Shown here piece after piece: positions 1 through 40,688 of a DNA stretch of 40,688 bases. Both the position numbers and the translations under genes were made by a program. The notes below the pieces were generated by a model. It did no database searches. It worked only from the letters and a program-made list of their open reading frames with translations, and had not been told where the DNA came from. The DNA is from Candidatus Nitrosopumilus sp. Its GTDB lineage: Archaea; Thermoproteota; Nitrososphaeria; Nitrososphaerales; Nitrosopumilaceae. The stretch is from positions 1 through 40,688 of the forward strand of contig JAOTYR010000004.1 in the NCBI GenBank assembly GCA_029861785.1, given 5' to 3'. Each line of letters starts with the position of its first letter. Positions within the stretch are counted from its first letter, which is position 1.

Positions 1-375
1 TGCCTTATTGCCACTGCAGCATATGGCTCTGAGATGGCACCCCAAGTTCAGATCCTAAGAGAAATTCGTGATAATAAGGTGATGAGTACAGAGTCAGGCG
101 TCTCATTTATGACAGGATTTAACCAATTCTATTATTCTTTCTCACCAGTAATTGCAGACTATGAAAGGGAGAATCCGTTATTCAAGGAAGCAGTAAAGCT
201 TGGATTGACTCCAATGTTATCTTCACTTTCTATTCTTTCAGTAGTCAATGCAGATTCCGAGCAAGAAATGCTAGGTTATGGTATTGCAATAATCATGGCA
301 AATATTGGAATGTATCTTGTTGCTCCGGCAATTGTGGTATATGGAATTAAAAAATCAAAGCTAGTTAGGTTTTAA
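1..375 (+). CDS. C-terminal part of a CFI-box-like membrane protein (5' truncated by window edge)
   Basis: Frame open from base 1: CLIATAAYGSEMAPQVQILREIRDN..., resembling the CFIATAAYGS box, followed by hydrophobic C-terminus. Confidence 0.7.
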   Translation, partial: CLIATAAYGSEMAPQVQILREIRDNKVMSTESGVSFMTGFNQFYYSFSPVIADYERENPLFKEAVKLGLTPMLSSLSILSVVNADSEQEMLGYGIAIIMANIGMYLVAPAIVVYGIKKSKLVRF

Positions 376-400
376 TCCCAATACTCAAATAAAAAAAATC

Positions 401-544
401 ATGGGAAAACTAACAAGAAATCTGAGGATATGTGGAGAATGTGGAATTGTATATACCTCCGTTAGTTTTGAAAAATATATTGATGAATGTCCCATTTGCC
501 ATTCTAAACGATTTGAGTCACTTTCAATAGATCTTGGAAAATAA
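401..544 (+). CDS. 47-aa zinc-ribbon protein
   Basis: Read from sequence: MGKLTRNLRICGECGIVYTSVSFEKYIDECPICHSKRFESLSIDLGK; two CxxC knuckles; absent from ORF track. Confidence 0.65.
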   Translation: MGKLTRNLRICGECGIVYTSVSFEKYIDECPICHSKRFESLSIDLGK

Positions 545-615
545 TAGAGATTTCTATCAGGTGTATTTGGATCTAGCAATATAGATTTTTTAGTAGAGAT
601 GATCTGATTATTGTA

Positions 616-1017
616 TTGTCTGATGATCCTGAGATTGAAAAGATCAAACAAAGAAAACTTGAAGAAATGCTTCGTCAGCAGAATCAATCCCAGGTTCAGC
701 CAGGAATAGTAGAGCTAGATGGATCTAATTTTGATCAAATAGTTTCAGCTGAAAATCCTACCTTGGTTGATTTTTGGGCTGAGTGGTGTGGTCCATGTAA
801 GATGATGCATCCTATATTTGAGAGTATGTCCAAGAAATACTCTCAGATAAAATTTGCAAGAGTAAATGTGGATTTAAATCAAAACATTGCTATGAAATTT
901 GGCGTACAGTCAATTCCTTCTTTTATCATGTTCAAATCAGGTCAAATTATTGATAAAATGATGGGAGCAGTAGGAGCACCTGGAATTCATATGATTTGTA
1001 AAAAGCATTCTAAATAA
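616..1017 (+). CDS. Thioredoxin with charged N-terminal extension
   Basis: VDFWAEWCGPCKMMHP active site and cis-Pro SIPSFIMF; TTG start. Confidence 0.93.
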   Translation: MSDDPEIEKIKQRKLEEMLRQQNQSQVQPGIVELDGSNFDQIVSAENPTLVDFWAEWCGPCKMMHPIFESMSKKYSQIKFARVNVDLNQNIAMKFGVQSIPSFIMFKSGQIIDKMMGAVGAPGIHMICKKHSK

Positions 1018-1043
1018 GAAGCAAAATTAATTACAGATGATCA

Positions 1044-1400
1044 ATGGTAAAATTTTCTATTACAAAAACTGCAATTATTGTAAATTTTCAAGGCTACAAG
1101 AAGTTTTTAGCATTGAAAAATAATTTGAGGATACCCCTCTCTTGTGTAAAATCTGTTAGCTCTGCTCCTGTGAAATGGTTAGTGTTTACCCCAAAGGCAG
1201 GAACCAACTTTCCAGGCCTAATTATGGCAGGTACTTTTTTCAGAAGAGATGGAATAACATTTTACTATGTCAGAGATTTGAACAAGTGTATTATACTTTC
1301 TTTGCAAAATCATAGATACTCCAAAATTGTAATTCAAGTTGAACAAAAAGAAGAGATTGCTCTAAAAATTAGAAAAGCGATAAAAGAATTTCAAAGCTAG
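1044..1400 (+). CDS. Conserved hypothetical protein, possibly PH-like fold
   Basis: 118-aa ORF, beta-rich; domain guess is weak. Confidence 0.6.
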   Translation: MVKFSITKTAIIVNFQGYKKFLALKNNLRIPLSCVKSVSSAPVKWLVFTPKAGTNFPGLIMAGTFFRRDGITFYYVRDLNKCIILSLQNHRYSKIVIQVEQKEEIALKIRKAIKEFQS

Positions 1401-3178
1401 TACGCATATGCTGCATCTTTTTTTCTTTGAATTTCTACTATTTCATTTAATACTTCAATTTCTTCAGAGCTGAGTTTGTGTCCAAATTTTCCAAGGAGTT
1501 TTTTTGCCTCATGGGATGGCGGATAAGAAAAAAATACATCTTCTTCAAATATTTGTCTTCCAATTGTGACATCTTGAACAGAGCATGCCACCTCTTGTCC
1601 GGCTTTTGCCGAAGTTACTGTTTTACCCTCATGTTGAAGTTGATGAACTTTACCAATGCCTTTTCCCTCTTTATTCATAAAGGAGATTTTGTGTCGAAGT
1701 TCACCTACATCAATTCGAATTCCAAACACAGCAGGATTATTGTTTCTAAACGCATATCCCTTTAGAAATGTAAATTTAGATATTGGTGTTAATTCTGCAA
1801 ATATTGCATCTTCTTCATGTGCAGTATCATCTTCAACCCATTTATTGTAATTGTCAATAAGACTATAGATTATTTTGTCCTCAAAGATACGAATGTGGCT
1901 GCTCTCAGATTCCTCTTTTGCATCTGGTAGTATTTTGACATTAAATGATAAAATTACTCCAAGATGTCTATCGTTTTCTTTTATTGCCTTTGATTCCATG
2001 ACATCTCGGCGATTTACAGGTCCGATATCAGCCTTTGCGACTGGCACCTGAGACCTCCTTAGCATCTCCATTATTGCCTCAAGAGAACCAATTGTATCGC
2101 ATTTTAGAATAATTCCATTGGTTTCAGTATCTACAAAAACTGATTTCATTTCTGTCTCGATGAGTTGGGTGTATTTTTTTATATCATTTTCAGTTGGCGC
2201 CACATAAAGTGTACTTCCAGGTAAAACATCTTCAAGATCTGGAGAAGCTATCTTTAATCCAGCAGCTGCATCGACTTTATCTACTGGTTTGAATTTATCT
2301 CGAGGATCACGCATCTCATCTAGAGGTTTTGGCAAAAGGATTGCTTTTGGTTTTGTGACCACTACTGAAGCTCGTTTTGCAACAACTATGCTATCACTTT
2401 TTTTAATACTCCCGTCAATTAAAATAATATTTGCCGAATGTCCCAGACCCACTTCATCATTTACTTCAAGAACAATTCCTCGAGAGTCCTTTTCTTTCTG
2501 GTCTAGTCTTTTCTGTAAATATTGCTGTGTTAAACCAATCAAAACAGCAAGTAATTCAGGAATTCCTACTCCAGATCTTGCAGAAATTGGAACAATTGCA
2601 ATTTCTGATTTAAAGTCCTTTACGCGATAAAATGCTTCAGATTGATAGCCTAAGATAGACAGTGTTCCAACAACATCATAGATCTTTTGATCAAGATCAT
2701 TTTGGATTGATTGATCTTGTTCTTTTATTGCCTTTGAAATGAATTGTGTTTCAGATTTTCTCCAACCAGATAGCTGATCACATTTGTTAAGAGCTACAAC
2801 AAAGGGAACTTTTCTGCTTTGTAAAATCTTTAAACTTTCATTTGTTTGTGGTTGAAATCCTCGATTAACATCAACTACCAAGATTGCAATGTCCGCAGCT
2901 GAGCCTCCCCTTGCACGAAGATTTGTAAAAACCTCATGGCCAGGAGTGTCAATAACTAAAAGTCCTGGTACTTTGGATTCAGATTCTTCTAATTTGTTGT
3001 ATAGATCTCCACAAGTTTTTTTGATAGTATCAGTTGGGAGAAAACTAGCACCAATATGCTGAGTAATTCCACCAGCCTCTCTACCTTGAACGCCTGTACC
3101 TCTTATTCTATCTAGAAGAGATGTTTTTCCAGAGTCTACGTGACCTAAAACTGCCACAATGGGCTGACGAATTTGCAA
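1397..3178 (-). CDS. infB: Translation initiation factor aIF2/IF-2 (aIF5B)
   Basis: VLGHVDSGKTSLLDRIRGT P-loop, DTPGHEVF, NKCD; full-length GTPase. Confidence 0.97.
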   Translation of the reverse strand: MQIRQPIVAVLGHVDSGKTSLLDRIRGTGVQGREAGGITQHIGASFLPTDTIKKTCGDLYNKLEESESKVPGLLVIDTPGHEVFTNLRARGGSAADIAILVVDVNRGFQPQTNESLKILQSRKVPFVVALNKCDQLSGWRKSETQFISKAIKEQDQSIQNDLDQKIYDVVGTLSILGYQSEAFYRVKDFKSEIAIVPISARSGVGIPELLAVLIGLTQQYLQKRLDQKEKDSRGIVLEVNDEVGLGHSANIILIDGSIKKSDSIVVAKRASVVVTKPKAILLPKPLDEMRDPRDKFKPVDKVDAAAGLKIASPDLEDVLPGSTLYVAPTENDIKKYTQLIETEMKSVFVDTETNGIILKCDTIGSLEAIMEMLRRSQVPVAKADIGPVNRRDVMESKAIKENDRHLGVILSFNVKILPDAKEESESSHIRIFEDKIIYSLIDNYNKWVEDDTAHEEDAIFAELTPISKFTFLKGYAFRNNNPAVFGIRIDVGELRHKISFMNKEGKGIGKVHQLQHEGKTVTSAKAGQEVACSVQDVTIGRQIFEEDVFFSYPPSHEAKKLLGKFGHKLSSEEIEVLNEIVEIQRKKDAAYAY

Positions 3179-3184
3179 ATCAGA

Positions 3185-3586
3185 TCACTCAAATGCTACC
3201 CTCGATTCATGATCAAAGCTTTCTCGGGAATCAGAAGCATGAATGATATTATCTGTAAATCCCAATCCAAAATCTCCACGAATTGAACCTGGTACGGCTT
3301 CAAAAGATTTTGTAGAACCAATCATAATTCTGGTGGTTGCAATTGCATTGTTTCCTTCAATAATTGCCACAACTACAGGGCCAGATGTGATAAATGATGT
3401 TAGTTCTCCAAAGAATGGTTTATCCTTGTGTACACCATAGAAGTTTTCTGCTTGTTCTTGTGTAAAGGTAAATAATTTTAGTTTGATTAGTTTGAATCCT
3501 TTTCTTTCAAATCTTGAAATAACTTCGCCAGTAAGATTTCTAGCTACGGCATCAGGTTTTACAATAAAAAGAGATTTTTCAGTCAA
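3185..3586 (-). CDS. ndk: Nucleoside diphosphate kinase
   Basis: EKSLFIVKPDAVARNL, GSIRGDFG, NIIHASDSRESFDHE. Confidence 0.97.
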   Translation of the reverse strand: MTEKSLFIVKPDAVARNLTGEVISRFERKGFKLIKLKLFTFTQEQAENFYGVHKDKPFFGELTSFITSGPVVVAIIEGNNAIATTRIMIGSTKSFEAVPGSIRGDFGLGFTDNIIHASDSRESFDHESRVAFE

Positions 3587-3789
3587 CGTTTCTTTTGTTT
3601 AATTCCGCCTTTGACGTATTTTTTTGTCCATTTTAGTTTTCTAGGATCACGTTTTAGTTCAAGGGCATTTTTTTTACATTTTGCAGAACAAAACCACAAA
3701 ACTGTTCCATCATTTTTTGCAAACATTGTACCTGATCCCTTTGCAACTGTTCGGTCACAAAAATTACATGGTTTAACTAAAAGACTCAA
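3583..3789 (-). CDS. rpl24e: Ribosomal protein L24e
   Basis: CNFCDRTVAKGSGTMFAKNDGTVLWFCSAKCKKNALELKRDPRKLKWTKKY. Confidence 0.97.
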   Translation of the reverse strand: MSLLVKPCNFCDRTVAKGSGTMFAKNDGTVLWFCSAKCKKNALELKRDPRKLKWTKKYVKGGIKQKKR

Positions 3790-3798
3790 TTATTTCAC

Positions 3799-4011
3799 CT
3801 ATTTGATCTTCTTTGCTTCTCGTTCAGTTTCTCTTAGCATTAGAATTTCTCCTAATCTTACAGAACCTTTAACATTTCGTGTAAGAATTCTTCCTCGATC
3901 TTTGCCATCAAGGACCTTAACTCTAACTTGGATAACTTCACCTGCAATACCAGTTCGTCCAACAATTTGAATAATTTCAGATTGAGTAACTTCGTCAGTG
4001 GTAGTACTCAT
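3799..4011 (-). CDS. rps28e: Ribosomal protein S28e
   Basis: [54 protein letters not shown]. Confidence 0.97.
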
Positions 4012-4394
4012 TGATCTGTCTTACCACCTTTAATTTTAGCAATTGATGATACAACTTGGTCTACAATGTGTTGTGCATCACCAGCATCCAAAATTGCTGC
4101 AGCAGCTGAGGTAATGTCTATACCCAAAGATTTTCCTAATTCTTGCTTATTTGGAACAAATGCATACGCTGCCCCTTGCTCTTCACATAGTATTGGAAGA
4201 TGTGCTACAACTTCTGGTGGTTCTACATCTTCGGCAATAACAATTAGTTTGCTAGTACCTCGCTCAATTGCTTTTGTAGCCTCATTGGTTCCTCGTTTAA
4301 CTTTACCACTTGTAGCCGCTACTCTTACTGCTTCCAGAATTGGATTAACTAAGTCTTCTGGCGTCTCAAATTTTACATAGTAAGCTTTACCCAT
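4008..4394 (-). CDS. rpl7ae: Ribosomal protein L7Ae
   Basis: [57 protein letters not shown]. Confidence 0.97.
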
Positions 4395-4456
4395 ACATTG
4401 TCACCCTTAGGGTTCATTCTCCATTCCCATGATGCGAGAGATTGGTTTTAAAAGTG

Positions 4457-5818
4457 TTATCTGGAAATGCCCAACTTTGTTTTTTGAAGGTATTCTGACA
4501 TTAGTAAGTCAAGTTTTTCTTGGGTTTCAGCTTCTCCGTATATTCTGATTATTGGTTCTGTGCCACTTGGTCGAATCATTACCCAGTTTTGAGGATTATT
4601 TGTAATTTTTATTCCGTCTGTCGTATCAGAATTCGGAAATTCTTCTTTTAGAGAGTCAATAAGTTTTTTTGAATTCTCAGAAGAACATTTGATTTTATCT
4701 TTTGTTGTAAAAGAGGGCGGAAGATCATTAACTTTCTGAGATAAAGATACCTCTGATGAAGCCAACATGTCCAACATTAGGGCAAGAGTCATACATCCAT
4801 CTCGCACTTGATTATGAGGGCCAAACATGAATCCCCCATTTTCTTCATACCCAATTAGAGCTTTGGTTGGTACCATCTTACGAGACACTTCGACGCTACC
4901 AACTTTGGTTCGTATAACTTTGGATCTCGATTCATTAGCAATGGTTTCAATACTAGTGCCAGAATTCAAACAAGTGACTACTAGCGATTCTGGATTCTTA
5001 TACAAGATATGTTTTGTTAAAACAAGTGCAGATTTATCCCCAGTTAATATCCTCCCTTTATTATCACAAAAAATACTTCTATCACCATCTCCATCAAAAG
5101 CAATTCCAAGATCTGCATTTTTTTCCTGGACTGTTCTAGAGAGAACTTGTAGGTTTTGCGGAGTTGGCTCAGAGCCCCTACCTGGAAAAGAACCATCAAT
5201 TTTTTCGTTTATTAAAATTGTTTTACAATCTAGTTTTTCACAAAAACTAGGAGCAGTGACTGCCTGGACACCATTTCCTAAATCTAATACGACTTTAAAT
5301 TTTTTAGATTTTATCTTCTCTGAATCAATTTGAGACAAAATTCCCTTGATGTAAACTTCAACGGCTTTTTTCTCTATTTCGGCAAGCCCCCACCGAGTAG
5401 GATTCTTTATCCATTTTTTTTTAAGGTAAAAATCTTCAATTATTAGCTCATCTTCTCTTGAAATTTCTACTCCATCCTTTGCTACTGGTTTAATTCCATT
5501 ATACTGAGGAGGGTTATGTGATGCAGTAATCATTATGCCACCATTGTAACCTAATTCTTTAACTGCAAATTCAAGACATGGTGTTGGAACAAGTCCTACA
5601 GTTTTAGAATCTATTCCACAATAATTTAGAGTTGAGCTGATTATTTTTTCAATAATAGGACTAGAATCTCTTCCGTCATAACCAATGAGAATAGGTCCTT
5701 CTTTGAAATAGGTTGCAATAGCTAATGTCATGTCATGGAGAAATTCTAAAGTAAAATCTTCTTTGAATACTCCTCGAATTCCATTGGTTCCAAAAAATTT
5801 TGCCATATTTCTACTCAA
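4457..5818 (-). CDS. glmM: Phosphoglucosamine mutase / phosphomannomutase family
   Basis: FGTNGIRG, catalytic TASHNPPQYNGIK, FDGDGDRS, RPSGTEPIIRIY. Confidence 0.9.
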   Translation of the reverse strand: MSRNMAKFFGTNGIRGVFKEDFTLEFLHDMTLAIATYFKEGPILIGYDGRDSSPIIEKIISSTLNYCGIDSKTVGLVPTPCLEFAVKELGYNGGIMITASHNPPQYNGIKPVAKDGVEISREDELIIEDFYLKKKWIKNPTRWGLAEIEKKAVEVYIKGILSQIDSEKIKSKKFKVVLDLGNGVQAVTAPSFCEKLDCKTILINEKIDGSFPGRGSEPTPQNLQVLSRTVQEKNADLGIAFDGDGDRSIFCDNKGRILTGDKSALVLTKHILYKNPESLVVTCLNSGTSIETIANESRSKVIRTKVGSVEVSRKMVPTKALIGYEENGGFMFGPHNQVRDGCMTLALMLDMLASSEVSLSQKVNDLPPSFTTKDKIKCSSENSKKLIDSLKEEFPNSDTTDGIKITNNPQNWVMIRPSGTEPIIRIYGEAETQEKLDLLMSEYLQKTKLGISR

Positions 5819-5853
5819 TAATAGATAAATTTGTGTCTAGCGGCAAATCATTT

Positions 5854-5938
5854 GCGGGAGTCGCCCAGCCTGGCCAAAGGCGTAGGGCTTAGGACCCTAT
5901 CTCTTAGGAGTTCGTGGGTTCGAATCCCACCTCCCGCA
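5854..5938 (+). tRNA. tRNA-Leu(TAG)
   Basis: Acceptor GCGGGAG...CTCCCGC-A; anticodon arm TAGGG-CTTAGGA-CCCTA; T arm GTGGG-TTCGAAT-CCCAC; long variable arm. Confidence 0.95.
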
Positions 5939-5961
5939 TCTTAAATTTTCTTTTTCTATGA

Positions 5962-6846
5962 ATGATTAATAATGAGAAAAAGTCCAACAAAAAAGTCATG
6001 AAAAAAACAGTGATTGGAGTAACAGTAGTTGGAGAAGATAGAGAAGGAATAGTTGCGACATTTACCAATTTTGTGTTCTCCAATGGTGGAAATATTGAGA
6101 AAGTAAATCAAAATGTAATCAAGGGTCTTTTTGGAATGTATCTTGAAGCATCATTTACAAAAAAAATTAATGTACAGAATTTTAATTTGGACATTCAGAA
6201 GCTTGCAAAAAAAGAAAAAATGGATGTAAATATACATCATGAGACAAATACTCAAAAAAACATTGCAATTTTTGTAACAAAAGAATCACTTTGTCTTGAA
6301 ACAATTCTATCTTCTGCCAAAAAGAATTCTTTGAAAGGGAAGATTTCAGTTATTGTGGGAACAGAAAAAACTTTAGAATCACTTGCAAAAAAAGCAAAAA
6401 TTCCATTTATGGCAATTGAAGCGAAAAATCAAGAAAAAGCTGAAGCAGAAATTATTGAAATTTGTAAAAAGTACAATATTGATCTAATTGTTCTTGCAAG
6501 ATACATGAGAATTCTTACCCCAAACTTTGTTTGGAGATATCCAAATAGAATTATTAATATTCATCCATCACTTCTCCCAGCATTTCCAGGAGCGTTGGCA
6601 TATGCTCAGGCCTATGAGAGAGGGACAAAAATAATTGGAGTTACATCTCATTATGTGACTGAAAACTTGGATCAAGGACCAATAATTTTTCAAGCTTCTT
6701 TTAGTGTTAACCCAAATGATACATTAGAAGAGATAAAATTAAAGGGACAGAATTTGGAAGCCGATACCTTGCTAAAAGCTTTAAAGATGCATTTGGAAAA
6801 CAAACTTGAAGTCCGTTGGAGAAAAGTCCACATTAAATTAAAATGA
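5962..6846 (+). CDS. purU: Formyltetrahydrofolate deformylase-like (N-terminal ACT domain + formyltransferase domain)
   Basis: VVGEDREGIVATFTNFVFSNGGNIEKVNQ ACT domain; ILARYMRILTP, RIINIHPSLLPAFPGA, GVTSHYVTENLDQGPII. Start may be the ATG at about 6000. Confidence 0.85.
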   Translation: MINNEKKSNKKVMKKTVIGVTVVGEDREGIVATFTNFVFSNGGNIEKVNQNVIKGLFGMYLEASFTKKINVQNFNLDIQKLAKKEKMDVNIHHETNTQKNIAIFVTKESLCLETILSSAKKNSLKGKISVIVGTEKTLESLAKKAKIPFMAIEAKNQEKAEAEIIEICKKYNIDLIVLARYMRILTPNFVWRYPNRIINIHPSLLPAFPGALAYAQAYERGTKIIGVTSHYVTENLDQGPIIFQASFSVNPNDTLEEIKLKGQNLEADTLLKALKMHLENKLEVRWRKVHIKLK

Positions 6847-7586
6847 ATGAAACAATAGAAATTAAATCACTGTTTGATCCTAATCTGAGAAAAATTATTA
6901 AAGGAAAAAAACAGATTGCAGTTATTCCTGTAGGCTCAATAGAACAACATGGACCACATCTTCCGATATCTACTGACTCAGATATTGTAACAAAAGTAGC
7001 CAAGACAATATGTCAAAAAAATAATTTTTTATTGCTTCCTACAATTAATTATGGTGTATCTTATGAACATGCTCCATTTTTTAATTTGAGTATAAGAGAA
7101 TCAACACTTCAGAAGATTCTTTTGGATTTGTGTTTGTCTCTTTATGAAAATAAAATAAAGACAATTTTTATTATTAATGGACATCATGGAAATCTCAAAG
7201 CGATAAAAAATATTGATGTAAAATTAAGAAAAACTTTAAAAAATAAAATCAAAGTTTTTACCTTTTCTTATTGGCATTTTTTGGAAAGGAGTTTTGACCA
7301 TGCTGGATTTGTAGAAACATCTCTAATGCTTGCAATTTCAACCAAGGTGAAAATGAAGTTGGCTGAAAAGGGTCTCATATCTGAGGGTTTGAGTAATCAA
7401 GAGATTAACAGATTAGGAAAAATTGCTTCCAAATCATTTCTGAGAGTTACGAAAAATGGAATATGGGGAGATCCGAGAAAAGCCACAAAAAAAGATGGAC
7501 AGAAAATATTTCGGGAAATTATTGAGAATTTAGAAAAAAAGTGTCAAACTTGCCTTACTGGGCATGGTTCAAAGTTTCACCAATGA
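6843..7586 (+). CDS. Creatininase family amidohydrolase
   Basis: VIPVGSIEQHGPHLPISTDSDI, NGHHGN, DHAGFVETS metal-binding motifs. Confidence 0.9.
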   Translation: MNETIEIKSLFDPNLRKIIKGKKQIAVIPVGSIEQHGPHLPISTDSDIVTKVAKTICQKNNFLLLPTINYGVSYEHAPFFNLSIRESTLQKILLDLCLSLYENKIKTIFIINGHHGNLKAIKNIDVKLRKTLKNKIKVFTFSYWHFLERSFDHAGFVETSLMLAISTKVKMKLAEKGLISEGLSNQEINRLGKIASKSFLRVTKNGIWGDPRKATKKDGQKIFREIIENLEKKCQTCLTGHGSKFHQ

Positions 7587-7631
7587 AATTTTAATATAAT
7601 CCCCCAATACCAAAGCCAATAAGTGAAATAG

Positions 7632-7865
7632 ATGTCCGTTGATATGGCAGTAAAAGTATTGGATGAGAGTATCAATCAGCTAGTATTGATAAAACTCAAA
7701 GGAGGTAAAACCCTTAGAGGTAATTTGCTCGGTTTTGACCAACACATGAATCTGCTACTAGATTCTTCAGAGGAAATTCCTGTTGAGGGAGAGTCTAATA
7801 CTCTTGGAACCATCGTTGTAAGAGGAGATAATGTAGTCATGATTTCTCCTCCACCAGCAAATTAG
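7632..7865 (+). CDS. LSm/Sm-like small ribonucleoprotein
   Basis: LKGGKTLRGNLLGFDQHMNLLLDSSEE...IVVRGDNVVMISP. Confidence 0.95.
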   Translation: MSVDMAVKVLDESINQLVLIKLKGGKTLRGNLLGFDQHMNLLLDSSEEIPVEGESNTLGTIVVRGDNVVMISPPPAN

Positions 7866-7875
7866 GTGATTTGAG

Positions 7876-8043
7876 ATGGTAAAAGGCACAACTTCAATGG
7901 GAGGGTTTACCAAGAAAAAAGTACACATTAGATGTAGAAGATGTGGTAAAAACTCGTTACATAAACGCCATCATGAATGCGCAAGTTGTGGTTTTCCAGA
8001 GGCTAAACGCAGGAAGTATTCCTGGATCAAATGGTATACATAG
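7876..8043 (+). CDS. rpl37e: Ribosomal protein L37e
   Basis: Read from sequence: [55 protein letters not shown]; absent from ORF track. Confidence 0.95.
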
Positions 8044-9000
8044 ATGCAAGAAATTGTTATTATTCTTAGTTCATTAGCTGGTGTTGCAACGGCAGTAGCA
8101 GTAAGAAAAGCTCCAAGAAATAAATCACAGCTTTTGAGTATTGGAGCAAGCTCACATATCAAAAGTCAGATTAGTTCCCTAAAAATAGAAAAAGACATAC
8201 TTACAAAAACAATTTCTAGGTTATACCAATCTGATGGGGAACTTTCAAAAATTCAACGAGATAAATTATTGGTAAGGTACCAACATCAATTAGGAATAAT
8301 ATTAGCAAAATTAGAAAAACTTGAAGATGCAAGTAAGCATCCAGACTTGGGTCCAGTTGGCGATGGCTTAATAACTTTGATGGACAAAAAATTATCTAAA
8401 TTAGATGATCGGTTGTATGAATTGTCATCAAAAATTACAACTGCAAATATCTCAGTTCCCGAAATTAAAAAAGAGAAAATATCCCAAATCATAAAATCAG
8501 AACCAAAGATTTCAAAACAAAAATCACCAGATGGGATTAAACCAAGGAAGAACATATTTAATTTTGAGAGAGAAACTACCACAGAATCTGAACCGGTAAT
8601 TATCCCACCAACAAAGTCAAGACAATCCTTTGAATTGACTACATTAACCAAATTATCAAAGAAGGAACCAAAGTTCCCATTGTTTGAAAACCAAATGTCA
8701 GTTAGAGAGGAAATCGTGAAAGAAGTAATTCAATCAAAGCCAAAAATTAACAAAAAAATTGAAATTTCCCAAGTATCTACACCTCAAAAACCAATTGTAA
8801 GATTGGAAACAAGACCAGATATATCAAAAGAAGTTGCAAAGATAACTCAGTTCAAAGCCCTACCTGAGCCAGAGAAGAAAAAACCAACCCCTTCGGCAGA
8901 CATTGAAGATGAATTTGATGATGATACAGATGATTTGGATAAAATTAAAGGAGAAATCATGAATGTTCTATCCAAGCTTGACCAAGCAGAGGTAGAGTAA
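8044..9000 (+). CDS. Conserved hypothetical coiled-coil/low-complexity protein
   Basis: 318 aa, Lys/Glu/Pro/Ser-rich, acidic tail; ATG directly after L37e stop. Confidence 0.75.
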   Translation: MQEIVIILSSLAGVATAVAVRKAPRNKSQLLSIGASSHIKSQISSLKIEKDILTKTISRLYQSDGELSKIQRDKLLVRYQHQLGIILAKLEKLEDASKHPDLGPVGDGLITLMDKKLSKLDDRLYELSSKITTANISVPEIKKEKISQIIKSEPKISKQKSPDGIKPRKNIFNFERETTTESEPVIIPPTKSRQSFELTTLTKLSKKEPKFPLFENQMSVREEIVKEVIQSKPKINKKIEISQVSTPQKPIVRLETRPDISKEVAKITQFKALPEPEKKKPTPSADIEDEFDDDTDDLDKIKGEIMNVLSKLDQAEVE

Positions 9001-9675
9001 TTGTCCTATGATAGTGCTCTGACGGCATTATCAATTGATGCCTTGAAATTTGTGAAAAATAATTTTGTCATAGGACTTGGAAGTGGACGAGCATCTACTT
9101 CCCTTGTAAAATCACTTGCATCATTAATTAATGAAAAAAAATATAATATCAAAGGAGTTCCAACGTCACTTCAAATAAAATTAATTGCGGAGAAGGTAGG
9201 TATCTCAATTGTAGAATTTGATCAAGTTGATCATATTGATGTTGTCTTTGATGGAGCTGATCAAATAGATTCGCAAAAATTTGTAATAAAAGGAGGTGGA
9301 GGAGCTTTACTACGAGAAAATATTTTGTTTAGCATAGCAAAAAAAATTGTGATTATGGCTGATAAAACAAAATTTGTAAAAAATTTTACTAGAACTGTTC
9401 CAGTGGAGGTTCATCCACTTGCAAGAAATTTAGTTTCAAATGAAATTTCAAAATTAAAAGGAAAAACCATTTTACGTTCTTTGGATAGAGGATATCCTTT
9501 TTTTACAGAAAATGGAAACATAATACTTGACTGTGATTTTGGAATAATAAAAAATCCAAAATTACTATCTCAAAAAATTAAGCAAATACCTGGAGTGATG
9601 GAATCAGGGATATTTATTAGAAAACCAGACATAATCTACAAGGCAAAAACTGGTGGAAAGTTTGAGATTATCTAA
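9001..9675 (+). CDS. rpiA: Ribose-5-phosphate isomerase A
   Basis: VIGLGSGRASTSLV, DVVFDGADQID, KGGGGALLREN, MADKTKFV; TTG start. Confidence 0.96.
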   Translation: MSYDSALTALSIDALKFVKNNFVIGLGSGRASTSLVKSLASLINEKKYNIKGVPTSLQIKLIAEKVGISIVEFDQVDHIDVVFDGADQIDSQKFVIKGGGGALLRENILFSIAKKIVIMADKTKFVKNFTRTVPVEVHPLARNLVSNEISKLKGKTILRSLDRGYPFFTENGNIILDCDFGIIKNPKLLSQKIKQIPGVMESGIFIRKPDIIYKAKTGGKFEII

Positions 9676-10586
9676 TTGAAAAACTTGTTTTCGTGCCGAA
9701 TTGAATCCATAAATCCTTGATGTTCTAACATCATCTCAATCATTTGATCCCTCAATTCAGGATCATTCATCATTAATTCAATTAGTGGTTCCATTATTTC
9801 ATTAATCATAAATCCCATATGACCTATATTGCCAAGCATTAATTCATGCATCTGATTTCTCATTTTTTCATTTATCCAAATATGGTGCATCATATCCTCC
9901 ATAATTTTGGGTTGATGAAAACCTGAATGATGATATAGACTATTTTGTTTGATTTCTGGGCACCATGAGCATTCACCTTTTTCGTACCAACCAGAAGTCA
10001 TTCCTTGACCCATGTTAGAACCCATTATTGGCTGATGAACAGAGTCCATCCAGCCAGGATGATCTTGAAAAGATATCATCATTTGATTGTGATTTTTCAT
10101 ATGTTCGATCATTTGTTCCCTCAATTCCGGAATTGTAATCATAGGACTCATGATATTTGTCATAAATTCTGAATTCTCTTTAAGTTGTAAAACAAAATTT
10201 GACATTGTTTGTTGCATTATTTTGGGATCATTTAAGATCATAGTATGCCAGTGATGCATTAATTGAGATGAATCAATCATACCGCTCATAAGATTAGTCA
10301 TCATATCTGGACGATTCATTAATTGAGATGAATCAAATTTTCCATATCCTCTATCGATTAGTTTTAGAAATGTTGAAGGAGTAACACATGCAGGAAATCC
10401 ATTAGATTTTTGTAATAAAATTAAACCTTCTTTACATTTCAAGCCATCTAGATCCACAAAAAGTTTCCATTGATGTTTTGGAGAGATAATCTGATTTTCT
10501 TGTGCAAATGATTTTTCGAATAAAAATGGTGCAGCTGACAAAATAAGAAAAAGCAGAAACACACATGGAGAAAAATTCACTGTCAT
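9672..10586 (-). CDS. Secreted Met/His-rich protein with 'CxxGL...PACV' N-terminal module
   Basis: Signal peptide; CKEGLILLQKSNGFPACVTPSTFLKLIDRGYG; repeated PELR[ED]QMIE and SSQLM motifs with many MM, MH and HH. Confidence 0.85.
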   Translation of the reverse strand: MTVNFSPCVFLLFLILSAAPFLFEKSFAQENQIISPKHQWKLFVDLDGLKCKEGLILLQKSNGFPACVTPSTFLKLIDRGYGKFDSSQLMNRPDMMTNLMSGMIDSSQLMHHWHTMILNDPKIMQQTMSNFVLQLKENSEFMTNIMSPMITIPELREQMIEHMKNHNQMMISFQDHPGWMDSVHQPIMGSNMGQGMTSGWYEKGECSWCPEIKQNSLYHHSGFHQPKIMEDMMHHIWINEKMRNQMHELMLGNIGHMGFMINEIMEPLIELMMNDPELRDQMIEMMLEHQGFMDSIRHENKFFN

Positions 10587-10635
10587 ACTTACTTTAAGTT
10601 AATTTTTCTTTAAATATTATTCGTATACGTTCAAA

Positions 10636-12099
10636 TTATGTAACAGGTCGTTCGACAAGTTTCCCATGACCTAGTTTTCCAATAACTTCAAAGTTTTCAG
10701 CCACTAATTGTCCACGTACAATTGTTTTAACAGGCCAACCTTTCAATTTCATTCCTTCATAAACGATGTAATCTGAATATCCTCCAAATAAATCAGATGA
10801 AACTTTGGCTTCTTTTTTTAAATCTATCATTGTAATGTCAGCATCAGAGCCTTTATCTAAAATTCCTTTTTTTGGATACATTCCAAAAATTTGTGAAGCA
10901 TTTTGGCTTGTGAACCTAACAAATTGTTCAAGTGATATCTTTCCTTTGTTTATTCCCTCACTAAGCAAAATAGGAATAATAGTTCCAATTCCAGGAAAAC
11001 CAGCTAAGGCATCCCATACATTTTCTCCACTCAACTTTAATTTGAGTTGGTTTGCAACATGATCAGTCCCAATGGTATCAATTGTGTTATTTGATAATGC
11101 AGTCCATATTGCTTGGTTATCTTTTTGTGTTCTTATAGGAGGCATTACTTTGGCAAGATATCCGTGTTGTTTCTCATAGGATAGCATAAGATAGTGAGGA
11201 CATGTTTCAACAAAAATTTTTGTTCCCAGTGCTTTTTCCGCTTCAATTTGTTTTAAGGCTCTTTCAGAACCAATATGAACAAAATAAATTGTACATCCAT
11301 AATCACGCCCATGCTTACAGACAGTTTCGATTGCTTTTGCTTCAAATTCTGGCGAACGACTTTCAGACCATGCAGATAACCCATCATGGTTTTTTTCCTT
11401 TGCATTTTTAATACCACATGCACAAGATTCGTAATCTTCGGCATGAACCAATACAGGGCATCCAAGAGAAGCCGCATTTTTTACAGTTTCTTTAACTATT
11501 TCATTATCGACATCCACAGTTGCAGATTCAAGTTCAGATGTATATGGTTTCATATCCATATAGACATGTCCGACATCTCCACCAAGATTCATGTAAATTT
11601 TAAAAGATGTAATTCCTTTTTTTATGCAATACTTCATTTCATCAATTTGTTGTTTTGAAAAAATTGATGCATGTATTGTATAATCTATATAATGATTTCT
11701 TGATGAAGCTTCTAACTGATCTGGTAAAGAAGATTGAAATGAATTTTCTAATCGAAGCATCCTCATCATTGTTGTGATTCCACCAATAGCTGCAGCATGC
11801 GATTCTGTTTTAGCAGCTTTGTCAATTGAGGAATACACTCCATAATGGACATGGGTGTCTATAGGTCCAGGAATAGAAATTAGTTCTTTTCCGTTAATTT
11901 TTTGATCACATGCTGGTAAATCATGCGTAAATCCAATAATTTTTCCATCATCAACTACTATATTCTTGTCAATAATGCCTTGAGGTAAAATTACATGTGA
12001 ATCTACGATTACAGTATCAAAGGTCATATCTAGTTTTTTACTTTGCAGTTTATTATGCGTTAAGATGAGAATAAGAATAAAAGATTTCAAGATCCTCAT
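10636..12099 (-). CDS. Dihydroorotase/allantoinase/hydantoinase-family cyclic amidohydrolase
   Basis: GPIDTHVHYG, FKIYMN, VLVHAEDYE, FVHIGSERAL, GTDHVANQ. Start probably M25 (about 12027). Confidence 0.88.
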   Translation of the reverse strand: MRILKSFILILILTHNKLQSKKLDMTFDTVIVDSHVILPQGIIDKNIVVDDGKIIGFTHDLPACDQKINGKELISIPGPIDTHVHYGVYSSIDKAAKTESHAAAIGGITTMMRMLRLENSFQSSLPDQLEASSRNHYIDYTIHASIFSKQQIDEMKYCIKKGITSFKIYMNLGGDVGHVYMDMKPYTSELESATVDVDNEIVKETVKNAASLGCPVLVHAEDYESCACGIKNAKEKNHDGLSAWSESRSPEFEAKAIETVCKHGRDYGCTIYFVHIGSERALKQIEAEKALGTKIFVETCPHYLMLSYEKQHGYLAKVMPPIRTQKDNQAIWTALSNNTIDTIGTDHVANQLKLKLSGENVWDALAGFPGIGTIIPILLSEGINKGKISLEQFVRFTSQNASQIFGMYPKKGILDKGSDADITMIDLKKEAKVSSDLFGGYSDYIVYEGMKLKGWPVKTIVRGQLVAENFEVIGKLGHGKLVERPVT

Positions 12100-12146
12100 G
12101 CTGGCATGTAGAAAATAATTAGAATCATTTTACTGCAAAAATAATT

Positions 12147-14492
12147 TTATTTTTTAGATTTAGTCATCTCTTCTACTATCATTTTCTTTTCAGGAATTGG
12201 GAGATGGATAAAAAACGAAGTACCTTTTCCGACCTCACTTTCAAGCAAAATCTTTCCATTTAGTCCTTCTGCAATTCCTTTACAAATCACTAGACCCAAT
12301 CCAGTACCTCCATGTTTTCGAGTTGCAGAGGTATCAATTTGATAGAATTTTTTGAAAATGCTTAATTGCTTTTCTTTAGGAATTCCAGGACCGTTATCGT
12401 GAACAGCAAAAATAATATTTTGTTCTTTTAATTCTGCTTCAACTGAAATCTTGCCCTGATTTGAAGGAACAAAATCAACTGAATTTCGAATTAAATTATC
12501 TAAAACTTGTCTTAATCGTTGTTTATCAGTATTCAACATAATATTTTTAGGATACTTTACAGAAAAGTCAATTTTTTTATTTTTCATTATATACCTGTTA
12601 TTTTCTTTTATTTCATCCATAAATTCGTCAAGGCTAAACTCAGTGATCAAAAATGACATTTTTTTCATATCTAATTTTTGAACATCAAGGAGATCACTAA
12701 TCAAACGTTCAAGTAATGTGGCATTGGATTCAATTTTTATTATAAAATCAACTTGATCATCATTTAGATGGCCAAAGGTATCTGTATCTTTTAGCATTTC
12801 GCAGTAGCCTTTGATTGGAACCAGGGGAGTATTTAGCTCATGTGTCATCATAGATGAGAACTCTTCTTTTTGTAGTTCTGATTCTTTGACATTTTTCAAT
12901 GCCTCTGATAATTTCTCCTCTAAGATTTTTTGATTTGTTATATCTGTAAGAATTGCAATAAATTGTTCTGGTTTACCATCATCACCTAGGAGAGGAGAAA
13001 TTGTTGCTTTTGACCAATAATACGAGTTGTCCTTTGCTTTATTTTTAATATCTCCCTTCCATGTTTTTCCCGCAAGAATTGTTTCCCACATATTTTTGAA
13101 AAATTCCTTATTATGATAATATGAACTAACAATTTTTGGGTTTTCGCCCAAAAGTTCTTCTCTTGAGAATTTTGAGACCTTGCAAAAATCATCATTAACA
13201 TAGATTATTGAACCATCAGTATCCGTGATTAAAACATTTGCAGACTTGTCTAAGGCCTCTTTGAAATTAGATAAATCTTCTTGTTGTTTTTTAATTAAGT
13301 TCATATTTTCTGTAAGAGCTCTGTTAGAATCTTCCAGTTTCCTTGTTTGTACCTTGACTAATCCCTTAAGATTGTCTTGTGTAGATTTCACATACTGAAG
13401 GAGCTTTTCAAATCCATTTGTTAGCTGATCTAATTCATTAGAAGAAGAATGGGGTTTTGTTTCTAGTTTGACATTGAAATTCCCCTTACGAATTTCATTC
13501 ATAGTTATGCTTAACTTCTTAATGGGATAGGATATCGACTTTGAGAAAAAAAATGCAAGTAAAACAACTCCTGCAAATAAAAATAAAAATACAGTAAATA
13601 ATTTAAATTGTAAATCATAGACTGGGGAAAATACCTTTTCCAATTCAATTTCTCCCACAATACACAGATTACCTTCTTCAAGTAATTTCATAATGCCAAG
13701 AACTTCTCTACCATCTTTGTTGATGTATTGTTCAGAAATTATATCTCCCATAAAACATCTATCAATTAATCTAGATTCTAAATTCCAATTTTGTGTATTA
13801 TATTTTAAAGAAGAATCACTGGTAATTTGACGAGAAGCATTATCAACTAGAAATATTTCATGATTATTTTCAAGGCCATCACGTAAATTTTCTGGCTCGA
13901 TTGCATTTAAGGAAGTTTGTATAGAAACAAGTCCTATTTTATTATTGTCTAAATCTTTGATATCTTCTGAAAAAGTTACATAGTTGCTACTAAATATGCG
14001 ATTTTTTTGTAGACCAGCAAATAAGATTTTTTGGCGATCAGATCCGGTTGAAAAATCGTTGGGTAATTTATGACCAATCAATTCTCGTTGAGTGCTAGCA
14101 ATTATGTTCCCATTGATATCTGAGAAGAAAATAATTTCAATGGATGATTTTGAATCATTGTCACCAAAATTGTTTAATGCATTTGATCTTGTCTCTACAA
14201 GCATAGAATCAATGTGGATTTGGATTTTGTCTAATGTTGAAGGATTTTTAATTTTGTTTGAATCAAGTTGAAAAGGAAAAAATGTTGAAGCAAATAACTT
14301 GGTTTGAGTATGTCTTGTGTCAAAATAGTGTTCTATATCGGTAATCTTTGATATCAACGAAGAATCAAGTGCTACTTGTTTTTGTAAAAATAAATCATCG
14401 GAGATTTCAGAAATGCTAATTCCCTCCAAAATCATTATTGGAATTAATGCGATACATAAAAACAGAATTACAAGTTTGGTGTTTATATTCAC
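12147..14492 (-). CDS. Membrane sensor histidine kinase (extracytoplasmic sensor, HAMP, PAS, HisKA, HATPase)
   Basis: Two TM segments; PAS; SSMMTHELNTPLVPIKGY H-box; DNGPGIP and GGTGLGLVICK. Confidence 0.93.
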   Translation of the reverse strand: MNINTKLVILFLCIALIPIMILEGISISEISDDLFLQKQVALDSSLISKITDIEHYFDTRHTQTKLFASTFFPFQLDSNKIKNPSTLDKIQIHIDSMLVETRSNALNNFGDNDSKSSIEIIFFSDINGNIIASTQRELIGHKLPNDFSTGSDRQKILFAGLQKNRIFSSNYVTFSEDIKDLDNNKIGLVSIQTSLNAIEPENLRDGLENNHEIFLVDNASRQITSDSSLKYNTQNWNLESRLIDRCFMGDIISEQYINKDGREVLGIMKLLEEGNLCIVGEIELEKVFSPVYDLQFKLFTVFLFLFAGVVLLAFFFSKSISYPIKKLSITMNEIRKGNFNVKLETKPHSSSNELDQLTNGFEKLLQYVKSTQDNLKGLVKVQTRKLEDSNRALTENMNLIKKQQEDLSNFKEALDKSANVLITDTDGSIIYVNDDFCKVSKFSREELLGENPKIVSSYYHNKEFFKNMWETILAGKTWKGDIKNKAKDNSYYWSKATISPLLGDDGKPEQFIAILTDITNQKILEEKLSEALKNVKESELQKEEFSSMMTHELNTPLVPIKGYCEMLKDTDTFGHLNDDQVDFIIKIESNATLLERLISDLLDVQKLDMKKMSFLITEFSLDEFMDEIKENNRYIMKNKKIDFSVKYPKNIMLNTDKQRLRQVLDNLIRNSVDFVPSNQGKISVEAELKEQNIIFAVHDNGPGIPKEKQLSIFKKFYQIDTSATRKHGGTGLGLVICKGIAEGLNGKILLESEVGKGTSFFIHLPIPEKKMIVEEMTKSKK

Positions 14493-14688
14493 TTCAATAA
14501 CCTCTAATTTTAGGTATGTCTTTTTTCTTCTGATTTATTTTAGGAAATTTAGAAGATTGAACATCTTTGAGATTCTCAATTAAAATTTTAAATGGTTTAA
14601 TGGGATAATATTTTTTTTTTTGTGAATGTAAATCGTTTTGTTTTGCTAAGAGAGGTTTCAATTAAATTCAAAAAAAAATAAAAATTCC

Positions 14689-15045
14689 TCAACTCGTAAT
14701 TGCTGTTAAGAGTTCATTAAGTTGTATTGGTTTTTTCAAACAACCCTGAATACCCTCTTTCTTTAACAAATCATTAATCTGGCTAGTAGTAAAGGCAGTA
14801 GCAGAAAATATTACAATTTTCTGGTCTTTTAGAATATTTTCTGTTTCTAGAGTTTGAATAATATCAATTCCACTAAATTCTGGCATGGAGATATCCAGAA
14901 GAACAATGTCAAATTTTTGTTCTTTAATACGCTCTAATCCATCTCTTGGATCATTTGTAACTACATTATCAAATCCTTTCGCCTTGAGGAATTTAGAAAG
15001 GAGACCAGTAATGTCTCTATTATCATCAACTATGAGTACTTTCAC
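14689..15045 (-). CDS. Stand-alone response regulator receiver domain
   Basis: VLIVDDNRDI, DIVLLDISMPEFSGID, FSATAFT, LKKPI. Confidence 0.94.
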   Translation of the reverse strand: MKVLIVDDNRDITGLLSKFLKAKGFDNVVTNDPRDGLERIKEQKFDIVLLDISMPEFSGIDIIQTLETENILKDQKIVIFSATAFTTSQINDLLKKEGIQGCLKKPIQLNELLTAITS

Positions 15046-15203
15046 AATCTAAAACGTTAGCTTGTCCTTTATAGCAAAATGTTTGTTCATATACTACAGA
15101 AGTTTAACCTAACCAAAATAAGGAGTTATTTTCCATTTTTATTTTTTTAAATTAGAATTGGTTTTAGAGAATGAATAAAAATGGAGGAAAGAGGGGAAGA
15201 ACA

Positions 15204-15275
15204 GGGCCGGTGGTTTAGGGGCATAATGTCGCGTTCGCAACGCGAATGTCGGGGGTCCGATTCCCCCCCGGTCCA
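15204..15275 (+). tRNA. tRNA-Ala(CGC)
   Basis: Acceptor GGGCCGG/CCGGTCC with G3:U70 wobble; anticodon arm TCGCG-TTCGCAA-CGCGA; T arm GGGGG-TCCGATT-CCCCC. Confidence 0.95.
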
Positions 15276-15310
15276 CTAATCCCAGAAACTATTATACATT
15301 AACAAAAGAT

Positions 15311-15679
15311 ATGAAGTTCATGGAAGTCTTTGATGGGAAAAAAGCCGCTCAAGAATACATGTCAAAGCATACCTTGGCTTTTTCAACACCAGAGTTAACT
15401 CTAATGAGATTCGCATTTTGGTTAGGAGACACAGTACCAGATCCTAAAAATAAAGAAAATTCCATTCCTAGAATGTTAACATTTATGACAGAACAAGATT
15501 TTGCACCTGTTCTAATTGATGATGAGACATATGTTCCAACAGGCGCTGTAAAGAACTCCGGAAAGATGTATGGTAATCCAAGTCTGGAAAATGTAACTAA
15601 AGGTAAATTTTGTTCGGAATGTGGAGCAAAACTCTCATCTACTGCAAAGTTTTGTCCTGAATGTGGTACAACCCAGTAA
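15311..15679 (+). CDS. Hypothetical protein with C-terminal double zinc ribbon
   Basis: FCSECGAKLSSTAKFCPECGTTQ. Confidence 0.8.
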   Translation: MKFMEVFDGKKAAQEYMSKHTLAFSTPELTLMRFAFWLGDTVPDPKNKENSIPRMLTFMTEQDFAPVLIDDETYVPTGAVKNSGKMYGNPSLENVTKGKFCSECGAKLSSTAKFCPECGTTQ

Positions 15680-15694
15680 TAATTAAAAATAATT

Positions 15695-16216
15695 TTATAG
15701 TTTATTTCCACATTTTGTGCAAAACTTTGCATTAGGCCGAAGTGAGGAACCACAAGAAGGACATCCATTAATGTCTCTTGTTTGTCTAGGCATGAGTGCA
15801 GGATCGGGAGTTGGTAATGTTCCTGGATCTCCAAATGCTTCTTGGGCGGATACAATTCCTGGAGGTCCACCTACTGGATTTGCAGCTGTTCCTGCTCTTG
15901 GAGGTACTATTCCAGGACTTCCCATCATTCCAGGTTGTCCCATTCCTGGCATCAATCCAGGTGATTGAGTATTTCCAGAATCAGTTTTTAGAGATTTTCT
16001 TATTTCAAAGATTACCTTGATTGCTAAAAATTCTAAAGCAGAATATGCTACAACATAATCTCCTAGTCTTTGAAAGAATTCTTTGTCACTAATTTGACCT
16101 TGTTTGTACATATTGTTTGTGTCAAGAAACGACTCATAGTATCCCTGAGATTCATCAAACAAGGTTTCCAATTTATCAAAAAGCATGTTAAGGGTATCTA
16201 CTTGACCAAATGACAT
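15695..16216 (-). CDS. Hypothetical protein: helical N-terminus, Pro/Gly/Met linker, C-terminal zinc ribbon
   Basis: PGMGQPGMMGSPGIVPPRAGTAANPVGGPPG linker; CPSCGSSLRPNAKFCTKCGNKL. Confidence 0.8.
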   Translation of the reverse strand: MSFGQVDTLNMLFDKLETLFDESQGYYESFLDTNNMYKQGQISDKEFFQRLGDYVVAYSALEFLAIKVIFEIRKSLKTDSGNTQSPGLMPGMGQPGMMGSPGIVPPRAGTAANPVGGPPGIVSAQEAFGDPGTLPTPDPALMPRQTRDINGCPSCGSSLRPNAKFCTKCGNKL

Positions 16217-16394
16217 ATCCAGACTTTTCTTATGGAATATTAATTACTTTAGGATCATTTTATGCCGTCTCAAATCTGAAATTTATCAATTATGCCTAAT
16301 TCATTCTTAGAGATTCACTCGCTAGTCAGAAAATTCATTATAGCATTCAAAGAATTAGAGTTTTTCTGAATTTAAGGAAATGAAAAACATGAAT

Positions 16395-16502
16395 CTATAG
16401 ATCAAGAAGACTAGCTAACATCAAAGCCAAGGAGAAATTGGCCCATATTGCAAAGCTAAATCCAATTAATTTAAGATTATGTACTACTGTCCTATCGCCC
16501 AA
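16395..16502 (-). CDS. Candidate 35-aa single-pass membrane microprotein (TTG start)
   Basis: Read from sequence: MGDRTVVHNLKLIGFSFAIWANFSLALMLASLLDL; A/T-rich TATTAA about 28 nt upstream of TTG; sits in an otherwise empty 380-bp gap. Confidence 0.35.
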   Translation of the reverse strand: MGDRTVVHNLKLIGFSFAIWANFSLALMLASLLDL

Positions 16503-16599
16503 TAGGTATTATTTGTTGAATTTCTTAATAAGGATTAATCTCTGTTAGATTAATTTTGATACAATCTTGAAAACAAAAAGAAAAAAACAGATGATAAGA

Positions 16600-16929
16600 T
16601 TAGGCTTGAAGAGCTCTATCAATCATATTTTTGTAGGATTCTTTGGATGCGGCACCAACTTGCTGGCTGACTATTTCACCCTTATTTAGAAGAATTAAAG
16701 TTGGAATGCTAAAGACATTGTATTTTGAGGCTAAATCATTAGCTTCATCTACATTGACTTTGACAAACTTTACTTTACCTTCATAATCAGTTGCCAATTC
16801 TTCAACTACAGGGCCAACCATTCTACATGGACCACACCATTCGGCCCAAAAGTCAACAAAGACAGGAATATCAGAATTAACTACATCGATTTCCCAAGAC
16901 TTTGTATCAGAAACTTGTGTTACTCCCAT
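16600..16929 (-). CDS. trxA: Thioredoxin
   Basis: VDFWAEWCGPCRMVGPVVEELA, FSIPTLILLNKGEIV. Confidence 0.95.
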   Translation of the reverse strand: MGVTQVSDTKSWEIDVVNSDIPVFVDFWAEWCGPCRMVGPVVEELATDYEGKVKFVKVNVDEANDLASKYNVFSIPTLILLNKGEIVSQQVGAASKESYKNMIDRALQA

Positions 16930-17058
16930 TATAATTATACTAAATCAAAGATACCTAAAAATGTTAACCAGAATAAATACAACATCTTTGGCAATAATTA
17001 GAATGAAACTAATTGAATTTTCATATATACTTAAATGACGTTTTAGAAAATCTGAAAT

Positions 17059-17838
17059 ATGAGTGCTGAACTTAGACTCAAAAAATTAAGAGGTTCTGGA
17101 GGCTATGTAATGGCAACTATTAATGACGAACAACAAATGAAAGGAAATCTTGGAGGTCCTGATTTATTTTTAGCTCCAATTGGCCGATTAGACTCAGAAA
17201 TTATTACTAAACATTTTTGCAATACATGTGAAAAAGAGTTTGAAGGCTCACCAAAAATTGAATATGAGAATCCAAATGAGGAAGTAGCAGAGAATCTAAT
17301 TCTTGCAGAAAAAGGACAATACATTTGTAATAACTGTAATTCAACCATTGCAGAATATAGAGAATTTAGAAAACAAGATGAAATTCAAGAGATTGGATCT
17401 GCAAAACCACTAGAAAATGTAACACAATCAACACAGGTACCACCTGAATCTGTAATTCAAGAACCAGCACAAATTACAACTCAGATTGAACAAGTTTCAA
17501 CCGAGACTTCATCCTCTAATAAAGCAACAGAACCTTCGCCAGTTGGATCAGTTAGTTCAATTGAAGGATTAGGAGTGTATAATGAAAATGCAAAAAAGAT
17601 TGGAGTCGCAAAACAAGTAGGAATTGATTCAAATCAAACAATGGTTTTACAAATTACAAAAAATGACGGAACTGAGGGGAGTGTTCCTTGGAATAGTATA
17701 GGAAAAGTAGGAGACGTTATTCTTTTAGGCAATGTTGCTGCCCCACAAGATAACCCACCTGGAAAATGCTCTAGTTGTGGGTTTGTGAATAGTGAAGGTT
17801 CAAAGTTTTGTGAAGAGTGCGGAACAAAACTACAATAA
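17059..17838 (+). CDS. Hypothetical multi-zinc-ribbon protein with PRC-barrel-like region
   Basis: CNTCEKEFEG...CNNC; GVYNENAKKIGVAKQVG...VPWNSIGKVGDVILLG; CSSCGFVNSEGSKFCEECGTKLQ. Confidence 0.75.
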   Translation: MSAELRLKKLRGSGGYVMATINDEQQMKGNLGGPDLFLAPIGRLDSEIITKHFCNTCEKEFEGSPKIEYENPNEEVAENLILAEKGQYICNNCNSTIAEYREFRKQDEIQEIGSAKPLENVTQSTQVPPESVIQEPAQITTQIEQVSTETSSSNKATEPSPVGSVSSIEGLGVYNENAKKIGVAKQVGIDSNQTMVLQITKNDGTEGSVPWNSIGKVGDVILLGNVAAPQDNPPGKCSSCGFVNSEGSKFCEECGTKLQ

Positions 17839-17880
17839 TTTAATTGAATTTAATCAAAGGTAAAAAATGTGTGAAGATAA

Positions 17881-18588
17881 TTGGCGAAAAGATCTATTAA
17901 AAAAAGTGTAATCAAGGATATTGTAATCGTAGCTATTGGAGTATTCGTAATATGGATTGGATTAATAGCAGCTTTTGGTACTCAAAATCCGTTTTATGTG
18001 GTAGCAAGTGGAAGCATGATCCCAGAATTACAGGTCTATGATGTGTTGGTAGTTCAAGGACATATTACATTTGAAGAGATTCAAATTGGAGATATTATAG
18101 TATTTGATCGTCCGTCGGGACATGATAGAGTAATAGTTCATAGAGTGGTATCCATTACAGATGATAATCCAAAAACTATTAGAACTAAGGGAGACAACAA
18201 TGTAGCTTCTATTCCAGGAACTGATTTCCCTATTACAGAAAAGGAATACATTGGAAAAGTTCAATTTAAAATTCCACAAATTGGGTATGTGACTCAAGTT
18301 TTGAAACCCCCCACCAACTATATTCTAATAGCTTTAGTAATAGGAGTTATGATAGTAAAGGAAATCATAAAACGAAGAAATGTAAAAGATCTTTCTTTAA
18401 CTGATCCTTTAAAATCTAAAAACTCAGACTCGTTAGAAGATTATTCAGATCTTGACACAATAAAAAAAGACACTGCATACTCCAAACATTCGAATTCAAA
18501 AATTGTTAATGATAAAAATACTGAATCTTTGAAAGATCTGAAAAACAATGAAAAAAAATCTACTAATAGTAAGGATAAGGAAAATTAA
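17881..18588 (+). CDS. Signal peptidase I (archaeal/ER type)
   Basis: VASGSMIPELQVYDVLVVQ (catalytic Ser), VIVHRVVSI, RTKGDNN; TTG start. Confidence 0.92.
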   Translation: MAKRSIKKSVIKDIVIVAIGVFVIWIGLIAAFGTQNPFYVVASGSMIPELQVYDVLVVQGHITFEEIQIGDIIVFDRPSGHDRVIVHRVVSITDDNPKTIRTKGDNNVASIPGTDFPITEKEYIGKVQFKIPQIGYVTQVLKPPTNYILIALVIGVMIVKEIIKRRNVKDLSLTDPLKSKNSDSLEDYSDLDTIKKDTAYSKHSNSKIVNDKNTESLKDLKNNEKKSTNSKDKEN

Positions 18589-18826
18589 TTAGCATTTTTC
18601 AAAATGGAATCAATTCTTTGATTTTTTGCCCATCATTTTTCATTGTTTTCTGATGTATTTTATTTAGTTATTACCTTTGACACTGAAAATTTGGGAATAA
18701 ATGATGGTTTATGTAAAAATTAACATTTGTTTGAAAAATTTTTAAAATTAGAATAAATTTAAAGAAATTTTGTCCTAGTCTTTATCAATTTTGGTTCGAA
18801 TTAAAAAATATGGGGGATAAAGTCAA

Positions 18827-18961
18827 ATGAAGGAAGATTTTGCTGAATACACAAAATGCCTATTGTGTAATCAAGCTCTGTTATATTGTGATTGTAGTTG
18901 TCCATATTGTGGAAAAAGAGAAGATTGCAATTGTGAGCTAAGGTCAATTCGCATTACCTAA
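18827..18961 (+). CDS. 44-aa Cys-rich microprotein
   Basis: Read from sequence: MKEDFAEYTKCLLCNQALLYCDCSCPYCGKREDCNCELRSIRIT (8 Cys); absent from ORF track. Confidence 0.6.
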   Translation: MKEDFAEYTKCLLCNQALLYCDCSCPYCGKREDCNCELRSIRIT

Positions 18962-19018
18962 AAGAAATGAAGTTTACACTACCGTTTAAGATACAATTTA
19001 TTTAATGATAATTAACTT

Positions 19019-20551
19019 CTAATCAATAGAGTCTTTGGTTTTGAACACTCGGTTAAAATAATCAGATGGTTCGGAGGGCTCCTCCAAATCATTTGTGATT
19101 CCTGCCAGATTCTTTGCAAGATTCTTTTTGTATCCAATTTGCATCTGTCTTTGAATTTGGATTCTTTGTGCTTGTGGAGAGCCAGCTCCATGCATTGATT
19201 CTGTCAGATATCCTACGGCATTTCTTCCAAGGGTCATGTTTTCAATTAATCTAAGAATCCTCATTCTGTTTTCAACATCAGCCCCCTTACGTCCTGCTAG
19301 ATATTTTTTGAGAAGTGGTCCCACTTCTGGATGTCTGAAATCTTTTTCTGAAGGAAGTGTGACTACTAATCCTCCTGCAATATCTTGGGCTAGTCTACTT
19401 ATTTCATATGGGAACCTTGTAACATTATGCTTGCATACTTGAGCAAGCATATCATCATTAAGATAAACACCTGATTTCATTTGATGGCCTTGATGGGACG
19501 ATGCAATGCCTGCTGCAAAAATAGTTTCATTAAGATGTGTCATCTCAATAATCTTGTCCTTAATATGAGATACTTTTGGTATTCCATTATAATCAGCTAT
19601 TGCAGCTGCTGCACCAATTAAAACATCACCTAGCCCTGTTTTGCAGACATAACTTCGTCTATGATAACACGTAAAGCGTTCAATTAGCATTGAGGCAAAT
19701 TCATATTCTCCATTCATGAAAACTTTGTCCCATGGAATAAACACTCTATCTAAAATCATTAGTGCTTCTTGTCCTCCATACTTTGCATTTCCATCATCTA
19801 TGTCTCCTTCCTCCATGCTTCTAGTATCACATGATTGTCTTCCATAGATGTAAGTCACACCTTTAGCATCTGCGGGAATTGCTCCAACTACTGCCCAGTC
19901 TTTATCATTTTCTGTTAGTCTTACAGTTGGCATTAGAATAATCCAATGCGAGTTAATGCAACCAGTTTGATGAGCTTTTGCTCCTGAGACATAGATCCCA
20001 TTTTCATCTTTGTCAACTATTCTTGTAAACAAGTCAGGATCCTCTTGCTCTGCTGGTCCTTTACTTCTATCTCCTTTTGGGTCGGTCATAGCACCGCCAA
20101 TTACAAAATTTTCTTTTTGCATCATCTTTACAAATTCTAAGAATCTTTTATGATACTCGGTGCCATGTTTTTCATCTATTTCAAATGTAGTAGAATGCAA
20201 AGAATTGAGTGCATCCATTCCTACACATCTTTGAAAACATGTTCCGGTATTTTGCCCAAGTTTTCTTTGCATTTTATTTTGTAAAACCAAGTCTTGTGCG
20301 CTTTCTGCAATATGTAAAAATCGATTTACTTGTAATCCAGTAACTGATGATTGGGCAGTTGCAAGTTTTTCTTCCCTTATTGCAAGGTCATAAGTTTCTG
20401 CAACTGCGTTAATTGAAGGCCTAATCATTGGATGATCTACTGGTTCTTTGACTAGTTCGCCAAAAAGGAAAATTTTAAGATCTCGGCCTCTAAGACTTTC
20501 GATATATTCTTCTCCTGTTCTAATAGTCTTGAAACTCTCCACATTCGCCAT
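19019..20551 (-). CDS. 4-hydroxybutyryl-CoA dehydratase (4-HPA hydroxylase-like family)
   Basis: 510 aa; CFQRCVGMDALN, GAMTDPKGDRSKGP, HQTGCINSHW, CYHRRSYVCKTG, MHGAGSPQAQR. Confidence 0.9.
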   Translation of the reverse strand: MANVESFKTIRTGEEYIESLRGRDLKIFLFGELVKEPVDHPMIRPSINAVAETYDLAIREEKLATAQSSVTGLQVNRFLHIAESAQDLVLQNKMQRKLGQNTGTCFQRCVGMDALNSLHSTTFEIDEKHGTEYHKRFLEFVKMMQKENFVIGGAMTDPKGDRSKGPAEQEDPDLFTRIVDKDENGIYVSGAKAHQTGCINSHWIILMPTVRLTENDKDWAVVGAIPADAKGVTYIYGRQSCDTRSMEEGDIDDGNAKYGGQEALMILDRVFIPWDKVFMNGEYEFASMLIERFTCYHRRSYVCKTGLGDVLIGAAAAIADYNGIPKVSHIKDKIIEMTHLNETIFAAGIASSHQGHQMKSGVYLNDDMLAQVCKHNVTRFPYEISRLAQDIAGGLVVTLPSEKDFRHPEVGPLLKKYLAGRKGADVENRMRILRLIENMTLGRNAVGYLTESMHGAGSPQAQRIQIQRQMQIGYKKNLAKNLAGITNDLEEPSEPSDYFNRVFKTKDSID

Positions 20552-20619
20552 ATTGACACATCCTTGAACTTGTATAAAAATTCTAAATTTGTATTTAAAA
20601 AGTCTAGGAAGGAATGCGA

Positions 20620-22716
20620 TCAGAGACCAATTCTGACATCAAGAATTCTACAACCTTTTCCTTTATCCATTACAAGAACAGGATTCATGTCTAATTCTTT
20701 GATTTCTTTAAAATCAGAGACAAGTTGTGAGAGTCTTTGAATGCATTCAGATAATTTTGTAATATCAGATGGTTTTTCACCCCTAACGCCTTTTAGAAGC
20801 TTTTGTGTCTTTATTTCAGATATCATATCGTCTGCCTCTTTGCTAGTGACTGGTGCTAGCTTGAATGTCACATCTTTTAGAACCTCTACATAAATTCCTC
20901 CCATTCCAAGCATAATTACAGGACCAAAACCTGGTTCTAATTTAGAGCCAATAATCATCTCCTTTCCACCTTTAACCATCTCAACAATTAGAACTCCTTT
21001 AATCTCAGCTTTCTTGTCATATTTTTTAGCATTTTTAACAATTGTTTTGAATGCATTTTTTACTTCTTTGTCGTTTGTTAGATTTACTTTAACCCCACCA
21101 GCATCTGACTTGTGAATTATTTGTGGTGATGCAATTTTCATTACAACTGGATATCCAATTTTGTTGGCAATTTTTACAGCCTCTGTTTCATCTTTAGCGA
21201 GAGCACTTGTAGGAAGAGGTAGACCATATGCTTTGAGAACCTCTTGTCCTTCTTCTTCAAGTAGATTTGGTCTCTTTTCTTTTTTGACTTCATCAAATAT
21301 TTTTCTGGCCTTTGCTTTGTTTACTTTGAATTTAGTTACTTTTCCTTCTGGAGTATTTATCCAAATTGCGAATTTTATCATTGCTGCAAGAGTCCTAATT
21401 GCTCCTTCTGCATATGTATAATATGGAACATCTCCTTTGGCTAAAATTTCTCTATTTGTAATACCTTCATCAAGTCCCATCAAACTAGCTAACATTGTTT
21501 TTTTGTATTTCTTTGACATTGAAACAATTACTTCTGCCAGCTTATCATAATTTAGAGTTCCAGATGGCGTACACATGGAGATAACAGAACCTACTTTAGG
21601 ATGCTTAAGAACTCTATCCAAAACATTATGGAATCTGTTAAAATCAGCATCTCCTACAATATCTACTGGATTACGGGAGCTTCCCCAAGGGGGAATGACC
21701 TCGTCAATTTTTGGACGAATACTTTCAATTTTGGCCATTCTAATTCCTAATTTAGAACATGCATCAGTGGAAATAATTGCAGGTCCACCTGCATTTGATA
21801 CAATAACTAAACCTCCTGCTGTTGGAAGTGGTTGTTTTGAAAACGCTGTCGCATAATCAAAGAGTTCGTCCATAGTATCAACTCGAATGGCTCCTGATTG
21901 CTTAAGTAATGCATCATAAATTTCATCAGAACCCATCAATGCACCTGTATGAGACATTGCAGCCTTGGCTCCTTCAGGGCTACGGCCTGATTTTAGAACT
22001 AAAACAGGTTTTTTTAGTTTCTTAGTAATATTTTTACAGACTTTGAGGAACTCCTGACCGTTTCCCATGTCCTCGAGATACATTACAATAACTTTGGTTT
22101 GCTTGTGTTCAGCTAACATCTTTAGTACATCAACTTCGCTCATTTGTGCCTTATTTCCCATACTGATAACTGCTGAAAAACCAATTCCCTGTGCACTAGC
22201 ATCTTCAACTAACGCTGCACAAATAGCTCCACTTTGAGAAACGAGTGCTATTTTTCCAGACTTTGGTGTTACTTTCAAAAAGGTAGAATTCATCATCGTC
22301 TTTGGAGCTAAATTCATTATGCCAAGACAATTTGGTCCAATTATTTGGATTTTGTATTTTTTTGCAATATCTTTTAGTTCTTGTTCTCTTTTGGCTCCTT
22401 CTTCATCTACTTCTTTGAATCCAGCTGTAATGATAATGACGCCTTTAATTTTTTTCTTGCCACATTCTTCTAAGACATTAGCTACCAAAGTATTTTTGAT
22501 TACAATAACAGCAAGATCTACAGATTTTGGAATATCCAAGACAGTTTTATAGGCTTTTTTGTAAAAGACGGTTTCTCTAGTTGGGCTAACAGGATAAACA
22601 GTTCCTGTAAAACCATTCATAATATTTGATGTAATAGTACTTCCAACACTACCTCGTTTGTCAGATGCACCGATAATTGCTATAGACTTTGGTGATAGAA
22701 AAACAGACTCGGCCAC
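20620..22716 (-). CDS. ADP-forming acyl-CoA ligase, likely 4-hydroxybutyrate-CoA / 3-hydroxypropionate-CoA synthetase
   Basis: CoA-binding SIAIIGASDKRGSVGSTI; catalytic-His region AAMSHTGALMGSD; C-terminal ATP-grasp PVVMKIASPQIIHKSDAGGVKVNL. Confidence 0.9.
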   Translation of the reverse strand: MAESVFLSPKSIAIIGASDKRGSVGSTITSNIMNGFTGTVYPVSPTRETVFYKKAYKTVLDIPKSVDLAVIVIKNTLVANVLEECGKKKIKGVIIITAGFKEVDEEGAKREQELKDIAKKYKIQIIGPNCLGIMNLAPKTMMNSTFLKVTPKSGKIALVSQSGAICAALVEDASAQGIGFSAVISMGNKAQMSEVDVLKMLAEHKQTKVIVMYLEDMGNGQEFLKVCKNITKKLKKPVLVLKSGRSPEGAKAAMSHTGALMGSDEIYDALLKQSGAIRVDTMDELFDYATAFSKQPLPTAGGLVIVSNAGGPAIISTDACSKLGIRMAKIESIRPKIDEVIPPWGSSRNPVDIVGDADFNRFHNVLDRVLKHPKVGSVISMCTPSGTLNYDKLAEVIVSMSKKYKKTMLASLMGLDEGITNREILAKGDVPYYTYAEGAIRTLAAMIKFAIWINTPEGKVTKFKVNKAKARKIFDEVKKEKRPNLLEEEGQEVLKAYGLPLPTSALAKDETEAVKIANKIGYPVVMKIASPQIIHKSDAGGVKVNLTNDKEVKNAFKTIVKNAKKYDKKAEIKGVLIVEMVKGGKEMIIGSKLEPGFGPVIMLGMGGIYVEVLKDVTFKLAPVTSKEADDMISEIKTQKLLKGVRGEKPSDITKLSECIQRLSQLVSDFKEIKELDMNPVLVMDKGKGCRILDVRIGL

Positions 22717-22780
22717 TTACTTGAAGTAAAAGATTTTCTATAATAAAGTTATTCATAGAAAAGTCTGATCTCTCAAGTTT

Positions 22781-23137
22781 CTAGCTTCCCAACATTTTAC
22801 CTGCTAGATTTTCTTTTCTTGGAATCCAGGTTAGAGTAAGATTTGAATATTTTCCAATGATGGCCCATGCTTCTTGAGCCAGTTCTCGTAGTTGCTCATT
22901 GTTTATAGCAAATTCATGATTTAATTGATATATTGTATTTTTTGAATCACTAAAAATAATAATTTCATCAGAAGAGTTTTCAAATTGTTTTAATGCAGCA
23001 ATTATTGCCTTGTATTCAGCTTGATTATTGGTAATTCCTGGATTTTTTTCATAAAAGGATTCGCCTGTTTCTTTTACAAAAAAGCCATAGCCACTATTGT
23101 CTCCTCCAGAACCATCAACATACACGTTAATTACCAT
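22781..23137 (-). CDS. RNase H-like protein
   Basis: VYVDGSGG, NNQAEYKAIIAAL, IFSDSKNTIYQL, LTWIPRKENLAG. Confidence 0.88.
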   Translation of the reverse strand: MVINVYVDGSGGDNSGYGFFVKETGESFYEKNPGITNNQAEYKAIIAALKQFENSSDEIIIFSDSKNTIYQLNHEFAINNEQLRELAQEAWAIIGKYSNLTLTWIPRKENLAGKMLGS

Positions 23138-23570
23138 CTTTATACAACCTCGTCATTTTTACACTCAAATTTACTACTATCATATAGATTATTGTTGATA
23201 TAATTTGTGATGTAATTGAAGCCAAATAATGATCATAATTAATTGATAGCAAATAATATTGTAATATCCACCTTGTAATAGTATAAACGACTTCTGCAAT
23301 TCCTAATGAGGTTATTATTTTTATTAAATCATGATGAAGTTTTTCTTTATTTGTTTTTCCAGATTTTAGTAGGTATTTTTTTCTATTATCATAGTAATAC
23401 AAACCACCAAATGTAGAAAAATAAAACACATAATCAAAAATTAGAGTATAAGTAGTGTTTAGAAAATCTTCTTGGTCTGCTAAACTTTGAGCAATAATTG
23501 CTGAAAAAATAATTGATACTGCAAAAGCAATTAAAATATTTTTATTTAGTTTAAAATATTCTTGCAGCAT
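23127..23570 (-). CDS. Hypothetical membrane protein
   Basis: 147 aa with several hydrophobic segments; overlaps upstream end of RNase H gene. Confidence 0.65.
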   Translation of the reverse strand: MLQEYFKLNKNILIAFAVSIIFSAIIAQSLADQEDFLNTTYTLIFDYVFYFSTFGGLYYYDNRKKYLLKSGKTNKEKLHHDLIKIITSLGIAEVVYTITRWILQYYLLSINYDHYLASITSQIISTIIYMIVVNLSVKMTRLYKDGN

Positions 23571-23605
23571 TAGTTATCTCCAGTTGTGATACAATTAAAC
23601 TAAGA

Positions 23606-23890
23606 TTAGTCCAAAGTAATTTTTAGAAAGATTAACAATCCTGCTAATTCAGCAATACCTACTCCTAACATATATGGAAATATTTCATGTGAAAAAAGTT
23701 GGTCCATCGAAAAATATGCTAATCCTCCAATAATATTATGAAGAAACAACATGCTTGTTACAACTATCATTCCAAGTGGAAGTTGTGCTTTTGTTTTTCC
23801 ATACATTTTTCCAAAAATGTAAATCAATACTCCAAGTACTGCCATATTTGCAATAGAAACAATAGATAAAACTAGGGAAGTAGATTCCAT
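23606..23890 (-). CDS. Hypothetical small membrane protein
   Basis: 94 aa, three hydrophobic segments. Confidence 0.65.
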   Translation of the reverse strand: MESTSLVLSIVSIANMAVLGVLIYIFGKMYGKTKAQLPLGMIVVTSMLFLHNIIGGLAYFSMDQLFSHEIFPYMLGVGIAELAGLLIFLKITLD

Positions 23891-23915
23891 TTAGAGAGAA
23901 AAACCTCCTAAGCGT

Positions 23916-24218
23916 TTATTTACTTTTATCCAATTTAGCTTCGATTTCCTCAAATGTCTCAATATTAACTTCTAAAAAGGTAGAAATGAAATATGTGACT
24001 CCATATTTTTCTCCAACTTTGGTAATTAGGTTATTTTTCTCAAGAATCTTAATGTGATGCTGAATCGCCTTGTAATCTAAACCAAGATCTTTGGCTAGTT
24101 GATTGGTGTTTAATGGTGTTTTCTTCAAGGTAGAAATGATTCTAATGCGATTAAGTCCTCCCCGTGAGCCAAAAAAAATAAACCAGAGAAGTCTTTTTGC
24201 ATCAGAGTTATTTGCCAT
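23916..24218 (-). CDS. ArsR-like winged-helix transcriptional regulator
   Basis: RIRIISTLKKTPLNTNQLAKDLGLDYKAIQHHIKILEKNNLI. Confidence 0.9.
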   Translation of the reverse strand: MANNSDAKRLLWFIFFGSRGGLNRIRIISTLKKTPLNTNQLAKDLGLDYKAIQHHIKILEKNNLITKVGEKYGVTYFISTFLEVNIETFEEIEAKLDKSK

Positions 24219-24326
24219 TAGTAATCAGTTTTTTGCGGTTTTCCACTAAAAGGTATTGCGTGTTGAATTCATGTACCTTAGAAAGTATAAAATAGATTAT
24301 TGTATTAATTTCTGTGATTTAATCGC

Positions 24327-25208
24327 ATGATATTGAACTATGACGCTCCATTGTATAGGCCACCATCTGAAGCAAGATCCCTAATTTTTCAAGTGACATT
24401 AGGATGCTCATTTAACGAATGTTCTTTTTGTGATATGTATAGATCAAAAGAATATTCAGAACGACCTTGGGAGGAAATAAAATTAGAAATCGACATGATG
24501 GCAAAGCAATTACCTGATACCACTAGAGTGTTTTTGGCAGATGGGGATGCACTTAATCTTGATGCAGATTATATGGTAAAAATTGTGAAATATATTTATG
24601 ATAAATTTCCAAATCTTGAAAGAATTTCTTGTTATGCTATGCCCATGAATATTTTAAAGAAAACTCCTGAAGAACTAAAAAAAATACATGATGCAGGATT
24701 GAATATGTTTTATTTAGGAATCGAGAGTGGTTCAGATATAGTATTAAAAAAAGTAACAAAAGGTGCAACTTCAAAAACAATAATCAAATCAGTAAACAAG
24801 GCAAAGAATGCAGGATACATTATGTCATGTATGGTCATTCTAGGTCTTGGAGGAAAAAAATATTCTAAAGAACACATCCAAGGAACTGCAGAAGTAATTA
24901 GTGCAGCTTCTCCTCAATATGTTGGAGCCCTGACATTATATCTAGAAAACGGAATTAAAGAAGAATTTTTGCAAAAATATGATGGAGAATTCGTACGACT
25001 AAATGATGATGAGGCCTTAAATGAATTAGAAGAACTACTAAGTAAGATTGAAACAAGTGAAGAGATAGTTTTTAGAGCAAATCATGGTTCAAATGCATAT
25101 ACAATAAAGGGTACATTTCCACAAGACAAACAAAAAATGCTAGATAATATTAGATGGATGAAGGAGCATCCAGAAGTAATAAGGCCACAAGGGCTAAGAG
25201 GGTTTTAA
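24327..25208 (+). CDS. Radical SAM protein
   Basis: QVTLGCSFNECSFCDMYRSKEYSERP (atypical Cx4Cx2C), LADGDALNL, LGIESGSD. Confidence 0.9.
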   Translation: MILNYDAPLYRPPSEARSLIFQVTLGCSFNECSFCDMYRSKEYSERPWEEIKLEIDMMAKQLPDTTRVFLADGDALNLDADYMVKIVKYIYDKFPNLERISCYAMPMNILKKTPEELKKIHDAGLNMFYLGIESGSDIVLKKVTKGATSKTIIKSVNKAKNAGYIMSCMVILGLGGKKYSKEHIQGTAEVISAASPQYVGALTLYLENGIKEEFLQKYDGEFVRLNDDEALNELEELLSKIETSEEIVFRANHGSNAYTIKGTFPQDKQKMLDNIRWMKEHPEVIRPQGLRGF

Positions 25209-25657
25209 ATTAAGTTATTCTGTTTAAGGTAAACCACCTTGAAAATAGTCACATGATAATTTCCATCAAAAATTTTGGTAGTATTTTCACTTTCTACATT
25301 TAGAACCCTAAATTTGTATTCATAATTTCCTTCTTCATTTACATCAGTCTGAGCAAAATGTACAGCTTCATCATCTTTGAAAATTTGAATAATAACAGGA
25401 TATGCGGCAACATGGTTAGCAATTTTCCCTTCAACATATCCCCATGGTAATGAGTTTTCTTCAGACGTATGGAATATGAGAAAAGTTTTCTCTATTCCAA
25501 TAATTCCGTTTAATGGAATGTATTCGGTTTGGGGTTGATGTGTATGGCCATCAATTAGAGTTTGACCTGAATGAGGATGAGCAAAAATAAGGGATGATGA
25601 TGAGAAAATTACAATTATACTTAAAATAGAGGTTACCAAAAATTTATGATTTATCAT
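25205..25657 (-). CDS. Secreted hypothetical protein
   Basis: Signal peptide; HPHSGQTLIDGHTHQPQTEYIPLNG; beta-rich. Confidence 0.7.
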   Translation of the reverse strand: MINHKFLVTSILSIIVIFSSSSLIFAHPHSGQTLIDGHTHQPQTEYIPLNGIIGIEKTFLIFHTSEENSLPWGYVEGKIANHVAAYPVIIQIFKDDEAVHFAQTDVNEEGNYEYKFRVLNVESENTTKIFDGNYHVTIFKVVYLKQNNLI

Positions 25658-25695
25658 TACAACGAAGAAAATCTTAGGTGATTTAATAATTACTA

Positions 25696-25947
25696 CTAAA
25701 GTTGGTCGATAATTAATTTTAGATTTTCTGGCAAAGATGGTAATTCTGTGTGGCTTTCATTATTTTGAAGTATTTCTGGTCCTATTCTACGAACCCTTTG
25801 TGTTCCAATCAAAGTGTCAATATTTCTTTGGATGTCTTTTTCAGAAAGAATTGATTGTAGTTTTTCAAAAAGTGTTGATTCATTTTCATATTTTTTTATG
25901 GCATATTGAACTAGTATCAATTTTTCATTCATAGAATATTCTGTCAA
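25696..25947 (-). CDS. Hypothetical protein
   Basis: 83-aa ORF in co-oriented cluster. Confidence 0.55.
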   Translation of the reverse strand: MTEYSMNEKLILVQYAIKKYENESTLFEKLQSILSEKDIQRNIDTLIGTQRVRRIGPEILQNNESHTELPSLPENLKLIIDQL

Positions 25948-25988
25948 TTGTAAATCCCAATCCTTTCAATGTAAAAAACTTTACATGC

Positions 25989-26210
25989 TTATTTGAAAGC
26001 TTTCTTGAGATCCTCTATCTTTGGAATCCCAATAAACTCTAATTTTTCATCTATAACTAAGCCGGGTGCCAAGAAAATTGGATATTTTTCCAAGTATTCA
26101 GGTTTTTCAGTAACATCTATCAAGTCATATGATATTTCTAATTTATCTAACATTTTCTCAACGACTTGACAGTTAGAACAACCAGGAGTAGTGAGAATTT
26201 TAACATTCAT
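25989..26210 (-). CDS. Glutaredoxin/thioredoxin-like small redox protein
   Basis: VKILTTPGCSNCQVVEKMLDKLEISYDLIDVTEKPEYLEKYPIFLAPGLVIDEK. Confidence 0.85.
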   Translation of the reverse strand: MNVKILTTPGCSNCQVVEKMLDKLEISYDLIDVTEKPEYLEKYPIFLAPGLVIDEKLEFIGIPKIEDLKKAFK

Positions 26211-26341
26211 GATTCTGTAAATTGATCAGGATTTTGTTCAAATGCCCATCTACATGAAGCGCAACAAAATAGATACTCCTTTCCTTTGTGTGTTAGAGGC
26301 TCACCTTTTTTTATTTCCATTCCACATACAGGATCTTTCAT
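26207..26341 (-). CDS. 44-aa YHS-domain metal-binding protein
   Basis: Read from sequence: MKDPVCGMEIKKGEPLTHKGKEYLFCCASCRWAFEQNPDQFTES; ATGA overlaps with both neighbours; absent from ORF track. Confidence 0.9.
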   Translation of the reverse strand: MKDPVCGMEIKKGEPLTHKGKEYLFCCASCRWAFEQNPDQFTES

Positions 26342-27324
26342 AGGACTGTTTCTTTTTTCCGAGTAAAATACCATATGATAGGAAAAACAATCATTGCGAT
26401 AAATAAGATTGCAGCCAATTCTTGTGGGATTTTAGTATTATAATTATGAAGATGTTCTCCTATGTGAAATTCTGGTGGAATGGGAGTCATTGAAACCAGG
26501 TTATTCCACGCAATATGGATAAATGTGGATTCATACCATTCATGTCCTCCTGGAATACCTTGAATGATTAGAAAGGCACCAATAACAACTAACAACCATC
26601 CCGTAATCTTTTCAATATTTTCCCTGCTAGAGGTTATTCCTTTTGTTGCATTTACTCCGATAATTGCAAGAACAGAGAGCAGGATTAGAGGAATTGCCCT
26701 TCCGACACCATGAACTATACCTAAACTTGCTCCAATTTCTGCACTGCCAGAACTTGCCACATAAATTAAAAGCCAATAAAACATTGGATTTGGGCAACCT
26801 ACTCCTGCATTTCCTAACAATAATCCCATTAACAATGATTTTGAATAATCACCTCTGTTTTGAATAAATTTGGGGGTCCCTGAATAGGTGGGTAATTTTA
26901 ATTCAAACAATTTTAGTTGTGACAAACCAAAAAGAAATGCAATCACACCTGCAATTAAAAACATGTAGACTGATATTTGGTCCAAGTCAGCCGTTTGTCC
27001 TAAAACACCAATTCCTAATCCATAAAACATTATTGTTATTGTAAGACCCACTCCAAACAGAGAAGCCATCAAAAGTCCTTTTTTTCCACCTTCACCCATA
27101 CTCAGAGGAATTATTATGAAAACAAGTGGAAGTGTACACGGTAAAATAATCATAGAAAGACCTGCAAGATATGCGATGATCAACCAAGAGGAATACGATA
27201 ATTCAGTTCCGGCCTTTATGGAAAAGTCACTAGTAATTCCAAAAATTCCTCCAACAAATATTAATGAAAAAAGTACAAACAGTACAAAAATTAAGGATTT
27301 TTTTGCTACAGTTTTACTTGACAC
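26338..27324 (-). CDS. CcdA/DsbD-like transmembrane protein
   Basis: LAGLSMIILPCTLPLVFIIIPLSMGEGGKKGLLMASLFGVGLT; LLGNAGVGCPNPMFYWLLIYVA; multiple TM segments. Confidence 0.85.
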   Translation of the reverse strand: MSSKTVAKKSLIFVLFVLFSLIFVGGIFGITSDFSIKAGTELSYSSWLIIAYLAGLSMIILPCTLPLVFIIIPLSMGEGGKKGLLMASLFGVGLTITIMFYGLGIGVLGQTADLDQISVYMFLIAGVIAFLFGLSQLKLFELKLPTYSGTPKFIQNRGDYSKSLLMGLLLGNAGVGCPNPMFYWLLIYVASSGSAEIGASLGIVHGVGRAIPLILLSVLAIIGVNATKGITSSRENIEKITGWLLVVIGAFLIIQGIPGGHEWYESTFIHIAWNNLVSMTPIPPEFHIGEHLHNYNTKIPQELAAILFIAMIVFPIIWYFTRKKETVL

Positions 27325-27434
27325 GAACTGAATGATTTTCTCATATATTTAATCAGACCATATTTTCAGAGTAGATATCGGAATTTAAGTAGTTTCAAAA
27401 CTAAAATATCAATTTAATAAGTTTTTGAATTAAA

Positions 27435-28058
27435 CTATGATAATTTTATGCTTAATTCTTCACCATTATCAATTGGAATTGTTACGGATCTAATGTTTTG
27501 TTTTTTTCTTACATGATTTACATATAGATTTGTGAATTTTTGAAATCTTTTTGGATACAAAATATTATCTGCTCCAATTAATCCTCCAGGCTTTACCAAT
27601 GGTATTACAGCATCAAAATATTGAGTGTATCTTTCTTTATCGGCATCAATAAAGACAAAATCTAGGGATTCAGATGAATTTAATTCATCATTAATTTCAG
27701 ATAAAACTTCCAAGGCATCTCCAATTCGAATTTCAATTAAATCACTAACACCTGCATCATTAAAATTTTTTTTTGCTCTCTCAATCTTTTTTTTATTCTG
27801 ATCAATGGTAATTATTTTTCCGTTGGGATTTTTTTTTATGGCTTCGGCAAACCAAATGGTAGAATATCCCACAGACATTCCTATTTCAAGAATTTTCTTT
27901 GCAGAAATGCTTTGCAAAAGGATATTGTAAAAAATTCCTGTATTTCTTCCTATGGCTAAAACTTTTTCTGAATTTAGCATATCATGAGGATTTTCTTGTT
28001 CAAATTTTTCTTGATCTTCTATTCTTTTTAGTACATTATCAATTTTAAAATCAACCAC
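27435..28058 (-). CDS. SAM-dependent O-methyltransferase (family 3, COMT-like)
   Basis: ILEIGMSVGYSTIWFAEAI, IITIDQNKKKIERAKKNF, DFVFIDADKERYTQYFD, GGLIGADNILYP. Confidence 0.93.
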   Translation of the reverse strand: MVDFKIDNVLKRIEDQEKFEQENPHDMLNSEKVLAIGRNTGIFYNILLQSISAKKILEIGMSVGYSTIWFAEAIKKNPNGKIITIDQNKKKIERAKKNFNDAGVSDLIEIRIGDALEVLSEINDELNSSESLDFVFIDADKERYTQYFDAVIPLVKPGGLIGADNILYPKRFQKFTNLYVNHVRKKQNIRSVTIPIDNGEELSIKLS

Positions 28059-28139
28059 AAATTAAAAAGAAAATACTATTCTAAAACAGTTTAGGTTTCC
28101 AAAAAAAATCTTTTTGTGTTTTTTAAATATGACTTGTGA

Positions 28140-28526
28140 TCATTTTAACAATTTTTCACATTCGATAAGAGAATCTCGAAGTCTTCCGTTGTTATGAAAT
28201 CTATCAAGGGGATTCAGATCTAACGCTATATTATAGCATTTGATAGCGTCTTTGAATTTATTTAAATTTTTTAAAGTATGGCCTAAATTTTGCCAAGATA
28301 AAATATCTGTTTTATTGATTTGAATAGTTTTTTTGTAAAATGTTAATGCTAAATCAAAATTTCCTAGGTTGTATTGTGCGTCCCCTTGTGTGGCCCACCC
28401 ATCATAATCATTAGGATTAAGTTCAATCATTTTTTGGCCAAATAAAAGTAAATTATTCCATTCTTCTAATTTGGTTGCCTCTAATGCTTTTTTTCTCCAA
28501 TATTTTTTGTCTTTTTTACCTAGCAT
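28140..28526 (-). CDS. TPR-repeat protein
   Basis: PNDYDGWATQGDAQYNLGNFDLALTFYKKTIQINKTDILSWQNLGHTLKNLNKFKDAIKCYNIALDLNP. Confidence 0.9.
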   Translation of the reverse strand: MLGKKDKKYWRKKALEATKLEEWNNLLLFGQKMIELNPNDYDGWATQGDAQYNLGNFDLALTFYKKTIQINKTDILSWQNLGHTLKNLNKFKDAIKCYNIALDLNPLDRFHNNGRLRDSLIECEKLLK

Positions 28527-28611
28527 AAATTGAATTCTTTAATCCATAATTTATCAAGATTCTGTAAGATCAAAAATTTCTTCAAATAATGTTAGGTTAT
28601 AGACAAATTTG

Positions 28612-29145
28612 TTAATTTACTTCCGCGACTGTCGTCTTGTAAATATTTGATGCATCTTTCATTGTCTCTTTGAAATTACGAATGATTCCTGATCTCTTGG
28701 AAGATGCAACAGTTACAGTTAATTCATTCATTAGATCTTTGATGGATACCAACATCTCTTTAGTAGTAACGCTTACTTCACGAATATCCTGACTGCTGAT
28801 GCTATTCTCATCGTCGTTACTAAAGGAATTAATTTTTCCTTTTACAGATTTTATTACCTCTGTTGCTTCCTCAATTACATTTGTTTCCTTTAGCTGTTGC
28901 ATGCTGTCTTTCATTTTTGTTGATGTTTCATTCATGTTTTCTGAAATTAAGCGAAAATTTTCTATATTCTTTACCATTTCTGGTGTTTGGAGACTTTGAA
29001 TAATTTCATTAACCTTGGATGCAGTCTCTTGAATCTTGTTTAGTGATTCAAGTACACCTGGAGTACCAATTTGACGCATTATTTCTACGGCATCAGAAGC
29101 TGTCTCCTTGATGTCACGTAGCTTGCTGGTTTTTCTTTCTTCCAT
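28612..29145 (-). CDS. Coiled-coil protein
   Basis: 177 aa, heptad-like helical, no TM segment. Confidence 0.75.
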   Translation of the reverse strand: MEERKTSKLRDIKETASDAVEIMRQIGTPGVLESLNKIQETASKVNEIIQSLQTPEMVKNIENFRLISENMNETSTKMKDSMQQLKETNVIEEATEVIKSVKGKINSFSNDDENSISSQDIREVSVTTKEMLVSIKDLMNELTVTVASSKRSGIIRNFKETMKDASNIYKTTVAEVN

Positions 29146-29166
29146 TTTATTTCTACTTCCTAAATC

Positions 29167-29502
29167 CTAAGACAGGTCTCCTGTGAGTTTATTGTAACTG
29201 GGGCTGTACTTATTTGGGTGAACCTGACTCCTTTGGCGCATTTGTACTACAGAAATAAAACCGCTAAGCGCAAAAATGGAATTAAGTGTTGCAAAAATAA
29301 GACTGTCTGCAAGGAAATCATTTGCAGCCATCAATATATTCAGACTTGCCAATGAAAGTAAAATAATTGGAAAATATCTACCAACCTTAATTATTATTCC
29401 TAAGGAGTGGATCAATAAATCAATCTCTTTAGATTCAGATGCTTGAGTTCGGTATTGAATTGACTTTTGTCCTATTTTCTCATCATCAACATAATATGTC
29501 AT
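29167..29502 (-). CDS. Small membrane protein
   Basis: Two hydrophobic segments (YFPIILLSLASLNILMAA, SLIFATLNSIFALSGFISVVQM). Confidence 0.7.
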   Translation of the reverse strand: MTYYVDDEKIGQKSIQYRTQASESKEIDLLIHSLGIIIKVGRYFPIILLSLASLNILMAANDFLADSLIFATLNSIFALSGFISVVQMRQRSQVHPNKYSPSYNKLTGDLS

Positions 29503-30014
29503 CGTGCATTCACTTTGCCTTTAATACTTGAGAACATTTTTTCAGTCATGTGGCTGGTTTCCTTTTTGACTTTGTCAATACCCTCTTGAACTGCCTTAGT
29601 TGTATTAGGCGAGGCTTTTCCAGCATCAGTCCCAATTTCTTTTACAGTTGATATGGATTCCTCTGCAGATTTCAAGGTGCTTTCTACTGCATTGGCAGTA
29701 TCAATTATGACACCATTTTTTTTCAGCACTTGTGTTGTTTTATTAATATCTTTTACAGTATCACGAACGGCCAAAGAACCTTCACGTATTGCATCAGCCA
29801 TCTCTGGTATGGCCTCACTTTCATTAATAGTGTTCATGATTGCCCTCATTCTAAGTGAATACTCTCTGATGTACTTTGAAATATTCTGAATGGTTCCAAC
29901 AGTTTCTTTTGCAGTTTGTTGTTGGACTCTAACTTCTCTCCAAGATGGATTTGAATTATTGTTGTTTTCTATCATATTATGTATTATACAAAATTTGTTA
30001 ATAACAATCACCAA
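29499..30014 (-). CDS. Coiled-coil protein, similar in style to 28612-29145
   Basis: QQTAKETVGTIQNISKYIREYSLRMRAIMNTI..., overlaps the membrane gene by 4 nt; likely start about 29975 (MIENNNNSN). Confidence 0.75.
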   Translation of the reverse strand: MVIVINKFCIIHNMIENNNNSNPSWREVRVQQQTAKETVGTIQNISKYIREYSLRMRAIMNTINESEAIPEMADAIREGSLAVRDTVKDINKTTQVLKKNGVIIDTANAVESTLKSAEESISTVKEIGTDAGKASPNTTKAVQEGIDKVKKETSHMTEKMFSSIKGKVNAR

Positions 30015-30166
30015 TCATTTATTCATATCAATGATCCATTTATCAAATAACCATAATCTCAAATGATTTGAAATTGTGTAATTTGGTTTTTACATACTAA
30101 TTTTTACCAAAAAATAATTTTAAAAATTGAAGTTAAAGTTTGAGAGTACATCAGAATTTTGAGAGT

Positions 30167-30192
30167 AAAAAGACGTAGATAGGTAGAAATTG
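30167..30192 (+). repeat. Dispersed intergenic repeat, short degenerate copy A
   Basis: gtaaaaagacgtagataggtagaaa; compare aaaaatggacgcagatagg. Confidence 0.4.
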
Positions 30193-30197
30193 CGGGT

Positions 30198-30216
30198 TTA
30201 GTCTAACTTAGACTAA
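30198..30216. terminator. Near-perfect palindrome just 3' of the 30226-31431(-) gene
   Basis: TTAGTCTAA-C-TTAGACTAA. Confidence 0.3.
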
Positions 30217-30225
30217 TCATCCTCA

Positions 30226-31431
30226 TCATCTTGTAGTCAGCTTACATTGGCCATTATAAGATATTGGAATTCCTTCAATGTTAATCATGCATTTGTTTGC
30301 ATATGTATTTCCATTAATTCCGCACTGAGGATCATACTCTAAGGTACAAGCAATTGCTGGTATTTGGTCTGTCCATCCCCTTTGAAGAAGTTTTTCAGTA
30401 GAAGTTGATTTTACACATGCAGGGGTATACACTAAGGTATTTTCTTTAAAGATTAATTCCAAGCCTTCTGCACAAATGGTTTGGCTTGCAGGAATTCCAG
30501 CTTTACTTTGATATTTTGGTGAAAGATAAAGCTGTTTTTCTCCATCTATTACACAGATTTTACCAGGATAAACACCAGGGCCACATCTGTCATTGAGTAC
30601 ACAGATTTCACTTAATGGAACAAAACCAGGAGCACATTTATTCATAATTGGAAAATGAAGTAATTGTTGCGCAGATAAATTATTTAAAATATAATCTTCA
30701 ATAGATTCAATCTCTGTTATAGACTTATCAAGTTTTGCAGATACTTCAACATCTAGATTTGAAATAATGACTTTGATTGAATTAGGATCATCAGCTCGAA
30801 TTTGTATTTCTAATTCATTACAAACACCTGGTGAAATTTCTCTTTCTTCACCCACAAATTTTGTTAATAGGACAGATTCTTTATCAGACACTATAGAAAT
30901 ATCCTTTGCGCTGATTACTTGGTCTCCAGTGCATCCTTCAAATTTAAACAAGAATGTTCCTGGAATTTGAAGTTCAATTAACGATTTTGATTTTACGTAA
31001 AAATTTTCACGACTTTTTTTGAGTTCTGCCTCACGATCTTGGATCAATTCCGCAGATCTTTCTGAAAGTTTTTCATATCTATCTGAACCACCATAATCCC
31101 ATAATGGATCCTCATACAACATTACACAGTTTCCTGAAAAGTTATGATTTTGGTATCTAGTGTAAAAATCAAAATCAGACAAAGAAACAAAATCTTTATG
31201 GATAGATTCACAGTCTTTTATTTGTGAATCAGTTAAAGGGTCTAAAACATGTGGTAGTGAAAACTTGTCAATGTAATCCGCATTTACATCTAAGAAAATT
31301 GCTGGAATAATTACAATTGATAGAGTGAGAGGCATTAGTAGAAAAATAATTTTTTTAACCATTACTGAAAAAAAATCAGGACTATATTTAAAAAAAACTA
31401 TAATTTTTGACCATATCAGGCACGAACTCAA
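30226..31431 (-). CDS. Secreted protein with 'CxxGL...PACV' module and C-terminal Kazal-like domain
   Basis: CAEGLELIFKENTLVYTPACVKSTSTEKLLQRGWTD then CTLEYDPQCGINGNTYANKCMINIEGIPISYNGQC. Confidence 0.85.
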   Translation of the reverse strand: MSSCLIWSKIIVFFKYSPDFFSVMVKKIIFLLMPLTLSIVIIPAIFLDVNADYIDKFSLPHVLDPLTDSQIKDCESIHKDFVSLSDFDFYTRYQNHNFSGNCVMLYEDPLWDYGGSDRYEKLSERSAELIQDREAELKKSRENFYVKSKSLIELQIPGTFLFKFEGCTGDQVISAKDISIVSDKESVLLTKFVGEEREISPGVCNELEIQIRADDPNSIKVIISNLDVEVSAKLDKSITEIESIEDYILNNLSAQQLLHFPIMNKCAPGFVPLSEICVLNDRCGPGVYPGKICVIDGEKQLYLSPKYQSKAGIPASQTICAEGLELIFKENTLVYTPACVKSTSTEKLLQRGWTDQIPAIACTLEYDPQCGINGNTYANKCMINIEGIPISYNGQCKLTTR

Positions 31432-31544
31432 TTTTCAAAATTCCCAAAAAATAATTTTAAAATTCCTTGAAATCTTGATGTTTTAGTTCAAGGTTCACAT
31501 TCAAGTTTTAAGATTCAACTGCCTAGTTAGGCAAAAAAAGATCC

Positions 31545-31604
31545 CATGGGCTTATGTGGATTCACTCATCAATATGGGAAGTAAATGGACGCAGATAAAA
31601 AAAG
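31545..31604 (+). repeat. Dispersed intergenic repeat copy B
   Basis: gtggattcactcatcaatatgggaagtaaatggacgcagat. Confidence 0.6.
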
Positions 31605-31611
31605 TTTGAAG

Positions 31612-31965
31612 TTATTTTAACTTCAATCTAGTGGCTTTACTGAGAATTTTTGAATGATCGGCTCTAGCGCTGGTTGTAAGATAGAGAAGATGTCCATCAT
31701 CAAGTGGTATTACTATACGTTTGATTTTGCCATATTCCGCAAGAGCATATTTCCCTTTTCCAATCTTTCTTGAGAGTTGATTTCGCGCTTTCCAGATATT
31801 GGCAGATGTTTTTAGTGATTTGAGACTCTCTTTTGGTGTTAAAAGATTTTTTACACCTTTTTTATGTCCACTAGATTTTATTCTTCCATTCAAGTCAGTG
31901 ATTGTTGCATACCTAATTGAAGGGCTAATTTTCATAGCTTTTTCTTGAAGGCTTTGATAGTCCAT
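31612..31965 (-). CDS. Conserved hypothetical protein
   Basis: 117-aa ORF, RYATITDLNGRIKSSGHK...; coding-like. Confidence 0.7.
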   Translation of the reverse strand: MDYQSLQEKAMKISPSIRYATITDLNGRIKSSGHKKGVKNLLTPKESLKSLKTSANIWKARNQLSRKIGKGKYALAEYGKIKRIVIPLDDGHLLYLTTSARADHSKILSKATRLKLK

Positions 31966-32277
31966 TAAGAGATATTATTATCTCCTAGATTTTAAAGTTT
32001 TAAAATAAAAGTTAAACAAGAATTTTTTAGAGTAGAACTAGATTCTATCAGTCAAATTAACCTGTACCTGCAAAAAGATTGATGATTTTTGGATAGTTTA
32101 TGAAGTTTTTCTCAGTGATTTCATTTTCCTTAACTAACCAGTCTGTAATTATTAACCGAGTTTTGACTGATGAACTTGAAGATGAATTATCTCTGTGAGT
32201 ACAATCTCAGACATGGTATGATTTTCTCTTATGTATTTCAAGAATAAGAACTTCTATAGGGAATGGCATGGTAGAGA

Positions 32278-32322
32278 CTTTCCTTCCAAATTAAGGTTAA
32301 AAATGGACGCAGATAGACATAA
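32278..32322 (+). repeat. Dispersed intergenic repeat copy C
   Basis: ccttccaaattaaggttaaaaatggacgcagatagac. Confidence 0.6.
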
Positions 32323-32332
32323 GAACTAGTTT

Positions 32333-33388
32333 TCATTTTTTTTCTTCAATACTTTTCTTCATACTTTTTTTAATAGCATAGAGTATGATAAAAAATACAA
32401 TTAGTATTGCTCCAAGGCTTTGAATCAATATTGTAACTGTAGGGTTTGACAATGTCTCTCCTCGAAAGTCTTGTGGTTTAAAATCTGGATCTTGTTCCCT
32501 GATGAAATTACCATCTTGATCGTACTGTGGTGGAGGGTTTCGGATGATGGTTCTATCCTTAATTGCTAATTCGTCAGCAGGCGTGTATGGATTTGGTAAG
32601 GTATGGTCTTCATATTCGGCAATTACAGAATCTCCCTCAATAGTGTGCAATCTCTGACCCAAAGAGGGCTTAATAGAAAAATAGACTATACTTTCAAAAA
32701 TTCCTGTATTTTTACCAGTTTCTCGAACCGAAAGAGAGATTCCTGCAGGGTCAGAATCAGACCAAACATCAATCTTAAACTTGTCAATTTCATTTGGATT
32801 CCAATTCATGTCGGGATCTGTCACTTGCATTTTTGCCGAATCATTTTCTTGATAGCTTTTCTTTTCTACAAGCATTTTACCGATATTCCATGAAACAGGA
32901 ACTGATGATTCAACTGAATACAATTCAGAGTTATTTTCAAAAGAAGTAAAAGTTACAGTCACAATATCGTCATTATCAACTTTCAAATAATCACCTATTG
33001 CTGCACCAGAGTTCACATAGTCAGATCCAAATACATCGTTTCCATCTTTATCTCCAGTGGTCAGATCACCATCTGCATCATGTAAAAATCCTGACAAATT
33101 AATTTCCTTTGAAAAGATTCCAGAGGTAGGCCTATTTTCAGCTATTTGAATATCAAATATTGCATGATTCTTTGATGAAATGGAAATGCTGCTGTCTGAT
33201 TCACCAATTACATCTATTTTTTCATAGGATGTGTTATAGTCTGGAGCAATAATTTTGATTGTTATTTTATCAGTCCATGTATAGATTTCTTTATCAAACT
33301 CTATTGTAATGTTCTCTGATTGGGCAAATACAGATGGAAGGAATAACACACTAAAGCAAAAAAGTAAAATTAAAAGTCTAGTTTTCAT
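32333..33388 (-). CDS. Secreted, C-terminally membrane-anchored surface protein (Ig-like/beta-sandwich)
   Basis: Signal peptide; HDADGDLTTGDKDGNDVFGSDY; C-terminal TM segment then KKSMKKSIEEKK. Confidence 0.8.
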   Translation of the reverse strand: MKTRLLILLFCFSVLFLPSVFAQSENITIEFDKEIYTWTDKITIKIIAPDYNTSYEKIDVIGESDSSISISSKNHAIFDIQIAENRPTSGIFSKEINLSGFLHDADGDLTTGDKDGNDVFGSDYVNSGAAIGDYLKVDNDDIVTVTFTSFENNSELYSVESSVPVSWNIGKMLVEKKSYQENDSAKMQVTDPDMNWNPNEIDKFKIDVWSDSDPAGISLSVRETGKNTGIFESIVYFSIKPSLGQRLHTIEGDSVIAEYEDHTLPNPYTPADELAIKDRTIIRNPPPQYDQDGNFIREQDPDFKPQDFRGETLSNPTVTILIQSLGAILIVFFIILYAIKKSMKKSIEEKK

Positions 33389-33444
33389 TTTATTTTTCTC
33401 TAAATCAGATATTCATTAAGTGTTCTAATCTTAATTACAAATCG

Positions 33445-33475
33445 GTAGAGGCCTGAACCGTTTTTGGAGAGACTT
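33445..33475 (+). repeat. Dispersed intergenic repeat, partial copy G (5' segment only)
   Basis: ggtagaggcctgaaccgtttttggagag; compare gccttgaaccattttcgagaa. Confidence 0.4.
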
Positions 33476-33542
33476 TGAGATGCAAATTAGAAAATAAAAA
33501 ATGAAATAAAAAAATCAATTTTGTTATTGTGATTCTATATCA

Positions 33543-33731
33543 CTACAAATTATCATCTTCATCAAAAATTATCAGTCTAGAATCAGATTCTCTAAATCCA
33601 ATCGTACATTCTGGATAGTGTTTCAGACCTGTTCCTTTCTTCCAATATACAGAATCGCCAATGTCTATTTGCTCATTACACAATATGCATTTGTTTGGAA
33701 ACTTTGCCTCGATCTTTATCCAGTTAGTCAT
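33543..33731 (-). CDS. 62-aa putative zinc-binding protein
   Basis: KCILCNEQIDIGDSVYWKKGTGLKHYPEC. Confidence 0.75.
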   Translation of the reverse strand: MTNWIKIEAKFPNKCILCNEQIDIGDSVYWKKGTGLKHYPECTIGFRESDSRLIIFDEDDNL

Positions 33732-33793
33732 GATTCACACTCTACATTTATGATAATTTGGTATAGTTTAGGGCTATTTAGGATTCAATTCCT

Positions 33794-33920
33794 GCTGGGC
33801 TTGAACCAATTTCGGGAACGAAATAATTCAAAGTCATGCATCGTGGGGATTCACTTACCTAATTGGGAATAAAAATGGGCCCGCGGGGATTTGAACCTGT
33901 TGGTTTTAGGGGTTCATAGG
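33794..33920 (+). repeat. Dispersed intergenic repeat copy D, including tRNA 3'-end-like sequence
   Basis: gggcttgaaccaatttcgggaacg...gtggggattcacttacctaattgggaataaaaatgggcccgcggggatttgaacctg. Confidence 0.75.
33876..33897 (-). pseudogene. Fragment resembling a tRNA 3' end (T-loop through acceptor)
   Basis: Reverse complement GGTTCAAATCCCCGCGGGCCCA; no GGGCCCG 5' half nearby and T-stem 5' side does not pair. Confidence 0.5.
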
Positions 33921-34061
33921 ATTAAGTCTTGAGTACGGCAGAATTAACAAGGTTATGATAATTTTAATTTTCTTCCCAGTAATTATTTCATTCATACCCA
34001 CTTTTTCATTAATTTGGAAGTTATGATCATTCTTAATTAATATCATTAAAAGAAAAATTTT

Positions 34062-37000
34062 ATGAGAATTAATTTTATCATTTTAATAATTTCAACGGGT
34101 TTACTTTTTGGAGGATTTGGAATCTCACCTGCGTTTGCTGGCATGACAGTAACCTATAGTTCAAATGGTAACGGATTTTGGAACAGTCCAGGTACTTGGC
34201 TACACGATGACGGTATGGGAAATCAAATAGCAGGAGTTCCCGGAACCGGTGATGATAAATTCATTAGTCATACTGTTACAATTTCCAGTCCAGTTAGCAA
34301 TGCTGGATTAGTTCAAGTTGGTGGGAGTCTAATTGTAGATAGCACTTTAACAAACACCGGTTTTAACGATGGGATGACCACACGTGGAATAATTAATTTT
34401 GGGACTACTACTTTTACCTCAAACGCCGTTTTTAATAATAATGGACTTTATGAAAATTTTGGCGGAACTACAACAATAAATTCTGGTGGTCAATTTTTTA
34501 ACAATTATGCATCAGGCAATGGTCATTTTCACAATGAGCAAGGTGGATTTTTCGTAAATGGAAATCTCACCAACACTGGAGACATTCATCAACTCACAAA
34601 TGGCATTATGGAGGTATCAGGAACATTAGTCAACTCAGGAGTAAATGGAATTTTTGACAATCGTTTTGGTGCTGAGCTCAGAACCGCTTCCTTAGGCACC
34701 ATTAACAATCAAGCAAGCGGTTCAATAAACAATCAAGGTACTTTGAACAACAATCTTGGTTCAATTAACAATTCTGCCACTATCAATAATCAATTTGGAA
34801 CAGGGATAATTAACAACAAAGTTGGAACCCTAAAAAATAACGTAGGTGGCACCATCAACAATCAAGCTTCTAATACGATTAATAATGAAAGTTTAGGAAC
34901 TTTGGATAATTCTGGTGTTATAGAAAATACGGGAACCCTAAACAATATGGGAGTTCTTGACAATGACGGAACAATAAACAACAAACCTACCGGAGAAATA
35001 GAGAACACAAAAACTCTGACCAACAAAGCTAGCGGAATTATAAACAATGAAGAGATTTTTGATACTAGCGACAATTTAGAAAATGAGGGAACAATAAACA
35101 ACAAAAAACCATTTGGAAAAATAGAGAACACAAAAACTCTGACCAACAAAGCTGGTGGTACGATAAACAATGAAGACACGTTAGAAAATCGGGATAAATT
35201 TGACAACGATGGTACTGTTGATAATAAAGAAGACGCTACCTTTACTAATTTTGATGGTGGCACCATAACAAACAATGATCAATTAACAAATAATGGTAAA
35301 ATCACAAACAAGGATACCATTACAAATACTGGCACCATAGACAATGATAATTATTTGGAAAATGAAAAGCAAATAGACAATACAAGTGGGACAATCAATA
35401 ATACTTGCCTAATTAACAATTCTGGAGACGTACCTAACATGGGAGGGATGATAAATAATCAAAATACCATTTCCAATATGGGAATGCTTGCCTTCCAACC
35501 TGGAGGCAAATTTACAAATTCTGGTACTCTTAATGGGAATATGGAAGTAAATATCCTTACAGATGAAATTATTCCAGAAGAAGATAAAATCAAAGGAAGG
35601 ATAGTCATTGTTGCCCCAGACCGTCTAGCAGCCCCAACTGATAAGGTGGGACAGTTACCACTAAAAGGTGTGGAGATGACATTCTTTCATTCTGGACCGC
35701 ATGTAATGGCAGATAGTGACAGAATGGATGGTAATTTTTCTTTTGATGTCCCTACCAAAAAAGATACAGTGTCTATTGAGACTGTCTTAGAAGATGGAGC
35801 ATCTCCAGGTTTTCCAAATGGTTTATTTGAAATACATCATGGGGCGGTGGGAACCCCTGTTAAATTTAAAACTGAAAATTTCAACTCCTGTATCCGAATA
35901 GCATTTTTAGAATTAAGTTCTACAGATCCAGAGTTTAAGTTAAGCGGGAAAGATTCAACACCAATCCTTACTGGACTTTCGCAAGTCGAACGGTTAGCAG
36001 ATCTGGCTGGCCAGTATTATTACTCCTTAATTGCATTTGATTTTATTGTACAACACTTACAAGAAGTAACTTTGGATGACCTCCCATTAAAGGTTGTAGG
36101 CTATTCTTCTGAATCTGTAAAATCAAATTTTTTTCGTAATTCTGACCCTTCGATACATATGGGAACTCCTTATAGCGGAACAAACATTGCTGCCATAGCT
36201 ACCGGAAGTCACACAGAGACCCAGATTGATGTGTTGCTTCATGAATTTGGCCATTATATCACCTATGAGTCCGATATTCATGGAAATAATAATGGCATTA
36301 ATACAGTTAGAACAATTCATCCCACTATTTCAAATATAGTAAGCGAAGGCTGTCATGCCGGATATGCCCAAATAGATTCTTCCTGTGCTTGGAGTGAAGG
36401 AGTTGCAAGTTTTTTCGCCGGAGTAATTGTTGATAAGATGCTTATGGATCCTAATCACGATAAATTTAGTACAACTGTGTTAAAGACTCGAGCGGGAGAT
36501 AGTTATTTTGATACCACATTTTATGATGTTTTTGGTAACAAAAGAAGTGGGATGAAAAATTGGTCTCCCTTATATGAAGAATTTGCAGTAGCAGCATTGT
36601 TATGGGCACTATACAGCCCTTCTTTTGAACCAAGCACATCAAATGACATTAATGATTTGATGATGTTCTTTGGCATTCCAGATGTTAGAACTGTCTCGGA
36701 TCTTTATGACGTTATGAATATTTCAGGATTAGTTACAACTACCAATTTAGATAAGATTTTTGGGAATTACAAAATATGTGTAGATGCAAATATGAATAAT
36801 ACTTGTGATTCTTCAGAAGTCCATGGAGTAACATCTTGGGAAAATATTACAGCTACTGTTAACACTACTAGTACTCTTTTTAGTTATCCTATTCCCATGA
36901 GTGTAGATCCTAGACATGAACCTCCACCTTATTTTCCAAGTATGGTTTCTATTGACATAGAAGATCTAACTGGAAATACAATAATGAATGGCACTGAAGT

Positions 37001-37457
37001 GACAATAGAAACAATTTTGCCAAATAATGATAATCTAAGTCATACTACAGTTGTCTATGATGGAAAACTAAATACTAATTTTCTAATGACGGATGGGTCC
37101 CATGTAAATTTAATTTTCTCTAATGATGACTTTTTTTCCGAGCAAATAACAATTAATGCCGAACAATATTTCAATGGGTTTGGTAATGAAGATCAAATGA
37201 ATTCTCTGACATTTGTGGTTGAAATGGCTCCTAGAGATCCATGTGTTCCTCCAAATTCTGGAAATTGGATTATTACGACTAATTGTGAATTAACAGAAAA
37301 TACAATTGCCAGCGGAAATGTCACTATAACCAATAATTCTTTAATGGAGATCCCTCCAGGAATTACTTTAACCATTGAGTCGGGAAATAATATAACAATT
37401 GAAATGGGGAGTGGCCTCAAAATAATACTTGGTGGAACATTACAAGTTATTTCATAA
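34062..37457 (+). CDS. Giant secreted protein: Asn-rich solenoid + zinc metallopeptidase domain + C-terminal beta-helix-like domain
   Basis: Signal peptide; dozens of [TIL]-N-N/x-x-G-T-I-N-N repeats; HEFGHYITYE (36240-36254) and WSEGVASFFA (about 36390); C-terminal NWIITTNCELTENTIASGNVTITNNS... Confidence 0.9.
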   Translation: MRINFIILIISTGLLFGGFGISPAFAGMTVTYSSNGNGFWNSPGTWLHDDGMGNQIAGVPGTGDDKFISHTVTISSPVSNAGLVQVGGSLIVDSTLTNTGFNDGMTTRGIINFGTTTFTSNAVFNNNGLYENFGGTTTINSGGQFFNNYASGNGHFHNEQGGFFVNGNLTNTGDIHQLTNGIMEVSGTLVNSGVNGIFDNRFGAELRTASLGTINNQASGSINNQGTLNNNLGSINNSATINNQFGTGIINNKVGTLKNNVGGTINNQASNTINNESLGTLDNSGVIENTGTLNNMGVLDNDGTINNKPTGEIENTKTLTNKASGIINNEEIFDTSDNLENEGTINNKKPFGKIENTKTLTNKAGGTINNEDTLENRDKFDNDGTVDNKEDATFTNFDGGTITNNDQLTNNGKITNKDTITNTGTIDNDNYLENEKQIDNTSGTINNTCLINNSGDVPNMGGMINNQNTISNMGMLAFQPGGKFTNSGTLNGNMEVNILTDEIIPEEDKIKGRIVIVAPDRLAAPTDKVGQLPLKGVEMTFFHSGPHVMADSDRMDGNFSFDVPTKKDTVSIETVLEDGASPGFPNGLFEIHHGAVGTPVKFKTENFNSCIRIAFLELSSTDPEFKLSGKDSTPILTGLSQVERLADLAGQYYYSLIAFDFIVQHLQEVTLDDLPLKVVGYSSESVKSNFFRNSDPSIHMGTPYSGTNIAAIATGSHTETQIDVLLHEFGHYITYESDIHGNNNGINTVRTIHPTISNIVSEGCHAGYAQIDSSCAWSEGVASFFAGVIVDKMLMDPNHDKFSTTVLKTRAGDSYFDTTFYDVFGNKRSGMKNWSPLYEEFAVAALLWALYSPSFEPSTSNDINDLMMFFGIPDVRTVSDLYDVMNISGLVTTTNLDKIFGNYKICVDANMNNTCDSSEVHGVTSWENITATVNTTSTLFSYPIPMSVDPRHEPPPYFPSMVSIDIEDLTGNTIMNGTEVTIETILPNNDNLSHTTVVYDGKLNTNFLMTDGSHVNLIFSNDDFFSEQITINAEQYFNGFGNEDQMNSLTFVVEMAPRDPCVPPNSGNWIITTNCELTENTIASGNVTITNNSLMEIPPGITLTIESGNNITIEMGSGLKIILGGTLQVIS
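34560..35560 (+). repeat. Degenerate Asn-rich solenoid repeats inside the 34062-37457 CDS
   Basis: Repeating GTINN/TLTNKA/IENTGTLNN units; 35-nt exact repeat aaatagagaacacaaaaactctgaccaacaaagct at 34996-35030 and 35119-35153. Confidence 0.9.
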
Positions 37458-37467
37458 TTTTATTTCT

Positions 37468-37486
37468 CATACTTTCATAAAGTATG
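37468..37486 (+). terminator. Hairpin 11 nt after the solenoid-protease stop
   Basis: CATACTTT-CAT-AAAGTATG. Confidence 0.35.
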
Positions 37487-37550
37487 GGCCCACGGGGATT
37501 CACCTACTAAATTGGGGATAGAAATGGACGCCGATTGGCTTGAAAACTAA
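37478..37550 (+). repeat. Dispersed intergenic repeat copy E
   Basis: tatgggcccacggggattcacctactaaattggggatagaaatggacgccgattggcttgaaaac. Confidence 0.75.
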
Positions 37551-39325
37551 CTGAGGGATTCTATTACTTTATCAAAAATTGATGCAGGTTGGGGGCCATT
37601 AATTCGTTCAACAGAACCATCAGAGTCAATAATGAAAAATGTTGGAGTTCCTTCAACATTGTGGGAAGCACCTACCATGTTATTGTGAGAAACTCGCTCA
37701 TCATACTTTCCTGAATCAAGACATTCGTTGAAGACTTCTGTTTCTAATCCCATCTCTTCGGCAAATGTTTTCAAGTTATCAGGACTTGCCCAACCTTCGT
37801 TAATGCCTCCCTGATTATTGTATAAATGAGTATGATATTCCCAATACATTTCCTGATCACCTGCACAATGTGCTGCCTGAGCTGCTGATGTTGAGTCATC
37901 ACCTAACCAGGTATAATCTAAAAAGTACACTTTTGCCATTCCAGTATCGATATGATTCTCAACAATGGTTGATTTTTCATTTTGGAACCATTGATTACAT
38001 TTAGGACATTGGAAATCTCCAAATTCAATAATTGTTATTGGTGCATCAGGGGATCCCTCTAATGGTGCGGACATTGTTACATCGATTCCGCCAATAGACA
38101 TTGTTTCCATAGCATCATCCATTTTTTCTGCAGATTGGATGCCTCTATACCACTCTGCTAAACCCTGTCCAATCTCATCTGGATGATCTTCTTGAATAAA
38201 GTGCATTCCTTCGCCGACATAGAGTGTCTCAAGATTTTTCATATTAGCTTCACTCCAATCTACCATTGGTGAGGGTAAAATAGCCCCAGGACTTACGTAA
38301 AATAATATCTTGGGAATTTCTGTTTCTTGTAACCATTGATTATAATCAGTTACAATCTTCTGAAGGTCCGCAGGTTCTCCATCAATTGGAATCTCATTTG
38401 GCCATACCCATACTGGTTTGCGGCTTTCTTCTGTTGGGTATGGTTCTTGGTAGAAGTTCATCTCCTCCTCAGAAAGCTCTCTTAGTATTCCTCCTGGCAG
38501 CATCTGTTCAACAAAAATATTTTGAGTCATAATCATTTCTTCGCCAACTCCTGGAGTTCTAAAATTCTCAAAGATTTCTCTAAATTCTGCTGGAAATTCA
38601 TCCCATTTCATAGGCATAATGATTGCTTCCATGAATGCAATCCCTTTGATATTGTCCTCATGTTGGCTTGCATAATTAAAACCCAAACCAGAACCCCAAT
38701 CATGAATGACTAGAGTTACATTTTTCAATTCTAGTTCTTCAATAAATTCTTCGAGATATTTTGCATGATCTACAAAACGATAATCAATATCTGGTTTATC
38801 AGATTTTCCCATTCCAATTAAATCCACAGCGATAACTCGTGCATTATCAGAAACGTATGGTATAATGTTTCTCCATAGGTATGACGAGGTGGGATTACCA
38901 TGAAGGAAAAGAATTGGATCACCTTCTCCTTCATCAATGTAATGCATTTTAGAGCCTAAAACTTCAACGTAATGAGATTCAAATGGAAAATCTGCACTTA
39001 TAGCTGAATTAATCATAACATCATCCATCATTTCATCCTCCATGGTATCATCCATCATTTCCTCTGTCATCATTGCGGCAGTTTTTGTTATCGTGCCCCA
39101 ACCAGAATTTTCTAATTTTATTGCAGTAGATGGTTTTACACAAGCTGCAGTTCCTGAGGAACGTAGCATTAAATCAAATCCTGCTTTACATAGAACATCT
39201 TCAGCTGCCGTACCCATTGCCATTTGTTTTCGTGGAGAATCAATATTTCCACCAAATACCACAGGTGAAGAAATTATACCAACTGCAAAAAAGGTAATGA
39301 TCATAAAGAAAAAAATGTTTTTCAT
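37547..39325 (-). CDS. Secreted fusion: 'PACV' module + DhaA-like haloalkane dehalogenase + DsbA-like thioredoxin domain
   Basis: LCKAGFDLMLRSSGTAACVKPSTAIKLENSGWG; FLHGNPTSSYLWRNIIPYV, DLIGMGKSDKPD, VIHDWGSGLGF, GIAFMEAI, GEGMHFIQEDHPDEIG; FGDFQCPKCNQWF, VEGTPTFFI. Confidence 0.92.
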   Translation of the reverse strand: MKNIFFFMIITFFAVGIISSPVVFGGNIDSPRKQMAMGTAAEDVLCKAGFDLMLRSSGTAACVKPSTAIKLENSGWGTITKTAAMMTEEMMDDTMEDEMMDDVMINSAISADFPFESHYVEVLGSKMHYIDEGEGDPILFLHGNPTSSYLWRNIIPYVSDNARVIAVDLIGMGKSDKPDIDYRFVDHAKYLEEFIEELELKNVTLVIHDWGSGLGFNYASQHEDNIKGIAFMEAIIMPMKWDEFPAEFREIFENFRTPGVGEEMIMTQNIFVEQMLPGGILRELSEEEMNFYQEPYPTEESRKPVWVWPNEIPIDGEPADLQKIVTDYNQWLQETEIPKILFYVSPGAILPSPMVDWSEANMKNLETLYVGEGMHFIQEDHPDEIGQGLAEWYRGIQSAEKMDDAMETMSIGGIDVTMSAPLEGSPDAPITIIEFGDFQCPKCNQWFQNEKSTIVENHIDTGMAKVYFLDYTWLGDDSTSAAQAAHCAGDQEMYWEYHTHLYNNQGGINEGWASPDNLKTFAEEMGLETEVFNECLDSGKYDERVSHNNMVGASHNVEGTPTFFIIDSDGSVERINGPQPASIFDKVIESLS

Positions 39326-39491
39326 GTTATCAGGAGAGATTTTTAATAAATATAACTTTTTTCGATTGTATCCTTTCCAAAAAATAATTTTGGGTATTTT
39401 TAGGAATATCGATAATTTCTTTAAATTTTTCTTGTGTTTCTAAAATTATTGATAACAGATAATATTGTGAAATATTAATTATCTAACAGAA

Positions 39492-39911
39492 TTGAAGAGT
39501 ACTGCAAAAACACCTATAGAATATATTAATTCGATAGAAGAACCAAGAAGAAACGAAATAAAAAAATTACATAGCTTTATTCAGAAAACAGTTCCCAATC
39601 TAAAACCTCATATGAAATTTGGAATCTTGGGATACGGTACTTATCATTACAAATATTCTTCAGGTCGAGAGGGTGAATGGATGGTTATTGGATTGGCAAA
39701 TCAAAAAAATTACATTTCTCTTTATGCTTGTATGTCTGATGGAAAACAATACGTTGCAGAAAAACACAAAAAAGATTTACCAAAAGCCAATATCGGAAAA
39801 AGCTGCATAAGGTTTAGACGACTAGAGGATGTTGATCTTAAAGTAATTAAACATCTTTTGCAAGAGACCAATAAGTTATCAAAAATTAGAAAAAAATTTC
39901 TAACTGTCTGA
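39492..39911 (+). CDS. DUF1801/YdhG-like protein
   Basis: EYINSIEEPRRNEIKKLHSFIQKTVPNLKPHMKFGILGYGTYHYKY; TTG start. Confidence 0.8.
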   Translation: MKSTAKTPIEYINSIEEPRRNEIKKLHSFIQKTVPNLKPHMKFGILGYGTYHYKYSSGREGEWMVIGLANQKNYISLYACMSDGKQYVAEKHKKDLPKANIGKSCIRFRRLEDVDLKVIKHLLQETNKLSKIRKKFLTV

Positions 39912-39914
39912 ATC

Positions 39915-40023
39915 TATATAGCCTTGAACCATTTTCGAGAACAAAAAAAGTTTCAAGTTATACATCACGGGGATTCACCTACCAAATTGGGGATAAAAAT
40001 GGACGCAGATAGGCGTGAAAATC
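39915..40023 (+). repeat. Dispersed intergenic repeat copy F
   Basis: tatagccttgaaccattttcgagaac...cacggggattcacctaccaaattggggataaaaatggacgcagataggcgtgaaaatc. Confidence 0.75.
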
Positions 40024-40051
40024 AAATTAAAAACAAAAAAAGAAAAAAGGA

Positions 40052-40688
40052 TTAAGGTGTGAATGGATCGTCTTGTCCATTTGATTTCATTTCATCGACC
40101 CACACTTGAACCTCTGGAGTTAATTCATCAGAAGAAGCAGTTAGCTCTATCCATCCATCATATGGATTTGGAATTGCCAAAACTCCTTGACCTCCCATTC
40201 CGTCAAGTGCAGTAACTGAATCATCAATAATTGCATCAGAATTTGCATTGTTTGTTGCAATCAATACTCTCCCTACAACACCTGCAGCTTCTGTTGATGA
40301 AAGAATTCCATCCCCATTGTCTGCTGCAATTGCCTCTGCTGGATCAAAAACTATTAGAGCGTTTGAGAATTTGCTAGAGACATATGCGTTGTAACCTCCA
40401 TTAACATTTGCACCAAAATTGACTCCATGACATCCTGCATCACATGCAAGACTAAGAACCATCTCATCAATAGTGGTATCAATGATTGTAACAGAAGGTA
40501 ACAGAGTTGCTGTAACTACATAGCGTCCATCAGGACTAACTGGTGTCTGTATTGGAAGTAAGCCAGCTGGTCCTGTTTGAACTGGAGCCAAATCACCTAA
40601 AGTGAACAAGTTTGGCAATCCTGCAACAATAACTATTGGTTTTGTTGCAACTAAACCAGAAGATGTCACACAAGCTGGTGCATCAATT
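40052..40688 (-). CDS. Secreted/beta-propeller-like protein, N-terminus beyond window edge
   Basis: Frame stays open to base 40688 (IDAPACV upstream of the listed GTG start); SPDGRYVVTATLLPSVTIIDTTIDEMVLSLAC. Confidence 0.7.
   Translation of the reverse strand, partial: IDAPACVTSSGLVATKPIVIVAGLPNLFTLGDLAPVQTGPAGLLPIQTPVSPDGRYVVTATLLPSVTIIDTTIDEMVLSLACDAGCHGVNFGANVNGGYNAYVSSKFSNALIVFDPAEAIAADNGDGILSSTEAAGVVGRVLIATNNANSDAIIDDSVTALDGMGGQGVLAIPNPYDGWIELTASSDELTPEVQVWVDEMKSNGQDDPFTP

Follow-up and report, generated by a model that had tools for sequence, protein, structure and literature searches.

In M36 fungalysins, HExxH is combined with the Glu of an EGW motif, and in bacterial type IX secretion (T9SS) a C-terminal domain is found on diverse secreted hydrolases. 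In ammonia-oxidizing archaea (AOA), the sponge symbiont Ca. N. ianthellae has an exported M72 metalloprotease of 2027 aa with hyalin repeats, which was detected in its metaproteome, and exported proteases without a membrane anchor in a sponge AOA were discussed as nutrient-related (PMC6790972). The protein studied here is encoded in the window, that is, the whole stretch of 40,688 nt that was analysed (contig JAOTYR010000004.1 of Candidatus Nitrosopumilus sp., assembly GCA_029861785.1). It resembled the M72 protein as a predicted exported AOA metalloprotease joined to adhesion-like repeats. It differed in the peptidase family, taking that of the sponge protein as the paper names it, and in having an Asn-rich solenoid instead of hyalin repeats. 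Given the M72/hyalin precedent, the combination of a protease with adhesion-like repeats in AOA is not new in kind. A limited literature search found no published description of the architecture in the window or of its peptidase family, characterized by the motifs HExGH, CAWxEG, and EGxVAxxLWDIYD.

An intact ORF occupied exactly positions 34062–37457 of the plus strand and encoded a product of 1131 aa. It opened with a signal peptide and an N-terminal cap, continued through an Asn-rich solenoid and a CnaB-like domain to an HExxH...WxEG peptidase domain, and ended in a 71-aa C-terminal domain set off by a linker (Table 1). The cell probably displays this protein on its surface as a protease, with parts of known kinds arranged in an uncommon order. 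The source organism is very likely an AOA, because every one of the five genus genomes with a completeness of at least 90% encoded archaeal AmoA (PF12942; 7/10 genus genomes overall). The genome holding the window comprised 1.39 Mb in 126 contigs and was 77% complete, and the PF12942 search found no AmoA in it.

Table 1. Features of the protein encoded at 34062–37457, with their positions in the window.
Feature	Position	Strand	Basis
Signal peptide (aa 1–26, ...AFA/G)	34062..34139	+	ORF inspection; strongest hydrophobic windows of the chain all here
N-terminal beta-helix cap (aa 27–80; GFWNSPGTW..GVPGTGDDKF..TVTISSPVSN)	34140..34301	+	Cap pattern common to the G006 orthologue and L112
Asn-rich beta-solenoid (aa 81–505), period about 6 residues	34302..35576	+	Lag-6 periodicity; all-beta model
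CnaB/carboxypeptidase-regulatory-like beta domain (aa 506–632)	35577..35957	+	72% identity to the G006 orthologue
HExxH gluzincin-like peptidase domain (aa 633–905)	35958..36776	+	Profile and hhalign matches to the family
HEFGH (aa 727–731; H727, E728, H731), predicted two zinc ligands and catalytic Glu	36240..36254	+	Family conservation
GCHAGYAQIDSSCAWSEGVA: C764, H765, C775, W777, E779 (predicted third zinc ligand), G780	36348..36407	+	H765, W777, E779, G780 invariant in 11/11
YEEFAVAALLW segment, E840 invariant	36573..36605	+	Family consensus EGxVAxxLWDIYD
Linker/beta domain (aa 906–1060)	36777..37241	+	52% identity to G006
71-aa C-terminal domain (aa 1061–1131)	37242..37454	+	7 copies in own genome

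The signal peptide that the initial annotation had claimed was evident by inspection (MRINFIILIISTGLLFGGFGISPAFA, cut before G), and no segment outside it was strongly hydrophobic. Hydrophobicity windows revealed no other transmembrane segment in the 1131 residues, and no known anchor motif was found in the product. The cap pattern W..TW..VPG..D.K...TV.SS.VSN was present in the window protein, in its orthologue in genome G006 and in a protease-less protein (L112). A Pfam search with the whole chain gave no match of any kind, and NCBIfam and PDB sequence searches gave nothing useful.

A search of 60 relatives with the peptidase region matched one other genome, G006, of the same genus. The orthologue there was 1110 aa long, had an identical domain order throughout and shared 59% identity with the window protein. 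Its neighbourhood was different from that in the window and included topoisomerase VI subunits (by inspection) and other genes. The identity was 68% in the solenoid and 70% in the C-terminal domain (CnaB-like domain and linker, Table 1). The peptidase was the least conserved region (41%), yet its catalytic motifs were kept. The association of solenoid and HExxH peptidase in one secreted chain, as first proposed, is thus shared by a second species. The full architecture is known from these two species alone; eight further species of the genus, some represented by incomplete genomes, yielded no match to it. Contig scans for relatives with single-protein queries confirmed none, and no relatives were detected in viral contigs or, with the window protein as query, in plasmids.

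The Asn-rich repeats had been estimated at about 330 aa. They proved real but longer, with about 425 aa in which Asn made up 20% of residues vs. 7.5% in the rest of the chain, and the autocorrelation of residue identity peaked at lag 6 (z = 5.1 vs. shuffles). AlphaFold without an alignment produced an all-beta chain with strands often 6 residues apart (pLDDT 62, pTM 0.61, best blocks 85–91). The top Foldseek matches of this model were right-handed beta-helix passengers of Ag43 and other autotransporters, which were below significance (Ag43 type, E 0.02, low TM-score) and did not fix the handedness. Filamentous haemagglutinin repeats (PF05594) matched weakly, with 16 bits against a cut-off of 21.5. 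Autotransporters also differ in that the window protein has no outer-membrane translocator. Heavy glycosylation of the solenoid was considered and rejected, as its 425 aa contained six sequons and showed no enrichment. A stretch of 41 aa was duplicated within the solenoid (aa 308–348 and 349–389; DNA identity 75%, up to 90% over 60 bases). The duplicated block was extra in the window copy and missing as a block from the G006 orthologue. This comparison indicated that the solenoid varies in length while the protease is retained.

The initial annotation had recognized a gluzincin layout, HEFGH followed about 45 residues later by WSEG. Both motifs were real, and the distance was corrected: E779 of WSEG (36396–36398) lies 48 residues past the last His of HEFGH, and the corresponding spacing among homologues was 31–50 residues. 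In an alignment of 11 family members, the Glu and second His of HExxH, H765, W777, E779, G780, F784, and E840 (window numbering) were invariant, and the first His of HExxH was kept in 10 of the 11, the exception being MEYTH at locus L015. Judged by sequence, the protein therefore has the HExxH (HEFGH) and the downstream Glu (E779, 11/11) expected of clan MA(E), and HExxH, second His, W-x-E-G and distal Glu together appear to match the gluzincin ligand layout. A metzincin assignment (e.g., M72 or M12; HExxHxxGxxH) was rejected, since HEFGHYITYES lacks G and H at the required positions. The AF2 single-sequence model of the peptidase had a pLDDT of 31, which is too low for reading zinc-site geometry.

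With a profile of the two orthologues, weak relatives emerged in a further five genomes of the taxonomic family (E 1e-4 to 1e-2), and their proteins shared a HEYGHH-like motif, C..H, CAWTEGWAxF, and EGxVAxxLWDIYD. Further members of the peptidase family were found across the phylum, and a domain resembling the CnaB-like one preceded the peptidase in other members (weak, by alignment). An independent profile was built from eight members, leaving out the window protein and its orthologue to remove circularity. It recovered the window protein with 38.4 bits over aa 673–866, whereas the best of 200 shuffles reached 7.6 bits, and hhalign of the family against the window protein gave a probability of 97.6% (E 3.4e-12). 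The HEFGH and WSEG motifs are thus judged to be beyond chance, because they lie within the conserved core of the 11-member family and the score far exceeded those of the shuffles. The profile match and the presence of H765, W777, E779, G780, and E840 placed the window protein in this family. It lacked the usual D of LWDIYD. There was no Pfam or NCBIfam model for the family, and a PDB profile search (alignment A7) returned nothing but an irrelevant match (E 0.24).

Distant relatives with 28–35% identity were located on large Embleya and Streptomyces plasmids (H1–H3), with no gene annotated at the match. This indicated that the family is not purely archaeal. In genome G150 (L069, 3442–5658, minus strand), the protease frame stopped just after LWDIYD and the profile went on in another frame, which represented either a truncated gene or a sequencing frameshift. 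The MEYTH member at L015 (genome G096), which is possibly inactive, adjoined another exported protein, and a second similar pair was present in the same genome (L018).

The nearest named family was M36, in which, as in the family here, HExxH is followed by Glu in EG(W) and then by a segment with a conserved Glu. The best PF02128 match among family members, at L016, had an E of 0.0011 and 18.6 bits (cut-off 23.3), and one member weakly matched the NCBIfam model of T9SS-dependent M36 peptidases (E 0.0054). The window protein did not match PF02128 even at E 10, nor the NCBIfam M36 model, and the whole-chain Pfam search detected no fungalysin propeptide domain. PF02128 found nothing in the window's own genome and gave no more than sub-threshold matches in control genomes. 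Membership in M36 was rejected, as the window protein and every family member fell short of the Pfam curated cut-off and the propeptide domain was absent. We describe the peptidase as M36-like and likely to work as a gluzincin, and do not call it M36.

The 71-aa domain, which in the window protein contains NWIITTNCELTENT, had no Pfam match, including to any T9SS-type C-terminal domain. Seven copies were found in the window's own genome, and none ended more than one residue from the stop codon. They were carried by the window protein, a subtilase, a calcineurin-like phosphatase, an NHL plus metzincin-like protein and three repeat/propeller-like proteins. The NHL protein (L003, 1495–3480, minus strand) combined NHL repeats, the metzincin-type motif HEVGHNIGLRH and the 71-aa domain, and is a secreted metalloprotease candidate in its own right. 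Across the family, the domain occurred in 15/251 genomes from several genera, with up to 18 copies in one (loci L002–L007 and L081–L110), and ended secreted subtilases, a calcineurin-like phosphatase, NHL and Kelch propellers and a Spherulin4-like protein. Among 39 inspected matches, 32 ended at most six residues from the stop codon, an approximate count in which some loci were included twice. At L052, a related sequence started a solenoid instead, which suggests that the domain may have originated as a beta-helix cap.

Since one C-terminal domain is shared by unrelated exported proteins, it may mark a common destination for them. A stronger version of this idea, which we put forward tentatively and consider rather less than likely, is that the domain serves a subset of AOA as an undescribed archaeal signal for sorting or envelope retention, carried by subtilases, phosphatases, metalloproteases, propellers and solenoid proteins, and that through it the window protein is displayed as a stalked protease. 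The T9SS C-terminal domain is alike by analogy; the window protein is archaeal and there was no evidence of a T9SS. PEFG-CTERM/archaeosortase proteins likewise have an extreme C-terminal module on secreted AOA proteins. The module here differs as a 71-aa, Cys-containing domain resembling a beta-helix cap. Assignment to PEFG-CTERM was rejected, as the C-terminus had neither a PEFG motif nor a hydrophobic helix and the top hydrophobic windows were all in the signal peptide.

Solenoid and protease also occurred apart. The solenoid was detected in 18 other genomes of the family (E ≤ 1e-5), none of them among the genomes with a detected family protease. In the examples inspected, its partners were RTX repeats (L049), a phosphoesterase with FN3 domains (L052) and little else (L050 and L053–L055). 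The protein at L112 had a window-type N-cap, the solenoid and the 71-aa C-terminal domain in the same order and no HExxH. Conversely, family proteases without the solenoid were combined with MAM/reelin-like domains, Ig/cadherin domains or a proprotein-convertase P-domain. The combination in the window is therefore one shuffled arrangement. The simplest reading is that the window protein is an existing kind of surface protein with a protease cassette placed between its solenoid and its C-terminal domain, because solenoid/cap/C-terminal proteins exist without the protease and the protease occurs on other scaffolds. The peptidase had been pictured as a terminal head, which does not agree with its position between the solenoid and a separate C-terminal domain. 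At L111 (G004), two very large Asn/Thr-rich solenoid proteins were adjacent, both ending in the 71-aa domain and sharing long near-identical stretches, and likely represent a recent tandem duplication.

Here, we propose with moderate confidence that the window encodes a secreted, modular, cell-surface AOA protease on a solenoid, with a zinc site and C-terminal retention. By its sequence, the protein is exported through its signal peptide, and the Asn-rich repeats are predicted to fold as an elongated beta-solenoid that may serve as a stalk or contact surface. The CnaB-like domain would carry a zinc endopeptidase in which, judging from family conservation, H727, H731, and E779 would be the zinc ligands and E728 the residue activating water. 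The C-terminal domain would hold the enzyme at the cell envelope, presumably as it does other hydrolases that have it. Comparison with relatives suggests that a pre-existing protein with N-cap, solenoid and C-terminal domain acquired CnaB plus peptidase by insertion or joining. The enzyme would likely serve to digest or trim extracellular proteins, either at the S-layer or just beyond it. Adhesion, prey or host contact and self-release, which the initial annotation had suggested, are speculative.

Four other explanations were considered. That two genes were fused by an assembly or annotation artefact might be suspected in a genome of 126 contigs, but the chance is negligible, because the frame is uninterrupted and the fused chain recurs in the independent G006 genome between different flanking genes; an assembly error joining solenoid and protease is excluded by that orthologue, with its full architecture, unless one error is common to both assemblies. 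Alternatively, the protein could be a released scavenging exoprotease, which uses its solenoid and C-terminal domain to bind particles or substrate and, away from the surface, supplies a mixotrophic cell with peptides. The lack of any transmembrane segment except the signal peptide agrees with this, as do the anchorless proteases of a sponge AOA that were discussed as nutrient-related (PMC6790972). However, many unrelated exported proteins carry the 71-aa domain at their very C-terminal end, which a shared destination fits better than shared substrate binding, and we consider release unlikely, though not negligible.

The presence of protease and stalk in one chain, and of one C-terminal domain on both proteases and solenoid proteins, could also point to a maturation or self-release protease that acts on its own solenoid or on surface proteins next to it, and not on foreign protein. 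This is improbable: most solenoid proteins of relatives were in genomes without a detected family protease, and no conserved cleavage site was identified. Slightly less probable again is a degenerate, inactive protease domain kept as part of an adhesin. The peptidase diverges fastest (41%), the relative at L015 has lost its first ligand (MEYTH) and the window protein lacks the D of LWDIYD; against this, HExxH, H765, WxEG, and E840 are intact in both orthologues. The use of external protein by autotrophic ammonia oxidizers is debated, and the proposed surface-displayed protease is a candidate for proteolysis bound to their surface. The comparison also portrays exported AOA proteins as assembled from interchangeable solenoid, enzyme and C-terminal modules. 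The unnamed 71-aa domain may mark a surface-targeting route, and may prove a more general discovery than the protease.

The neighbouring gene (37547–39325, minus strand) combined a WING-49 domain, a haloalkane dehalogenase (NCBIfam E 1e-132) and a DsbA-like thioredoxin domain in one frame. Its counterpart in G006 was a 321-aa frame covering only query residues 1–106 and 402–592, without the dehalogenase. The enzyme was apparently inserted into an exported thioredoxin protein.
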